From assembly GCF_021504595.1 (NCBI RefSeq), contig NZ_JACSGT010000003.1, positions 248,001-312,000 of the forward strand: a stretch of DNA of 64,000 bases. The letters run 5' to 3'. Numbering within the stretch: position 1 is the stretch's first letter; each line of letters opens with the position of its first letter. The notes beneath the pieces are model-generated. The model worked only from the letters and a program-made list of their open reading frames with translations. It did not search any database and was not told where the DNA came from. Made by a program: the position numbers and the translations under genes. This document shows positions 1 through 64,000 of this stretch, piece by piece. This DNA comes from Chryseobacterium indicum. GTDB taxonomy: Bacteria; Bacteroidota; Bacteroidia; Flavobacteriales; Weeksellaceae.

Positions 1-1311
1 ACTCAGATATTGCAAAACGGTCTGCCTGTTCTTCGTATGAGAAAGTTCTATATCCTTATTGTTGTCATTGCGTAAACCACCTCCTGTTTTAAAGCTGATA
101 TTATCATTTATTTTCCCGTTGTATTCCGATTGAAATCCTACAATCGTTCTGTTTTCTTTCTGCCTGATCTGATCTCCGTTGATCGGATCGTTAAGGAAAA
201 AGGTAAAATTAGAATACAGTTCAAAATCATATTTATTGAAATACACCTGATTTCTGATAAAAGCATCATCATTGATTTTTCTCTCATACTGAAGATTGAA
301 ATTGCTTCGGCTTGTTGTACCTCCTTCCGTATTGTCTATTGCTCCAAAATGCGAAATAAGTCCGCTGTTTACAGCTCTTTCCGGTATCTGTCCGCTTGCA
401 TCCCATCTGCTGTTAAAGTGCGAAACAGAGACAGACAGTCTGTCTTTGTCGCTCAGTCTTGAGGTATATTTTCCAAAAAGGTTGATGCGGTTAAAGTTTT
501 GAGGGGCATCAAAATAATTATCCGTCATTAAAAACTCACCTGCAAAATAGGCTGACTGGTTGTTTTTGTTGAGTAGATTAAAAATCCCGTTGGTTCTGAA
601 GGTATTAAACTGCCCGATTTCCAATCCTAAACTACTTTTGTCGACAAAATCTCTGGTTTTAAAAGCGACAAATCCGGCAGTGGCAAAATCGCCTTTATCC
701 GCAAAATAAGATCCTTTATCAAAATCGATGCTTTCTACCGTTTCCGGAATCACGAAATGCAGATCGGCATATCCCTGTCCGTGAGCGTGAGACACCATAT
801 TTACAGGCATTCCGTCTACAGAAATGGCAACATCGGTTCCGTGATCGGCATCAAAACCGCGCAGAAAAATCTGCTCCGCCTTTCCTCCTCCTGCGTGCTG
901 CCCGATAAATAAGCCCGGAACTTTTCTCAGCAGATCCTGAGATGAAGCAACAGGCTGCACCTGCAAATCGATTTTCGAAATGGTATTTAAATTTTTTAAA
1001 TTTTTCGTAATGGTGATTTCTTTAATCTGAAATGATTTCTTTTCAAAGATAATATTCAGGTTTTCCAGATTTTTCAGAACGATCTTTTGGGTCTCAAAAT
1101 CCTGATGAACAAATTCCAGACTATCCTGCAGATTTACATTTTCCAACGAAAAATTCCCTGAAATATCGGTATGCGTATGATACAGAGATTTAGAAATATT
1201 TTTTACCAAAACATTTTCTACCGGATGACCGTTTTCATCAGAGATAATCCCCCTGATTGTACTCTGGGAAAAGATTAAAACCGGAAAAAGAAAGAAAAAA
1301 AGCAATCTCAT
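1..1311 (-). CDS. TonB-dependent outer-membrane receptor (partial, N-terminal part)
   Basis: The first 437 residues are in the window; the rest lies beyond position 1. The reading frame starts at an ATG ending at 1311, followed by a hydrophobic signal peptide ending FSQ. Next comes a carboxypeptidase-regulatory-like beta-sandwich (about residues 18-95), common at the N-terminus of Bacteroidota receptors. The TonB plug follows (about 115-230), with the plug signature FLRGFDADHG and a histidine-rich VSHAHGQGYAD stretch, then the first barrel strands. Such receptors import large substrates or metal complexes across the outer membrane using TonB energy. The neighbouring DUF3500 lipoprotein gene is upstream on the same strand and may be a partner. 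The substrate is not evident; the His-rich plug only hints at a metal ligand. Confidence 0.9.
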   Translation of the reverse strand, partial: MRLLFFFLFPVLIFSQSTIRGIISDENGHPVENVLVKNISKSLYHTHTDISGNFSLENVNLQDSLEFVHQDFETQKIVLKNLENLNIIFEKKSFQIKEITITKNLKNLNTISKIDLQVQPVASSQDLLRKVPGLFIGQHAGGGKAEQIFLRGFDADHGTDVAISVDGMPVNMVSHAHGQGYADLHFVIPETVESIDFDKGSYFADKGDFATAGFVAFKTRDFVDKSSLGLEIGQFNTFRTNGIFNLLNKNNQSAYFAGEFLMTDNYFDAPQNFNRINLFGKYTSRLSDKDRLSVSVSHFNSRWDASGQIPERAVNSGLISHFGAIDNTEGGTTSRSNFNLQYERKINDDAFIRNQVYFNKYDFELYSNFTFFLNDPINGDQIRQKENRTIVGFQSEYNGKINDNISFKTGGGLRNDNNKDIELSHTKNRQTVLQYLS

Positions 1312-1340
1312 TTCATTTCTGATTTTTATTGTGGATTTCT

Positions 1341-1373
1341 AAACCTCACAGGTTTTAAAAACCTGTGAGGTTT
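1341..1373. repeat. Perfect palindrome, terminator-like, between receptor and DUF3500 gene
   Basis: Two 16-nt arms (starting AAACCTCACAGG) are exact reverse complements separated by one base, so an RNA would fold into a hairpin of at least 12 GC-containing pairs closed by an AT loop. It lies just after the DUF3500 stop and before the receptor start. It could be a bidirectional terminator or a dispersed palindromic repeat; the sequence alone does not decide. Confidence 0.6.
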
Positions 1374-1387
1374 GGGTAAGAATCTTT

Positions 1388-2527
1388 TTATGAATTAGTC
1401 GTTGCATAATCGTTCACTCTGTCTCTCCAGATAGAATGATAATGAACTCCGCTGAGAACAATTCCGCCCTGTACGGAAAATTCGATCCACACTTTTGGAC
1501 CTGCAATTCTGAAATAATCATTTTTTACCGTCATTGAAGTATTTCCGCTGTAATAAATGTAGGTATTGTCTAATTCTGATGTGTAGGTTGCCAGAATAGA
1601 AGCTGCACTGGTATCGGAAACATCATTTACATAGGTTTTAATTACATTCAGCACCAGTGCTTTTTGAGTCGCATCCAAAGCAGAACACTGCAGCCCTGAA
1701 AAAGCAGTCGGGAAACTCCAGTTGGCGGTAGGTCCGCAAACCAGATCCGTAAACGTTGTACTGGCTTTTGCAGTGGTAAGCTGTGTGGAAGAAAGCGCAC
1801 CAAGTAAAGCAACAATAGCATTTTTCTCCTGATCTACCGGCGCATACGTTGTAGAATTAACCGCAAAAGACAATGGTTCTGTAGCCGTAAACAAAGGCGT
1901 TGCAGCTACTAAAGCTCCATTATTATAGGTATTGGCAATGGTTTTATGATGCCCCGTAAACATAATTTCAAATTTCCCTGTGGCAGAAGGAGTTCCGAAG
2001 AAAGCCAGATAAAAATTTCCTGAACCATAGGTGCTTCCGCCGCCATTGGCATTGAGATAATTATCGGCATACAGCAATTGCTGAATTTCATCATAGCCTT
2101 CATTAGCGGTGGTTCCGCTCATTTCCTTGATGATGGCTTTGGCAATACCTACCTGTGTTGCATTAAGATTCCCTAAAGGAATTCCTTTTCTTGCAGACAT
2201 CGCCGCAGGAAGATTAGACCAGGTTTTAATGTTGGCATAGGTGTAATCCAGCTGAAGGGCGGCAAGCTGTGAAGAAGTAAGCGTGGCTTTTAACTGTTCG
2301 GTAAGACAGACGATTTTGGAAACGCCCGTTACGGAACCACAAGCCGTAACATCTGTAGCGGCTATGGATGCTGCTCCGGTTGTTCCCACAGCATTATCGG
2401 ATGCGCCTCCTCCTGTAGTGCTTGTAGAATTACCAGAATCTGCAGAATCATTATCATCAGAACATGAAACGATAAAAGTGCTTAGCGTAATGCCGAGAAC
2501 ACTTATCATCAAAAAGATTTTTTTCAT
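1388..2527 (-). CDS. DUF3500-family lipoprotein
   Basis: 379 residues. The signal peptide ends in a lipobox with Cys22, so it is probably a surface or periplasmic lipoprotein; a Ser/Thr/Gly-rich linker follows. The body matches my knowledge of DUF3500: a central GHH motif (MFTGHHKTIAN), and a C-terminal block with YFRIAGPKVWIEF, HYHSIWRD and a final NDY. Conserved histidines suggest a metal or small-ligand site, but the family has no firm function. The gene is upstream of the TonB receptor on the same strand, separated by a palindrome, which suggests co-expression and a role in uptake of the same substrate (inference). Confidence 0.75.
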   Translation of the reverse strand: MKKIFLMISVLGITLSTFIVSCSDDNDSADSGNSTSTTGGGASDNAVGTTGAASIAATDVTACGSVTGVSKIVCLTEQLKATLTSSQLAALQLDYTYANIKTWSNLPAAMSARKGIPLGNLNATQVGIAKAIIKEMSGTTANEGYDEIQQLLYADNYLNANGGGSTYGSGNFYLAFFGTPSATGKFEIMFTGHHKTIANTYNNGALVAATPLFTATEPLSFAVNSTTYAPVDQEKNAIVALLGALSSTQLTTAKASTTFTDLVCGPTANWSFPTAFSGLQCSALDATQKALVLNVIKTYVNDVSDTSAASILATYTSELDNTYIYYSGNTSMTVKNDYFRIAGPKVWIEFSVQGGIVLSGVHYHSIWRDRVNDYATTNS

Positions 2528-2899
2528 AATATGTTATTTTAAAATTCATTACAAAAAAAATCAATAATCCCATGGGTTTCAGGAAAGTGTGGTCAATGAT
2601 AAAATAGTTGTGGTGAAAATGTATATTTTTAATTTTAACCTCAGTTCGGGATAAGAAATAAATTTAAATAATTGATTTATAGCATTATATTAATTTATCG
2701 CAAAGAAAAACAAAAGATTTTTTTACTTATTGAAAGTTGGTAAGCTAAACAAAGGCACTTCGTTTATTTAAAAAAGACAAAAATGGTATTACTTTGATCA
2801 ATTTTACGCCTTTGTATATCTTAAAAGCTGAATTCCTGATAATTGAATCGCTTTGTTTAACACGGTGTTTAAGAAGACTCATCCCGAACTCACGTTAAA
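2528..2899. other. Intergenic region between LytTR regulator and DUF3500 gene
   Basis: About 370 AT-rich bases with no convincing ORF. It must carry the promoter of the minus-strand DUF3500/receptor genes and the end of the two-component transcript. I saw no clear TANNTTTG box on the minus strand and no strong terminator. Confidence 0.5.
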
Positions 2900-3577
2900 T
2901 TATATCTTTTTAAGAAAGTCTTCTTCATAGGTATTGCCTACGGGAAGCGCAATATCTTTTATATAGACTGTCTTGTGCCTGAAAGAAGTTATTTTTGCTA
3001 AAGAAACAATACTGGAACGGTGGATTCTGCAGAAATGCTGCTCAGGAAGTTTTTCCAAAAGTTCTTTTATGGTAATTCTTACTAAAAGTGATTTTTGGTT
3101 TTCAAAGTAAAATTTCACATAGTTATCCTGTCCCTCGATATACAGAATCTCACTGAAAACAACTTTCACTAATCCGTAATCTACCCGAAAGTAGATAAAA
3201 CCTTCATCGTGAGCGGAGAGTAATTTTTTTTGCTCAGCCGCTCTGTCGACTGCCATTTTAAAACGCTGAAAGCTAAATGGTTTCAGCAGATAATCAAAAG
3301 CTCCAATCTCGTAGCTCTCTACAGCATATTCCTTATACGCTGTTGTAAAAATCACCAGGGTTTCCTGTGGCAGGGTTTTATAAAAATCGATCCCTGAAGC
3401 AGCGGGCATATTAATATCCAGAAAAAGCAGATCCACAGGATTGTTTTCCAGAAAATATCTTGCTTCGCTGGTCTTGAGGAAGGTTTTCTTTAAGTCTATC
3501 TCCTCAATATTCGCACAGAATGCTTCTATGATCTCTAAAGATGGTAGTTCATCGTCCAGTGCTATAGCTGTAATCAT
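2900..3577 (-). CDS. LytTR-family response regulator
   Basis: 225 residues. An N-terminal receiver domain has acidic residues DDE at 8-10 and the phospho-acceptor Asp54 in LFLDINMP. A C-terminal LytTR DNA-binding domain runs from about 125 to the end (motifs YIEGQDNYVKF and RIHRSSIV). It is the partner of the kinase directly upstream; the start codon overlaps the kinase stop by 4 nt (ATGA-type coupling). Targets are unknown; the adjacent DUF3500/TonB genes are the obvious candidates, by position only. Confidence 0.92.
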   Translation of the reverse strand: MITAIALDDELPSLEIIEAFCANIEEIDLKKTFLKTSEARYFLENNPVDLLFLDINMPAASGIDFYKTLPQETLVIFTTAYKEYAVESYEIGAFDYLLKPFSFQRFKMAVDRAAEQKKLLSAHDEGFIYFRVDYGLVKVVFSEILYIEGQDNYVKFYFENQKSLLVRITIKELLEKLPEQHFCRIHRSSIVSLAKITSFRHKTVYIKDIALPVGNTYEEDFLKKI

Positions 3578-4605
3578 AACAAATTAATTTTGAGATTGAC
3601 GATAAATGCCTTTTGGTCTTCTTTAATCTCCAGCGTATGTTTTTGAGGATAATAAAGCATGAGCCTTTCTTTGGTATTTTTAATCCCGATGTTACTGGAT
3701 TCTATATTTTTGGCAGATACAATTCTATTGAAAACCATAAAATTCAATTCATTTTCCTGTATAGATATTTCTATTTTTATTTCAGAATTTTCATCCGGAT
3801 TTACACCATATTTAAAAGCATTTTCCACAAAAGTGAACAGGATAAGAGGAGCTATTTTTTTATTATCAAAATCGCCAGTTTTTTCAAATTCAACAGCAAC
3901 AGAATTTCTCAGTCTGGATTTCTGTAACTCGATATAATTGCTGATATACTGAACTTCTTTTTCCAGCAGAACTTCATTCTGATAGGAATCCTGTAAAAGA
4001 TACCGCATAAAATCTGAAAAAACCAATACCGTATCTGCTGTTTTATCGTCTTTTTTTATCGCAAATGCATAAATACTGTTCAGGGTATTGAATAAAAAAT
4101 GGGGATGAATCTGCAGTTTGAGGTGAGAAAGTTCTGCCTGTAATTTTTCGTTTTTAATTTTCTGGTTCTGCATTCTTTCAAACCAGAAGGTGGAAAAAAA
4201 TATCGTCCCCACGAAAAGGAAGACCAGATGATCTACCTCCGAGAAGAACAGCTGAATCCTGTGAAACATTGTTTTTTCATGGGTTCCCGGATGAAAGGGC
4301 AGCTGTGCAAAGTCTGGAGGAGCATGAGATCCGAAAAGCGCCCATGGCAGTAGTAAAACGACCATGAGTCCCAAGAAAACCAGAAACCCATACTGCAGAT
4401 ATTTTTTCTGAAATAAAAGTCCCGGAATAAGGTAAGTATAATTGATGTAAAAAAAGATGAGGATCAGCAAATTACCCAGTATATTTTCTGATAAATCTTT
4501 AAAATAATGAGGTTCTGAGCTATCCATAGGAAACGCAGGAAGAAGAACCGGCTGGAGTAAAAACAGAACTACCCCCGTAAAGATTAATAATTTTCTCTTA
4601 CTCAT
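3574..4605 (-). CDS. LytS/YehU-type sensor histidine kinase
   Basis: 343 residues. Four hydrophobic stretches occupy about residues 5-140, then a short coiled segment. The His_kinase core carries HPHFLFNTLNS at 167-177 with the likely phospho-acceptor histidine, and a C-terminal ATPase domain carries an N box (FVENAFKYG) and a degenerate G region (SNIGIKNTKERL). This is the usual partner of LytTR regulators. No extracellular sensor domain is visible, so the signal may be sensed within the membrane. Confidence 0.92.
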   Translation of the reverse strand: MSKRKLLIFTGVVLFLLQPVLLPAFPMDSSEPHYFKDLSENILGNLLILIFFYINYTYLIPGLLFQKKYLQYGFLVFLGLMVVLLLPWALFGSHAPPDFAQLPFHPGTHEKTMFHRIQLFFSEVDHLVFLFVGTIFFSTFWFERMQNQKIKNEKLQAELSHLKLQIHPHFLFNTLNSIYAFAIKKDDKTADTVLVFSDFMRYLLQDSYQNEVLLEKEVQYISNYIELQKSRLRNSVAVEFEKTGDFDNKKIAPLILFTFVENAFKYGVNPDENSEIKIEISIQENELNFMVFNRIVSAKNIESSNIGIKNTKERLMLYYPQKHTLEIKEDQKAFIVNLKINLL

Positions 4606-4692
4606 AGTTATTACACAAAATTATTGTTTTTATGATTGCAAAGAGAAAAATGTTGTGAAGTGGTTTATTTTTGGGGTGAATGTTTAACAACA

Positions 4693-4718
4693 GGTGGCTT
4701 CGGCTCCGCTCAGCCACC
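4693..4718 (+). repeat. GC-rich 26-mer repeat, copy 1
   Basis: The unit starts GGTGGCTTCGGCTCC and ends CAGCCACC. Its ends (GGTGGCT/AGCCACC) are complementary, so each unit can fold into a small hairpin. It stands out from the AT-rich surroundings. Further copies lie at 4773-4796 (same strand) and 4902-4927 (inverted). Confidence 0.85.
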
Positions 4719-4772
4719 ACTACAGAAAAACAACACACCGCCCAACAATACCCGAAAATCAAATCAAAAAAA

Positions 4773-4796
4773 GTGGCTTCGGCTCCGCTCAGCCAC
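4773..4796 (+). repeat. GC-rich 26-mer repeat, copy 2
   Basis: Identical to copy 1 over its 24-nt core and in the same orientation, about 80 bp downstream. It forms a long perfect inverted repeat with copy 3 apart from one base. Confidence 0.85.
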
Positions 4797-4901
4797 CTAA
4801 TGAATATGCTCAGTCACTTAGTTTTACATTCAGCCATTTTGTTTATTTCCAGCCGTCTATTAATTATCTTTTCTAATTTCTAATACTAAAAAAAGCAAAA
4901 A

Positions 4902-4927
4902 AAGGTGACTGAGCGGAGCCGAAGCCA
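4902..4927 (-). repeat. GC-rich 26-mer repeat, copy 3 (inverted)
   Basis: Reverse complement of copies 1 and 2 with one substitution (GGTGACTG in place of GGTGGCTG). A TTTT run follows on the plus strand, so with copies 1/2 it could act as a terminator or a snap-back hairpin. Confidence 0.85.
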
Positions 4928-4981
4928 CCTTTTGTATTTAAGAAACAATCTTGGTTAAATATCAAATTTGAAACTAGTTAG

Positions 4982-5196
4982 TAGCATTTTGTACATTTTT
5001 ATTGGTTAACAGAACGAAGATATTACAGAATTTTCCAATTTCAGGCACCTGTAAAAAAGATGACCGGTTTTGACTGCTTTTGACCGGTTTTGACCGGTTT
5101 GAAAACCCATTTCTTCGGATCATGTTCGGGTCTTCTTCGGATCGGCTTCGGAAAAATGGGATTTTTTCCGAAGAAACACCGAACATGATCCGAAGG
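4982..5196 (-). promoter_or_regulatory. Orphan copy of the DUF6266 upstream element
   Basis: Nearly identical to the segment at 26226-26430 that precedes an intact DUF6266 gene. On the minus strand it runs up to and includes the equivalent of the start-codon region (ATG complement at 4985-4987), after which similarity stops and only a few codons precede a stop, so the gene is gone. The element has four in-register 10-mers of TGACCGGTTT type at 5061-5100. It also has nested hairpins: outer 17-bp perfect arms at 5113-5129/5179-5195 and inner 11-bp arms at 5146-5156/5163-5173. It could be a regulatory leader, a recombination hot spot, or part of a mobile unit. Confidence 0.75.
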
Positions 5197-5272
5197 ATTT
5201 CTGGATTGGGAGATGATCGATTGAATTAGAAAACTGATTGTTTTCGTAATCAAAAAAACTAAGTCTTAAAAT

Positions 5273-5308
5273 AAAAAAGACACTTACTATCATGTAAATG
5301 TCTTTTTT
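5273..5308 (-). terminator. Hairpin terminator downstream of tRNA relic
   Basis: Fifteen-base arms (5273-5287 and 5294-5308, one mismatch) around a 6-nt loop, with A and T runs on either side, so it could work in both directions. It directly follows the tRNA-like relic on the minus strand, as the terminator at 55414 follows the intact tRNA. Confidence 0.7.
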
Positions 5309-5313
5309 TATAT

Positions 5314-5386
5314 AGTTTCACCTGAGTTCGAACCAGAGACAATGAGATCATTAATTCCTCTCTCTAACCAACTCAGCTAAAAATAT
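5314..5386 (-). pseudogene. Degenerate tRNA relic
   Basis: On the minus strand the D-arm region (TAGCTGAGTTGGTTAGAG) and a T-arm with GGTTCGAAC are recognisable and correctly spaced for a tRNA of about 73 nt. The acceptor arms do not pair and the anticodon stem is broken, so no anticodon can be assigned with confidence. Compared with the intact tRNA at 55451-55524 it is clearly decayed. It may be a leftover of integration into or recombination near a tRNA gene. Confidence 0.6.
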
Positions 5387-5471
5387 TTATTAAATATCAT
5401 TCATTTGTAAAGGAACAGAATAATCTCAATGACATAATGATTCTATATTCCTGTTACTCTTTCAATTACCA

Positions 5472-5804
5472 TTAATTAATAAAAATCTTCCTCCATTTCG
5501 CAACTGTATTACGGCTTAGATTAAAATGTTTTGCAAGAGTAATATTGTTATAATGATTCTTCTTCTGATAATCTAAAATTTTCAGTATGGTTTCCTTATC
5601 ATAGGATTTATGCTTCTGATTAAGTTTATTTATATGGTAATTACCCTTTCCAAATATAATTTTATTAATTCTTATTACATCTAATACCGTTAAATGATTC
5701 TGTAAAAGTGGTAAAATCTCTTCTTTTCTTTGAGGAAATTTTTTTTCCACTATATCATTATAAATCCGGTTATAATCAGGCTGTTCAAATTTTCCCATTT
5801 GCAA
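5472..5804 (-). CDS. Small helix-turn-helix protein, HTH2 of cassette A
   Basis: 110 residues with no signal peptide or membrane segment. The C-terminus is a clear helix-turn-helix (ITLAKHFNLSRNTVAKWRK), of the type seen in IS3 OrfA-like and regulatory proteins. The N-terminus has a conserved YxxIYxDIxxxKFPxxK block shared with the proteins at 19063, 25142 and 39073. It follows HTH1 by 64 nt on the same strand and probably shares its transcript. Such proteins are sometimes annotated as transposases, but no DDE nuclease domain is present. A DNA-binding regulator is my preferred reading. Confidence 0.75.
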   Translation of the reverse strand: MQMGKFEQPDYNRIYNDIVEKKFPQRKEEILPLLQNHLTVLDVIRINKIIFGKGNYHINKLNQKHKSYDKETILKILDYQKKNHYNNITLAKHFNLSRNTVAKWRKIFIN

Positions 5805-5868
5805 TATATTTAAGATTTAATTAGTTATTTATATTCTAAGTAATACAGTTTTGGTTATTCACATTCAA

Positions 5869-6321
5869 TTATACCTTTTTGTCAGAATATTGCATCTGAG
5901 AATACTTATTAATCCACTTATAAAGGGTATTTTTAGGAATTCTATATTCATCAATAATCTCTTTTTTATTTTTTTCCCCTTTTTCAATTAATTCCAGAAT
6001 AAATTCTATTATTTCTTTTGTATAGATGTTCTTACGAAATTGAGGAAGAGCTGAATTTTTATTATTTTTTGCAACACTACTTTGCGGAGGGGAATAAAGA
6101 ATCAAATGTTGAGTATATATTCTGAAAAAATCAAACTTTAATAATTTACTCCATTTGAGAAGCAAATCCGTTTCCAGACTTTCGGAAATATACATCATTT
6201 GTATTTTTTCCTCATCACAATCAAAAAAATTACAAATTCTGTCCAACATTATATCTTCATGCTCCAAAACTTTAGTTTTTATGAGTTGTCCTATATGTAT
6301 ATCTTTAAAATTAAATTTCAC
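5869..6321 (-). CDS. Two-domain helix-turn-helix protein, HTH1 of cassette A
   Basis: 150 residues. The N-terminal 75 residues look like an all-helical XRE/repressor-like domain (motif RICNFFDCDEEKI, then LLLKWSKLLKFDFFRIYTQH). A conserved YSPP linker follows, and the C-terminus is a transposase-type helix-turn-helix (KKEIIDEYRIPKNTLYKWINKY). The same architecture is found at 18624, 24663 and 39411, and broken at 22570. It lies between a surface-protein operon (upstream) and HTH2. Function unproven; DNA binding is inferred. Confidence 0.75.
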   Translation of the reverse strand: MKFNFKDIHIGQLIKTKVLEHEDIMLDRICNFFDCDEEKIQMMYISESLETDLLLKWSKLLKFDFFRIYTQHLILYSPPQSSVAKNNKNSALPQFRKNIYTKEIIEFILELIEKGEKNKKEIIDEYRIPKNTLYKWINKYSQMQYSDKKV

Positions 6322-6455
6322 TTTTTTATCATTTTAGTTTTTAATAATGATTGTTGGATAGATAGCCTAACCATTAAATAGTCTTAAAATATATGATGCT
6401 GTTCTAAGGCTTTCCAGAGATATATTAAATTCGTTCTTTGTTGAAATTTAGAAAC

Positions 6456-6482
6456 AAAGAGCAACCTTAAAGGCAACTCTTT
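6456..6482 (-). terminator. Terminator after the surface-protein operon
   Basis: Arms AAAGAG/CTCTTT and an inner CC/GG pair, separated by symmetric CAA segments, form a hairpin followed on the minus strand by a T-rich stretch. It sits 25 nt after the stop of the 6508 gene and before HTH1, so HTH1/HTH2 would receive only readthrough transcription or have their own promoter. Confidence 0.5.
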
Positions 6483-6507
6483 GCTCGTAAAAACATGGAT
6501 AATAAAG

Positions 6508-7284
6508 TTAATTGACTGTTATTTTAATCATATCAAAAGGTTGATTCCCTTCGTTTATCTTGAAAATAATAATACCTGGCAGATTTGGGTTTCCTGATAA
6601 TTGAACATTTATAGTTCCGGAGCCAGCTAGAACTCCTGCCGGATAAGATAATGTCAATCCATTTTGTGTCACATTACCACTAGGATAAGATGTACCTTTA
6701 CCTCCTGTATAAGGGATAGAAATATTTTGATTAATTTGTGTACCTTTTGTAACTACTAGATTGGATTGTGTTATAACTAGTGGAACTTCCCAAAAACTCC
6801 ATTCTGTTCCATTATATACAGCAAGCATATTCTTAGAGTTATCATAAATGAGAGATCCAGAAGTTGGTTTTGAAATACTTGTCGGAAGAGGGTTTCTTGG
6901 AAGAACAAGCCCTAAATTATTTTTTTCTAAAACTAATACACCCGGGGCTTGGGATAGGTTACTTCCTATAATTACACCTTCCGGCTCTGTTGTATGTAGT
7001 AAAGCTGCAGTTGGTGTATTTTTATTTCCCGCGTTTAAAGTTAGTTCTACCCAAGAGCTATCATTTTTATATTCAATCTTATTTGTAGAATTATCAAATA
7101 TAAGAGTTCCTTCAACAGCATTGGCGGGTCTAGAACTGATATTAGGTAATATTATCGGATTAGTTTCCGTACTTAAGTCTAATACACCATTAGCTGTTAC
7201 AAACGATGGGCTATTTCCTATAGCAACTTGGCCATATGCTATGTGAAATATTGGTAGACATAATATATATATAATTTTTTTCAT
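6508..7284 (-). CDS. Secreted surface protein with KGLVLPR-type modules
   Basis: About 258 residues from the ATG at 7284 (MKKIIYIL), which gives a good signal peptide ending AYGQ; an ATG at 7305 would add 7 residues and overlap the previous gene. Two copies of a small module are visible: a hydrophobic 'LGLVLPR' strand, then GSLIYD, then a tyrosine/tryptophan-rich end (AVYNGTEWSFW). A C-terminal domain contains IPYTGGKGTSYPSG, shared with the proteins at 16949 and 20840. This pattern is common in flavobacterial fibre-like surface proteins. No T9SS sorting domain is evident. It follows the 7292 gene by 7 nt, so the two form an operon. Confidence 0.8.
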   Translation of the reverse strand: MKKIIYILCLPIFHIAYGQVAIGNSPSFVTANGVLDLSTETNPIILPNISSRPANAVEGTLIFDNSTNKIEYKNDSSWVELTLNAGNKNTPTAALLHTTEPEGVIIGSNLSQAPGVLVLEKNNLGLVLPRNPLPTSISKPTSGSLIYDNSKNMLAVYNGTEWSFWEVPLVITQSNLVVTKGTQINQNISIPYTGGKGTSYPSGNVTQNGLTLSYPAGVLAGSGTINVQLSGNPNLPGIIIFKINEGNQPFDMIKITVN

Positions 7285-7291
7285 AACTTTC

Positions 7292-8293
7292 TTATCTATT
7301 ATCATTACATGTTTGAGCTAGACATCCCCAAGAATATCCATCATAAAGTGAAAGACATTTTTCAGTAATGTCATAAATTAAAGTTCCTGCAACCGGGGAT
7401 GTTATATTGCTAGTATTCGTTCTAGGAAGAACTAATCCTTTGTTGAATCCCTCCAAATATAATGAGCCTGTTACGTTATTTAATCTATCCTTCAATCCTT
7501 GAGGGTTTAGTGTAGTAATTGCAACCTTTGGAGAAGATACTACTCCTGTGTTAAGTCCAGGTTTTGTACATGTGACTATAGTACCCGGAGTATCAATATA
7601 GTTTAAAAGGTCTGTTCTCAAACCTGGCACATTACATGATCCATTGTTTTGAAATGGATTATCAGGATGTCCTTGAGGTAATGAAGGTGTCGCTGGTCGT
7701 GCATTTGGGTCAAAATAAACTCCGTAATCTACAAATAAAACATTTGGAGAGGTAGAAACATTTGTATTACTCGCATTTAGAGTTCCGGAACTCATCCGTA
7801 CTAACCATGCTTTTCCCGTTGGAGAACCAATATAAGTAGTCCAATTACTTGAAAATAAGTTGACGCTTCCATTAATACAAAAGCTAGTTACAGAATTTTC
7901 TCTTAACTTACCTAAATAAAAAGAACTTAAATTAGTAGGACCGGTAACTGACACATTAAAAACTCCTCCTCCACCAATGGTAAGATTTGTAAGTGAAACA
8001 GTTGTTGCGAACGCTGGTGTGGATGATGTAATGGTTCCCCCATTACAAACTTCTACATTACTATTGCTAATGTTGCCTATGGAATAATTAGCCGATCCTG
8101 TAATCCACAATTTAAACCCTGAAGGAACGTTGGGAATACTTCCTGTTCCAGAATTAATATAATAATTACCCTGAGGACTCTGTGTCAAATCAAAAGTACC
8201 CGTGTAAGGGAGAGCATCTGCCGGATAGCATTGTTGACCATAGAAAACGCTACAAATAAATAACGTTCCAATCTTAATAAATGTTTTAATCAT
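7292..8293 (-). CDS. Secreted surface protein, beta-rich
   Basis: 333 residues with a signal peptide ending FYGQ. The central region is Gly/Ser/Asn-rich and beta-like (NLTIGGGGVFNVSVTG), resembling a right-handed beta-helix. The last 60 residues carry the GLVLPRTNTSN / GTLIYDITEKCLSLYDG module shared with six other proteins here. It is the first gene of a two-gene surface operon upstream of HTH cassette A. Adhesin or extracellular-matrix component is the likely role, by analogy only. Confidence 0.75.
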   Translation of the reverse strand: MIKTFIKIGTLFICSVFYGQQCYPADALPYTGTFDLTQSPQGNYYINSGTGSIPNVPSGFKLWITGSANYSIGNISNSNVEVCNGGTITSSTPAFATTVSLTNLTIGGGGVFNVSVTGPTNLSSFYLGKLRENSVTSFCINGSVNLFSSNWTTYIGSPTGKAWLVRMSSGTLNASNTNVSTSPNVLFVDYGVYFDPNARPATPSLPQGHPDNPFQNNGSCNVPGLRTDLLNYIDTPGTIVTCTKPGLNTGVVSSPKVAITTLNPQGLKDRLNNVTGSLYLEGFNKGLVLPRTNTSNITSPVAGTLIYDITEKCLSLYDGYSWGCLAQTCNDNR

Positions 8294-8713
8294 TATTATG
8301 TTATTTGTTTAAATAGTTTTTTAAAAATTGTTCTGGCATTTGGTTTAAAAACATCTCTAAAAATGATTTATTGGGTTTTTAAACTTTGTTATTTTTTTTC
8401 AAAAAAATGAAAACCAAATCGCGGAGGTTTATCGAAAAACCGAAACAATCTTCTTAAATCATTAAAAAAGATAGAAGGACTTCTTTTTTAATAAAATATT
8501 CTTTGAATGATCTTATCAAAAACTATAGTTATTAAAGTTCTTTTTAAGATAAGGATTCGTATTTAAAGAAAAAACAGCAGAATCTTTTTAGTCACCGAAG
8601 TAAAAAAAAAACAATCACCATCTGTATGTTTATATGTATATATTATTTGTGTTTTTGGTTTTTCAGAGTGATTTATTCTGCTGTCTATTGAACTTAATTT
8701 AGCATTTCTTTTT
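8294..8713. other. Intergenic region upstream of the surface-protein operon
   Basis: About 420 AT-rich bases. It includes an 11-bp perfect inverted repeat at 8461-8492 (ATTAAAAAAGA arms) and must contain the promoter of the minus-strand surface operon. I saw no open reading frame of note. Confidence 0.5.
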
Positions 8714-8923
8714 TCAAAGTTTTATGTTGCTTGGTTTGCTTTTTTCTGATGACAGAAATAAAATCCTTTCAGTTTTTACTTTATATATTTTGGGGTATGA
8801 TTCAGAATTCTGAATGATTATTGCCTCGTCTATATTTATGATTGAGGAATTACTTACGTTTTGCGAATTGAGTAAACACACACAGGAAAAAGGTAATAAA
8901 AGTACTAATCGAAATTTCATCAT
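8714..8923 (-). CDS. Small secreted protein of unknown function
   Basis: 69 residues (68 from the second ATG). The first 20 residues form a good signal peptide (KFRLVLLLPFSCVCLLNSQ), the rest is short and polar. The protein at 51200 also has a short hydrophobic-alternating segment after its leader, but I cannot claim homology. It is preceded and followed by AT-rich intergenic DNA and could be a chance ORF, though the signal peptide argues for a real gene. Confidence 0.4.
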   Translation of the reverse strand: MMKFRLVLLLPFSCVCLLNSQNVSNSSIINIDEAIIIQNSESYPKIYKVKTERILFLSSEKSKPSNIKL

Positions 8924-9066
8924 TTGTTTTTTAATTGAGCCCGCAAAATTATATGTTCTCTATCGCAGATTATGAAATTAAGACGTTAAAAAGTATTAAT
9001 AAAAAGAAGTAATTATCAAAAAATTCATTAATTTTATTACAAACAAATATTTAATAATCAATAAAT

Positions 9067-9074
9067 TACATTTG
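9067..9074 (+). promoter_or_regulatory. Flavobacterial -7 box (TACATTTG)
   Basis: Matches the Bacteroidota TANNTTTG consensus, about 42-70 nt upstream of the candidate starts of the TPR regulator gene. No clear TTTG -33 element is seen. Confidence 0.45.
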
Positions 9075-9115
9075 TGAAAACGTTAATTACCTTTTAAAGT
9101 AAATTATTATATTAT

Positions 9116-10852
9116 ATGTTTGCAACCAATAAAAAAACATCAATGAAGAAAAATTTATCCTTTTTTATCCTGTTCTTTTTCATATTCTGCTTCTCGCAGA
9201 AAGAATATTTTAAGCAGTTGCAAAAGAAAATTGATAATAACATCAATAATAAAACACAACTTCAAAAAATTGCAGATCTGGAGAAAAACAAGTTCGGAAA
9301 AACAAAAGACAGCCTTTATTTTATGTCTTACAAATACACCTTATTATTTACTTTTAATCAGGATGAAAAGGACAGAATTTCCCATTTCCTTACTCTTATG
9401 GAATTATGGAAAGCAAATAGTAATAATAAATACCCTATTCTTATTACAAATGTTAATTTTTATCTAGCCATGCACTTTGAAAACTATTCCAGTAATAGGA
9501 GTTTTTACTATCTGAATAAGTCAATAGAAAACGAACTTAAAATTAAAAATTCTAAATTTTTACCTCATCTTTATCACTTTAAAGGCAGGCTATATTTCAA
9601 TGAAAAAAAATATGACATAGCCAAAGAATATTTTACAAAAGCTCTTAAGTTGTATGCACCCAACGATTATTTATTTATCTCATCCATGCACAATAATTTT
9701 GGGTTGGTTTATACAAAAAAAGATGAAAGAAACAATGCCATTCAGGAATTTAAAAAAGCCTTAGAGATTCTGACTAAGAAAAAAAATATGACCTATGAAG
9801 AATATAAGTTTTTTTTAGTTATTAATGAAAATCTTACGGAAACATATATAAAAAACGGTAACATGAATGAAGCTCAGATACTGTTAGAAAAACTTTTTAC
9901 TCAGAATAAAAGCAGAGACGATTTAGTACAGGAAGTAGTCATTATCTGTAAAAACTTATATGAAATTTACAAATCTGATCAAAATACAGGAAAAATCGGC
10001 GTTATTATTGATTATCTGAAAAATTCAGAAAAAAAAACATCCGATTTTAATACTCAGTTATTTGCATCTGAAATCCTTACAGATTATTATTTCAATCTAA
10101 AAAATTATAACGAAGCCAAAGTCTATCATTTTAAAACACTTCAGATTAAAGATGAAATTATTGCGAATAACAGGAAAATGATGGAGTATTTAAATGAAGT
10201 TTTAAACAAGGCAATCATAAAAAACATTAATCAGAAGTATGATAATGAGATACATTCTCAAAAAGTGCAAAGATCATGGATTATTCTTATCAGCATTATT
10301 ATTATTTCATTTTTAACCTACTTTTTCATTTCTACCTTCAAGAAAAGAAAAATAGAAAAAAAAATGAACGCTCAGCAGAAAATAATTTCGGAACAAAAAG
10401 AATTAATCTTACAGCAGAATCTGAAAATACAGGAAGAAAAAATAAGAAATCTGCATCTTAATCTCAATATAAAGCAGGAAACAGCAAAGGCATTTTTAGA
10501 AAAAATTAAGAAAGCCAGAAAGTCTAATCTGAACAATCCGGAAAGTATACTTAAAGAACTTTATTTTGACTTAAACAATTTAATAAATATTGATAAAAGA
10601 AATATTGATTTTACAGAACAAAACTCTGTAGAGAACCAAAATTTCATCAAGAAACTATCCGAAAAATACCCTCTTCTTTCGGAACAGGAACTTCAGTTAT
10701 GCGTTTATTTCAGGCTGAATTTAAGCGCAAAGGAAATTTCAATGTTAGAAAAAATCACTGATGGCAGTGTTCGTGTTTATAAGAGTAAAATTAAATCTAA
10801 AATGAACATTCCAAAGGAAAAAAGCATTGAAGAGTCTCTACAAAATATATGA
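9116..10852 (+). CDS. TPR-membrane-LuxR-like one-component regulator
   Basis: 578 residues; the better start is the second ATG at 9143 (MKKNLSFF), which opens a typical signal peptide ending CFSQ. Residues 30-380 are a helical tetratricopeptide-like array (for example YDIAKEYFTKALKLY). A single transmembrane helix sits near 386-405, then a cytoplasmic coiled coil, and the C-terminus is a LuxR-like helix-turn-helix (SEQELQLCVYFRLNLSAKEI). The periplasmic TPR part probably senses a protein or peptide and the cytoplasmic part binds DNA. Two paralogues are at 52051 and 53827. Confidence 0.8.
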   Translation: MFATNKKTSMKKNLSFFILFFFIFCFSQKEYFKQLQKKIDNNINNKTQLQKIADLEKNKFGKTKDSLYFMSYKYTLLFTFNQDEKDRISHFLTLMELWKANSNNKYPILITNVNFYLAMHFENYSSNRSFYYLNKSIENELKIKNSKFLPHLYHFKGRLYFNEKKYDIAKEYFTKALKLYAPNDYLFISSMHNNFGLVYTKKDERNNAIQEFKKALEILTKKKNMTYEEYKFFLVINENLTETYIKNGNMNEAQILLEKLFTQNKSRDDLVQEVVIICKNLYEIYKSDQNTGKIGVIIDYLKNSEKKTSDFNTQLFASEILTDYYFNLKNYNEAKVYHFKTLQIKDEIIANNRKMMEYLNEVLNKAIIKNINQKYDNEIHSQKVQRSWIILISIIIISFLTYFFISTFKKRKIEKKMNAQQKIISEQKELILQQNLKIQEEKIRNLHLNLNIKQETAKAFLEKIKKARKSNLNNPESILKELYFDLNNLINIDKRNIDFTEQNSVENQNFIKKLSEKYPLLSEQELQLCVYFRLNLSAKEISMLEKITDGSVRVYKSKIKSKMNIPKEKSIEESLQNI

Positions 10853-10930
10853 TGTGAATTGGTCAATACTTATCTGTTTAAAGTGATTCAATTTGATTGT
10901 AACTGTCAGATTAATTATTGCCTAATTCGG

Positions 10931-11503
10931 TTAATCAGTATGATGTATTATTTTATAAAGGGTAAATAAGTTAACTTTTAAGTATGCGGCCAAATCTGTT
11001 TTTTTAATCAGATGCAATATTTGTTTCTTTTCTTTTTTAAGCATTCGATAATTTTCTTCAGCAGTATTAGACATTCTTGAAATCAGCCTTTCAAACGTTT
11101 TAAGAAATATAGATTCGGTAATCTTCACAGATAATTGCTTTAGTTTTAAAGACTTATTTTCCAGTTCGGTATAATCTTCCTGAGAAATTGCTAAAACTGT
11201 AGTATCACACAAAGCCTGTATCATGAACTTCGATTTTTCTTTTTTTAAGAAGCTCTCCAGATCACCGGTCCATTGTCCGCTCATCTGAAAATCAATAATC
11301 ACATCTATCTCATGGTCTTTATCGTAAAAAAACTTTAAGCATCCATCTATTACAATGCCTAAGTACGTATCTTTTTCATTAAAAAAGCTTCCTTTTTTTA
11401 ATTTTATCAGTGTAAATTTATTGTAGATTTCGTCTATCTCACTTTTACTGAACGAAAAATACTTCAGAATTTCTTTTTCTAAAATCTCTTGATTCATTTT
11501 CAC
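10931..11503 (-). CDS. Crp/Fnr-family transcriptional regulator
   Basis: 190 residues. An N-terminal cNMP-binding beta-roll (LGIVIDGCLKFFY, then an IIDFQMSGQWTGD block) is followed by a dimerisation helix and a short C-terminal helix-turn-helix (DLAAYLKVNLFTLYKIIH). The canonical cyclic-nucleotide phosphate-binding residues are not conserved, as usual in flavobacterial Crp-like proteins, so the ligand is unknown. It overlaps the upstream Crp-like gene by 4 nt, so they are translationally coupled. Confidence 0.85.
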   Translation of the reverse strand: MKMNQEILEKEILKYFSFSKSEIDEIYNKFTLIKLKKGSFFNEKDTYLGIVIDGCLKFFYDKDHEIDVIIDFQMSGQWTGDLESFLKKEKSKFMIQALCDTTVLAISQEDYTELENKSLKLKQLSVKITESIFLKTFERLISRMSNTAEENYRMLKKEKKQILHLIKKTDLAAYLKVNLFTLYKIIHHTD

Positions 11504-12114
11504 CTTATTTTACTTCTTATTCTGCTCAGGCTTTGGGGAGTTATCTTAAGATAGTTTGCAATATCATGCATACTTACCCTTTCAAACAAAAAGGGTCTTC
11601 TGGTTATTAAATGCCTGTAAATTTCTTCGGTAGAAGATCCCTGAAACTGAACTATCCTGTTTAGCGTCTCATAAAGCATTGCTTCTACCAGTAATTTGTT
11701 GTACTTAATAAATACGGGATATTTTTCGTGTAGTTTCACGTTGTTTTCCAGGGGAAGGATAAACAGTTCTGTTTTCTCTATTGCCTGAACACTGAATCGT
11801 GATGGCTTCTGATAAATATAACTTGCATAGTCTCCTGTCCATTCGCCTTCAAATAAGAAATCGATTACCAGTTCTTTATGATTTTTATTGTGATTGTAAA
11901 CATACTTTACAGCACCTTTGTTTACAAAGCCTACATAAGTGCATATTTCTCCGGCTTTTAAAAAATAACTGTCTCTAGGAATTTTAATACGTTTTAAAAT
12001 CGAAGCAAAAAACAGAAACTCTTCATCAGTCACCTGAACAAAATGGTTGATAAAAGCTTTTAATTTTGCTAAGAGAACAGAGTTGTCTATATCGATATCA
12101 TACTTTGTGTACAT
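11500..12114 (-). CDS. Crp/Fnr-family transcriptional regulator
   Basis: About 204 residues from the ATG at 12114 (MYTKYDIDID); an upstream in-frame ATG at 12159 would add 15 AT-rich codons unlike the family. The N-terminal effector domain (YVGFVNKGAVKYVY, DFLFEGEWTGDY) is followed by a helix-turn-helix (MHDIANYLKITPQSLSRIR). It is similar in layout to the downstream gene, and the two probably arose by duplication. Targets are not evident; the beta-solenoid/protease pair downstream on the plus strand is the nearest divergent transcript. Confidence 0.85.
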   Translation of the reverse strand: MYTKYDIDIDNSVLLAKLKAFINHFVQVTDEEFLFFASILKRIKIPRDSYFLKAGEICTYVGFVNKGAVKYVYNHNKNHKELVIDFLFEGEWTGDYASYIYQKPSRFSVQAIEKTELFILPLENNVKLHEKYPVFIKYNKLLVEAMLYETLNRIVQFQGSSTEEIYRHLITRRPFLFERVSMHDIANYLKITPQSLSRIRSKIR

Positions 12115-12477
12115 TATATCTAATTTTATTATATTCTTAAAAATTAAAGCAAAAATCAATTAAATAATTAAAAAAATACCTGATTTTACCATTTATAAAT
12201 ATATTGAATTATTGACATATTTTTAAAATAATTATAAAAAAATATTAAATTTCACAATCTCAATAAATCACCTTGCAGAGATGATATGACAGCAGTTCCC
12301 TTTCGACACACCCTAAAATACAGCTTTATGGATTTTGTAATGAAAAACTATAATAAATGATAATTTTCAATTGTATTTTTTTAACCTGAAGCTATGTTTT
12401 TTGTTAATTTTTTTTCATCCATTTACTGGTAATATTCTAAAAGTTAGAATAGAAATTAACACTAAAAATAGATTACA
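12115..12477. other. Divergent intergenic region
   Basis: Separates the minus-strand Crp-like pair from the plus-strand solenoid/protease pair, so it must hold both promoters. It is very AT-rich apart from a short stretch near 12265-12320. I could not assign an operator. Confidence 0.5.
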
Positions 12478-13644
12478 ATGAAAACTATCGAAAACATTAT
12501 TAGTAAAATTGTTTTAGTGACATTTGTATTAGAATTAATGAGTATCACTAAAGCACAGAGTGTTAAACCTTCAATTATTATCAATGAAAAAGGTGTAATA
12601 GAAACGACGGTAACTATGCCGGGTTCAATTACAGCAATGTATACCGGATGCAACACCTATGACGGATCGGGCGCAGGAAAATCGGGAACTAATACTACAC
12701 ACATTGGCTGCAGTTCCGGAGCTGCGGACATGGGAACGAACAATACATTTTTGGGAGCTCAGACCGGATCTTCCAATACCAATGGAAATTATAATACATT
12801 TATCGGAAATCTGGCGGGTAATAAGAATACTACAGGTCTTTATAATACTTTTTTAGGAACCTGGAGCGGACAGCTTTCTACCGGGGAAGGCAACACCTTT
12901 ACAGGAGCGTTAACGGGCTCACAAAACACTTCCGGATCTCAGAATACTTTTTTGGGACAGTCTTCCGGGGGACAGAATACATCAGGCAGCGGAAACACCT
13001 CTATAGGAGCCTACTCTGGTTACTCCACTACAACAGGGATGCGCAATATAACATTAGGATATGGGGCAGGAATGAATAACAGTACCGGATCGTATAATGT
13101 ACTGATCGGAAATTATACGGGATATTATGAAACAGGAAGCAATAAACTGTATATTGAAAACTCTCCTAATTACACCACTACTCCTTTAATCTGGGGAGAT
13201 TTTTCTACAGATCAGCTGAAACTGAACGGAAAAGTAGGAGTCGGTTTATATGCTACGGGTTTTCCTTCTACGGTTGGCAGCGCAAATGTGTCAAATTACA
13301 ATTTGTTTGTGAAAGGCGGGATACTTACTGATGAAGTTCGTGTACGAACTACATGGGCAGATTATGTTTTCAATGAAGAATATGAATTAAGACCATTATC
13401 AGTATTGGAAACATATATTAAGAAGAATAAACATCTGCCAAATGTGCCTTCGGCAAAAGAAGTGGAAAATAATGGAATCGAAGTTGGTAATATCGTGAGT
13501 ATCCAACAGGAAAAAATAGAAGAACTTACGCTTTACATCATCGAGCAGGATAAAAAACTTCAGCAGACACAGAAAGAAATTGGCGGATTGAGAAGAGATA
13601 TAGATAAAATTCTAACTGATAAAACCCGAAGCCATGAAAGATAG
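12478..13644 (+). CDS. Secreted beta-solenoid / tail-fibre-like protein
   Basis: 388 residues with a signal peptide ending TKAQS. Residues about 60-220 are a run of 12-20-residue repeats built on NTFLG/NTFIG..AG..NT, typical of a left-handed beta-roll or solenoid. The C-terminal 100 residues contain the tail-fibre-type segment ELRPLSVLETYIKKNKHLP, then NVPSAKEVENNGI, then a coiled coil. This arrangement recurs in flavobacterial surface fibres and resembles the region before an S74-type chaperone domain, but no autocleavage Ser/Lys pair could be assigned. It overlaps the next gene by 11 nt. Confidence 0.8.
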   Translation: MKTIENIISKIVLVTFVLELMSITKAQSVKPSIIINEKGVIETTVTMPGSITAMYTGCNTYDGSGAGKSGTNTTHIGCSSGAADMGTNNTFLGAQTGSSNTNGNYNTFIGNLAGNKNTTGLYNTFLGTWSGQLSTGEGNTFTGALTGSQNTSGSQNTFLGQSSGGQNTSGSGNTSIGAYSGYSTTTGMRNITLGYGAGMNNSTGSYNVLIGNYTGYYETGSNKLYIENSPNYTTTPLIWGDFSTDQLKLNGKVGVGLYATGFPSTVGSANVSNYNLFVKGGILTDEVRVRTTWADYVFNEEYELRPLSVLETYIKKNKHLPNVPSAKEVENNGIEVGNIVSIQQEKIEELTLYIIEQDKKLQQTQKEIGGLRRDIDKILTDKTRSHER

Positions 13645-15499
13645 AACAGGATTTCTGATCATCAGAATTTACACTTTATTATTGAGCATCTGGAGCTTTG
13701 GACAGGGAAAATATATCGCTAAAGAAGTTCATGAAATTTCTTCAAAATATTCAGGCGAATTTGTAGCAAATCTGCTGTATCCGGAAGATAAATATTCAGA
13801 TCCTCATATTCAGAAAAGTGTTTATAAATTTAAAATGTATTCTTACAATCAGGATGAAGCCCTTAAAATAATTGAAACATCTCCTGAGTTTTTATCCATT
13901 CAGATAGAGAACGAGGAAAAGAAAATCTGGATTTTAGATCTGGTGAATACAGATAAACAGTTTTATGACCTGTCTGTAATTACAGGAAGCGGCAAGAAGT
14001 ATGACAATGCCCTTATTAAAGCTTCACATTACAGAGGGATTATAAGGGGCGATGACGAAAGTCTGGTTGCGGTAAGTTTCTTCGGTAACGAGCTTTCCGG
14101 TTTTATCTCCAATGGGAAAGGAAATTATGTGATAGGAAAATTAGGCAATTCGGATAAAATTATCTTATACAATGATAAAGATCTTAATGTAAAGCCTTCA
14201 TTCGCCTGTAAAACCGACCATAAAGCTTTGAATGACACAGAGTCTGACATTTATTCTAAAGTAAATACTTCTTATAATGCATCTTCATTAACGGCTAAAT
14301 GTGTAAAAATCTTTTTTGAGACCGAATATGATATTTTTCAGGATAAAGGAAGTGTAGGCAATGTTGTCTCCTATATCGTAAGTCTTTATAATCAGGCTGC
14401 TGCATTATATGCCAATGACGGAATTTCCACTACTTTATCCCAAATCAAAGTCTGGGATGTGGATGATCCTTATATTGCAACAACTCCATCATCTCTTTTA
14501 CAGCAATTTAAGATTCAGAAAAGTACATATTCTGATATTAATAATGCAAATGTGGGACAGTTACTCACCTTTCGCACTTTAGGCGGTGGGATTGCGGCAG
14601 GATTCAACGGATTATACTGCTCAAATGTACACAACAGTTTAGCTGTGGCAAGCAATCTTGAAAGTACAATTCCGAATTTGCCTGTTTATAGCTGGTCTGT
14701 AATGGTAGTTACCCACGAAATCGGTCATTTATTAGGATCCAGACATACGCATGCATGTGTGTGGAATGGAAATAACACTGCTCTTGACGGATGTTCCGGT
14801 TATGTGGAAGGCAGCTGTGCGTTACCGGGAATTCCATCTGAAGGAGGTACAATTATGAGCTACTGCCATTTACAATCGGCGGGTATTAATTTTTCTTTAG
14901 GATTTGGATCTCAGCCGGCAAATGTTATCGTAAACAGTATTAATAACAGTAGTTGCCTCACCCTCTGCGACAGCAGCTGCCCGGCGAGTCTTATGATTAC
15001 CAATCCTGTTACGGGAACAGATTATCAGCAGACAGTAAATACTATCTTTGCGAATAATATAATTAATAGTACCGGTACAGCAGTATATCACTCAGGAAAT
15101 GAAATTGTTATATCGGACGGATTTACTGCCCTCAGCGGATCTGTATTTGCAGGATATATTGAAGGATGCACCGGAAATTATTCTGCAAGGCAGGCATATA
15201 AAGATAAAATGAAAGATAACCCTCCTTCTTTTGATGGCATCAGTAAAAATATTGCAGAACAACCATTAACTATTGCACCTAATCCCAATAATGGCAATTT
15301 TCTGGTCATTGTAGACCAAAAGATCAGACACTATACACTTTCGGTATATTCTGTTTCTTACAAACGGGTATTCAGCAAGGAAATAAAAGACCTAACGACT
15401 ACAGAAGCAGACATCAGCAAAGAACCTTCCGGTGTTTACTTTGTGGAAGTTGCCACTATAGACCATAAAATTTATACGCAGAAAATCATTAAAGAATAA
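13634..15499 (+). CDS. Secreted M12-type zinc metalloprotease with T9SS sorting domain
   Basis: 621 residues. A signal peptide (ending SFGQ) is followed by a propeptide-like region (about 25-200), then a reprolysin-like catalytic domain with the zinc site HEIGHLLGSRH at 361-371 (three His, Glu362) and a Met-turn (TIMSYC) downstream. Several cysteines suggest disulphides. The last 80 residues form a type-A T9SS sorting domain (IAPNPNNGNFLV to the end), so the enzyme is probably secreted and anchored to or released from the cell surface. It overlaps the solenoid gene, suggesting a joint operon. Confidence 0.9.
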   Translation: MKDRTGFLIIRIYTLLLSIWSFGQGKYIAKEVHEISSKYSGEFVANLLYPEDKYSDPHIQKSVYKFKMYSYNQDEALKIIETSPEFLSIQIENEEKKIWILDLVNTDKQFYDLSVITGSGKKYDNALIKASHYRGIIRGDDESLVAVSFFGNELSGFISNGKGNYVIGKLGNSDKIILYNDKDLNVKPSFACKTDHKALNDTESDIYSKVNTSYNASSLTAKCVKIFFETEYDIFQDKGSVGNVVSYIVSLYNQAAALYANDGISTTLSQIKVWDVDDPYIATTPSSLLQQFKIQKSTYSDINNANVGQLLTFRTLGGGIAAGFNGLYCSNVHNSLAVASNLESTIPNLPVYSWSVMVVTHEIGHLLGSRHTHACVWNGNNTALDGCSGYVEGSCALPGIPSEGGTIMSYCHLQSAGINFSLGFGSQPANVIVNSINNSSCLTLCDSSCPASLMITNPVTGTDYQQTVNTIFANNIINSTGTAVYHSGNEIVISDGFTALSGSVFAGYIEGCTGNYSARQAYKDKMKDNPPSFDGISKNIAEQPLTIAPNPNNGNFLVIVDQKIRHYTLSVYSVSYKRVFSKEIKDLTTTEADISKEPSGVYFVEVATIDHKIYTQKIIKE

Positions 15500-15519
15500 C
15501 AGGTTGATAGATCTTAAGA

Positions 15520-15578
15520 CTTTGGTTATTTGTATCAGAAATTTTCATCTGATATAGATAGCCAAAGCCTGTTTTTTT
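15520..15578 (+). terminator. Rho-independent terminator after the protease gene
   Basis: Arms CTTTGGTTAT/ATAGCCAAAG and inner TATCAG/CTGATA form a long hairpin followed by a run of T. It lies between convergent genes and may also stop the minus-strand AraC transcript. Confidence 0.85.
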
Positions 15579-15703
15579 TAATTCATGAGAATATATTTTG
15601 CTTTTAAATAAAAAAAATCTTTAGCATTATACCCCCTTGAAAATTAAAAAATCATTACCGATCCCTCGTTATTATAAGATACAATTTACATCTCAAATAC
15701 TTT

Positions 15704-16738
15704 TCAGATTCTTTCAAGAGATTTTACATATTCGGTGGGAGAGCATCCCGTCTCTTTTTTGAAAGCTTTGTTAAAAGTCGTCTGATGATTAAATCCTGCC
15801 TGATGGTAAATAAATTTTATACTATTTTTTTTATGCAGATTTTCATTCAGATTTTCCAGAATATACTTTATTCTGAACTCATTAATAAGATCATAAAAAT
15901 TTTTGTTTGCTTTGTTGAGAGCATTTGATACATAAGTCCGATTGGAATTTACTTCTTTGGCCAAATCTGTTATGCTGTAATTTGTATTTTTATATGACTG
16001 ATTATGCTCCATACACTTCATAATCTCTTCAAAAAGTAAATCTAAATTATCTTTTTGTGTAATCTTTTGTTTCCTGCTTACTGCTATTGTTTCTTTATGT
16101 ACGATTTCTAAAGAAGACTTATTATATTCAACAAGATAATAGATATCAAAAAAAAGAAAAATAAAAGTGAATAATATTGGTATATAGTAATTAACAATCC
16201 TTACATATTCAATTGTATTTAAGTTTTTTGTATGTATGGTATATAACGGAAAAGAGTTAAAATCCCCCCAATAAAATGCTAAAAATATAACTGTTAATAG
16301 AATTAATGAATACAATAAACTTCTTTTCATAGAATTCACTAACAACAATCCAACAGGTATACATATGAAGTAAAAATATGCTACAGGAAAATAAGGATGT
16401 GTTTGATAGCTTATGTATAATATATAGATACTTAATAAAAAGCTGGTACCATTTACAAGATATTTAAAATTGATTTTATACAGAGTTTTTACATTTATTA
16501 TCAATATGACAGAGAAGCAAACTGATATCAGATTCTCTATAAGTAAAGCTATTGTTCTTTCTTCTCCTAAAAACCTGTATAATATATCCGCTAGCAAATA
16601 GTAACTGTCAATGCACAGTTTTAATTTTATAAAATTTTTTATTATTTCCTGTTGCTTTATTTTAAGTAAAGAAGTTTTCATAATTTGTAATAAAGAAAAA
16701 ATAACTCTAAAAATAGCCTTTACTTTTTTTGATAACAA
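15704..16738 (-). CDS. Membrane-anchored AraC-type regulator (locus B)
   Basis: 344 residues (a start at the ATG near residue 20 is also possible). The N-terminal 225 residues contain five or six hydrophobic helices with short loops. The C-terminal 95 residues are an AraC/XylS DNA-binding domain with two helix-turn-helices (ITDLAKEVNSNRTYVSNALN and GFNHQTTFNKAFKKETGCSP). No extracellular sensor is visible, so a lipid-soluble or intramembrane signal is possible. It diverges from the surface gene at 16949. A paralogue with the same layout sits at 19462 next to the equivalent gene at 20840. Confidence 0.85.
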   Translation of the reverse strand: MLSKKVKAIFRVIFSLLQIMKTSLLKIKQQEIIKNFIKLKLCIDSYYLLADILYRFLGEERTIALLIENLISVCFSVILIINVKTLYKINFKYLVNGTSFLLSIYILYISYQTHPYFPVAYFYFICIPVGLLLVNSMKRSLLYSLILLTVIFLAFYWGDFNSFPLYTIHTKNLNTIEYVRIVNYYIPILFTFIFLFFDIYYLVEYNKSSLEIVHKETIAVSRKQKITQKDNLDLLFEEIMKCMEHNQSYKNTNYSITDLAKEVNSNRTYVSNALNKANKNFYDLINEFRIKYILENLNENLHKKNSIKFIYHQAGFNHQTTFNKAFKKETGCSPTEYVKSLERI

Positions 16739-16888
16739 AAATACAATATTTATGTAAAACTCATTTACCAGAAAGCAATATTTAAGTAAATTTTTATATT
16801 TTATTTAAATATTATTGAACTGATAGTTAGTTAGTTATTTTATTTTCGCAATATTACGATACATAATTTTCATATTGTTAAATGTATT

Positions 16889-16918
16889 TTGTTATGATTA
16901 TAATTTTGCAACAATTAA
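16889..16918 (+). promoter_or_regulatory. Promoter of the 16949 surface gene
   Basis: A TTTTG ending at 16891, 19 nt, and TAATTTTG at 16911-16918 match the Bacteroidota -33/-7 consensus in sequence and spacing, giving a 5' leader of roughly 25 nt. It lies in the divergent region shared with the AraC-type gene, where an operator would be expected. Confidence 0.65.
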
Positions 16919-16948
16919 CAATAAAAAATAATTAAATATTTTAAACAC

Positions 16949-18472
16949 ATGAAGGCTAAATTTTTATTACTAACTTTTTTAATAAGTGGTAAAATACTCT
17001 CACAAGTAGGAATTAATACTCCAACTCCTGAAGCAACATTAGATGTACGTGCGAAAAATCATTTAGGTACCGTTAGTACTAAAGATGGCTTATTAGTTCC
17101 CCGGGTAAATTCACTCACTGTTAATGGCTCTATTAATGGACAATTAGTCTATTTGGTAAGTGATGCAGGATCTTATACCCAAGGCTTCTATTATTGGAAC
17201 GGAACTGCATGGACGGGGTTTTCAGGTACGGGTTTACCGGCAGGTTCAGATATTACGAATGATGCGTGGACAAATGATATTGCAGGAAATTTAGTGAAAC
17301 TGGGAAGTAAAGCAGATGGAGTTACTGCCAGAGCAGCAGGAACTGAATTTGTTGCAAAAGATAATGGAAATGTGGGTATAGGTACCGCTGCCCCTGTCGA
17401 TACTGCCATTTTAGAACTTGCTTCTACAGCAAAAGGATTCCTTGTACCCAGAATGTTAGAGTCTCAAAGAGACGCAATAACTTCTCCTGCTACTTCTCTT
17501 TTAATCTATAATTCAGACAAAAAATGCTTAGAGCAGTATAGAAATACTACAGAACAATGGTATAATATCTGCGACAGAACTATTTCAGGACCGGGAAGTG
17601 CTGATGTAGATTGTGCTTCTCCAAAAATAAATGGTTCCAGATTATCATATGCAGGTAGCGCAACTGCTGTTCCGGCAGGCTATACAGTAACATTGAGATA
17701 TACCAATGGCAATGGTGGTAAATATTCTGCGTTCAATATTTCATCTACTGGTGTCACCGGGCTTACTGCAACTGCTCCTGCAGGGAATGTAGCGATGGGA
17801 GACGGAAGTATTACTTTTACAATTAGCGGCACCTATAATGCTTCCGGTACGGCAAACTTTGTTGTACAGATTGGTAGTGGTACTACCTGTACATTTAGTA
17901 TTGATATCAGAAATGGTTCTGCTGCGAGTAACTGTACATCTATGATTGGAGCAAATATTCCTAATTATCCAATGTCTACTACCATTAATATTGGAGGCGA
18001 AAATGTTCAGGTATCTAAGATAATGGTTGGTAATAATGCGGGAGCAGCAGGTTATACCGCATCTCATTGTGGAGCGAACTTAATTGATGATGGGTCTAAT
18101 GTAAGAATTGGTGGTCCTACAGATGGTGTGGTAACAAGCATTAAACTAATATTTTCAAGACCGGTAAACGATGTTTCCATTGTTGCTTCCTGGTTCAATA
18201 CAAATGATGCTATTTCCGTAACAACTAATTCTACTGGCACCATTACGGCAGCAAACGTTCTTTCTTCATGTTTAAGTAGATTAAGCATCACCTATCTAAA
18301 CTCAAATAAAAAAATAAATGTTCAAGGATTGACAGGAGCGGCAAATGCAACAGGTTTAACGTTTTTGGCTAGAGCTACTTCTCCATATACTGAAATTACT
18401 ATGGGTTCCGGTGCGACATCAGCAGATGATACTATTGATGCTTTTGCAGTATGCGATGCTTATGTACAGTAA
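16949..18472 (+). CDS. Secreted surface protein (locus B)
   Basis: 507 residues with a signal peptide ending KILSQ. It starts with a QVGINTPTPEATLDVRAKNH segment, followed by two KG(L/F)LVPR/IYN..W modules (about residues 25-90 and 140-210). It then has a Gly/Asn-rich domain with RYTNGNGGKYSAF and a C-terminal beta domain with several cysteines. The protein at 20840 has the same N-terminal layout, so the two are paralogues. Likely a fibre or adhesin subunit; no enzymatic motif or T9SS domain is visible. It lies upstream of HTH1/HTH2 of cassette B. Confidence 0.8.
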   Translation: MKAKFLLLTFLISGKILSQVGINTPTPEATLDVRAKNHLGTVSTKDGLLVPRVNSLTVNGSINGQLVYLVSDAGSYTQGFYYWNGTAWTGFSGTGLPAGSDITNDAWTNDIAGNLVKLGSKADGVTARAAGTEFVAKDNGNVGIGTAAPVDTAILELASTAKGFLVPRMLESQRDAITSPATSLLIYNSDKKCLEQYRNTTEQWYNICDRTISGPGSADVDCASPKINGSRLSYAGSATAVPAGYTVTLRYTNGNGGKYSAFNISSTGVTGLTATAPAGNVAMGDGSITFTISGTYNASGTANFVVQIGSGTTCTFSIDIRNGSAASNCTSMIGANIPNYPMSTTINIGGENVQVSKIMVGNNAGAAGYTASHCGANLIDDGSNVRIGGPTDGVVTSIKLIFSRPVNDVSIVASWFNTNDAISVTTNSTGTITAANVLSSCLSRLSITYLNSNKKINVQGLTGAANATGLTFLARATSPYTEITMGSGATSADDTIDAFAVCDAYVQ

Positions 18473-18527
18473 AAACTATTAATAAAAAATCTAAAACACA
18501 AATTCATTATAATTAATAAAAAAGATC

Positions 18528-18589
18528 AGATAAGCTGTAATTGTAATAATATCATGCATTTAACTTTAAATATTGTTTACAGTTTATCT
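18528..18589 (+). promoter_or_regulatory. Conserved intergenic hairpin, cassette B
   Basis: Arm AGATAAGCTGTAA (18528-18540) pairs with TTACAGTTTATCT (18577-18589) including one G-T wobble, and a T run follows. The equivalent arms upstream of cassettes C and E read CTATAA/TTATAG, so one pair changes on both sides at once. A conserved AACACAAATTCA block lies about 40 nt before the first arm in all three. Confidence 0.65.
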
Positions 18590-18623
18590 GCCTTTTTATA
18601 CTTAGATATTTACCGGAGTATAT

Positions 18624-19046
18624 ATGCAAATAGATTTTAAAGAAATAAATATAGGCATCTACATTCGCCAATGCATAACAGAAAGAGGTATAGAAATTTC
18701 AAGGATTTGCAACTTTTTCAAATGCAGCGAAAATGAAGTAAATGACATGCTTTGTAAGAAAAGTACAGATACTCAGACTCTTCTGCATTGGAGTAAACTT
18801 TTAGAGTATGATTTTTTCAGACTGTATACACAACATCTTATCCTGTACTCCCCGCCTACAAAAACCAGAAATCCTGAATATAAAGATACTCTTCCAAAGT
18901 TCAGAAAGAATATCTACACAAAGGAAATCATTGATTTTATTTTGGAAATACTGGAAACCGGGTATAAAACCAAAGGTCAGATTATGGCTGAATACGGAAT
19001 TCCCAAAACAACATTACATAAATGGATCAGTAAATACAAAAAATGA
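18624..19046 (+). CDS. Two-domain helix-turn-helix protein, HTH1 of cassette B
   Basis: 140 residues. The N-terminal repressor-like helical domain (FKEINIGIYIRQC, SRICNFFKCSENE, LLHWSKLLEYDFFRLYTQH) is followed by YSPP and a C-terminal transposase-type helix-turn-helix (IPKTTLHKWISKYKK). It is 151 nt after the surface gene and 16 nt before HTH2, so the pair is probably one transcript. It contains no nuclease residues. Confidence 0.8.
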   Translation: MQIDFKEINIGIYIRQCITERGIEISRICNFFKCSENEVNDMLCKKSTDTQTLLHWSKLLEYDFFRLYTQHLILYSPPTKTRNPEYKDTLPKFRKNIYTKEIIDFILEILETGYKTKGQIMAEYGIPKTTLHKWISKYKK

Positions 19047-19062
19047 CCTCTGAAAACTATAA

Positions 19063-19407
19063 ATGATGAAAAACGCAGCACAAATAAACTATAAAAAAAT
19101 TTATCAGGATATTCTTGAGATGAAGTTTCCGGAAAAGAAAGAGCAATGTTTCTCTGTTTTAAACAAGAAAGAACTTTCTATGCTGGATGTTATAGACCTC
19201 AACCAAAAAATATTCGGGAAATCTGATAAGCAGACCGACGTATTTAATCAGAGACATCGGTCTTACGACAAATCAGCTGTTTTAAAAATTCTGGAATATC
19301 AGACGGTAAATAATCTTAATAATTCTGAGCTGGCTAAACATTTTAAACTTAGCCGGAATACCATTACAAAATGGAGAAGGAATTATAGTGAGATTAAGGC
19401 TTTATAA
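19063..19407 (+). CDS. Small helix-turn-helix protein, HTH2 of cassette B
   Basis: 114 residues (113 from the second ATG at 19066). It carries the NYKKIYQDILEMKFPEKK block and the C-terminal helix-turn-helix (NSELAKHFKLSRNTITKWRR). The first half is almost identical in DNA sequence to the cassette E copy at 25142, while the second half diverges. The partner role with HTH1 is inferred from constant adjacency. Confidence 0.8.
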   Translation: MMKNAAQINYKKIYQDILEMKFPEKKEQCFSVLNKKELSMLDVIDLNQKIFGKSDKQTDVFNQRHRSYDKSAVLKILEYQTVNNLNNSELAKHFKLSRNTITKWRRNYSEIKAL

Positions 19408-19461
19408 AATATTCTTAATTAATTTAGGAAAAGTTTTATGACATCATCTTAGGGAACTTTT

Positions 19462-20448
19462 CTATCTCCCTACATTTTCAAGAGATCTAATGTATTCAGT
19501 AGGAGACATTCCGGTTTCCTTTTTAAAAGCTTTATTAAATTGGGGCTGATGCAGAAAACCCGCCTTTTTCGACAGATGGATTATCTTAAAAGCTTTATGA
19601 TTTCCGCTATTCAGGTTATTAATTACATTTTTTATCCTGTACTGATTAACAATTTCATAAAAAGTAGTTTCTCCTATTTTATTTAAAGCATTGGAAATGT
19701 AGGTTTTATTAGAGTTCAGATGCTCCGTTAAATCATCAAGGCTAAAATATGGATCAAGATACAGCTTATCAGCTTCTAAAGCAGTAATGATTTCGCTGTA
19801 TAATATTTCTAATTTTTTCTCTCGCTGTGTTTTGTTGTTTTGTTCGCTGCTAAGATTAACGATTTGAGATTGTGAGTTTAAGTAAGTTTCTATTTTTGTT
19901 TTATTGATGATATAAAAATAATTTAATGCAACAATGGTGAACGTTACAATTATTGGGAGTGCTTCCTGTACAAATTTTCCGGGACCTGACATCTCCTTAT
20001 GCAAAATAAATATATCAGAGCTTTCCGAATAAAAGCAGAAAAAGATCTGCAAACCCAATAATGTAAATATAACTATTGTAGACAGAATAGTCTGCTTTAA
20101 AGTATTTACCATATAGAGGGAAGTAGGAAATGCGAGATAGAAGGTAGCATAAGACGGTCTGAAGGGAAAAAAATAGAAGAAACTCACTATATATAATAAC
20201 AGAAACATTATTACACATACCAGATTTACCAGCAGCCTGAAAGAAATCTTCATAAGAAGATTAATATTGAAAAAGAAAAACAGATGAAGAAGCAATGGAA
20301 TTAAATAGACATACAATGATAAATTTAAGTAATGAGTCTGGTAATATATTTTAAGCTCAATTAAAGCATTGATTGAGAAAAAGGCTGTATAAACAATAAT
20401 ATAGCGCTTAATAAATATCCTCTGATTTTCTTTTAAATCGTAATTCAT
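19462..20448 (-). CDS. Membrane-anchored AraC-type regulator (locus C)
   Basis: 328 residues. Six hydrophobic helices lie in about residues 10-190, then an AraC-type domain (FSLDDLTEHLNSNKTYISNA, AGFLHQPQFNKAFKKETGMSP). It is a clear paralogue of the protein at 15704 and has the same place relative to its surface gene: divergent, with about 390 nt between. It probably controls the 20840 gene in response to a membrane signal. The 3' end faces cassette B. Confidence 0.85.
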   Translation of the reverse strand: MNYDLKENQRIFIKRYIIVYTAFFSINALIELKIYYQTHYLNLSLYVYLIPLLLHLFFFFNINLLMKISFRLLVNLVCVIMFLLLYIVSFFYFFPFRPSYATFYLAFPTSLYMVNTLKQTILSTIVIFTLLGLQIFFCFYSESSDIFILHKEMSGPGKFVQEALPIIVTFTIVALNYFYIINKTKIETYLNSQSQIVNLSSEQNNKTQREKKLEILYSEIITALEADKLYLDPYFSLDDLTEHLNSNKTYISNALNKIGETTFYEIVNQYRIKNVINNLNSGNHKAFKIIHLSKKAGFLHQPQFNKAFKKETGMSPTEYIRSLENVGR

Positions 20449-20839
20449 GTTTTTATTTACTTATAAAAATATAAAAAAAACATGAAATGCCTTTTTTTTA
20501 TTCAGATATCCAATGATTCGTTATAAATTTTCATTTTAAAACCAATGAATAATTAAATTTCAAATTATTATTCATTAAATAACTTCTCTTATATAGCTAT
20601 AAATCATATATCTAAAATTGTAAAACGGAAATTTAAATTTCTCATTGCATTTTTATTGTGCTTTGAATTAATAATTTCCTTTCGTAAATAAATTTGCTTC
20701 CATAAATCTACGAAATTCTTTATCGTTTGATGAACAGATCAAATAACTCATCATCCAAGCAATTATTTTGTACCCCCTATCCTTATCACAAAATTTGTTT
20801 GCAAAAATAATTTTACAACATTTTTTAAATTCACACAAA
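20449..20839. other. Divergent intergenic region, locus C
   Basis: About 390 bases between the AraC-type gene and the surface gene. It must contain both promoters and the regulator's binding site. A TATTTTGTACC segment near 20764-20774 recurs as ATTTTGTA(T/C)C in the elements before cassettes C and E, but no full -33/-7 pair is clear. Confidence 0.45.
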
Positions 20840-22273
20840 ATGAAAACACAATTTTTACTGGGCGCATTTTTGCTTTCCTCAATTGCTTATTCTCAAGTAG
20901 GTATTAAAACAAGTACACCAGAGGCTACTTTAGATATAAGAGCCAAAAATCACAACGGTGCTGTAACTGCAACAGATGGAATTCTTGTGCCGAGAGTTAA
21001 TTCATTGGCCAATTCAGGATCTGTAAACGGGCAGTTAGTTTATCTTATTGCAGATACCACAGCGCCAACATTTGCGAAAGGATTCTATTATTGGGATGGT
21101 GCATCATGGCAGCCTTTGTCATCAACTGCAGGAATTGGTTTATATGACACGACTCAGGATTCATGGAATGATGTTTCCGGGAATGTAACTCTGCCAACAG
21201 GAAGTGTTGCGATAGGCAGTACCACTCCGCATGCTTCTGCAGTTTTGGATATGTCATCCGTTACCAATAAAGGAATGATTGCACCCAACGTGGCTCTTAC
21301 AAGTATTACGGATCAGGTAACTGTTGCAAATCCAAAAAAAGGACTTTTGGTTTATAATACAGGTACTTCAACATTAACTACAGCGGGTTATGTATACTGG
21401 AACGGAACAGAATGGAGAACGCTTTACAATACTTCAGCAGCTAATCCCGCAATTACAGGGCTTAATTGTGCCAACGCATATGTTTCACCCACTACCTTCA
21501 CCAACGGTTCTCCTTATAGCGGAACCATTACAATTCCTTATACAGGTGGTAACGGCGGTTCCTATAACGCAGGTACCCCGTTTACGCAAAACGGTTTAAC
21601 TTTTACATTACAAGCCGGCGTATTATCCTCCAGTACAGGATCTATAACATATAGTGTTTCGGGAACCCCTAATTTCAGTTCTCCAAGCACTAAAACGGTG
21701 CCGTTTACTTTCTTAGGACAAACCTGTAACGCCATAATCGGGGCAGCAAATACATTTTCTATTGGTGAAACAAGAGGCTTTACAGTGGCTGTTCCCGCCT
21801 CTACTTTCTTAATAAATACAAGTTCAAACTGGATGACGGGCAGCAGTGATCCTACAGGAACCACAAATATAGGAACCGTAAATGGACGGTCTATGATTGC
21901 AGCAGCAAACAAGCTTTCTGATCCCAACGTAATTATTGTAAAAGGATTAAGGCTGGACTTCCTGAATGAGGGAACAGGTTCCAGTGTAAGACCTGTGGTG
22001 TATAATACGACCAGCAGTGTAATTAGATATCATACATCTGGCTTAAGTACTGCAGATGCCGTTACAAGTGGGGTCAGCAACTATGTAGCGCCGGGATATT
22101 TTGGTCAATATATGGATGGGAACAGTGATTTTACTTGTTCTAATAATAATTCTGCAGAATTTACTTCCGTTCAGCTTACGTTTGATGACGGGCAATGGTA
22201 CAAGGTTGAATTTCATGCAACACGAGTAGACGATGTATACCATGGATATTGGGTGGTAACCCGTATACAATAG
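20840..22273 (+). CDS. Secreted surface protein (locus C)
   Basis: About 477 residues from the ATG at 20840 (MKTQFLLGAF), which opens a signal peptide ending AYSQ; the longer frame from 20768 lacks one. Residues 20-200 carry the same QVGIKTSTPEATLDIRAKNH start and GILVPR / GLLVYN..TEW modules as the 16949 protein. Residues about 215-320 are the IPYTGGNGGSYNAG domain. The C-terminal part is a separate beta domain (about 320-477). A paralogue of 16949 with a diverged C-terminus. Likely a surface fibre or adhesin. Confidence 0.8.
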   Translation: MKTQFLLGAFLLSSIAYSQVGIKTSTPEATLDIRAKNHNGAVTATDGILVPRVNSLANSGSVNGQLVYLIADTTAPTFAKGFYYWDGASWQPLSSTAGIGLYDTTQDSWNDVSGNVTLPTGSVAIGSTTPHASAVLDMSSVTNKGMIAPNVALTSITDQVTVANPKKGLLVYNTGTSTLTTAGYVYWNGTEWRTLYNTSAANPAITGLNCANAYVSPTTFTNGSPYSGTITIPYTGGNGGSYNAGTPFTQNGLTFTLQAGVLSSSTGSITYSVSGTPNFSSPSTKTVPFTFLGQTCNAIIGAANTFSIGETRGFTVAVPASTFLINTSSNWMTGSSDPTGTTNIGTVNGRSMIAAANKLSDPNVIIVKGLRLDFLNEGTGSSVRPVVYNTTSSVIRYHTSGLSTADAVTSGVSNYVAPGYFGQYMDGNSDFTCSNNNSAEFTSVQLTFDDGQWYKVEFHATRVDDVYHGYWVVTRIQ

Positions 22274-22332
22274 TCAGCACATTGGGATTTCAGAAGTAAA
22301 CACAAATTCAATATATAAAACATGAAGATAAA

Positions 22333-22492
22333 GAGATAAGCTATAAACCAATTACGGGAAAAAGGACAAAGAATAATTGATTCAATTTTTCATATCATTT
22401 TCATACGACATTTTGTATCTGTTTTCTCAAAATGTAAGGAGTGATATCTTCGGTTATCCGTGATTTTTACTCTGAGATTTATAGTTTATCTC
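22333..22492 (+). promoter_or_regulatory. Conserved intergenic hairpin, cassette C
   Basis: Arms GAGATAAGCTATAAA (22333-22347) and TTTATAGTTTATCTC (22478-22492) pair over 15 positions with one G-T wobble, enclosing about 130 nt. Much of the enclosed sequence (for example the TTTTTCATAT/CATTTTCATA part and ATTTTGTA) resembles the element at 24421-24583. Confidence 0.65.
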
Positions 22493-22569
22493 ATTATGCT
22501 AAACCAAGAATTTGAACGGCCTCGATATTTCAACTGACATTGTAATACTGAAGATGAATACTTATAAAA

Positions 22570-22872
22570 ATGCAAACAGACTTTAAAGAAATAAATATAG
22601 GAATATACATTCATCAATGTATAAAAGACAGAGAAATGAATCTTTCAACAATCTGTAATTTTATGAAATGCAGCGAAGATGAAATAAACAAAATATACCA
22701 TCAGAAAAGCATGAATACTGAGACGCTTCTGCAATGGAGTAAATTACTGAAATATGATTTTTTCAGACCGTATATACGCTTATTTTATATTCCTCACTTA
22801 CAAAAACTAAAGACCTCCAATCTCCGAAAAGTATATATCACACAAGAAAACTCAACTAAAATAGTATTATAA
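22570..22872 (+). pseudogene. Frameshifted HTH1 gene, cassette C
   Basis: The first 71 residues match HTH1 (FKEINIGIYIHQC, LLQWSKLLKYDFFR). After FFRPY the frame is lost: the DNA that encodes YTQHLILYSPP in other copies is still recognisable but shortened, and only eroded traces of the next block remain. The C-terminal helix-turn-helix and the whole HTH2 gene are missing. The truncated product keeps only the N-terminal domain, so it is probably non-functional unless that domain acts alone. Confidence 0.75.
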
Positions 22873-22890
22873 ATTAATGAGGGATTAAAC

Positions 22891-23202
22891 ATGATTTTAA
22901 ATAAAGTTATTAACATTTTCAGATCCTTTTATGTATCCTCTAATGATAACCACATATGGAATGTACAAGTCGGAGAAAAAAGTCATCGCATTCAGGATGT
23001 TCTGAATAATTATGAAGTTTTAATTGGCAATACCAAATCTGAGGCTGTACAGTTCTTCAGAAAACATAATTTAATTAAAAAAGATTCGAACAAATGGATT
23101 TATGAAATAAAAAGGACTAATAAAGGAAATTATATAATAATACTTCATTTTTATCAGAATAACCTGATAAAAGTAAACTACAGTTACCTTGAGTATAAAT
23201 AA
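22891..23202 (+). CDS. Unknown small protein before the glycosyltransferase
   Basis: 103 residues, not recognised. There is no signal peptide and no clear motif; the C-terminal half is beta-like (KWIYEIKRTNKGNYIIILHF). It ends 6 nt before the glycosyltransferase start, so the two are probably co-translated. It replaces the HTH2 position of cassette C. Confidence 0.5.
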   Translation: MILNKVINIFRSFYVSSNDNHIWNVQVGEKSHRIQDVLNNYEVLIGNTKSEAVQFFRKHNLIKKDSNKWIYEIKRTNKGNYIIILHFYQNNLIKVNYSYLEYK

Positions 23203-23208
23203 GCAAAG

Positions 23209-24378
23209 ATGAAAAAGAGAATAATGTTCAGAATACGTTCCATGCAAATGGGAGGTGTCCCCAAGGTACTGATTGACATACTTAAAAATATTGACAAGGA
23301 AAAATTTGAAGCTTCGGTTCTTTTACAGATTAATCAGGGTGAACTTTTAGCAGAGATCCCTAAAAACGTAAAAATAACATCACTGGCAAAGGGTAAACAT
23401 GAAATGAGTTCCATAAAGTATATTCGTTTTGCACAGCTTGCTATAAGAAGTTTACAACTTGAAATCTATAAAGTATTTCCTCATCTTGTTAAAAGTAAAT
23501 TACATGAAACTCCGGATATTGAAATTGCGATTACCCATTCCTCCCTTCCCGACCTGTTAAGAAGCCCTTTCAAAAACTCAAAAAAAGTGAACTGGTTTCA
23601 TACTGACATCAGTTGGCATCATACTAAAACGTATGGGAAAAAGATTGCAAAAATGATGATGAAATGTGACTTGACAATATTTGGTTCTTTACACACAAGG
23701 CTGACATTTGAGAAGTTTCTCGATGTTAAAATATATAATGGAATACACATTCATAATACTTTTGACGAAAAAAATGTCTTAGAAAAATCTCTTTTAGAAA
23801 TTACGGATATAAACAACAGAATTCTTGATACCCAAAAAAAGATTTTCGTTTCAGTAGGGAGACTTGAATACCAAAAGGGTTATGACCTTCTGATTGAAGT
23901 ACATCAGGAACTTGTTAATGAGGGGTACGATCACATCATCGTTGTAATTGGAGATGGAAGTCAGAACGTAAATTTAAATAATAAAGTGAAAGCTTTAAAG
24001 CTGGAAGACAGTTTTCTTCTTCTTGGAAACCGCAATAATCCCTATCCTTATATCAGGAAAGCAGATTATTATATTCAGCCTTCACGTTATGAATCTTATC
24101 CTATTGCTTTAGGAGAAACTCTTATTCTGAATATTCCTATCATAAGCACAGAAGTAGGAGGGGTAAGTGAATTGTTGAATCATGAAAAAACGGCTTATCT
24201 CGTAAATTTCGATAAATATGAATTGAAAACAGCGATGAAAAAATTTATGAATAATCCTCATTTGATAGAAGAGATAAAAAATGAACAAAAAAAATTTAAT
24301 GTAGAAAATTACAACACAAAGATTCACTCAAAAATTAATCATGTTCTTTCAAAACTTGTTATTAATTATATGGATTGA
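23209..24378 (+). CDS. GT4-family glycosyltransferase
   Basis: 389 residues, GT-B fold. The N-terminal domain begins RIRSMQMGGVPKVL, and the C-terminal nucleotide-sugar domain carries VSVGRLEYQKGYDLL, IVVIGDGS and the EX7E signature in RYESYPIALGE, with GGVSELL following. It transfers a sugar from an activated donor to a cytoplasmic acceptor, probably for a surface polysaccharide or a glycoprotein; acceptor unknown. It sits alone between two HTH cassettes, with no sugar-biosynthesis genes, which suggests insertion into the locus. Confidence 0.88.
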   Translation: MKKRIMFRIRSMQMGGVPKVLIDILKNIDKEKFEASVLLQINQGELLAEIPKNVKITSLAKGKHEMSSIKYIRFAQLAIRSLQLEIYKVFPHLVKSKLHETPDIEIAITHSSLPDLLRSPFKNSKKVNWFHTDISWHHTKTYGKKIAKMMMKCDLTIFGSLHTRLTFEKFLDVKIYNGIHIHNTFDEKNVLEKSLLEITDINNRILDTQKKIFVSVGRLEYQKGYDLLIEVHQELVNEGYDHIIVVIGDGSQNVNLNNKVKALKLEDSFLLLGNRNNPYPYIRKADYYIQPSRYESYPIALGETLILNIPIISTEVGGVSELLNHEKTAYLVNFDKYELKTAMKKFMNNPHLIEEIKNEQKKFNVENYNTKIHSKINHVLSKLVINYMD

Positions 24379-24420
24379 AAGTTAAACACAAATTCAGTAT
24401 ACAAAAATATTAGAGCGAAG

Positions 24421-24583
24421 AGATAAGCTATAACAAATTACTGGAATGGTACAAAGGCAATTGATTAAATTTTTCATATTATTTTCATAGAAAATTTTGT
24501 ACCGCTACTTATAATAGCTCTTCAGAATTAAGAAGAAAGTCTTGTGAATCATTATTTTCAATTCTAAAATTTATAGTTTATCT
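24421..24583 (+). promoter_or_regulatory. Conserved intergenic hairpin, cassette E
   Basis: Arms AGATAAGCTATAA (24421-24433) and TTATAGTTTATCT (24571-24583) pair with one G-T wobble; a T-rich run follows. The loop shares TTTTTCATAT and ATTTTGTACC segments with cassette C. It is preceded by the AACACAAATTCA block near 24386. Confidence 0.65.
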
Positions 24584-24662
24584 TCTTTTTTTTGCAATAA
24601 TCTATTCCATATATGCATTGCTGATGCCTTTGTTACTGAGCATGAAAAATTATAAATACGGT

Positions 24663-25094
24663 ATGAAAAAAGATTTTAAGGAAATAAATATAGGGATATA
24701 TATCCATCAACGCGTAAAAGACAGAGGAATGGATCTTTCGAGGATCTGTAATTTTATGAAATGCTGTGAAGAAGAAATAAATAAAATGTATTCACAAAAA
24801 AGCATTGATACTCAGCTTCTTCTACGCTGGAGTAAACTTTTGGAATATGATTTTTTCAGAATCTACACGCAGCATCTTATTTTATACTCACCGCCTACGA
24901 AAGCAAAGGATTTAGAAAGAAAGAATCAGAATAAGGTAGTTCCCCAGTTCAGAAAGAATATCTACACAAAAGAGATCATAGATTTTGTATTGGAATTGCT
25001 GAAAACAAGACAGAAAACCAAAAATGAGATTATTACAGAATATGGTATTCCTAAAACCACTTTGCACAAATGGATAAGCAAATATGATATCTGA
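24663..25094 (+). CDS. Two-domain helix-turn-helix protein, HTH1 of cassette E
   Basis: 143 residues from the ATG at 24663 (MKKDFKEINIG), matching the start of the other copies; the upstream in-frame ATG at 24618 adds an unrelated stretch. N-terminal repressor-like domain (SRICNFMKCCEEE, LLRWSKLLEYDFFRIYTQH), YSPP, then the transposase-type helix-turn-helix (IPKTTLHKWISKY). It follows the glycosyltransferase and precedes HTH2 by 47 nt. Confidence 0.8.
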   Translation: MKKDFKEINIGIYIHQRVKDRGMDLSRICNFMKCCEEEINKMYSQKSIDTQLLLRWSKLLEYDFFRIYTQHLILYSPPTKAKDLERKNQNKVVPQFRKNIYTKEIIDFVLELLKTRQKTKNEIITEYGIPKTTLHKWISKYDI

Positions 25095-25141
25095 AAACAT
25101 CGTTTGCGAAACCCTGTATACAAAGATAAAAACGATAATTA

Positions 25142-25483
25142 ATGAAAAACGCAGCACAAATAAACTATAAAAAAATCTATCAGGATATTCTTGAGATGAA
25201 GTTTCCGGAAAAGAAAGAGCAATGTTTCTCTGTTTTAAACAAGAAAGAACTTTCTATGCTGGATGTTATAGACCTCAACCAAAAAATATTCGGGAAATCT
25301 GATAAACAAACGGATAGATTTAACCAAAGACACAGATCTTATGACAAACAGACGATTTTGAAAATTCTGGAATATCAGACGATAAATAATCTCAACAATT
25401 CTGAACTTTCAAGACACTTTAAGCTCAGCAGGAATACCATTACAAAATGGAGAAAGAATCAAGGCAATATCATGGATTTATAA
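25142..25483 (+). CDS. Small helix-turn-helix protein, HTH2 of cassette E
   Basis: 113 residues; the N-terminal half is the same as the cassette B copy, and the C-terminal helix-turn-helix (NSELSRHFKLSRNTITKWRK) differs at several positions. The DNA is nearly identical to 19066-19230 up to about codon 56, then diverges, which points to recent recombination between the two cassettes. Confidence 0.8.
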   Translation: MKNAAQINYKKIYQDILEMKFPEKKEQCFSVLNKKELSMLDVIDLNQKIFGKSDKQTDRFNQRHRSYDKQTILKILEYQTINNLNNSELSRHFKLSRNTITKWRKNQGNIMDL

Positions 25484-25583
25484 AATTTCAGTGCTCAATT
25501 TATACCAGATAGAGAATAATCTGGTAATATGGATTTTGGAGATTCTGAAAAAAATCCCCACCCTTCCGGATGGAGATTCAAAA

Positions 25584-26225
25584 TTAAATTAAGGTATAAG
25601 CCCCAAGATACGCGCTGTTACACGCAAGCGTTTCTTTCGCATTCCTGAAAAACACCCAGACCTGAATTTCCTTTCCTGTGTAAGAAGCAGGCATCGTGAC
25701 ATCGGCAGTCAATGCTCCCCTTTCGGCAACAGATTCGAAAATTTCAAACGTTCCCAGTTCTTCGCAATAACACACCACATTGGCTTTGTCGGCGGTATCT
25801 GCATTTCCCTGTGCGGAATTGTCTTCCAAGCTCAGCGCAATGATATTTCCGGTCTGCGGAGCAGCAGTGACGTTCTGGAAACCTGCCAGATCACCTTTCG
25901 TGATCAGAACCTTATTGTATACCAGTTCGGGAACATCGCCATTCATCTGTAATGCTTCGCTGATGGTATAGGAAACCGCCATATTCACCCTCGATTTTGA
26001 GCCGCTCCCCGATCCGAAATACTTCGTCTGGATGTTTTTGAGCGGCTGCAGAAAGCTGATCACCATGCTGAATCTGGTCTGCTGCAGAAGCTGTTTATCG
26101 GTGGGCTGTTTCGAGCTTGGTTTGGGAATGCTTCTGATAATGTCCTGTCCGCGCCAGTTTGCGCCAACAATCGTTCCAACTTTTCCTGAAAATCCGCCAA
26201 GGATTCCTTTTGTTATTCGTGCCAT
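25584..26225 (-). CDS. DUF6266-family protein
   Basis: 213 residues from the ATG at 26225 (MARITKGILGG); an upstream ATG at 26234 would add three residues. The opening GILGGFSGKVGTIVGANWRG is the hallmark of DUF6266, a Bacteroidota family often present in many copies per genome. There is no signal peptide and no known function. The gene is preceded by a structured, repeat-containing element also found, without its gene, at 4982-5196. GC-richer than its surroundings, which fits transfer. Confidence 0.85.
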   Translation of the reverse strand: MARITKGILGGFSGKVGTIVGANWRGQDIIRSIPKPSSKQPTDKQLLQQTRFSMVISFLQPLKNIQTKYFGSGSGSKSRVNMAVSYTISEALQMNGDVPELVYNKVLITKGDLAGFQNVTAAPQTGNIIALSLEDNSAQGNADTADKANVVCYCEELGTFEIFESVAERGALTADVTMPASYTGKEIQVWVFFRNAKETLACNSAYLGAYTLI

Positions 26226-26430
26226 TTTGTGCATTTTTATTGGTTAACAGAACGAAGGTATTACAGAATTTTCCAATTTCAGGCACCTGTGAAAAAGATG
26301 ACCGGTTTTGACTGATTTTGACCGGTTTTGACCGGTTTGAAAACCCATTTCTTCGGATCATGTTCGGGTCTTCTTCGGATCGGCTTCGGAAAAATGGGAT
26401 TTTTTCCGAAGAAACACCGAACAACAGCCG
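26226..26430 (-). promoter_or_regulatory. Structured upstream element of the DUF6266 gene
   Basis: Contains four in-register 10-mers (TGACCGGTTT type) at 26299-26338 and a downstream hairpin whose inner arms (CTTCGGAAAAA and its complement) are intact, while the outer arms are degraded compared with the copy at 4982-5196. It is almost identical to that copy otherwise and reaches the start codon. Possible roles are a translational leader or a site for element mobility. Confidence 0.7.
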
Positions 26431-26693
26431 AAGGATTCCGGGAGAATTTTGAGTGGTTTTTGATTGGGAAATAATGGGTTTTTAGCTTTTTGTCGGGAAG
26501 AATATATTTTCCTCATTCATGTAAAAAGTAAGCGCAGATTTGATTTCACTTCTTTAAATCACTAACTGAAACCACCTATTATGCCAGCATCTATAATGGA
26601 GAAAAGATAAATAATGATGTTATTTGTGTTCAAATTTTGATGAACTGCAAGAGAAAATTAATTCTTTTGGAATAAGTCTGTTTAAACTTTTAT

Positions 26694-26864
26694 TTAACCG
26701 CAAAAGAAGCAAAAGATTGTAACACTTTAGTAGTTTAAGTTTAATACTTAAATGGAAAAAAGAACACATAAGTTAAAAAAAAATCAAAGATTTTTTCTCT
26801 TTGCAAACTTTTGAAATACTTTGAATAAATCCAATAAAGTCTTTAGTGTCCCTTTTGCGGTTAA
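26694..26864. mobile_element. MITE-like element with 13-bp terminal inverted repeats
   Basis: TTAACCGCAAAAG at 26694-26706 is exactly inverted at 26852-26864, bounding 171 bp of non-coding AT-rich DNA that is itself rich in A and T runs. No transposase is inside. The size and ends fit a miniature inverted-repeat element or dispersed repeat. Confidence 0.6.
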
Positions 26865-26987
26865 TTATGAAATTAGTTTTATCACAAGTTTAATAAAAAT
26901 AGCTTCAATACAATGTCTGACATTTTGGTTTTTTGGTAATTTCTACCTACATATTTTTATTAAAATTATGAGATAACCCAATTGAAA

Positions 26988-27060
26988 AGCCGTGTTGCTA
27001 ATCTTAACAATGCCAATTGTAGAAGTTATATTCGTAGATTAGCATTCCAAAGGAACGGCT
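26988..27060. other. Structured intergenic sequence
   Basis: Outer arms AGCCGT/ACGGCT and inner arms GCTAATCT/AGATTAGC (26997-27004 and 27036-27043) can form a 73-nt hairpin. It lies in the 940-nt gene-free region before the protease operon. It may be a small RNA, a terminator or an element end; the rest of this region (26865-27168) shows no gene. Confidence 0.35.
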
Positions 27061-27168
27061 ATCCTTAGAACATTTACCGCATTACAGACATCAATCTTCC
27101 GGATTGATTGATGAATTTATTATTATTTCTAAACAGAGTCTGCCTAAAGCAGCAAACCTCTTTTTACT

Positions 27169-27411
27169 TTAACCACTTTTGGTCTTTAACTCTTTTGGAC
27201 TACTTGTCATTTCAAAAAAATAATCTGTAAGATTTCCTTCAACAGAAACTTTCTTGCCTATCAGGTTGTGTAATGTTTCATCGTAAAATGGGTTGCCCCC
27301 AAGCTTTTTCAGACGGTATTTATTTTCTCCAGTATCTATATAAATAGCACTATGCTCACTCTTAGATTCTTTACCAAACCTACCCTCCACAACTAAACCT
27401 TCCAATTTCAT
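27169..27411 (-). CDS. Small basic protein, last gene of the protease operon
   Basis: 80 residues, not matched to a named family. It reads as a small beta-barrel-like protein with motifs GRFGKESKSEH, LKKLGGNPF and LIGKKVSVEGN, which look conserved rather than random. No signal peptide. It starts 13 nt after the C25-like protease gene and so belongs to the operon; a role in inhibiting, delivering to or sensing for the proteases is conceivable but unsupported. Confidence 0.6.
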   Translation of the reverse strand: MKLEGLVVEGRFGKESKSEHSAIYIDTGENKYRLKKLGGNPFYDETLHNLIGKKVSVEGNLTDYFFEMTSSPKELKTKSG

Positions 27412-27424
27412 ATTTATATAAAAT

Positions 27425-28930
27425 TTATTTTCTGTGATATAATTTCCATCCTAACATTTTATCTCCATTCTCTTTTAGAACTAATACATTAAAGATACTA
27501 AAACTATTTGTTTTTTGTGGCTTTTGAATAAATACCCTATATATTATACTCTCAGTTCCACTAAATCCTTTAGCGAATGCATTAACTTTTTTATTTTTTG
27601 GCTCCACTTCATACACAATTTCTTTTTCTTCACCTGTAAATCCAGTTTGATCAAATATTTTCTTCAACTCATCATCAAGAGTTTTTTTATCTTTCAGTTT
27701 TGGTTGTACTATTTTTATTTCCTTTGAAGGAGCAAGAGTATCTGCAAGGTTCAGACCTTTATTAAATAAATTTAAACGTCTGTTCTCAACGGTACTTACC
27801 GAATCTAATTTTGCATCAACGGCAACCTGAATAGAAGGATCACCAAGTAAATAAAATTGTGCAAGAGTTTTTAATTCATAAGGGTCTAAATGAGGACCCG
27901 TGACAGAAAGAAATTTTTGTCTTGCCTCCAACAATGCTCTGCCCGTTGAAGCTCCGTTAATTACATTTTTCATAAAATATTGTGTTATCAAATCTGCCAG
28001 ACTATTACCCGAAGATGGACCATATGCAATAGTACTGCTCCCCATAAATGCAATGGCTTCATTTTTAAAATAGGCACTTGCAATGCTTATATTATGAGTT
28101 CCTTCATTACTGGGATCAAATACTTCTGCCCCAAAACAACATTCAGCCGCGACAACAGTCCCCTTTGAAATTTTCCCAACAAGGTCTGCCGAATATTGGG
28201 CTGTAGGGTAATTATTACCATTTTGTCCATAAAATTTGGAATCAATTGATGATCCGTGACAGTTGTAAAAATGCGTAAGTGGTTTTAGGTCGGTAGCTGA
28301 ATGGGGAGAATTTTGAGAAGGTGAGTTTTTAAGACTTGAACTGTTCCCAAAAATATTATTCAGACTCATTTGAGTAGATTTTTTCCATACTTCTGCTGTT
28401 ACAGAAAAATAGTCCATCAATTTTTCAGGTTTCACTTTTTTGTAACTGATAATTGCTTCAAAAATAATTTTCAGATAGCTTAAATCTGCAACTCCTGGAA
28501 TATCGGGTATTCTTCCGACTACTCTTGTAGGACCAATAAAGGAAGAAATATCTTTATTATATGCAGAATCGCAGGCATAAGGAAGGTCTGAAGGAATAAT
28601 TTTACCATCATCATCATTACATGGATTATCTATTTCCTGAAAGGGAAAAATATCCTGTGAACCAAATAAAACAATATATGCAGGCTTTAGTTTTTTGAAA
28701 ACATCATCTACAGATTGTTTTGCAGATTGTCGTGTTACAGATGTTACTGCGGTAATTCCTGCATTGGATGCCGAAATGGGATCATCAATATAAATTATAT
28801 ACGTTGTAATGCCTCGATTGCTATCAGATTTCACAAGTTCGCCAAGCATAGCTTCTACATCTCGAAATTGTGTATCATATTTAGATTGCAAGTTTTGTTT
28901 ACTAGTGATTATTGCTTTAATGGTTTTCAT
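27425..28930 (-). CDS. Cytoplasmic C25-like (gingipain/caspase-fold) cysteine protease
   Basis: 501 residues. No signal peptide. The core has the caspase-like alternation of beta-strands, with His225 in FYNCHGSS and Cys264/Cys265 in AAECCFGAEVFDP about 40 residues later, as in the gingipain (C25) catalytic dyad; GDPSIQ follows near residue 370. The C-terminal 120 residues form a separate lysine-rich domain. Secreted gingipain relatives have signal peptides and T9SS domains; this one has neither, so it probably acts inside the cell. Adjacent to a subtilisin-like protease gene (32 nt), which could process it or be processed by it. Confidence 0.8.
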   Translation of the reverse strand: MKTIKAIITSKQNLQSKYDTQFRDVEAMLGELVKSDSNRGITTYIIYIDDPISASNAGITAVTSVTRQSAKQSVDDVFKKLKPAYIVLFGSQDIFPFQEIDNPCNDDDGKIIPSDLPYACDSAYNKDISSFIGPTRVVGRIPDIPGVADLSYLKIIFEAIISYKKVKPEKLMDYFSVTAEVWKKSTQMSLNNIFGNSSSLKNSPSQNSPHSATDLKPLTHFYNCHGSSIDSKFYGQNGNNYPTAQYSADLVGKISKGTVVAAECCFGAEVFDPSNEGTHNISIASAYFKNEAIAFMGSSTIAYGPSSGNSLADLITQYFMKNVINGASTGRALLEARQKFLSVTGPHLDPYELKTLAQFYLLGDPSIQVAVDAKLDSVSTVENRRLNLFNKGLNLADTLAPSKEIKIVQPKLKDKKTLDDELKKIFDQTGFTGEEKEIVYEVEPKNKKVNAFAKGFSGTESIIYRVFIQKPQKTNSFSIFNVLVLKENGDKMLGWKLYHRK

Positions 28931-28962
28931 TGTATGTTTTTTTGATTTATAAAATTTTTCAT

Positions 28963-30645
28963 TTAAATATTTGAAGTTTCTTCTAGATATTTTTTTAAAG
29001 TAACTGAAGTTGAAGGATTACCGATAACAGCATCTCTGAATAATTTCCATTTCTTTTGGCTTATTTTATCATAGTCTCTTGTATCATCATCAATTAGTGA
29101 ACTCAATTCCGGACTGCTATATACAAGTTGTGATAATTCAGTATTAAACATATCTAAACGTGCATTTTGTTGTGAATTAGGCTTTGCCTTGAAAATAGTA
29201 TTAAGAATTGGAAACCATGGCACTTCATCTTCATTTGTTTTTCTGAGTGAAGAAGCAGATGGAACAGGGATTTTTAAGGCATCATTTGCTTTTATAATTC
29301 CGTTACCAAAGTACTCTGTAAAGTCAGCGTCATATTCATTGTTTACTTTTTTTAATGCTGACTTATATAAAGCGTTCCTAATTGCTTCTACTCTTTGCCA
29401 TTTTTGAGGTAATTGATTTAATTCCTGATGGTATTTGCGATAATAAATTGCTGCTGCCGCTGCAATTTGCGGTGTTGCTGATGATGTTCCTGCACCAGAA
29501 AATTCTATAGACCCCGATTCAACGCTCGCCCAAGGACTATTTGGCGTAAATGCTGAAAGAGCTTTTGACATATGCCTTTTGGGACCAAAGCATCCTTGCA
29601 TTTCATCTATTTTATTAGTTAAATAAGGTTTATTTTCAAATGTCACTCCACAAGCAGCTATTACTCTGCCAAATCGCGCAGGATATACCACATGCCTTGT
29701 CGGGAGTCCTGCAAAATTATTTCCTGCAGCCGTTACCAATGTTATTCCTGCTTCATAAGCGGCATTTACTGCATCAGCCCAAATTCTGGAGGGCGCTCCT
29801 CCCATACTCATGCTTACAACATGTACTTGTGTTCCGCTTAGCGAGAGCTGAGTCAAATAATCAAGAGCGTCGGCAAATGCATGAGTCTTGAATAAAACTA
29901 CACTTTCTGCAATTCTACAGCTTATTACTTCTGCAAAATATGCTGCTCCCAAATAATCATTAAATATACCATTGTCTGTTGAAATATTGATTTTTGTTCC
30001 TGCAAGAATGCCAAGTGTTCCTGTTCCGTGTCCTGGTTGTTTCATAAAGCCCTTTGTAAATGGGTCGTGTGCATCACTTGGATTTTCTCCATCAATAAAG
30101 TTACGCTGTAATGGATTTTTTCTTACGGACTCAGGAATTGCAAAATGAGTTTTGCTATAACCAGTGTCTATATGTCCGACTCTGATATTGAAATCAATAT
30201 TAGAAACACTATCTCTTGCTGATTTAAGTTGAGAAAAGTTGTCATCCAAATGCCAAATAATATTTTGATGGGGATACCAGTCAGGATCATAATTGTTATT
30301 TAACTTTCCGCTTCCAAAAGACTTTGATGAAAGTTTTTCTGCAGGAACATTAATTTTTCTTTCAACAACAAACTCATGCGTGAAGTTTGGCTCGATATAG
30401 CTTGCGTCTTTTTCCAAAGAATTGAGGGAAATATGAGCCATATCCCATGGATTTATTTCAGTATCTTTTGCATTTGTCTTTAAAACAATATTGGAGTTTT
30501 GTGACGCTAAGTTTTCAGAAGCGAATTCTGCTTCAATTCCGCCTTCTTTTAATTTTTTTGTTAAATCCTTTTGAGCTGACTTGCTTTGCAGAATTGCTGT
30601 TGGTCTTTTTACAATTAATTCTATGGGTTGATTATACTTTTTCAT
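28963..30645 (-). CDS. Cytoplasmic subtilisin-like (S8) serine protease
   Basis: 560 residues. The S8 catalytic triad is complete: Asp160 (GHIDTG), His206 (GHGTGTLGILAG) and Ser388 (GAGTSSATPQ), with the oxyanion Asn309 in TAAGNN. The N-terminal 150 residues may be a propeptide or a sensor. There is no signal peptide, transmembrane helix or T9SS domain, unlike secreted flavobacterial subtilases. It ends 32 nt before the C25-like gene and follows the lectin-fold gene by 14 nt, so the two proteases are co-expressed. A proteolytic cascade is the natural hypothesis. Confidence 0.88.
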   Translation of the reverse strand: MKKYNQPIELIVKRPTAILQSKSAQKDLTKKLKEGGIEAEFASENLASQNSNIVLKTNAKDTEINPWDMAHISLNSLEKDASYIEPNFTHEFVVERKINVPAEKLSSKSFGSGKLNNNYDPDWYPHQNIIWHLDDNFSQLKSARDSVSNIDFNIRVGHIDTGYSKTHFAIPESVRKNPLQRNFIDGENPSDAHDPFTKGFMKQPGHGTGTLGILAGTKINISTDNGIFNDYLGAAYFAEVISCRIAESVVLFKTHAFADALDYLTQLSLSGTQVHVVSMSMGGAPSRIWADAVNAAYEAGITLVTAAGNNFAGLPTRHVVYPARFGRVIAACGVTFENKPYLTNKIDEMQGCFGPKRHMSKALSAFTPNSPWASVESGSIEFSGAGTSSATPQIAAAAAIYYRKYHQELNQLPQKWQRVEAIRNALYKSALKKVNNEYDADFTEYFGNGIIKANDALKIPVPSASSLRKTNEDEVPWFPILNTIFKAKPNSQQNARLDMFNTELSQLVYSSPELSSLIDDDTRDYDKISQKKWKLFRDAVIGNPSTSVTLKKYLEETSNI

Positions 30646-30659
30646 AACTTATGATTAGA

Positions 30660-31040
30660 TTAATGTATTCGCATGATTGATAGTGAAATTTTTCCGAAGT
30701 TATTCCAATAAAACCCTTTTACATCATTTGCATAACAGAACAATCTGCCACTATGTTGAAATAAAATCTTGTTGTTTTTACCTATTAGAAAATCCTCTCT
30801 TTTATTTAAACTTCCTAAAAGCGCAAACCATTTATTCTTTCTTGAACGTTTGAAACAGTTGTATAAACTCATATACCAATTTGTATATCCGTCAGCATCT
30901 GTTTCCATCAAAAGATCTTTCCAATTTCCTTCCGCAGTGAATGTATACACTTCCCCTTCTTGGATTTCTACATCTATTTCATTCCAGTATTTTTCAGACT
31001 GAATGATAAATGATTTTGGTTGATTGATTTCTAATTTCAT
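30660..31040 (-). CDS. LecA/PA-IL-like lectin-fold protein
   Basis: 126 residues. It has the layout of the LecA (PA-IL) galactose-binding family: a first strand with EGEVYTFTAEGNWKD, FALLGSLNKREDFLIGK, SGRLFCYANDVKGFYWNN and a final strand ISLSIMRI. In the classical family a calcium site and ND motif bind sugar; here ND is present in YANDV. There is no signal peptide. It may be a sensor or binding module working with the proteases. Operon position is between the membrane protein (13 nt) and the subtilase (14 nt). Confidence 0.6.
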   Translation of the reverse strand: MKLEINQPKSFIIQSEKYWNEIDVEIQEGEVYTFTAEGNWKDLLMETDADGYTNWYMSLYNCFKRSRKNKWFALLGSLNKREDFLIGKNNKILFQHSGRLFCYANDVKGFYWNNFGKISLSIMRIH

Positions 31041-31053
31041 ATTACTAATCTTA

Positions 31054-31614
31054 TTAAAATATATACATCATACCTTTGTTATCTCCTTTCATTGGCTCTG
31101 CTCCTACCTTTTCACCTGATGAATCAAACTCTAATTGTGTGATTTTAAAAATTTTTCCGTTTTCAGAAAGTTCTCCCTTTTTATTAATTATATCGAATAA
31201 AACACCTGTATGGATTTTTAATGACTTTTTTGGAATTGTTCCGTCTTCGTGGAATTCATTTATACTAGGCATTTTAGTGGTAAGCTTAGAAATGATTGCT
31301 TTATTGGGAGGAATAACAATAGGACCTATACTTTCATTACTCAAAGATCCTCCTCCATTATTTAAATTATCAGAAAAAATAAACCGCCCTGAATAAACTG
31401 TTTCATATGATCTACCTGAATTCACAATCAGAATTGTACAGCTCAACGAGTCTTTAGCTGGTTCTATACTAACAACTGATACTTTCAAATCATGCTGATG
31501 TAAAAAATTATTCTCTATAAAAGCATAAGCTGACATTAAGAAAGCAATTATTGAAATGCATAAAGTGAGAATATCCTTTGTTTTTAGATTATTATTTTGT
31601 GATTCTAATGCCAT
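31054..31614 (-). CDS. Membrane-anchored protein, first gene of the protease operon
   Basis: 186 residues. A single hydrophobic helix (about residues 15-35, ILTLCISIIAFLMSAYAF) is followed by a beta-rich domain of about 140 residues that contains SCTILIVNSGRS and IVIPPNKAII. Family not recognised. It might tether the system to the inner membrane or be a target or effector there. First in the operon; the promoter should lie at 31615 onwards. Confidence 0.65.
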   Translation of the reverse strand: MALESQNNNLKTKDILTLCISIIAFLMSAYAFIENNFLHQHDLKVSVVSIEPAKDSLSCTILIVNSGRSYETVYSGRFIFSDNLNNGGGSLSNESIGPIVIPPNKAIISKLTTKMPSINEFHEDGTIPKKSLKIHTGVLFDIINKKGELSENGKIFKITQLEFDSSGEKVGAEPMKGDNKGMMYIF

Positions 31615-31744
31615 TACATTAAATTTTTATTTTTTTCGGTTATAATAAAAAAATCTAATTATTGCAACTAAAGATAGTAATGATGCCGGCTTAATTTTTT
31701 CTATTATTATTTTGATTATTTGGTTTACACTTTTTTTCTATGGA

Positions 31745-32690
31745 ATAAAATTATTATATAATTTCTCGACAATCAATAACCCTTTTGTGTTATATATACT
31801 CAAGTTGTTTAAACATTTAATTTTTTTGATTAGTCTTAAAGAGAACGCCAAAAAGTACAGATTTTTCCATGTAATATCTACTGTTTCAAATCTTATAAGC
31901 AAAGCCCTGAAGCCGGCTAGCCAAGCATTTGCCTATTCTATTTTAAATCTACTTTCGTACAATTTTCATCAAAATAATGATCATTATCTACTGTTTTTCC
32001 ATTGCGGGGATTGATTTTGATATTGCCTATTATTTTTTATATTTCTAATTTTTGCCTTAAATTTTCACTGTCAAATCCCGAATCTGCATTCAAAAAAAGA
32101 CCTTTATGAGAGATTTCCGCTTCGGACAAAATTTCAATGATCTCGCCCTATAGTGTCTTTTATTTCATATAAATCGTGATGATTGCAATTTCTGGGATCT
32201 CCAATCGAAAGCATTTGACCGCGATTGTCACAAAGAAAAATCATATTGCTGGTTTTCGCATACTTTCTGATTTGATACCCTGTTGATTCTCCGCCTATTC
32301 TGCAATGAGTTTGGCTTCCTTCTGTCGAGCTAAACACACGACATATCCAATAACCTTTTGTTACACTTCAAATGCTGAACCCAAATATTCCTGAAACTGC
32401 CGTCCTTGCTCCGTTTATTAAAAAAATAATACCACATTTTGAGAACTTATTTTTTCTTCCCTGAAATTTCTCTCCACTGACAGCCGATTTTCAGCCGTTT
32501 TGTAATGGTTTGAATTATTTTTACCAGATCAAACTTAGTAGAAAATCCTCTTTTCCCTTTGCTTAAATGGGGTAAAATCCATTTCTTTATTTTATCATTT
32601 CCTAATGATTTCCAGATTATTAATCTTTTTAATTGCAATCCAAAATTGCTGATTTTCTCGGAACTTTTTTCTCTAAATAAGTTTAAACAA
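31745..32690 (-). pseudogene. Decayed IS5-type transposase gene
   Basis: On the minus strand, pieces of an IS5-like transposase can be read in several frames: KKWILPHLSKGKRGFS at the N-terminus (32447-32638), a middle part with GSQTHCRIGGESTGYQ and NCNHHDLYEI (32134-32337), GLFLNADSGFDSENLRQ (about 32040-32100), and near 31900 the end RFKIE-stop-ANAWLAGFRALLIRFE. At least one in-frame stop (at the R codon after KIE) and frameshifts interrupt it. It marks an old insertion directly upstream of the protease operon. Confidence 0.75.
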
Positions 32691-32706
32691 TTTCTTAGAG
32701 ATGTTT

Positions 32707-33112
32707 TTACTGTATTGGATTAGTTAACGTATTTCTGTCATAGTCAACATCTCCAAACCAATCATAACGTTTTGATGTTTTATCCGAAAAATTTAATGTA
32801 ATACTCCAGTTAAAATGCCATTCATCATGTCCGTTTGGTAATTCAATAAGAACGACTTGCCCACCACCTATTAATTGGTCTTTACGAATTGAACTCATCA
32901 TTTAAATCCCAATGTCCATTGGGTACTCTGTATGTTCCATTTCTTCCGTCAGCATACTGATAATTCACAATTAAATATACTTCATCCTCTCCACATTCTG
33001 TTGTCTTATTACACCATATTCTATCCATGGTGAAAATTGCTGGTTGCTGAGCTGAAACTTTATGTGTCATTACCATTATTATGGTTATGACAACTGTAAA
33101 TAGTGTTTTCAT
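32707..33112 (-). pseudogene. Frameshifted small secreted protein
   Basis: Two overlapping frames. The first (32882-33112) has a signal peptide ending KVSAQ and ends in WDLNDEFNS; the second (32707-32901) begins SSIRKDQLIGGGQVV and continues a beta-rich segment to the end. Read together they make one natural protein, with the frame break near DEFNS/IRKDQ. The gene may be inactive, or the second frame is translated separately. No family recognised. Confidence 0.5.
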
Positions 33113-33146
33113 GATAGTGAATTTTATAGTGAAATGATTCTGTTAT

Positions 33147-34001
33147 TTAATTACCATTTTTAGATGACTCTTTAGGTTTAAAAAAATCATAATTTAAGCT
33201 AAAGCTTAACCATGGTTTATTATTATAAATGAATCCACTTCCTAAATTTCCAGTTCCTTTATCAAAACCTATTATGACGCCTGGTGAAATATTTCCAAAT
33301 CTCAAGGAAATACCTCCTCCATAAGTAAACCCACTACTGTTTTCCTCAATAGATAAATCCATAATCTTGGTATTGTTTGTCGAGTTATATTTTAATGTTG
33401 TAATTCCTGTAAAGAAAAATGGAGCAAAAAAATAGGGTCTGGTTTTACTAAGTCTAAATTTCCATCCAAGAAAAGGAGCAACATTAAAATCACCATCTAT
33501 CAGACTTTCATTAGAACCTCCGAAACGATATTTAAATGGTGCAGTTAATAAGCCGGAAAAAAAGTCATTTGAAAATTTTGAGTAATTTCTCTCAACATTA
33601 TTTTCATTTAAATCTTCATGTCCATTTTTATCTTCAATAAAAATATTTTCTTTTTCCGTCCAAAATTCTTTATCATAATCTAAATTATTTATACGGGATC
33701 CATTTGTATTTTCTTTTTCAGATTGATTTCTATATCCAGGTACGGCAATTAATATATAGGTCTTTTTATTGAATTTGATTTCTTTATTCTGTTTTGGAAC
33801 TTCAAAATATACGGAAGGGTCTAATCTTCTATAATTAGTTGTGTCTATCTTGAAATTATTATTCTTATATATATGAAAATAATTTTTCTCACCTTTTTTC
33901 ACTCTGAGCCCATTAGGAGTATTGGAATGTTCTAATTCTTGAGCTTTAATATTGAATGCAATCATTGAGATTACAATAAAAAAATAAAATTTCGTTTTCA
34001 T
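33147..34001 (-). CDS. Predicted outer-membrane beta-barrel protein
   Basis: 284 residues with a signal peptide ending NIKAQ. The C-terminal half alternates hydrophobic and polar residues, with aromatic-ended strands (FNVAPFLGWKFRL, YFFAPFFFTGI) and a terminal LSFSLNYDFF, typical of a small barrel. The N-terminal half is Asn/Glu/Lys-rich. No named family. The start is fixed by the signal peptide. Confidence 0.6.
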   Translation of the reverse strand: MKTKFYFFIVISMIAFNIKAQELEHSNTPNGLRVKKGEKNYFHIYKNNNFKIDTTNYRRLDPSVYFEVPKQNKEIKFNKKTYILIAVPGYRNQSEKENTNGSRINNLDYDKEFWTEKENIFIEDKNGHEDLNENNVERNYSKFSNDFFSGLLTAPFKYRFGGSNESLIDGDFNVAPFLGWKFRLSKTRPYFFAPFFFTGITTLKYNSTNNTKIMDLSIEENSSGFTYGGGISLRFGNISPGVIIGFDKGTGNLGSGFIYNNKPWLSFSLNYDFFKPKESSKNGN

Positions 34002-34302
34002 AACTGTAAATTTTTAGAAATATGTCTACTCTATACCGTTTTCGACTGCCCGGATAAATTATTATTCCAAAATTATCGCGGTAACAAGCTATCAATCAAT
34101 ACGAAAAACGCTATATTTATATTAGGATTTTTCCTAATAAGATCAACAACAAGGGATTGCCCAATTTTTTTAGAGACGTAGTATTAATCGAAGTTTAATG
34201 GAGTAGGAAAAAACAGAAGATAGAAATTAGAGTTTTTCCTATTGCGAGAAAAACAAAATCCAAAGAAATTTGTTTCAACATTAACAATTAAAATATCTAA
34301 TT
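34002..34302. other. Intergenic region before the IS element
   Basis: About 300 bases with no convincing gene. Before the IS arrived it was the promoter region of the lipoprotein gene at 35772 (plus) and of the barrel gene (minus). Confidence 0.5.
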
Positions 34303-35767
<1,465 letters not shown>

Positions 35768-35771
35768 AATT

Positions 35772-36437
35772 ATGAAAAAATTATTTTTATTCTCTGTTTT
35801 GGTTTTTCTTTGGAATTGTGGAGCAAATTCAAAAGAAAATAGTAGCGTAGTTTCCAATGGTACTATTCAAGCATTACCAAAAAAATTAGAGAGTTCAAAT
35901 CCACCTGTTTTTTATATTGCAGGATTTGAAGACCTGGTTGGTGAGTATAATAAGAAGAATATGAATGGTGATGGTGTTATAGAAAGCGTTCATAAAATTA
36001 CAGAAGATGAATTTGACCGAAGTATTGCTGCATATCATCCGTATAATTTATATAATGTACAGTCAATCATTAACAGTCAACAATTTAAAGATACACTGGC
36101 TAAAGCTGGTGATAATGATTATATAAAGATAACTTTTCCAGAAGACTATGATGCAGATAATTTTACATATAGCATAGCAAGCAAGTTTGAATTTGGCAAT
36201 TGTAAATCACTATATAGTAAACAATTACTCACAAAAATTTTCGATTTACCTAATAAATTGGATGTAATAATTACAAAAGGTAAAGAACGTGTATTGGACA
36301 ATCCTCAATATAATATTAAGCGGGGTGATTATGTAGAGGCTTTATTTGCCATTAAATTAAACGAACGTGATGAGACTGGAGAAAATAAATATATTTATTA
36401 CAATCTTTCACATGATCCTACAAAACCATATAAATAA
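35772..36437 (+). CDS. Lipoprotein of unknown function
   Basis: 221 residues from the ATG at 35772 (MKKLFLFSVL); the in-frame upstream ATG lies in the IS. A lipobox ends at Cys17 (LWNC-GAN). The body shows no recognised family; it has an FYIAGFEDL segment and an acidic middle. The gene starts immediately after the IS target duplication, so its promoter must be in or beyond the IS. It is first in an operon with the membrane protein and two-component genes. Confidence 0.75.
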   Translation: MKKLFLFSVLVFLWNCGANSKENSSVVSNGTIQALPKKLESSNPPVFYIAGFEDLVGEYNKKNMNGDGVIESVHKITEDEFDRSIAAYHPYNLYNVQSIINSQQFKDTLAKAGDNDYIKITFPEDYDADNFTYSIASKFEFGNCKSLYSKQLLTKIFDLPNKLDVIITKGKERVLDNPQYNIKRGDYVEALFAIKLNERDETGENKYIYYNLSHDPTKPYK

Positions 36438-36439
36438 GA

Positions 36440-37114
36440 ATGGACTTAACACTCATTGGGTACATCTCAATACTAACATTAGCAGTAGCTATTATTTTTC
36501 TAAAATGGAAGAGTAATAGCATACTGCTTTTTATACTTTTTGTGAATGCATTTACAGAGATAGTTACCTCATTTAAAGGTGTCAGCGTATGGATTCCCAA
36601 TCTCTATGTATATGCACATCAGATGTTATGGTTTTATTTTTTATTCAAGTTTTTTAGCTATGAAAAAAAAATGAGTGCTATTTTCCTATTCTACACCTTA
36701 TTTTTCATCATAGATATTTCGTTAATAGAAAGGCACTCGAGTTTTAGTAGTTATTCTTTTATTGTGGGAACATTTATATATGTATTGTCTTTTATCTTAT
36801 TAAGTTCTTCATTTTTAGAACATGAAAAGTTTAGTCTTTTTCAATCAAATTCATATATCCTTGCATTTTCGCCTGTTTTATTTTTGTTGGGGATGAGTAT
36901 CATATTTGGGTTTAAAGAAAAATATCTTAATTCTATCATAATAACAGAAGGTATAACTCTGCATACTTTTGGTTTTGTAGGACCATATCTTAATTCTATT
37001 ACCATATTTAGAATAACCCTCTATACATTAATTAACAGTCCTTGTAATGTTATATATTATGGTTTGATCAACTTATATATTTACAAAGAAAACAAAAGCC
37101 ATGTCCACGCATAA
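36440..37114 (+). CDS. Polytopic membrane protein upstream of the kinase
   Basis: 224 residues with about six hydrophobic helices and no enzyme motif. It starts 2 nt after the lipoprotein and overlaps the kinase by 14 nt, so the four genes are one unit. The position suggests a signal-receiving partner for the kinase, which itself has only one transmembrane helix. Confidence 0.65.
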   Translation: MDLTLIGYISILTLAVAIIFLKWKSNSILLFILFVNAFTEIVTSFKGVSVWIPNLYVYAHQMLWFYFLFKFFSYEKKMSAIFLFYTLFFIIDISLIERHSSFSSYSFIVGTFIYVLSFILLSSSFLEHEKFSLFQSNSYILAFSPVLFLLGMSIIFGFKEKYLNSIIITEGITLHTFGFVGPYLNSITIFRITLYTLINSPCNVIYYGLINLYIYKENKSHVHA

Positions 37115-37874
37115 AATCGCATTAGGAATCATTATCATTATGCTACTAGTATGTTTACTGGTACTATTCTGCGTGATCCTGATACGGCTTCATATTCACA
37201 AAATAACCAATTACCAAAAAGACATTCATCAGAAAGATCTGGATTTTCAGAAAACCCTTACTCAAAGTATTATGGAAAGTCAGGAAGAGCTTCGCTCTCA
37301 GATTGCCGGAGATCTTCACGATGATATCGGCCAGCAGATTACTGTTCTCAATTTCCAGATCGAAAATATGAAACTGGATCATCCCGAACTCAACCCACTT
37401 TTAGAAAACCTTTCCTCTTCTTTGGGAAAGCTATCAGATTCTGTACGTTCCACAAGCCATCGTTTACATCCTTATCTTTCAGATAAAGAACCCATCGAAA
37501 AACGAATCAAACAGGATCTGGAATATCTTAAGCAAAATCATACCATCAATTTTTCCTATATCTATCCAAAGAATACCTCATCTGATTTCCCTGTGGAATA
37601 CTCCCATATACTGTTCAGGATGTATCAGGAAATCATCAACAATATCCTCAAACATTCTGAAGCAACTGAAGTTGTTATAAATCTCCAGTTCCGGCCTCGG
37701 TTTTTACTTGAAATTTCTGACAATGGGAAAGGATTTGCCATGAAGCAGGAAAAAGGTAAATTAGGATTGAATACTTTGAAAAAAAGAGCGGAAATTATTA
37801 CTTTTGAAGTAAAGATTGTAAGCGAATTGCAAAAAGGAACATCGGTACAGATCTTTGAAAAAAACTCAAATTAA
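37101..37874 (+). CDS. NarL-type (HisKA_3) sensor histidine kinase
   Basis: 257 residues. One transmembrane helix (about 8-30), a coiled linker, then a HisKA_3 dimerisation motif with His73 (AGDLHDDIGQQ), and a C-terminal ATPase domain with an N box (EIINNILKHS), DNGKGF and GLNTLKKRAE. It pairs with the response regulator 8 nt downstream. The short N-terminus lacks a sensor, which fits a partner such as the 36440 protein. Confidence 0.9.
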   Translation: MSTHKIALGIIIIMLLVCLLVLFCVILIRLHIHKITNYQKDIHQKDLDFQKTLTQSIMESQEELRSQIAGDLHDDIGQQITVLNFQIENMKLDHPELNPLLENLSSSLGKLSDSVRSTSHRLHPYLSDKEPIEKRIKQDLEYLKQNHTINFSYIYPKNTSSDFPVEYSHILFRMYQEIINNILKHSEATEVVINLQFRPRFLLEISDNGKGFAMKQEKGKLGLNTLKKRAEIITFEVKIVSELQKGTSVQIFEKNSN

Positions 37875-37882
37875 AAACTCAT

Positions 37883-38545
37883 TTGGAAAAATCTACTATT
37901 GTTCTTATTGACGACCATAAGATTGTTCGCGAAGGCTTGAAACAGCTTATCGAAAAATTGGGAAATTTTATAGTGACTCATGAATTTGAAGACGGGCAGT
38001 CTTTTCTTAAGTCTTTACCTTTTAATGAAAAGAAACCTGATCTTTTCATTTTAGATTATTCTATGCCCGTATTTAACGGAATAGAAGTTCTGCAAGAACT
38101 TGAACAAAGAGCAGACGAAGAGTACAAAATCCTTTTACTTACCCAACATTTAGAGGAAGATATTATTGACAGAGCTTATCATCATGGAGCCAGAGGTTTT
38201 TTACACAAAAATTGCAGTGCCGCAGAGCTCAAATTCTGTATTGACAATATTCTTTCCGTTGGGTACAGCAATATTACTGATATTCTGAAACGCATTAAAA
38301 ATTATAAAAGAAAAGAAGATAAAGAGGCAGGAAATATAAAATTATCAGACAGGGAACAGCATTTTCTTACTTTGGTTTGTGATGAAAGGGAACTCACGTA
38401 TGAACAAATAGCCGATGAAATGAGCGTTTCTGTAAAATCGGTAGATGTATATCGCAATGCTCTTTTTGAAAAATTTCATATAAAATCAAAGGTTGGGTTG
38501 GTTCTTTTCTCTTTTCACAACAAGCTTACTGCTCCTTTTTACTGA
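37883..38545 (+). CDS. NarL/FixJ-type response regulator (TTG start)
   Basis: 220 residues. The start codon is TTG (37883-37885) giving MEKSTIVLIDDHK; no ATG lies in frame close by. Receiver domain with Asp10/Asp11 and phospho-acceptor Asp58 (FILDYSMP); C-terminal LuxR-type helix-turn-helix (LSDREQHFLTLV, YEQIADEMSVSVKSVDVYRN). Targets unknown. Confidence 0.9.
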   Translation: MEKSTIVLIDDHKIVREGLKQLIEKLGNFIVTHEFEDGQSFLKSLPFNEKKPDLFILDYSMPVFNGIEVLQELEQRADEEYKILLLTQHLEEDIIDRAYHHGARGFLHKNCSAAELKFCIDNILSVGYSNITDILKRIKNYKRKEDKEAGNIKLSDREQHFLTLVCDERELTYEQIADEMSVSVKSVDVYRNALFEKFHIKSKVGLVLFSFHNKLTAPFY

Positions 38546-39072
38546 TATAAAATTTTATGGGCAATTTGAGAAAATTAATTGCTTTGCAATAAAGCCAGAC
38601 TCACCGTTATAGCAGGTGAAAGCCATTCTATCAACAATCAAGCCCCTTTTGATTCCTTTTACTTTACTACTATCAAAAAAGCGATTATTCTTCCTCTTCA
38701 CATTCTGACTATCCATTCCAAACTGAACTTTCAAAAAGCATTCATTAAGTTTGCCCGCCTATATCTTACTTTAGCTAATTTGGCGGATAAGGATCATATT
38801 CGAAAAATTATTAAATCCAACCGGAATATTGATTAACTTATATAAACATCAAATTTTCAAGCTTTTACCAATTCTATATTACTACTCTATTTTTTTACGG
38901 AGTAAAGAGAGGGAGCTCCGCATTGAGCCGTACTATAAAAAAAGCCATTCCAGGTTGGAATGGCTTAAGCTTTTTTTGCATCAAAATATATATAACTAAT
39001 TGTTTTTAAATAATTATTTTTTTTCAGCCCTTAATAAAAGAGCAAACACTTATCATAAAAATTTAATAACCT
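38546..39072. other. Gene-poor region with a bidirectional terminator
   Basis: About 530 bases. One 85-codon plus-strand frame at 38579-38836 exists only with a TTG start and has no recognised features. A GC-rich segment AGGGAGCTCCGCATTGAGCC lies just before the terminator hairpin. Otherwise nothing obvious. Confidence 0.5.
38942..38966. terminator. Bidirectional terminator
   Basis: A perfect 10-bp stem (AAGCCATTCC/GGAATGGCTT) with a 5-nt loop and A/T runs on both sides. It serves the minus-strand HTH2 gene of cassette F and may also catch plus-strand transcripts. Confidence 0.85.
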
Positions 39073-39435
39073 TTACTTTTCTGTAAATTTAACATTATCA
39101 ATAAATCCTAATTTTTTCCATTTTGCAACAGTATTTCTGCTTAGTTTAAAGTGTCTGGCTAATTGTGTATTATTTAGTTCATTTTCTTTCTGATACTTTA
39201 GAATGTCTAAAACATCCATCTTTGTATAGGAACGGAATTTCTGATTAAACTTTTCTGAAAATTCGTTCTCGCTTTTAAAGATTATCTTATTCAGTGTCAA
39301 TATATTTAAAACTGATAATTCCTCCCGATCCAGCAACTTTCTACAGGCTTCCATTTTATGTGGATATTTTGTGTTTATAAGATCTTCGTAAATTTTTTTG
39401 TAATCCGGTCTTACTTGCAATATTTGCTTATCCAT
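39073..39435 (-). CDS. Small helix-turn-helix protein, HTH2 of cassette F
   Basis: 120 residues with the YKKIYEDLINTKYPHK block and helix-turn-helix (LNNTQLARHFKLSRNTVAKWK). It overlaps HTH1 by 25 nt, tighter than in the other cassettes, which strongly suggests translational coupling and a joint function. More diverged than the B/E copies. Confidence 0.8.
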   Translation of the reverse strand: MDKQILQVRPDYKKIYEDLINTKYPHKMEACRKLLDREELSVLNILTLNKIIFKSENEFSEKFNQKFRSYTKMDVLDILKYQKENELNNTQLARHFKLSRNTVAKWKKLGFIDNVKFTEK

Positions 39436-39845
39436 TTGTACAATGTTGTTTTTGGTATTTTGTATTCCTCTACGATCTGGCTTTTAGTTTTGGTTCCATT
39501 CGATATCTGCTCCAAAATAAAGTCTATTATTTCCTTTGTATAAATATTCTTTCTAAACTGAAGAGATTTTGAATTTCTGCTTTTCACCGCACAGTTAAGG
39601 CTTTTGAGAGGGGGTGAAAATAATATTAAATGTTGGGTATAAATCCTAAAAAAATCATGCTTCAATAATTTACTCCATCTTAACAATATTTTAGTATCAA
39701 GGCTTTCAGAATTATACATTGTAAGTATCTCTTCATAACTGCAACCCAGAAAATTGCAAATACGTAATACTTCAATATCACACTCTTTTACCTTCTCACT
39801 AATCAGCCTCCCGATATGAATCTCTTTAAAATTTTCTTTTTCCAT
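39411..39845 (-). CDS. Two-domain helix-turn-helix protein, HTH1 of cassette F
   Basis: 144 residues: FKEIHIGRLISEKVKECD, RICNFLGCSYEEI, LLRWSKLLKHDFFRIYTQH, FSPP, then the C-terminal helix-turn-helix (IPKTTLYKWISKY). It lies 70 nt after the stop of the giant surface-protein gene 39916, repeating the surface gene-HTH1-HTH2 order. Confidence 0.8.
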   Translation of the reverse strand: MEKENFKEIHIGRLISEKVKECDIEVLRICNFLGCSYEEILTMYNSESLDTKILLRWSKLLKHDFFRIYTQHLILFSPPLKSLNCAVKSRNSKSLQFRKNIYTKEIIDFILEQISNGTKTKSQIVEEYKIPKTTLYKWISKYCK

Positions 39846-39876
39846 ACATGCATATATTTATATAAACTCAATGAAT

Positions 39877-39901
39877 TTTATTTCGGAAATTCTGAAATAA
39901 A
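39877..39901 (-). terminator. Hairpin between giant surface gene and HTH1
   Basis: Arms TTTATTTC/GAAATAAA around a 9-nt loop. An AT-rich hairpin that could end or attenuate the 39916 transcript before HTH1. Confidence 0.4.
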
Positions 39902-39915
39902 GTTGTGATAAAAGA

Positions 39916-42900
39916 TTATTGCGGACATGTTTGAGTAGTTATGCAGTGCCAAGAGAAAGTAATATCTCCATCGTTTGATGTATACATCTTTAAACAATTA
40001 TTTGTAGTATCATAAACCAACATACCTTCAACCGGATTGGTAATCACCAATGTTGTCCCATTATCTGCCACAGGCTGATTACCTGCATTGAATTTCACTC
40101 TGTTGATTACAAAACCTTTTGTTTTTGCCTCCAAAACAGTCCACGCACTCTGTCTTACCATTGGCCAGTTATCATTATTTCCTGTACCTGCTCTTCCCAA
40201 AGATGTAATCCCGTGTTTTGCAGGATAAGTATTGCCTGAATTTATAATTCCCGGTTTGTAACAGAAATTATTACATTGAGAATTTACAGCAGCGTTCTGG
40301 GAATCTCCAACAGTCTGACCACTTGCGCTTACGATAGTAGGTATCCCATTAGCATCTACACAAGAACTACCCGCGCAAAGATTTTGATTAGCTGCAGCCG
40401 AACCAGTGCCCACGCTTAAAACGCCTCCTGCGTTTACCAGTTGAGATGTTGTAATATTAGCTCCTCCTTCTATCGCATCAAGGCAACCATCATTATCACT
40501 GTCTAAATCTAACTGATTAGGAATTCCGTCGCCATCAATATCACAATCTATTTGTATTCTTGGTCTTATAGTTTCACTTAAAGCTCCACCATTTAGAGCA
40601 AGTACAGTATAACCCATTTTCACAATACGTTTTGTTCTGTCTACACCTAACAAAGTTAGATCCGCTGAAGCCTGAACTCCTATTGTCTCAATAGAAGTTG
40701 CTCCATTTGTGGAGGAAAGAAGAATTCCATTCGCTGGTGAAATATTAGCTAAACTTAGATTTAAATTACTTAATCTTGTACCATCTTCATAAACAATAAA
40801 GAAGTGCCCGAATTTAGACGAAGTATCCATACCATTTAAAATAAAATCTATCCCATCAGTAGCTAAATATACCGGATTGCTAAAATTAATAGACATTTCT
40901 TTACCTACAGCTGCAGCCGCATTGCCCATATGCCAACCTATAAAATAATCTGTAACAGCAGGTGTTATTGTTGCTGTTGTAGGAACCACATTAGCGCCAC
41001 TTACATTAGTAACTGTAGAAGTCTGACCTCCAAAAAAATCTGTAGAAATAGCAGATTTACAAATTTCTGCGGTATCCAAAATCCCGTCATTGTCATCATC
41101 CAGATCCTGCCAATCAGGAATACCATCACCATCAGAATCTAAACACTGGCTGTAGTTGGTTGCAATTTTTGAGCCTCCTACCCCTTGTCCTGTTCCTGCA
41201 ATGGTTGGAACTCCCATTGTAGCAGCCGTATTTCCTACCGTATTTCCTAAGTTGGTTGTTACTGGTCCTGCAGTACCATTATAATTAGTTCCCGTGTTTC
41301 CTCCAGGCATTGATGAGTTTACGAGATTGGATGTTGTAAATGCAGCATCGCCTTCTATGGCATCCGGACAACCGTCTCCGTCTGAATCTAAATCTAAATC
41401 ATTTGAAATTCCATCTTGATCTGTATCGCAGGTTTTTAATGCAAACAAAGAAAACGCTACAGAATCTCCTGAGCCTATGTTTGTACTATTTATCGTTATA
41501 CTACTTACCAAAGAGTCACCTTGCCCTTTGAGTAAAATTCTTTGATTATCTGTTCCATCGTGAGTCATCACTCCAGTAACTGGATTAAAATTTAGATAAG
41601 GATCAGCTGCTGGTGGACCATAAATAACTTGTGAGGTAAATTTCCCATAAGGATACGCACCATTTACCTTAAAGCTAATAGAAGAACTTACACTGCCTGC
41701 AGGATCTAAATCATTTAAATAGAAAGCTATTTCTTTGGCTTTAACAGGTGTACTAAAGGTATAGGTAAAGTTATTAAAATTGCCAGTCACCACATATCTA
41801 TTTTCTGCACCACTATTATTTACGTAATAATAATGTTTGCCATCATTAAAAGAATTACTATTGGTTTGAGAAGTAGATGTACCTAAACTTACGGTAAGAT
41901 TAGAGTTTGTATCTCCTTTCCAAGTGCCATTAGTATTTTGGGCTAAAAATCCTGTACAATTTTCATCAATATCAAGAATTCCATCATTATCAGAATCAAG
42001 ATCTAACCAATTTGGAACGCCATCATTATCACTATCTAAACAGTTATTTTTACTAATATCCTGTGATTCTCCTATTCCTTGTCCAGCAGTTCCAACTGTT
42101 GTCGGAATGCCGTTTCCATCAACTGCAATTCCAAAGTTTTGATTAGGACTTTGAGATGAAATATTTCCTGACGCCGTAGTTAATTGGGAATTTGTAAAAT
42201 TTCCTGCGCCTTCTATAGCATCTGTACAGCCATCTCCGTCACTGTCTAAATCTAAATGATTAGAAATTCCGTCTTGATCAGTATCCAGATATATTGGTAG
42301 TGTACATAAACTGTCAAAGCCTACAGAATTATTACTTCCTGCTCCTCCTGTAGAAGCCGTAAAGCCAAAATACGCTGAATTTCCTGCTAAAATAGTTTCA
42401 ATAGCATTGGCTCCTGTTGCAGGGAAAGTATAATTGGTAACCGCAACTCCATCAAATGTATAAGAAAGATTTCTGGTTACAGAATTCCAATTAATTACCA
42501 CATCATGCCACAAACCATCATCCACCGTTCCGTCTCCTAACTGTCCATCACCTGCCAATTTTCCTGCATTGATCCAACCAGCAGTAGTTCTGATGCTTCC
42601 GTGGTCATAATTTGGATCACAGTTTTCACCATTGTTAGCATCATTTGCACAACTATTTACAAAGGTATCTAATTCTAAAGCAATTCCATTGGCAATTCCT
42701 CTTGCGCCAAGACCTTGTCCGTTAGTTCCTGAAGCTAACTGTCCAGCCGGACTATTGTGAAAAACAATAGCAATACCGTCTGCATTTGATAAGAAAGCTT
42801 TTGTAGATAGGGTGAAACTTTTGGTAAAATCTACCTTACCATAAGACCAAACCTGTCCATTTTGAGAGCCTCCATTCGTTAATCTATACTGATGTACAGG

Positions 42901-44016
42901 TCCTGTAGAAGGACTTGCAATTAAGGTCGCATTATTATTGGCTTTAAAAATTTTATCAACCGTAGTGTTGAGAGCATTTTCTACACAATCCAGAATGCCA
43001 TCATTATCATCATCAAGGTCTTGCCAGTCCGGAATACCATCTCCATCAGAGTCTTTGCAGTCTTTAATCACATCTAAAGAATCTCCAATACCTTGTCCTC
43101 CTGCTCCAACAATTACAGGAATACCATTAGCATCTACCACTGTTCCAAAATTGATATTTGGAGTCTGAGTAGTAAGCGTACCTGATGCAGTGGTTAACTG
43201 TGAAGTAGTAAAATTACCTGCTCCTTCTACCGCATCTGAACATCCATCACCATCGCTGTCTAAATCCTGGAAGTTTGGAATTCCGTCACCATCAGAATCC
43301 GAACAGGAAATAAGCTGTACAGATTCAATCGATAGATCATCCGCATTGGTAGAGCCTGAAGTAAACCTTATCTGAAACTCTCCACCGGATGGTAAAGATG
43401 AAGGTAATGAAATAATTATATTGGCAGGGGTAGAATAAACACCGGTTGAAGCTATTGACGGCAAAGTACTAATATTAGTAACCGCACCATTATTTCCGGT
43501 TACAGTGGGTATGCTTCCTGCGACACCAATTCCCGTATCAATCGTTGCATACAAGGTTCCGTTATATAAAATTTCTGTAATTAGTCTTCCTGAAGCAGCT
43601 GCATTATTGGTTGTCAGCCATCTAAGGTTATTCAAATTAATGGTGCTCCCGAAAAATACACCTGAAACGGTTTGCCTCACGGTAGTTACTGCATTATCCG
43701 CATCAAACTGCAATCCTCTTGCATTTAAAACAAAAGAACCTGTTGTAGTCCAATTTGGAATAGTAGTTCCGGAAGTAGGAAATATTCCGGCTGATATTTT
43801 ATTTGACGCCTGACATTCATCAGCGTCTAAAATTCCATCGTTATCATCATCTAAATCTAACGAGTTAGTGATTCCGTCTCCATCAATATCAGAACTTTGT
43901 GCTGATAATTGCTGAAGGCTAGTGAAAATCATTATCAATACAAATGCTGCTTTTACAAAGTATTGTTGGGCAGAAGATGCATTTTTCATCACAAATTTAA
44001 TTCTTAATAGTTTCAT
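39916..44016 (-). CDS. Giant surface protein: TSP3 repeats and L-type lectin-like domain
   Basis: 1,366 residues (1,356 if translation starts at the second ATG, 43986, which opens a cleaner signal peptide ending LSAQ). Eight thrombospondin type-3-like calcium blocks (DSDGDGIPD..DLDDDNDG) alternate with conserved GNFTTSQLTTASG/VDANGIP linkers. A legume-lectin-like domain lies at about residues 352-575 (KVDFTKSFTLSTKAFL, GIAIVFHNSP, NGIALELDTF). The C-terminal 115 residues (KTKGFVINRVKFN .. GMLVYDTTNNCLKMY) match the end of the 46039 protein. Likely a calcium-stabilised adhesin binding carbohydrate. No canonical T9SS domain is seen. Confidence 0.85.
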   Translation of the reverse strand: MKLLRIKFVMKNASSAQQYFVKAAFVLIMIFTSLQQLSAQSSDIDGDGITNSLDLDDDNDGILDADECQASNKISAGIFPTSGTTIPNWTTTGSFVLNARGLQFDADNAVTTVRQTVSGVFFGSTINLNNLRWLTTNNAAASGRLITEILYNGTLYATIDTGIGVAGSIPTVTGNNGAVTNISTLPSIASTGVYSTPANIIISLPSSLPSGGEFQIRFTSGSTNADDLSIESVQLISCSDSDGDGIPNFQDLDSDGDGCSDAVEGAGNFTTSQLTTASGTLTTQTPNINFGTVVDANGIPVIVGAGGQGIGDSLDVIKDCKDSDGDGIPDWQDLDDDNDGILDCVENALNTTVDKIFKANNNATLIASPSTGPVHQYRLTNGGSQNGQVWSYGKVDFTKSFTLSTKAFLSNADGIAIVFHNSPAGQLASGTNGQGLGARGIANGIALELDTFVNSCANDANNGENCDPNYDHGSIRTTAGWINAGKLAGDGQLGDGTVDDGLWHDVVINWNSVTRNLSYTFDGVAVTNYTFPATGANAIETILAGNSAYFGFTASTGGAGSNNSVGFDSLCTLPIYLDTDQDGISNHLDLDSDGDGCTDAIEGAGNFTNSQLTTASGNISSQSPNQNFGIAVDGNGIPTTVGTAGQGIGESQDISKNNCLDSDNDGVPNWLDLDSDNDGILDIDENCTGFLAQNTNGTWKGDTNSNLTVSLGTSTSQTNSNSFNDGKHYYYVNNSGAENRYVVTGNFNNFTYTFSTPVKAKEIAFYLNDLDPAGSVSSSISFKVNGAYPYGKFTSQVIYGPPAADPYLNFNPVTGVMTHDGTDNQRILLKGQGDSLVSSITINSTNIGSGDSVAFSLFALKTCDTDQDGISNDLDLDSDGDGCPDAIEGDAAFTTSNLVNSSMPGGNTGTNYNGTAGPVTTNLGNTVGNTAATMGVPTIAGTGQGVGGSKIATNYSQCLDSDGDGIPDWQDLDDDNDGILDTAEICKSAISTDFFGGQTSTVTNVSGANVVPTTATITPAVTDYFIGWHMGNAAAAVGKEMSINFSNPVYLATDGIDFILNGMDTSSKFGHFFIVYEDGTRLSNLNLSLANISPANGILLSSTNGATSIETIGVQASADLTLLGVDRTKRIVKMGYTVLALNGGALSETIRPRIQIDCDIDGDGIPNQLDLDSDNDGCLDAIEGGANITTSQLVNAGGVLSVGTGSAAANQNLCAGSSCVDANGIPTIVSASGQTVGDSQNAAVNSQCNNFCYKPGIINSGNTYPAKHGITSLGRAGTGNNDNWPMVRQSAWTVLEAKTKGFVINRVKFNAGNQPVADNGTTLVITNPVEGMLVYDTTNNCLKMYTSNDGDITFSWHCITTQTCPQ

Positions 44017-44503
44017 TTAGTTTATTTTAGATTTTTTTAGTTGTGTAAAGTCATTCTGATTTTTAAAAATATCTTTTATAGACTTTCCTGAATTTTCATC
44101 TTCTTAATCATTTGCATGTAAGGCATTCCCTGAAAACCGATTATTTATACTAATCATGTTTGAGAAAACTCGCCCAAGCAGGAAGCTTTTGGGAGGGAAA
44201 TATTCCCCTAATATCTGTTCATTGCGTTTTTATATTTTATTTGTTAGTTTCATTAAGAAACTCATGAAAAAGTATTCTATTAAATATTTTTCAGCCTTGC
44301 TTATAACCATTGTAAGAATAAATTAGAAACATTAAATCAATCTAAAATCATCACATTTATTCAAAATACAATAGTAAAAATATAACAATATCATATTATT
44401 CATAATTTAAAACCTTAATTAATATCAATTATATACTTTAATCATTTCCTTTATTAGCAATTGTTAATAAAGCAATAAGCATGAGTTGATAATTATGGTT
44501 AAA
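44017..44503. other. Upstream region of the giant surface gene
   Basis: About 490 bases with no gene. In an AT-rich setting it holds a GC-rich hairpin-forming stretch at 44173-44193 (CCCAAGC and GCTTTTGGG with a two-base bulge) and, next to it, a GGGAAATATTCCC near-palindrome, in the leader about 170 nt from the start codon. Could be a structured 5' UTR or the terminator of the Crp-like gene. Confidence 0.4.
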
Positions 44504-45091
44504 TCACATTTTATTTTCCTTCGAAACAAAGTATCTTTTCTTAAGTCTACTTAATGAGGTGGGATGAATTCCTAAATAATAAGCAAGATCTTTAGATTTT
44601 ACACTTAAAATTAGCTGAGGATTTTTCTGCAAAATTTCCAAATATTTTTCTTCGGGAGACAGGCTTAAAGATGTGTAAAAATTGCGGTAAATTTCTACTG
44701 CTGTTCTTTTCCAGTACATAAGAAGGAGGCTGGCAATATTTGGATATGATATAATTGTTTCTTCTAAATCATCATAATTAAGCAAAAACATACTTGTTTC
44801 TTCCAATGTTTCAAAAGTGAGGCTGGAAGTACGGTTAAGCGCTAAAGTATCGATTGATCCATAAATTCCATTGTTCTGAACGAACCAAACTGTTCTGTTA
44901 TTCTTATTATAAACTCTTATCAATCCTTTTAGGACTATCCCCACCTGTTTTATTTGTTCTCCCCTATGAAGCAAGATTTTATCCTTTGGAATAGTAACAA
45001 ATTGAACTAACTCCAGAAGTTTATCCCTGTCTCTTGAATCTAAAAAAGAGTTTTGATCGAAATATTTATCTGAAAAATCATTTAATGTCAT
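44504..45091 (-). CDS. Crp/Fnr-family transcriptional regulator
   Basis: 195 residues. Beta-roll effector domain (VGIVLKGLIRVY, GIYGSIDTLALN) and C-terminal helix-turn-helix (SKDLAYYLGIHPTSLSRLKKRY). Placed between the short surface gene 45347 and the giant 39916 gene on the same strand; may regulate either. Ligand unknown. Confidence 0.85.
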   Translation of the reverse strand: MTLNDFSDKYFDQNSFLDSRDRDKLLELVQFVTIPKDKILLHRGEQIKQVGIVLKGLIRVYNKNNRTVWFVQNNGIYGSIDTLALNRTSSLTFETLEETSMFLLNYDDLEETIISYPNIASLLLMYWKRTAVEIYRNFYTSLSLSPEEKYLEILQKNPQLILSVKSKDLAYYLGIHPTSLSRLKKRYFVSKENKM

Positions 45092-45261
45092 AGTAATTCT
45101 GATATCCGATTCCGGATTAATAATGTATAATTGATGACGATGTTGTTTCGCGGCTGGTATTTATAAATTGTATTTTATTATAAGTTATCATCATCTTGTA
45201 TGCCTTAGCTTTACTTAAAAATAATTGACATCTTATTTGAAATGTTATTATTTCTTAAAAA

Positions 45262-45330
45262 GCCTTCAGCCAAAAAAAAGAAACCGGAAAGATCTCTAAA
45301 AAACACACTTAGCTTTTTTAGACTGAAGGC
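45262..45330 (-). terminator. Terminator after the 45347 gene
   Basis: Outer arms GCCTTCAG/CTGAAGGC are perfect and enclose a second T/A-rich stem; a T run follows on the minus strand. It follows the stop by about 17 nt. Confidence 0.75.
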
Positions 45331-45346
45331 AATATGTTAACTCAAT

Positions 45347-45937
45347 TTAAGGTTTCCAAAATGACCAGTTTGTACCATTAAAAACCGCTAATTGTCTGTT
45401 GGTGGTATCATATACCATCATACCGGCAGCAGGATTTTTTATGTTAAGATGTGGTAAAGCTACTTTTGGCAATATCATCGCCTTATCTGTATCTGTAAGA
45501 ACCAAAATTCCCGGAGTTGTATCTGCCTGTACAATTCCGTTTGTACCAATTGCCACTTTTGCAGTCAAAAGTTCAACTTTAGAATCTTGCAAAGCTGTAT
45601 CTGCCATTCCATTAGTATCCACAGACAGATCAAACCATGTTCCTGCTTTTTTGTACTTTACTTTATGATCGGAAATATCATAAACAATGGTTCCGTCTAC
45701 TACCGGATAAGATCCTGTATATCCTGTAATAAATGGTAAAGAATTGCTCGTTCCTGTAACCCAAGGAAGTACAATACCTTTTTTTTCGGTTGTATCAGGT
45801 CCAAATTCTAAAGAGATTCCGGGATTAGAGGTTACGTTATCTGAAAGTTTTGTTATTGCTGATTTCCCAATTGCTACCTGCGAAAATGTAGAAATAGACA
45901 GTGTAACCAATAATAAAATAAATACTTTTTTTTTCAT
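45347..45937 (-). CDS. Small secreted surface protein with KGIVLP-type modules
   Basis: 196 residues; signal peptide ending TFSQ, then VAIGKSAITKL and two modules (KGIVLPWVTG .. GTIVYDISDHKVKYK and KAMILPKVAL .. GMMVYDTTNRQLAVFNGTNW). Resembles the 6508 protein without its C-terminal domain. Same family as the other surface proteins here; function not known. Confidence 0.78.
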   Translation of the reverse strand: MKKKVFILLLVTLSISTFSQVAIGKSAITKLSDNVTSNPGISLEFGPDTTEKKGIVLPWVTGTSNSLPFITGYTGSYPVVDGTIVYDISDHKVKYKKAGTWFDLSVDTNGMADTALQDSKVELLTAKVAIGTNGIVQADTTPGILVLTDTDKAMILPKVALPHLNIKNPAAGMMVYDTTNRQLAVFNGTNWSFWKP

Positions 45938-45988
45938 AACTGTAATTTTAATTTGTTTGATATTTGATTTATTCTTTTAAGAGTTTAT

Positions 45989-46014
45989 AAAGCAGCAAAA
46001 AATTCTGCTGCTTT
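45989..46014 (-). terminator. Terminator after the 46039 giant gene
   Basis: Stem AAAGCAGC/GCTGCTTT with a 10-nt loop just after the minus-strand stop; a weak T run follows. Confidence 0.65.
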
Positions 46015-46038
46015 TTAAATACTTTCTTACTTAACTTT

Positions 46039-49000
46039 TTACTGTGGACAAGCCTGCGTACTCATACAATGCCAAGCGAACGAGAAACCTCCATCATTAG
46101 AAGTATAGACTTTCAGACAATTGCTAGTGGTATCATAAACCATCATTCCTTCGACAGGAGAAGTGATCACAAGAGTAATTCCATCATCTGCTACAGGCTG
46201 GTTGCTGGTATTGAAACGTACTCTGTTTACTACAAATCCTTTTGTTTTCGATTCAAGTGCTGTCCAAGCACTTTGTCTTACCATAGGCCAATTATCGCTA
46301 TCTGTTCCCGCTCTTCCTAAAGAAGTAATGCCGTGTTTTGTAGGATAGGCGTTACTATCTGTTACTGCTGGTTTGTAGCAGGAAGTTGGTACCAGACCAC
46401 AATCATAAGTATAGGTAACCTTATAGAAGTAAGACCTAGCTAATCTTTGAGTGAAAGACAAATTTGAAGAACCAGCAAGTGATGTTGATATGATGTTACT
46501 AAATGAACTTGACAAGTTACCTGTCCCTATAAAATTATTCAGGTCTGCCTGAGCACTATAATTAACGGTATTGGTACTCGGAATAAAGTTATTATTCAAA
46601 ATAATCATATCATCATCATGTGTTGGATTTCCAGTAATATTGGTAACCCAATTGGTACTCGTAGTAGGATTTTGCCCCGCTGATAATAGGTTGCCTAACC
46701 AATTAGCGTCTGGTGATATCAGCATCCGGTCCACTGTACGACCACTTATATCTCCTAGCCAAGAGCCTTGTGCAGGCACAGATATTCCCGCAGGAATAGT
46801 AACTAATCCCGTATTAAATAAGCTCACTGTTCTATTAAGTGTATATCCTGAAATGCTAAATGTATTGATGGATGACTCCTGATAATTAGTTAGCTGACTA
46901 GTCGTTGCAGTACTCTCTATGATGGCTCCGCCCATATAATTTGCTCCATATTCTATGCTAACATTCGTGAGCAATCTGCCATTGCTTTGATCAAACTTTG
47001 GCAGTAAAGCTGGTTCAATAACAGAATCCTGCTGACCTATTACAGGTGAGTAATAATAATAAGTTACTGTGTTTCCTGACGATGCAGATGTACAAGCGGT
47101 AGAACACGTTCCTGTATTGGTAAATATAAGTGTCTCTGGTGTACCAGTAGTAGGTGTAATTGTAATTACAAAATTATTACCAACAGGTAATGTTCCGTTA
47201 GCAACTTTAAAATATGATGGTAAACCTCCCATTATATTGGTTGCAGCTGAATTATTCAATTGTTTAACTGAAACCGGACTGCCATTATAAGTCGCCGTAA
47301 CACTATAATTGGCGGTGGTAGCTGGTGTTATTTTGAACTGTAAAAAGTCATCAGTAGAGTTTTCAAATGTTCCGTTGTTTGAACAAGTAATATCTGTGAT
47401 GGTAGATGATTTTACATTAACCACAGTTGTAGGGCTATAGCATATTGCTAAACCGTCATAAAAAGCAGCATAATAAGTTGTGCCAGCAACTATTGCTGTA
47501 GAATTTACCAGTTTATTAGCATCTGTAGGAACAGCCGAAGAATGAATTGTAATTACAGTACCTGCTGGTTTATTGCTTGCTGATAATAGAGTGATTAAAT
47601 CTCCTACAGTTGCTGGGTTTGATGTAATATTTGTATTTGCTAAGGCAGGAGCTGCTGTGCCTGATTGGCAGGTAATACAAGCCCAATAGGTATTATTAGG
47701 AAGCTGCAGCCCAACAGACATTCCTCCTGTGGGAAACTGTAACTGAGAGCCTGGCCCAACCGGGGGAGTATTAGCATCTGCATTGATATAAAATAATTGC
47801 CTTAACAAACCAACATAGCCAATTCTATAAACCTTTCCATCCGGTGCTATTTTGACAGCTGAAGTTGATGCAGGAATTGGATCTAATATCGTTGTTGTAT
47901 TATTAACTAAATCGTAATATTTTAGAAAAGAATTACCACCAGCACCATATTCAGTGTAATAAATATATCTTCCATTTGGAGATAAAGCCCCACTATATCC
48001 TGTAAAAGTTTTTTGAGTGCCTGTACTTGTAATATATACTTGCCAAGTGCCCAAAGTTCCCGTAGACGCATTAAAATTAGCCAAGCCTATTTTGTTCATT
48101 CTTGCAATAAGAACTTTACCTGGTGTTCTAGGATCCCAAGAAATAAATGAGCTACTCGTTGTATTGCTAACAGAATTATCATTAGGTACATCAATAGAAG
48201 AAACCGGAGTAGCATTGAATCCTGAAGCTTTTGAATACAAAAATGATTTTACTTTTTCATCAGAAGTATTTACCAGAATCCAATAATCTGTACCATTGGT
48301 ATGAGGTATTACTTCAAGAGCTTCATAAACCGAAGACACAAGCATCGTTTTATTAGAAATAATATTGGTCTCAAGATTATATTTAGAAGCATATAATCCG
48401 CCATATGTGTTATTTGTAGCATTTCCAAAAATGATAAAATCTCTACCAAGCACTCCTTTTGGATCTGGAATTGCTGAGGCGGCTTCTTCAGAACCGTTAT
48501 TACCACCGGCATAACCCATAGCTTCTGCGCCGTCTGACCCTCTAAAAAGCTTATTACCATCTGTTACAAACAATAATTTTCCTGTAATAGGATTAGTAAC
48601 GGATGTACTTGCTTCAGAACCAGTATTACTATCACCCTGTCCATAAGTTCCATTTGCTGGATTATTAAGTACAGGTAATCCCGTTTGAAAATCGATTCTT
48701 ACTTTATTTTGAGCATCAGTTAACCACCAGGTTTGCATTGCCGAATAAGGATCTGGCGAACAAGTGGTGGTAATACAATCATTTACAAAAGAATTGGTTG
48801 CATTATTTACCGTTTGTCCTGTTCCAGCGATTGTAGGCACTCCCATTGTAGTCGCGGTATTTCCTACAGTATTTCCTAGATTTTGGGTTACAGAAACAGG
48901 AGTACCGATGTAACCTGTACCAGAATTACCTCCTGCCATAGATGAATTTTGCAAATCAGCCGATGTAAAGGCAGCACCACCTTCTATAGCGTCAGGACAT

Positions 49001-51063
49001 CCATCGCCATCAGAATCTAAATCTAATTGATTAGGAATACCATCACCGTCTAGATCACAAGCACTTGTATCAATAATCACATTGTCAATACTCCAATCAT
49101 CATAGCCCGCACTATGATTAAATGTTAATATAGCTGAATTCGGTCCTGTGTAAGGAATGTTAATCGTTATATTTTGTGTAGTATAACCCGAATTTGATGC
49201 TGTTGAAAAAGGCAAGAAAGTAGATGTAACACCAGACGTTAGAGTCTGGGTAACATTATTTATTCCTGTAGCTCTTACCGTACCATTGGTAAATGTAGCA
49301 TAAGTTGTACCATTTAAAATTATATTTAATGAAGCAGAATAACCTGCACTGTTAAAACCATCTTGTGCACCTAAAGTGAAAGATAGTTTTACCATACCAT
49401 TAGCAGCATTAAGATTATTAAGTGTCTGTGAAAGGCTAGAATTTATATTATCATTTTCATTTCTGGCAATTCCTGTTGATACGTCCCATCCTGTTCCTAT
49501 TGTCCATTCTGTGACTGGTGCATTAAATGTCCCGTTATTAATGATGGTAAAAGCAGGGCATTCGTCTGTATCAAGAATTCCGTCATTGTCATCATCTAAA
49601 TCTATCCAATTGGGATAACCATCATTATCAGAATCTAAACAGTCATTTTTAGAAGCATCCTGAGACTGACCAACCGATTGTCCGGCAGCACCAACTGTTA
49701 TCGGAATACCATTTGCATCTACTGAAGTTCCGAAATTTTGATTAGGAGTTTGTGATAATATTGTACCTGATGCAGCAGTTAACTGGGAAGAAGTAAAGTT
49801 TCCCGCTCCTTCTATTGCATCTGCACATCCGTCATTATCAGAATCTAAATCCAGACTATTAGGAATACCGTCTGCATCTGTATCACAGGTATTAATACTT
49901 ACATTATCAATAGACCAGTCATCTATTTGATTTGCTCCCATTTTAAAGGTAAGTGATCCCGAAGATGGTCCTGAATAAGGAATATTGATTGTAAATGTTT
50001 GTGATGCATAAGTTGTGGTACTTATTGCTGTAAATGGTATAAAATTAGAAGTTGCACCATTATTTAATGTTAAAGTAATATTATTATTCGTCCCCGTAGA
50101 ATTATTTGCTGTCGCAAATAATGTTCCTCCGAGATATACCTCAAGAGATCCTGTGGAATTTGTACTCCCGTCTTTTGCACCTAATGTAAATGTTAAAGGC
50201 ACCATTGCAGGAGGTATATTACTCAGTAACTGTGTTAAATTGCCAAAACCAGTTCCTATGAAGGAAGTATTTTCCACATATTTTCCCGAAGCATTATAAG
50301 TCCAGCCTCCATCATTTGTCCATGCGGGAGAAAAATTAGAATCAAAATTACCGTTGGTTACTAAATTAGTAAGTATACACTCATTGGCATCTAAAATACC
50401 ATCATTATCATCATCCAAGTCGCATTCATCAGGAATACTGTCTCCATCAGAATCAATAATACCATTACAAGCGGCAACTATTGAAGTTTCACAAATTGCG
50501 AGCAAAGCACCATTATCACCTCCATCTCCCCGCATAATAAGCTGAGTGAAAGGAGCAGGAGCTGATACAGTAAAAATACCTCCACCACCTGTTCCTGTAG
50601 AGCTGGCTCCTTGACCGGAAAGCAAAGTATTTCCAGAAATAGTGCTGAAACAACTCCCATTATCTGTAATTGTAACAGTTCCATTATTTGAGAAAAACTG
50701 AAATTTCTCGTTGTAAACACTTCCGGTAGCAGATAACAATATTACAATGTTGTTAACTGGTTTTGAAAACGTAAGAGTAGTTTGCCAAGAAGCACTATTT
50801 TGACCTGTACTATTGCCAACATATAAAGATTCTTCATTCAGAGTTAATGATGAAGATGTACCACAAACCTGATAAGGCATACTATATGACGATACATATC
50901 CTGTTGAAGAAGAATTTACAGTTATCCCGTTTACGGTTAAACTACCATTGGGTGGTATATTTGAAGTTTTAGTACAAAGCTGCCCAAAAGATGGTGTTGT
51001 GGAAACCGCAAGAAAAAAGCAGGTGAGAATTAAAACTATTAAAATTTGTTTCAGTTTTATCAT
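46039..51063 (-). CDS. Giant surface protein: TSP3 repeats and beta-propeller-like region
   Basis: 1,674 residues; signal peptide ending PSFGQ. Four thrombospondin type-3-like blocks (first at about residues 201-225, DSDGDSIPDECDLDDDNDG) are joined by NFTSSQLTAASG and VDANGIP linkers and by jelly-roll-like segments (FTLGAKDGSTNS, FTLGAQDGFNSAG). Residues about 770-1050 read as a beta-propeller-like series (SGALSPNGRYIYYTEYG, SAVKIAPDGKVYRIG). The last 110 residues share the NRVRFNTSNQP .. GMMVYDTTSNCLKVYT module with the 39916 protein. Probably a calcium-dependent adhesin or matrix protein; secretion route not shown by a T9SS domain. Confidence 0.85.
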   Translation of the reverse strand: MIKLKQILIVLILTCFFLAVSTTPSFGQLCTKTSNIPPNGSLTVNGITVNSSSTGYVSSYSMPYQVCGTSSSLTLNEESLYVGNSTGQNSASWQTTLTFSKPVNNIVILLSATGSVYNEKFQFFSNNGTVTITDNGSCFSTISGNTLLSGQGASSTGTGGGGIFTVSAPAPFTQLIMRGDGGDNGALLAICETSIVAACNGIIDSDGDSIPDECDLDDDNDGILDANECILTNLVTNGNFDSNFSPAWTNDGGWTYNASGKYVENTSFIGTGFGNLTQLLSNIPPAMVPLTFTLGAKDGSTNSTGSLEVYLGGTLFATANNSTGTNNNITLTLNNGATSNFIPFTAISTTTYASQTFTINIPYSGPSSGSLTFKMGANQIDDWSIDNVSINTCDTDADGIPNSLDLDSDNDGCADAIEGAGNFTSSQLTAASGTILSQTPNQNFGTSVDANGIPITVGAAGQSVGQSQDASKNDCLDSDNDGYPNWIDLDDDNDGILDTDECPAFTIINNGTFNAPVTEWTIGTGWDVSTGIARNENDNINSSLSQTLNNLNAANGMVKLSFTLGAQDGFNSAGYSASLNIILNGTTYATFTNGTVRATGINNVTQTLTSGVTSTFLPFSTASNSGYTTQNITINIPYTGPNSAILTFNHSAGYDDWSIDNVIIDTSACDLDGDGIPNQLDLDSDGDGCPDAIEGGAAFTSADLQNSSMAGGNSGTGYIGTPVSVTQNLGNTVGNTATTMGVPTIAGTGQTVNNATNSFVNDCITTTCSPDPYSAMQTWWLTDAQNKVRIDFQTGLPVLNNPANGTYGQGDSNTGSEASTSVTNPITGKLLFVTDGNKLFRGSDGAEAMGYAGGNNGSEEAASAIPDPKGVLGRDFIIFGNATNNTYGGLYASKYNLETNIISNKTMLVSSVYEALEVIPHTNGTDYWILVNTSDEKVKSFLYSKASGFNATPVSSIDVPNDNSVSNTTSSSFISWDPRTPGKVLIARMNKIGLANFNASTGTLGTWQVYITSTGTQKTFTGYSGALSPNGRYIYYTEYGAGGNSFLKYYDLVNNTTTILDPIPASTSAVKIAPDGKVYRIGYVGLLRQLFYINADANTPPVGPGSQLQFPTGGMSVGLQLPNNTYWACITCQSGTAAPALANTNITSNPATVGDLITLLSASNKPAGTVITIHSSAVPTDANKLVNSTAIVAGTTYYAAFYDGLAICYSPTTVVNVKSSTITDITCSNNGTFENSTDDFLQFKITPATTANYSVTATYNGSPVSVKQLNNSAATNIMGGLPSYFKVANGTLPVGNNFVITITPTTGTPETLIFTNTGTCSTACTSASSGNTVTYYYYSPVIGQQDSVIEPALLPKFDQSNGRLLTNVSIEYGANYMGGAIIESTATTSQLTNYQESSINTFSISGYTLNRTVSLFNTGLVTIPAGISVPAQGSWLGDISGRTVDRMLISPDANWLGNLLSAGQNPTTSTNWVTNITGNPTHDDDMIILNNNFIPSTNTVNYSAQADLNNFIGTGNLSSSFSNIISTSLAGSSNLSFTQRLARSYFYKVTYTYDCGLVPTSCYKPAVTDSNAYPTKHGITSLGRAGTDSDNWPMVRQSAWTALESKTKGFVVNRVRFNTSNQPVADDGITLVITSPVEGMMVYDTTSNCLKVYTSNDGGFSFAWHCMSTQACPQ

Positions 51064-51199
51064 TTGTTTGTTTTATAAGTGTATTCACGGCATAACGGAT
51101 TACTTGGCTATACTGCCAATAATCTCATTATGCACCTATAATTAAATTGTGTTTGAAAAAATATCAGAACTTAAGTTGCATGTGTTTTTGCAACAATAT

Positions 51200-51886
51200 T
51201 TAAATACTTTTATGAAATGTAGGAGGTCTTACAGAATACTTCCCGGAAAAGTAGTGAACCTTAATATTGGGATTATTATATATAAAGACTTGTTTTTCTG
51301 CGAATAAAAATAAATTATGTAATAGTTTTACAGAGTAATTTATTGTTTTTGAAACAGACAGAACCCTACAAGGCGAGAGAACAACCTTTTCCTTTTCACT
51401 CTGAGAAATCCTTTCAGAATTTTGTTTGGAACTGTAATAACTTGCAGATAATGATTGCCTGAAAGATTTTACCGTAGATTTATTGTCTTCCGGCTCTTTA
51501 AATATTTTTTTATATTCCGAAAATGTTCCTCTCGTTTCTGCTTTTTTTATTTTAAAGTTTCCTGAAGCTCGATTGTTATAAAGTTCAATACTATCTGCTG
51601 TAAAAATTTCAGTATCCCGATTCCTTACAATTAATTTTTCGAGATTAAATTTTCTATTGGCAGATGAATCCTCAGCATTAAAAATAATGACATTACCGGT
51701 TGCTGATAGATATAATGAATCTTTCTTATCACTTTCAATTACTTTTGCAGGAAGAAAATTATAAAATACTATTGCCAAAAATACAGCTAAAGACTTTACC
51801 TTATTGAAGGTAAAATCTAAAGTGAGTAATTGTTTGGTACATCCAGATATCATCAAAGTATTTTGCTTTACTGAATTGATAAACAT
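51200..51886 (-). CDS. Secreted or membrane-associated protein of unknown function
   Basis: 228 residues. A hydrophobic segment near residues 30-45 could be a late signal; translation may start at an internal ATG. A central SLYLSATGNVIIFNAEDSS segment is followed by a charged tail. No family recognised. Located between the giant surface gene and the TPR-type regulators. Confidence 0.45.
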   Translation of the reverse strand: MFINSVKQNTLMISGCTKQLLTLDFTFNKVKSLAVFLAIVFYNFLPAKVIESDKKDSLYLSATGNVIIFNAEDSSANRKFNLEKLIVRNRDTEIFTADSIELYNNRASGNFKIKKAETRGTFSEYKKIFKEPEDNKSTVKSFRQSLSASYYSSKQNSERISQSEKEKVVLSPCRVLSVSKTINYSVKLLHNLFLFAEKQVFIYNNPNIKVHYFSGKYSVRPPTFHKSI

Positions 51887-52050
51887 TAATGGATTATCAA
51901 CACTGCAAAATTACTTTTTCAATACTTTCTTACATATTACATGAAGTCACAACTCTACACAAAATATAAAATTAAATACTCAAATGCTACACAAACTTAA
52001 AATACGGTAAAAAAAAGATGATTTTTTTTACATTTTGATAATTATTAAGA

Positions 52051-53520
52051 TTATTTGTCTGCCATCCAATGATAAAGATTTTCACTGGATAAGATATTTA
52101 ATTTTTTTCTTATTCTGTACTTTTTGGAGTCTACTGCCCTTACAGAAATTTTTTTTGAGGCAGCAATTTGCTGGCTATTAAGTTTAAGTTTTAATAAGGC
52201 GCAAAACTCAATATCAGAATTAATCAATGCAGGATTAATTCGTAATAAGCTTTCTTTAAATTCGGGATACAATTCTAAAAAACTTGGCAAAAAAGCAATA
52301 TTATTTTCTAAAGCCAATTTGCGGAGTTCCTGGTTTTTCTCATTCAAAGAAGCATCGCCAGTATTATTATCCTCAGAAAAGTGATCATTATTTTTATTTT
52401 TTCTCCTAAAAAATATGAACAATAAAAACAGAACGAGAAGAGCAGCGAGGATTAAATATATAAACATAAATCTCGTTTCTCCAGATTTCACTAAACCTTC
52501 CGATGGTAAAATGGGTTTTACCTCATCTTCTTTTCTAGGCTGAAAAACAAGCTTTTCTATCGTTTTATTTTCTTTTTTAACCACAGAATCCTTTAGAGTG
52601 GTATATTTATTAAGATATTGAACTTGTTTCTCTTCATTCTTCTTATCTTCATAAATTTTAGCAATGTTTGGATAGATAGCTTCCTTAAGCAACAAATTAT
52701 TAGATTGATCTGCATATTTTTCTGCCAGTTTGTAATGCTCTAATGCTGTATCCAGGTAATTTTTTGTATTTTTCTGATAATTGTATATGAAATCGGCTTT
52801 TGTTTTATGGTAAAATGAAAGATCAAATAAGTTATCTGTCTGGTTTATATATTTCTCCTGAATATTTATGTAATGTTCTAACTTTTTAAAATCTTTAGCG
52901 GTTTTGTAATAAACACAGAATAATCTTGCTGTTGACAAAATAATTATAGGCTTTTCTTTTTCAGAATTCGGAAGCAATAAAGCCGCTTTCATTCTTTTCC
53001 CAGCATAATGATGGACAGAGTCTTCCATATTCTGGTTTCCGTATAAATTAATGTATCTGCCATAAAAGAGAGTCTCCATCAATCTTCTTTTATTAATATC
53101 CTTAATTTTAGGAATCAGCTTTAAATTCTGATCTAATACCTTTTGAGTTTCCGCATATAATTTTAATGCATTCAGCATTGCTGCCTCTATGGTCTTGGCT
53201 CTTGCCATAGAGTAATAATCTTCTATGTCATTAGATAAAGTTATAGCTTCATTCAGGTCTGGCTGTACTTTATCAAAGTCTTTAATATTTACTCTATGAG
53301 CTGCTCTGCGCAAAAGCGCATTAATTTGCCCTTTTTTATAATCTATTTCTTTTGATTGATAATAGAGTTCCGTGGTAATCGCTTCAATTTTGTCTGCATT
53401 CCCGGAATTGGTTGTAAAAATCGTATTCTGAAGGCTATCAATCTGTTTTTCGGTTAACTTTCTCTGAGAAAATCCTTCAATGCATATTAAGATAAAAAAA
53501 AGAAGATATTTTTTTGTCAT
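52051..53520 (-). CDS. TPR-membrane-LuxR-like one-component regulator
   Basis: 489 residues; signal peptide ending GFSQ, TPR-like helical array (about 30-330), one transmembrane helix (347-368), then a cytoplasmic tail with a LuxR-like helix-turn-helix at the end (DIEFCALLKLKLNSQQIAAS, KISVRAVDSKKYRIRKKLN). Paralogue of 53827 (next gene, 300 nt away) and 9116. Probably senses a periplasmic signal; the surface genes nearby are plausible targets. Confidence 0.8.
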   Translation of the reverse strand: MTKKYLLFFILICIEGFSQRKLTEKQIDSLQNTIFTTNSGNADKIEAITTELYYQSKEIDYKKGQINALLRRAAHRVNIKDFDKVQPDLNEAITLSNDIEDYYSMARAKTIEAAMLNALKLYAETQKVLDQNLKLIPKIKDINKRRLMETLFYGRYINLYGNQNMEDSVHHYAGKRMKAALLLPNSEKEKPIIILSTARLFCVYYKTAKDFKKLEHYINIQEKYINQTDNLFDLSFYHKTKADFIYNYQKNTKNYLDTALEHYKLAEKYADQSNNLLLKEAIYPNIAKIYEDKKNEEKQVQYLNKYTTLKDSVVKKENKTIEKLVFQPRKEDEVKPILPSEGLVKSGETRFMFIYLILAALLVLFLLFIFFRRKNKNNDHFSEDNNTGDASLNEKNQELRKLALENNIAFLPSFLELYPEFKESLLRINPALINSDIEFCALLKLKLNSQQIAASKKISVRAVDSKKYRIRKKLNILSSENLYHWMADK

Positions 53521-53826
53521 TTACTTAGTTTTCAAATTATTACTCATATATATTTAAAAATTTACAACTCTAATATTTATATAATTTAAAAAATAAATAA
53601 GAGCTTAATTGATTGTAAATTTAGATTTTACAGCAATCTTTTAAGTGCTTTACTAATTGTGCTAAAGATATGAAAATAGTTCCTATACCTACTTGTATAT
53701 TTGTGGTATCATTCAAAATTGTAGTTGAATTACTTATCAGTTACTTTTTAGCTATGATTTTTCAGCTATTACAAAAAGGTAGAAAATTATTACTATAGAA
53801 AGATCGATTTATTCCCTATTTAAGAA
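53521..53826. other. Intergenic region between two TPR regulators
   Basis: About 305 AT-rich bases without a gene. I saw no clear promoter box on the minus strand. Confidence 0.5.
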
Positions 53827-55230
53827 TTAAATGTTAGAAAACCATACATACATATTTTCATCCTGTGTTATATGAAGAGCTTTTCTTATTCTGTATTTTC
53901 TTCCTTCAATAGCTCTTACAGAAGTGTTTTTAATACTGGCGATTTGTTTGGTAGAAAAGTGAAGCTTGATATAGGCACAAATTTCCAAATCCAAAGACTT
54001 TAAAGTCGGATTTATTCTCAAAATATTATCTTCAAAATCAGGAAAAGCTTCTTTAAACTTATTATAGAAGGCTGGATTTTTTTCGTTGGCAAGTAAAGTA
54101 AGTTCAGAAATAGAAATCTTCTCAATAAGATCTGGACCATGATCTTCTGTATTTTGTATTGAAGACTTCCTCAAAAAAATATTTTTTTTGTAAAATACAA
54201 AAATAATAAGACAAAAAACAATAACAAAAAAAACAATGTATGTCTTATTTTCTTCAGAAAAAGAACTTTGATTGTAATCATTTAAATCTATTCTATCAAT
54301 CTGGGACTTCTTTATTTCATCTAAACTATTTTTTATTTTTCTACTTTCTTTCAAGTACTTTATATATTGTTTTAAATCTTTTTTACGATTATAATAATTG
54401 GCAATATCGTCATAAACTCTGGCTTTTAGCTGTGCAAAACCTATTTTTGAAGCTGCTGAATCGGCTCTAACATAATAGTCTAGAACTTTTTCATCATCTT
54501 TCTTTAAGCTGAGTGCTTTTCCCATCAAAAATAAAAATTCTGCCTCAAGAAAATGATTTTTATGTATCCTCTCAACTGCATTTAAATGACTAATTGCTTT
54601 ATCCGGAATATTCTCTGTGATACAAAACTCTGCCAATTTTAAATGACTTTGTGTGGTAAAATCATTTTTGTAAATGGAAGACACAGAAATCTCTTTAGAA
54701 ATCTGGAAAAGATTTGTAAGATGGTAAAAGACCGAATCTTTCTTATTCTGAAACTGATAATACTCTGCTAAATATTTATGGTTATTATAATTTATTATAT
54801 TTTTTTCTTCTCTGTCTGATATATTATGGCTGTACTTTATACTTTCGATAAGTTTTTTTCTGCTTTCTTCCAAAAGACCTAATTCTGCAAAAGCAGTTCC
54901 TATATAACTTTTAACAACCGATAAAGAGACATAATCGTCTGTATAGTCCGCAATCTTTTCTGCTTTTCGTCCTTTTTCTATAATTTCGTCATAACTTTCT
55001 TTTTTGTTAATATAATAATTACAAAGCAGCAACAATGCGTTAATTTGTCCTTTTTTATAGTCAATATCTTTCGCTTGATAATACACTTCTGTTAATTCTT
55101 TCTCTTTATTTTCAAATTTTGCTTTACTATAAACTGCTATTTTATCATCAATTTGTTTAATAGCATCTTTGCTCTGACCAAATAGTAAAATTGAAACCAA
55201 AAGATAAAAAAAGGATATAAATTTCTTCAT
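53827..55230 (-). CDS. TPR-membrane-LuxR-like one-component regulator
   Basis: 467 residues with the same layout as the 52051 protein: signal peptide ending LFGQ, TPR-like helices, one transmembrane helix at about 331-348 (YIVFFVIVFCLIIFVFY), and a C-terminal LuxR-like helix-turn-helix (DLEICAYIKLHFSTKQIASI, NTSVRAIEGRKYRIRKAL). Tandem duplicate of the neighbour. Confidence 0.8.
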   Translation of the reverse strand: MKKFISFFYLLVSILLFGQSKDAIKQIDDKIAVYSKAKFENKEKELTEVYYQAKDIDYKKGQINALLLLCNYYINKKESYDEIIEKGRKAEKIADYTDDYVSLSVVKSYIGTAFAELGLLEESRKKLIESIKYSHNISDREEKNIINYNNHKYLAEYYQFQNKKDSVFYHLTNLFQISKEISVSSIYKNDFTTQSHLKLAEFCITENIPDKAISHLNAVERIHKNHFLEAEFLFLMGKALSLKKDDEKVLDYYVRADSAASKIGFAQLKARVYDDIANYYNRKKDLKQYIKYLKESRKIKNSLDEIKKSQIDRIDLNDYNQSSFSEENKTYIVFFVIVFCLIIFVFYKKNIFLRKSSIQNTEDHGPDLIEKISISELTLLANEKNPAFYNKFKEAFPDFEDNILRINPTLKSLDLEICAYIKLHFSTKQIASIKNTSVRAIEGRKYRIRKALHITQDENMYVWFSNI

Positions 55231-55413
55231 TTAATTATATCTTTAATCAACAAAAATACTTTTTTATCTAAACTTGTTTATTTTTTTCCGAATAAATTAA
55301 TTGCTCTAAAAATAATAATACTTATTTAATTATTTGTTAAGTCTGGGCAAATCATTGAGAAATGTCAATAATTTCCTTAGCATCATACTTTTGAATTAGT
55401 ATACATATAAAAA

Positions 55414-55439
55414 AAGCACCTACATTTCTGTAAGTGCTT
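55414..55439 (-). terminator. Terminator after tRNA(CAU)
   Basis: AAGCAC.TACA/TGTA.GTGCTT stem with a 4-nt loop and a T run on the minus strand, 12 nt after the tRNA. Confidence 0.85.
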
Positions 55440-55450
55440 GATTTAAAAAG

Positions 55451-55524
55451 TGGTCCCACCTGGGCTCGAACCAGGGACCACCTGATTATGAGTCAGGTGC
55501 TCTAACCAACTGAGCTATAGGACC
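55451..55524 (-). tRNA. tRNA with CAU anticodon (Met, or Ile2)
   Basis: All arms pair: acceptor GGTCCTA-type 5' strand with TGGGACC, D-arm AGCTCAGTTGGTTAGAGC, anticodon stem CCTGA/TCAGG with loop CTCATAA, and T-arm CCTGG/CCAGG with TTCGAGC. CCA is not encoded. The CAU anticodon alone cannot separate elongator Met from lysidine-modified Ile2. Confidence 0.93.
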
Positions 55525-55586
55525 TCAAAACTTGGTTAAATTTTGTGTTTGCAAAAATAGTAAAATTTCTTTCACTACAAAATTTT

Positions 55587-55985
55587 TTATTGCTTTTCTT
55601 GGCAAAGTTCTACCAGTACGCCGTTTGTGGATTTAGGATGAAGGAAGACAACTAATTTATTATCAGCACCTTCTTTCGGCTCTTCTGAGATAAATTCAAA
55701 ACCTTCTTTTTTCAGTCTTTGCACTTCCTCCAGAATATTTTCCACACCAAAAGCCAGATGATGGATGCCCTCTCCCTTTTTTTCAATAAACTTTGAGATC
55801 GGGCTATCTTCTTTACTCGCCTCCAAAAGCTCAATTTTGCTTTCTCCGGCAGCATAAAAAGAAGTAACCACCCCTTCTCTTTCCACAGATTCCTGTTTGT
55901 AAGATTCCTTTCCTAAGAGCTTTGCAAAAAGTTCATCAGAAACGCCTAAAGATTTTACGGCAATGCCGATATGTTCTAATTTCAT
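55587..55985 (-). CDS. mce: Methylmalonyl-CoA epimerase
   Basis: 132 residues, the usual length for this vicinal-oxygen-chelate enzyme. Metal ligands are visible: His5 (EHIGIAV), the HHLAFGV histidine and the C-terminal Glu in VLVELCQ. It interconverts (2R)- and (2S)-methylmalonyl-CoA in propionyl-CoA metabolism, in the cytoplasm. A single gene, divergent from rbfA. Confidence 0.92.
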   Translation of the reverse strand: MKLEHIGIAVKSLGVSDELFAKLLGKESYKQESVEREGVVTSFYAAGESKIELLEASKEDSPISKFIEKKGEGIHHLAFGVENILEEVQRLKKEGFEFISEEPKEGADNKLVVFLHPKSTNGVLVELCQEKQ

Positions 55986-56059
55986 AAATATTTAAATAAA
56001 TTAAGTCGTAAATTTGATACAGCGACCAGATTTCAAAGTATCAATTCAAACAAAAGTAC

Positions 56060-56067
56060 TAAATTTG
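56060..56067 (+). promoter_or_regulatory. -7 box of rbfA (TAAATTTG)
   Basis: Matches the TANNTTTG consensus 8 nt before the rbfA ATG, so the transcript would have almost no leader. No clear -33 element is seen. Confidence 0.4.
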
Positions 56068-56075
56068 CAGAAATT

Positions 56076-56435
56076 ATGGAAAGTAACAGACAAAGAAAAG
56101 TAGCACAGATTATACAGGAAGATTTCGCAGAACTTTTCCGCAAACAGGCTTCAGAAAGCAGACAAAGCATTCTGGTAACGGTTTCAGATGTAAAAGTAAC
56201 AGCGGATCTGGGTATTGCCAAAATTTATTTAAGCATATTTCCGCAGGAACACCGCAAAGCTGTAATGAAGGAAATTGAGGAGAACAAGGCACAATACAGA
56301 AACTTCATCGGTCAGAAAATGGCGAAGCAGGTTCGTGTAATTCCTAATCTTAATTTCTACTTAGACACTTCTCTGGACGACGTTGAAAAACTGGAACGAG
56401 AATTGAGAGGTGAAGGTGACAACCCTATTCTGTAG
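56076..56435 (+). CDS. rbfA: Ribosome-binding factor A
   Basis: 119 residues with the RbfA KH-like fold: RQRKVAQIIQEDFAELF, VTVSDVKVTADLGIAKIYLS, and the C-terminal RVIPNLNFYLD segment. It matures the 30S subunit by acting on the 5' end of 16S rRNA. The permease gene starts 3 nt after its stop. Confidence 0.95.
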   Translation: MESNRQRKVAQIIQEDFAELFRKQASESRQSILVTVSDVKVTADLGIAKIYLSIFPQEHRKAVMKEIEENKAQYRNFIGQKMAKQVRVIPNLNFYLDTSLDDVEKLERELRGEGDNPIL

Positions 56436-56438
56436 CCC

Positions 56439-57644
56439 TTGAAAAACATTGCATTTTATATCGCTTCCCGATACCTTTTGTCTAAAAAAGGCAGTACTGC
56501 CGTTACGTTTATTACGTGGCTGGCGGTTGGTGCGATGACGGTTGCCGTTACTGCAATGTTCGTTATTATTTCAGTCTTTTCGGGGCTTGAAGACCTCAAT
56601 AAAGAATTGATTTCAAATCTCCATGCCGATCTTACCCTTAAAAGTGCTTCCGGAAAAACGCTGAAAGATTTTGATAAAATAAATTCCGTTCTCAAAAACA
56701 ATAAAGAGATCAGCAATTTTTCGAGAGTTATTGAAGAAAAGGTGTATATTAGCTACAACGGAAAGGGAGATATTGCTTATCTGAGAGGTGTAGATTCTGC
56801 TTATACGAAAGTAAATCCCATCAACAAAGATGTTTTTTACGGCGCTTATCCGAGCTTTAAATATTCCAATGAAGTTTTAATGGAAAACTCTCTGGATAAC
56901 AGACTTTCGATTCCTGTACCCTCAACTTCGGATTATGCAACGATTTTTATGCCGAAACCGGGAACCGGCATCATCAATAAAGAAGAAGATATTTATAACA
57001 AAAAAGACATTCTCGTCTCAGGAGTTTTTGCAGGAAAAGACCAGCTGGACAATTATATTATTGCTCCTGTTGAATTAACTGAAGAGCTGTTAAACCTCCC
57101 AAAGCACTCTGCCTATCAAATCGTTATTAAATTAAAGAATCCGGAAAATGCAGATTCTGTAAAACAAAAGCTGATTTCGTCTCTTGGAAAAGGTATTGAA
57201 ATAAAAACAAAAGAAGAAGAAAATGCAGCATTCTGGAAAATGATTAATACAGAAAAGCTGTTTATTTATTTAATTTTTGCATTGGTTATATTCATTACAA
57301 CATTCAATTTAGCAGGTGCCATTATTATTCTTCAGCTTGATAAAAAAGAACAGGCAAAATCCCTTATTTCCTTAGGGTTTCCGTTAAGTCATTTAAGACA
57401 GGTCTATTTCTATACCGGAGTTTTAATTGTTATTCTAGGAATTATTTCGGGTTTAATTTTAGGAACGGGGCTCTGCTATTTCCAGCAGTTCACAGAGTTC
57501 TTTAAAGCCAACGAAACCTTACCTTTTCCGGTGAAAATAGTGGGTAAAAATTATCTTATTGTTGCCGTTACCGCATCGTTATTCGGTTTTGGAATTTCAT
57601 GGGCATTTTCTAAGATCAGCAAAGATTATATTACTAAAAATTAA
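56439..57644 (+). CDS. LolC/E- or FtsX-like ABC transporter permease (TTG start)
   Basis: 401 residues. The start is TTG, three nucleotides after the rbfA stop. One N-terminal helix, a large periplasmic domain (about 50-265) and three C-terminal helices with the FtsX-core (LIFALVIFITTFNLAGAIII, KSLISLGFPLSHLRQVYFY). The MacB/LolC type: likely lipoprotein sorting or an export function with an ATPase encoded elsewhere. Coupled to rbfA, an arrangement I recall from other flavobacteria. Confidence 0.85.
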   Translation: MKNIAFYIASRYLLSKKGSTAVTFITWLAVGAMTVAVTAMFVIISVFSGLEDLNKELISNLHADLTLKSASGKTLKDFDKINSVLKNNKEISNFSRVIEEKVYISYNGKGDIAYLRGVDSAYTKVNPINKDVFYGAYPSFKYSNEVLMENSLDNRLSIPVPSTSDYATIFMPKPGTGIINKEEDIYNKKDILVSGVFAGKDQLDNYIIAPVELTEELLNLPKHSAYQIVIKLKNPENADSVKQKLISSLGKGIEIKTKEEENAAFWKMINTEKLFIYLIFALVIFITTFNLAGAIIILQLDKKEQAKSLISLGFPLSHLRQVYFYTGVLIVILGIISGLILGTGLCYFQQFTEFFKANETLPFPVKIVGKNYLIVAVTASLFGFGISWAFSKISKDYITKN

Positions 57645-57666
57645 TACATAAGCTTTCATTTTTTCG

Positions 57667-57674
57667 TATCTTTG
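57667..57674 (+). promoter_or_regulatory. -7 box of the endonuclease gene (TATCTTTG)
   Basis: Exact TANNTTTG match 18 nt before the ATG at 57692. The TTG-type -33 element is not obvious. Confidence 0.5.
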
Positions 57675-57691
57675 CGTCCCAATTTTTAAAA

Positions 57692-59485
57692 ATGAAACGT
57701 AAATTATTCTCTTTTTTATTGAGCTTTGTCTTGATAAGTACATTCGCTCAGATTCCTACGGGATATTACGACGGAACTGCAGGTCTTACCGGAGCTGCTT
57801 TAAAAACCAAACTGAAACAGATTATCACAAACGGTCACATCGACAACGGTTATAATGGTTTATGGGCTGGTTACGCAACGACAGACCGTGATAACATCGC
57901 CATGGCAGGCTATGAAAACGACAATACCATTTTAGATATATACTCTGAAAATCCAAACGGTACAGATCCTTACTCTTATAATTACCCTTCAGGACAGTGC
58001 GGATCTTACAGCGGAGAAGGAGGCTGCTATAACAGGGAGCACGTTGTTCCTCAAAGTTTATTCAACAGCAATGCTCCGATGGTTTCAGACATTAATTTCA
58101 TCAGACCAACAGACGGAAAAGTAAACGGGATGAGATCTAACTTTCCATACGGAAAAGTGGGAACTGCATCTTTCACTTCTTTAAACGGATCAAAACTGGG
58201 AACTTCTGTTTCTCCGGGATATTCGGGGACGGTTTTTGAGCCGATTGATGCTTTTAAAGGTGATATTGCCAGAATGATCCTGTATTTCGTAACAAGATAT
58301 GAATCTCAGCTTTCCGGTTTCGGAACAGGAAATATGTTGGGAGGTTCTGCATTTCCGGGATTACAGACATGGGAACTGAACCAGCTATTGGCGTGGCATA
58401 ATGCAGATCCAGTTTCTGCTACTGAAATTGCAAGAAACAACGCTTCTTACAATTATCAGGGAAACAGAAATCCATACATCGACCATCCTGAATACGTTGC
58501 TCAGATCTGGGGAACTCCCGTTGTTGATACACAGGCTCCGACAGCTCCTACCAATCTGGCGACCAGCAATCCTACATCCAACACCATTTCTTTAAGCTGG
58601 ACGGCTTCTACAGATAATGTTGGCGTTACAGGATATGATATTTATAAAGATGGCGTTTTATATTCTACCGTTACCGGAACAACTGCTACGGTTTCAGGAT
58701 TGAACCCTTCTACAACCTATAATTTTTATGTAATTGCAAAAGACGCCGCAGGAAATGCTTCTCCGGCAAGTAATACTGCTTCGGGAACCACTCTTGCAGG
58801 CGGACAGCCGGGCGGAAGCTGCGGAACAGAAGATTTCTCAAATATTCCTGCTTCCTCTTCAACCTACGCCACCCAAACCTGGACTAACAATAATATTACA
58901 TGGACTGCAACAGATGCCAGAACAGACCAGACTATCAACGGTAAGGCTATTACTGTGAGAAACGGAAATTTACTTAGCTCTGTAGTTTCAGGAGGAATCC
59001 AGAGTTTAACGGTAACTGCACAGTTAAAATTCGGAGGGACCGACAGCTCATTAAATGTTGAAGTAAACGGAGTTCAGGTAGGAACCATTCCTTATAATGC
59101 CGCAGCTCCTACAACTACCACAATTAATAACATCAATGTGAGCGGAAATATTACAATTAAACTGATTAATCCTGTTTCCGGAAACAGAGTGGCAATTGAT
59201 GATCTAAGCTGGACCTGCTTCACTTCATTAGGAACTGCAGAAACATCCAAAGATAAATCTCAGTTTACGATCTATCCTAATCCTGTAAAAAACAATGAAT
59301 TATTTGTAAAAGGAGAAAACCTGAACAGAATAACAAAAGCTCAGATCTATGATCTTTCAGGAAAACTGATCGAAACGATTGAAAATCCTTTCAAAACTTC
59401 TAACAGAATTAACCTGAAAGGTTTGTCCAAAGGAAACTACATTCTGAAAACGGATTCTTATTCCGCGAAATTTATAGTAAACTAA
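57692..59485 (+). CDS. Secreted endonuclease I with fibronectin III and T9SS domains
   Basis: 597 residues: signal peptide ending TFAQ; endonuclease I domain (about 20-275) with the catalytic NREHVVPQS His and the Asn in DGKVNGMRSNFPYG; a fibronectin type III domain (about 285-365, SWTASTDNVGVTGYDIY); a jelly-roll-like domain; and a C-terminal T9SS sorting domain (FTIYPNPVKNNELFV to the end). It degrades extracellular DNA for nutrition or biofilm release. Confidence 0.93.
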   Translation: MKRKLFSFLLSFVLISTFAQIPTGYYDGTAGLTGAALKTKLKQIITNGHIDNGYNGLWAGYATTDRDNIAMAGYENDNTILDIYSENPNGTDPYSYNYPSGQCGSYSGEGGCYNREHVVPQSLFNSNAPMVSDINFIRPTDGKVNGMRSNFPYGKVGTASFTSLNGSKLGTSVSPGYSGTVFEPIDAFKGDIARMILYFVTRYESQLSGFGTGNMLGGSAFPGLQTWELNQLLAWHNADPVSATEIARNNASYNYQGNRNPYIDHPEYVAQIWGTPVVDTQAPTAPTNLATSNPTSNTISLSWTASTDNVGVTGYDIYKDGVLYSTVTGTTATVSGLNPSTTYNFYVIAKDAAGNASPASNTASGTTLAGGQPGGSCGTEDFSNIPASSSTYATQTWTNNNITWTATDARTDQTINGKAITVRNGNLLSSVVSGGIQSLTVTAQLKFGGTDSSLNVEVNGVQVGTIPYNAAAPTTTTINNINVSGNITIKLINPVSGNRVAIDDLSWTCFTSLGTAETSKDKSQFTIYPNPVKNNELFVKGENLNRITKAQIYDLSGKLIETIENPFKTSNRINLKGLSKGNYILKTDSYSAKFIVN

Positions 59486-59505
59486 GACAAAAAAATATTT
59501 ATATG

Positions 59506-59532
59506 AAAGACCGGTTTTTCCGGTCTTTTTTT
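59506..59532 (+). terminator. Terminator after the endonuclease gene
   Basis: Perfect 9-bp stem AAAGACCGG/CCGGTCTTT with a T5 loop and a T run; it lies just before the aroE ATG. Confidence 0.9.
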
Positions 59533-59545
59533 ATAATTTTATCCT

Positions 59546-60283
59546 ATGGATTCCAATAAAAAATTAGGCTTGATCGGGAAAAACATTTCCTACTCTTTCT
59601 CAAAAAAATACTTTGAAGACAAATTTCAGAAACTGATGCTGAAAGGCTATTCTTACAGTATTTTCGATTTAAATGAGATCGATGAAGTAAAAAATCTGTT
59701 CTCCGCTCCGGATTTAGCAGGATTTAACGTAACAATTCCCTACAAAGAAAAAATTATTGATTATCTGGATGAACTGAGCGATGAAGCGAAGAACATCGGG
59801 GCTGTAAACTGTGTATTGATTGAAAACGGAAAGAAAACAGGTTATAATACCGATGCTTTCGGATTTGAAAAGACTTTGCTTCTTCACAAAAAACCACATC
59901 ATGATTCAGCCATCATTTTAGGAAACGGAGGCGCTGCAAAAGCCGTAAAATATGTTTTGGATAAACACGGAATTCCATCGGTTACGGTTTCCCGAAGCAC
60001 AGAAATTAATTATGACAATTTAGATGCTGCTACCGTTGAGAATCATAAGCTGATTATCCAGTGTACTCCGGTAGGAACTTTCCCGAATGTGGAAGACTGC
60101 CTGAATTTTCCTTTTGAAGGTCTTTCAAAAGATCATCTGATTATTGATTTAATTTACAACCCAAACTATACCAGATTCATCATCAATGCCGCTGAAAAGG
60201 GAGCTAAAACAGTGAACGGTTATTATATGCTGGAACAGCAGGCAGAAAAAGCCTGGGAAATTTGGAACTTTCAAAAAAAATAA
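59546..60283 (+). CDS. aroE: Shikimate dehydrogenase
   Basis: 245 residues. Shikimate-binding Ser15/Ser17 (KNISYSFSKKYF), catalytic Lys in NVTIPYKEKI, Asn/Asp pair (GAVNCV, YNTDAFGF) and the NADP loop GNGGAAKAV. Reduces 3-dehydroshikimate in aromatic amino acid synthesis. Slightly short but complete for Bacteroidota. Confidence 0.95.
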   Translation: MDSNKKLGLIGKNISYSFSKKYFEDKFQKLMLKGYSYSIFDLNEIDEVKNLFSAPDLAGFNVTIPYKEKIIDYLDELSDEAKNIGAVNCVLIENGKKTGYNTDAFGFEKTLLLHKKPHHDSAIILGNGGAAKAVKYVLDKHGIPSVTVSRSTEINYDNLDAATVENHKLIIQCTPVGTFPNVEDCLNFPFEGLSKDHLIIDLIYNPNYTRFIINAAEKGAKTVNGYYMLEQQAEKAWEIWNFQKK

Positions 60284-60360
60284 CATAAATTAGTACTATA
60301 TTAGCTTTTTAGCATTATATTTAGAGGATATTTTAATGCCACTCACATAAACGATTTGCT

Positions 60361-62166
60361 ATGACTACAGAAAACAACCTTTCTGAAAACGAGGAAAACA
60401 AGAACTCTAACGAAGTCCTTCAGGAAAAGCCATTGGAAAACACAGAAGTTCAGGATGAAAATGTTCATCATGAAGAGACAGAACATGAAGAAGAACACGA
60501 GGATGTAGACATTTCTCTTGCCGATGCCTTAAAGGAAATGGAAAGAATCATCAATGCACCCAACGCTGGTGAGGATTTCAAAAAATTCAATCAGCTGAAA
60601 GAAAAAGCAAGTCATTACATCCATGATGAAGTGGAAGATAAAAAGCATGAGTATACAGAAGCCGGAAATGCTCCTGAAAATTTCAGCTATGAGCATCCTT
60701 CTCAGGCAAAATTCTCTGCTTTGGTGAATATTTTCAGAGAAAAGCATGATGCCTACCAGAAAGGTCAGGAAGAAGAGCAGAAAAAAAATCTGGAACACCG
60801 CCAGAGTATTATCGAAAGACTTAAAAACCTTTATACCAACTCCGAACCGGGAACCAATCTTTTCAAATCGATTAGAGAAATTAAAGAAGAATGGTCTAAA
60901 GCGGGACAGGTTGCAAAATCTGAATTCAGGATTCTCAACAACAACTATTTCCACCATCTGAACCAGTTTTATCAGATGCTTGATCTGAATAAAGAATTTC
61001 TGGAGCAGGAATACAGCCACAATCTTGAAAAAAGACAACACATCATTGAACGTGCAAAACAGCTTGAGCACGAGCCTGTGATTCAGAAAGCGCTGAATGA
61101 ACTTCAGTATCTTCATAAACTCTGGAAAGAAGAGGCAGAACCGGTTGCCGAAGAATTCCGTGAGAAAACATGGGAAGAATTCAAAGAAATCTCAAACAAG
61201 ATTCACGAGAGAAAATCTGAACTTTCCGCAGCTATTGAAACGGAGCAGAACGAAAATCTTGAAAAGAAAAATCAGATTATTGCTGAAATTAAGAAACTTT
61301 CTGAGCCCGGAGAAAATCCTAACCATAATTACTGGCAAAATGCGATCCGCAGAGTGGAAGAACTTCGTTCGGAATTCCTGAAAACAGGAAGCGTTCCGAG
61401 AAAGCTTTCCAACCAGAACTGGAATGAATTTAAAACAATCCTGAGAGGATTCAACACAACAAAAAATACCTATTATAAATCGTTAAAAGGTTCTCAGCAA
61501 GCGAATCTGGAAGAAAAATTAAAACTGATCCAGACTGCGAAAGACAACCAGAATAACGAAGAATGGGATATCGCCGTTCCTTTGTTCAAAAAACTTCAGG
61601 AAGACTGGAAAAAAATCGGGCATGTTCCGAAAAGCATGACGAATAAAATCTGGGATGAATTCCGTGATGCCTGTAATGCATTCTTCAACAACTACCGTGA
61701 AAAGAGCAATGCTTCTACGGATAACTGGAAAGAAAATTACAAGCAGAAAAAAGCAATTCTTGATGAACTGAAAACAATCGGGAACGAGGAAGGCAGCATC
61801 GAAAGAATTGAAGCCATTAAAACCGCATGGAACAACATCGGAAAAGTACCGAGAGATAAAATCTCCATCAACACAGAATTCAACAAAACGTTGAGAGAAA
61901 AATTGAAATTAAATAAAATCAACGAGCTTGAACTTAAAGAAGAAGGATTATCTGAAAACCAGCTTACAGACAAAGCAAGAAAAATCAAGAGCCAGATTTC
62001 TGATCTTGAAGCCGAAATCGTAAAACTGGAAAACAATCTGGCGTTCTTCAAAAACCCATCAAGAGAAAATCCTATGTTGAGAGATACTTATGATTCTATC
62101 GACGAGAAAAAAGCTCATCTGGAAACTTTAAAACAAAATCTTCACAGCATTATTGCCGGAGAATAA
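60361..62166 (+). CDS. DUF349 repeat protein
   Basis: 601 residues; an acidic N-terminus (about 1-55), then five or six DUF349 helical repeats, each with a W..G.VP....W..F pattern (for example VPKSMTNKIWDEFRDACNAF). No signal peptide. Strongly charged and probably a helical scaffold; function of the family is unclear. Overlaps no real gene (the ribD start is downstream). Confidence 0.9.
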   Translation: MTTENNLSENEENKNSNEVLQEKPLENTEVQDENVHHEETEHEEEHEDVDISLADALKEMERIINAPNAGEDFKKFNQLKEKASHYIHDEVEDKKHEYTEAGNAPENFSYEHPSQAKFSALVNIFREKHDAYQKGQEEEQKKNLEHRQSIIERLKNLYTNSEPGTNLFKSIREIKEEWSKAGQVAKSEFRILNNNYFHHLNQFYQMLDLNKEFLEQEYSHNLEKRQHIIERAKQLEHEPVIQKALNELQYLHKLWKEEAEPVAEEFREKTWEEFKEISNKIHERKSELSAAIETEQNENLEKKNQIIAEIKKLSEPGENPNHNYWQNAIRRVEELRSEFLKTGSVPRKLSNQNWNEFKTILRGFNTTKNTYYKSLKGSQQANLEEKLKLIQTAKDNQNNEEWDIAVPLFKKLQEDWKKIGHVPKSMTNKIWDEFRDACNAFFNNYREKSNASTDNWKENYKQKKAILDELKTIGNEEGSIERIEAIKTAWNNIGKVPRDKISINTEFNKTLREKLKLNKINELELKEEGLSENQLTDKARKIKSQISDLEAEIVKLENNLAFFKNPSRENPMLRDTYDSIDEKKAHLETLKQNLHSIIAGE

Positions 62167-62227
62167 CAATATTAAAAAAACAAAAAGAGCGGAGCAAAGC
62201 AATTTGACTTCGCTTTTTTCATTCAAT

Positions 62228-63286
62228 ATGCAGGACGAATTTTATATTAAAAGAGCCATCGAACTCGCTGAAAAAGCGACTGGAAAAACCTATCCGAATC
62301 CTTTGGTGGGAAGTGTAATTGTGCATAACGGTAAAATTATCGGTGAAGGTTATCATCAGAAAGCGGGAGAACCTCATGCGGAAATTAATGCTATTAATTC
62401 TGTTGAAGATCCATCTTTAATTCCCGAATCCACTATTTATGTTACACTAGAACCTTGTGCGCATTACGGAAAAACGCCACCCTGTGCTTTAAAAATCAAG
62501 GAATTAGGCTTTAAAAAAGTGGTTGTCGGAGCGATGGATTCTCATGACAAAGTGAACGGAAAAGGGAAAAAAATCATTCAGGATGCAGGAATTGAAGTGG
62601 TTTCAGGCGTTCTGGAGAAAGAATGTATTGATCTCAACAAAAGATTTTTCACTTACCACGAAAAGAAAAGACCTTACATTATTCTGAAATGGGCGCAGTC
62701 CGGAGACGGATTTCTGGATAAAGATTTTAAACCGACTGCAGTTTCAAATTCTCTTGTAAATCAGTTGGTACATCAGTTGAGAGCCAATGAACACGCCATT
62801 CTGATTGGAACACAGACTGCTTTAAATGACAATCCCAGCTTAACGGTAAGAAATGTGGAAGGCGTTAATCCTGTGAGAATTTTAATTGATTTTGATCTGA
62901 AAGTTCCTCAGAATTTTAAAATTTATAACGAAGAAGCGAAAACCATCGTGATTAATTCTGTAAAAGAAGAAATTGCAGATCATGTTCATTTTATTAAAAC
63001 CGAAAAAGACAATTTCCTTCAGAATCTTATGGAAGCTTTGTATAAAGAACAGATTCAGTCTGTGATTATCGAGGGTGGAAAATTCACTTTACAGCAGTTT
63101 ATAGATGCTAATCTTTGGGATGAAGCCATTATTATTAAAAATGAAAGTCTTCTTCTTGAGAATGGAACCCAAGCTCCTGTTTTTGACCAGTCAAATCCTT
63201 TCAAAACTGAATTTATAAGAGATAACCGCATTGATTTTTTCTTTCAGAAAGTATTTAAATATTTAATAATCAAAAATTTAACATAA
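62228..63286 (+). CDS. ribD: Bifunctional riboflavin deaminase/reductase
   Basis: 352 residues from the ATG at 62228 (MQDEFYIKRAIELAEK), the family start; a longer frame from 62153 overlaps the DUF349 gene. The deaminase domain has PHAEINAI and the zinc motif PCAHYGKTPPC; the reductase domain begins YIILKWAQSGDGF and has IIEGGKFTLQQF. Catalyses two steps of riboflavin synthesis. Confidence 0.95.
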   Translation: MQDEFYIKRAIELAEKATGKTYPNPLVGSVIVHNGKIIGEGYHQKAGEPHAEINAINSVEDPSLIPESTIYVTLEPCAHYGKTPPCALKIKELGFKKVVVGAMDSHDKVNGKGKKIIQDAGIEVVSGVLEKECIDLNKRFFTYHEKKRPYIILKWAQSGDGFLDKDFKPTAVSNSLVNQLVHQLRANEHAILIGTQTALNDNPSLTVRNVEGVNPVRILIDFDLKVPQNFKIYNEEAKTIVINSVKEEIADHVHFIKTEKDNFLQNLMEALYKEQIQSVIIEGGKFTLQQFIDANLWDEAIIIKNESLLLENGTQAPVFDQSNPFKTEFIRDNRIDFFFQKVFKYLIIKNLT

Positions 63287-63361
63287 TAAATATTTTGCAA
63301 TTTTTCACCATAGTTTGAAATTAATTATGTAGCTTTATGATGAACTAAAAAAATCATCATC

Positions 63362-63544
63362 ATGAAAAATCTGAGAAAATTATCCAAGCACGAACTCAAA
63401 AGCGTTCTGGGAGGTATCGAAAAATGTTATTATCTTCAAAACGGAACAAAAGTGTGTCCTTGCAACATCCACACGCAATATAACTGCAATGGTGTATGTA
63501 TTCCGATTGGGCAGGCTTGCTTAAACCCACCTATTTCACTTTAA
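63362..63544 (+). CDS. Double-glycine-leader Cys-rich peptide 1 (bacteriocin-like)
   Basis: 60 residues. Leader MKNLRKLSKHELKSVLGG is of the double-glycine type cleaved by peptidase-containing ABC transporters; the core is about 42 residues with six cysteines (EKCYY, CPCN, CNGVCI, ACL). A common Chryseobacterium 'bacteriocin-like' class. No modification enzyme or transporter is in the window. Confidence 0.7.
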   Translation: MKNLRKLSKHELKSVLGGIEKCYYLQNGTKVCPCNIHTQYNCNGVCIPIGQACLNPPISL

Positions 63545-63553
63545 AAATATTAT

Positions 63554-63718
63554 ATGAAAAATCTAAAAAAACTACCGAGAAAAGAGCTTAAACATCTTGT
63601 TGGAGGAATAGCACCGGTTTGTTGTTCTTATTATCCGCCAAATTTACAAAGATGCTGTAAAACACCTTCAAGTATGAGTTGTCCTCCGCCTTGGCTGGAA
63701 GGAAGCTTTCCTTGTTAA
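63554..63718 (+). CDS. Double-glycine-leader Cys-rich peptide 2 (bacteriocin-like)
   Basis: 54 residues. Leader MKNLKKLPRKELKHLVGG matches peptide 1, but the core (after GG) is different: 36 residues with six cysteines and several prolines (APVCCSYYPP, RCCKTP, CPPPW). Ten bases after peptide 1, so they are co-transcribed. Confidence 0.7.
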   Translation: MKNLKKLPRKELKHLVGGIAPVCCSYYPPNLQRCCKTPSSMSCPPPWLEGSFPC

Positions 63719-63726
63719 TCAAATAA

Positions 63727-63753
63727 AGAGAACCATAACGGTTATCTTTTTTA
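63727..63753 (+). terminator. Terminator after the peptide genes
   Basis: AGAGAACC/GGTTATCT stem with a 5-nt loop, one mismatch, followed by six T. Confidence 0.7.
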
Positions 63754-63788
63754 TTGTCCGTTTCCGGGACTTTTTCTTAAAAATATTT

Positions 63789-63796
63789 TACCTTTG
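63789..63796 (+). promoter_or_regulatory. -7 box of the YigZ-family gene (TACCTTTG)
   Basis: Exact TANNTTTG match about 45 nt before the ATG at 63841. A -33 TTG is not obvious. Confidence 0.5.
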
Positions 63797-63840
63797 AACA
63801 ATTATTCTAACATTCGAAAAAATATTTTTCCTCATTATAT

Positions 63841-64000
63841 ATGTTCAATTTTAAGACGATAGAATCTGCGGTAGAAAATACTTTGTTAAAAGAAAAGGGA
63901 AGTAAATTTCTGGGTTTTGCATTCCCGGTGAACAACGAGGAAGAACTGAAACACGCTTTGGAAAAAATCCGCGCAGAACATCCGAAGGCAACGCATCATT
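63841..64000 (+). CDS. YigZ/IMPACT-family protein (partial)
   Basis: The first 53 residues are in the window. The sequence KEKGSKFLGFAFPVNNEEE and IRAEHPKATHH matches the N-terminus of the YigZ (UPF0029) family, whose function is not well defined (translation-linked in eukaryotic relatives). It runs off the window end. Confidence 0.75.
   Translation, partial: MFNFKTIESAVENTLLKEKGSKFLGFAFPVNNEEELKHALEKIRAEHPKATHH

Follow-up and report, generated by a model that had tools for sequence, protein, structure and literature searches.

The window analysed here, a 64,000 nt stretch of Chryseobacterium indicum DNA, contains five closely spaced genes, two of which encode proteases, and the locus raises the question of which of these genes belong together and what the proteases do. 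The original prediction described an operon pairing two cytoplasmic proteases with a lectin-like protein and a membrane protein, and likened it to programmed-death and antiphage systems. Our check of the open reading frames bore out the five genes and their spacing (Table 1): the order on the minus strand is 186-aa protein, 126-aa protein, S8 protease, C25 protease, p80, with gaps of 13, 14, 32, and 13 nt. Promoter and terminator scans gave site numbers similar to those in shuffled sequences, and an Rfam scan found no family at its threshold.

Table 1. Genes of the operon and their positions in the window
Feature	Coordinates	Strand	Remarks
Protein with one N-terminal membrane segment, 186 aa	31054..31614	-	Hydropathy
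PA-IL-like protein, 126 aa	30660..31040	-	PA-IL match weak
S8 subtilisin-type serine protease, 560 aa	28963..30645	-	Asp160, His206, Ser388
C25 (gingipain-type, caspase-fold) cysteine protease, 501 aa	27425..28930	-	His225, Cys264/Cys265
p80, predicted OB-fold partner, 80 aa, loop Lys17	27169..27411	-	Directly 3' of C25

Products of the five genes

Both protease assignments held. C25 matches Pfam Peptidase_C25 (PF01364) with an E value of 1.2e-9 (38.3 bits, cut-off 23), its predicted catalytic residues His225, Cys264, and Cys265 are invariant in an alignment of 20 sequences, and the motifs NxHG and ECC[YF]G are present in C25 from all of the 87 loci that we compared. S8 matches Peptidase_S8 (PF00082) above the cut-off (E 5.4e-20), and its full triad is invariant among 10 aligned sequences. 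Neither protease has a strongly hydrophobic N terminus, and none of the 80 matches to T9SS tails in the genome lies within the operon, in keeping with the prediction that both enzymes lack a signal peptide and a T9SS domain. The prediction of two cytosolic proteases in one operon was right, and C25 is apparently not exported. No convincing sequence relative of C25 was found in the PDB. The protein is modeled with the gingipain catalytic fold. The model aligns to the RgpB catalytic domain from model residue 3, so that a prodomain in cis would not fit; past approximately residue 396 it lies outside the matches to the gingipain fold.

The other three proteins have no Pfam match above cut-off. NCBIfam returned only subthreshold subtilisin-type models for S8, one chance-level match for the 126-aa protein, and nothing for p80. 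The 186-aa protein contains the only strongly hydrophobic segment among the five (19 residues starting at residue 15, with a mean hydropathy of 2.41), as expected of the membrane protein that had been predicted. Its place as a conserved part of the system was not supported: none of the six relatives that we found matches any of the 120 C25 relatives listed in the length of the longest contig. For the 126-aa protein we found 12 relatives, four of which match C25 relatives both in that length and in source (P0122/P0003, P0123/P0015, P0124/P0005, and P0128/P0002); in one such pair the locus tags, IT272_13685 and IT272_13695, leave space for one gene, presumably S8. The gene therefore seems to be linked to the operon in close relatives, and it is a feature of these, because phmmer (E 0.1) found no relative of either the 126-aa or the 186-aa protein in the 87 loci. 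As for the LecA/PA-IL-like fold originally assigned to it, the PA-IL match (PF07828) is weak and occurs in 2 of the 13 members of its family (best E 0.014), and a comparison of the family with PDB sequences gave no PA-IL match and none that was convincing.

C25 and p80 are paired in unrelated genomes

C25 was found in 1 of 296 genomes of a family sample and in 2 of 296 of a phylum sample; in the latter, one genome of the 296 had an S8 match at E 1e-20. A search of 5.8 billion proteins gave at least 2,730 C25 relatives among the 8,000 candidates scored, of which 120 were listed. Ten plasmid records, all alphaproteobacterial by name, carry a relative, and seven of these were taken into the locus set; a genome scan gave 102 relatives, from which 80 loci were kept.

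Using a profile built from the window and the plasmid loci, we found a p80 homolog just downstream of C25 in 83 of the 87 loci; the other four (L058, L059, L085, and L088) had none, even with a broader profile and with filters off. In 80 of the 83 loci the estimated start of p80 falls in a range from 14 nt before the end of C25 to 58 nt past it (at −14 in 39 of them). The remaining offsets are 81, 190, and 255, the first of which reflects a poorly chosen start in L083, where an alternative in-frame start directly adjoins C25. By their record labels, the p80-bearing loci come from Bacteroidota, Ignavibacteria, Chlorobiaceae, alpha-, beta-, and gammaproteobacteria, Desulfobacterium, Desulfobacteraceae, a deltaproteobacterium, Myxococcota, Holophagaceae, and two actinomycetes, although many are metagenome bins whose labels may be wrong (one reads Klebsiella pneumoniae and one Kuenenia). 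Isolates with the pair include Chitinophaga, Agriterribacter, Pedobacter, Roseateles, Sphingomonas, Bradyrhizobium, and Streptosporangium. Because the order recurs in unrelated genomes, it is beyond chance.

In 40 whole genomes, all picked from loci already known to carry p80, there were 41 p80 matches and 42 C25 matches, two of the latter being pieces of one gene in a single genome (G610); this makes 41 genes of each kind, and by coordinates every p80 gene adjoins a C25 gene. In the phylum sample the p80 profile matched 5 of 296 genomes at E 0.01. The window's own genome and G544 also have C25, two cases are borderline, and the match in G466 is to a diverged relative (E 1.2e-7; locus L093, 1468-1719) in a genome that gave none for C25 at 1e-20. 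This diverged relative adjoins a transposase-like ORF. The distance matrices of p80 and C25 are correlated, with r of 0.84 for 82 pairs and 0.54 after thinning to 40, against at most 0.19 in 2000 permutations, and mean identity is 34% for p80 and 39% for C25. The most constant partner of C25 is thus p80, to which the original prediction gave no special weight beyond its membership of the operon. The recurring neighborhood sought from the outset is C25 with p80, joined in a subset of loci by S8 and not by the 186-aa membrane protein.

That subset comprises 10 of the 87 loci, in which S8 lies directly upstream of C25 (L009, L010, L013, L014, L016, L050, L061, L077, L078, and L084). In three of them (L077, L078, and L084) S8 is only 22%–23% identical to that of the window, which indicates that the association is old or has arisen more than once. 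At E 1e-40 the S8 profile gave 15 matches in the 40 genomes. The eight strongest (E under 1e-180, full length) all adjoin C25, and the other seven are partial and weaker, in longer frames (628–961 aa) away from C25. Two Bradyrhizobium loci (L007, 5863-6825, and L086, 8815-9780) have no S8 there and carry a gene for a trypsin-type protease about 170–215 nt upstream of C25, possibly an exchange of the second protease.

Proposed role of p80 and rival explanations

Structure prediction gives p80 an OB fold (pLDDT 80.7), and a fold comparison ranked a KLIKK-associated potempin at the top. By profile, no convincing relative of p80 was found among PDB sequences, and no potempin at E values up to 10. 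The most conserved residue is a basic one in a loop, present in 84 of 84 sequences (Lys in 83, Arg in 1); the motif around it is GSKSE, which reads ESKSE in the p80 of the window, where the lysine is Lys17. In models, p80 docks on C25. The loop block is poorly ordered in p80 alone (pLDDT 59) and better ordered in the model of a fusion (77 and 80), which is a different protein.

On balance, we consider it probable that C25 is a cytosolic protease co-encoded with its own regulator, p80, which binds it and holds it inactive. The mechanism that follows is one that we infer; this applies to inhibition by p80 and to the proposed roles of Lys17 and S8, as well as to the Lys/Arg specificity, the signal, and the target. 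C25 starts at its catalytic domain, with neither a latency prodomain nor an export signal, and p80 would bind it and keep it inactive in trans, most likely with Lys17 of its flexible loop entering the S1 pocket. Gingipains cleave after Arg or Lys, and the prodomain of RgpB inhibits the enzyme by Arg126, which is pushed into S1 (PMC4357240). It is this precedent, together with the invariant basic loop residue of p80 and the lack of room for a prodomain in cis, that leads us to propose p80 as a prodomain acting in trans. Loss or cleavage of p80 would then free C25 to cut after Lys/Arg. Where S8 is present, its adjacency makes it the best candidate for a trigger that cleaves p80 or C25, or else it may act in parallel as an executor; the membrane protein and the PA-IL-like protein may be clade-specific inputs or anchors.

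Strict pairing and conservation would suit any obligate subunit, and many OB folds bind other molecules. p80 could therefore be a positive partner of C25 (a substrate adaptor, a folding chaperone, or an activator), and the pair a dedicated processing protease that is not restrained. Possible substrates are found in five alphaproteobacterial loci (L002, L003, L005, L007, and L069), which have a common block of genes around C25-p80 with ferritin-like, radical SAM, and tryptophan halogenase genes annotated in some of the records; three of the five hold a common ferritin-like cluster. Most neighborhoods, however, have no substrate gene in common, the invariant basic loop residue is suited to mimicry of the cleaved residue, and the latency of a C25 without a prodomain is left unexplained. 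We regard a positive partner as unlikely.

A bolder form of control by p80, which we hold to be decidedly unlikely, is a self-contained death or dormancy cascade. S8 would sense a signal through the clade-specific lectin-like and membrane parts and destroy p80, the freed C25 would cut many cytosolic proteins after Lys/Arg, and the genes would have been transferred across several phyla. If true, this would be a caspase-like execution pathway with zymogen control by a separate, prodomain-like protein.

A small immunity gene is often found directly 3' of an effector gene, as p80 is of C25, and the two could be such a pair, with C25 delivered by a contractile injection or type VI system and p80 as the immunity protein. 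In L012 and L071, C25-p80 has genes of contractile systems within 10 kb, and at least one gene from seven clusters of type VI-related look is present in 17 of the 30 Chitinophaga loci. When six of these clusters were compared with Pfam, three matched such systems, one matched only a ClpB-type ATPase, and two matched nothing. The genome of the window has TssD genes, though on another contig than the operon. However, the type VI-like clusters are missing from 13 of the 30 Chitinophaga loci, so the linkage there looks local. Orphan immunity genes are common, whereas the 40 genomes, all picked from p80-bearing loci, held no orphan p80; nor is p80 fast-diverging relative to C25. Some linkage thus exists, but it is probably local, and we think it very unlikely that C25 is such an effector.

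An antiphage or programmed-death system, with proteases unleashed by infection, is improbable to the same degree: the only PADLOC match for the five proteins is not convincing (IetS on S8, E 0.0034, 13.7 bits, 75 residues), no sensor is recognized, two viral-contig scans and one phage search gave no relative, and no defense island is evident around the relatives.

For the last of these points we took 136 proteins encoded near C25-p80 in loci outside Chitinophaga (51 of 57), reaching out on either side to about 2.6 kb and two called genes. All 10 S8 genes and a 1160-aa ORF of L087 were excluded, and two ORFs were added by hand; gene calling was crude in GC-rich loci. The best 25 families are listed where the totals were 81, 76, and 64. 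Among listed Pfam families, the commonest in neighbor set A5 were ferritin-like (4 members) and formyltransferase, alanine dehydrogenase, NamZ, and acetyltransferase (3 each), and in set A6, EAL/GGDEF (6) and DUF883 and glyoxalase (3 each). PADLOC gave 15 families with one member each in A5; among the best 25 of 64 families in A6, PsyrT and ShosT had three members each, and helicase-type and other models had one each. Among the PADLOC families listed, each strong match was to a single neighbor. Remains of mobile elements do occur near the operon, as predicted (a DUF772 transposase at 34412-35758 and a weak IS4/5-type match at 32447-32638), but their reading as the sign of a defense island is not borne out by these neighbors.

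Comparison with known systems

C25 has in common with the gingipains RgpB and Kgp the family profile, the catalytic His-Cys, and the modeled fold. The gingipains studied to date are secreted virulence proteases with built-in prodomains, whereas C25 has no prodomain, export signal, or T9SS tail, and its partner is encoded in trans. The KLIKK proteases of Tannerella forsythia, which are metallo- and serine proteases, have beside them the potempins, small OB-fold proteins as p80 is predicted to be. The literature describes potempins as lipoproteins whose genes precede that of the protease (PMC7296668); p80, in contrast, comes after its protease, has no hydrophobic N terminus, and showed no sequence relation to them in the PDB profile search. 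A cysteine protease with a co-encoded small inhibitor is also found in the staphopain/staphostatin, SpeB/Spi, and Bacteroides C10/Bfi pairs, with which C25 and its candidate inhibitor can be compared. Those proteases are papain-like and exported, whereas C25 has a caspase fold and is apparently not exported. The cytoplasm is the presumed site of action of staphostatins and Spi (PMC3462683), and staphostatins resemble lipocalins according to the title of a reference therein. Operon-encoded inhibitors of bacterial proteases are thus a known theme (PMC7296668; PMC3462683). CHAT proteases (Craspase) have CRISPR and TPR parts that are absent here, and the modeled C25 fold is much closer to that of gingipains. 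Bacterial gasdermin operons encode a pore-forming gasdermin beside the protease; none was recognized among the five proteins by Pfam, PADLOC, or NCBIfam, as had been noted at the start.

C25 belongs to a known family, but the C25-p80 pair looks undescribed, since no paper on it was found in the open-licence literature, in line with the original suggestion of an undescribed system. It is noteworthy for the range of bacteria that carry it, the strictness of the pairing, and a mechanism that can be tested. Many environmental bacteria have the gingipain catalytic fold, as modeled, in a cytosolic enzyme whose latency has apparently passed to a small protein encoded separately. If our reading is right, two genes suffice for a clean form of control over a protease, p80 is a natural candidate for an inhibitor of gingipain-type enzymes, and the pair is a well-defined candidate for a response to stress or conflict by proteolysis.

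Other genes near the pair and elsewhere in the window were also noted. A gene cluster (c46), which we take to be of DUF2235 type, occurs near C25-p80 in L009, L010, L012, and L071, and L012 and L071 have a phage-sheath-like gene. Two Rhizobium plasmid loci (L004, 10960-14662, and L008, 1596-9286) carry caspase-family, chitosanase, and L,D-transpeptidase genes near C25-p80, and L008 also carries a Rap1a/Tai-type immunity gene. In the window, a DUF6266 gene (PF19781, E 4.1e-32; 25584-26234) lies on the same strand just downstream of the operon. Pairs of small genes that resemble one another (about 140–158 and 110–120 aa) recur at 5472-6321, 18624-19407, 22570-22872 (truncated), 24618-25483, and 39073-39845; one copy gave nothing convincing in Pfam, and the pairs adjoin genes of secreted or surface-type look.
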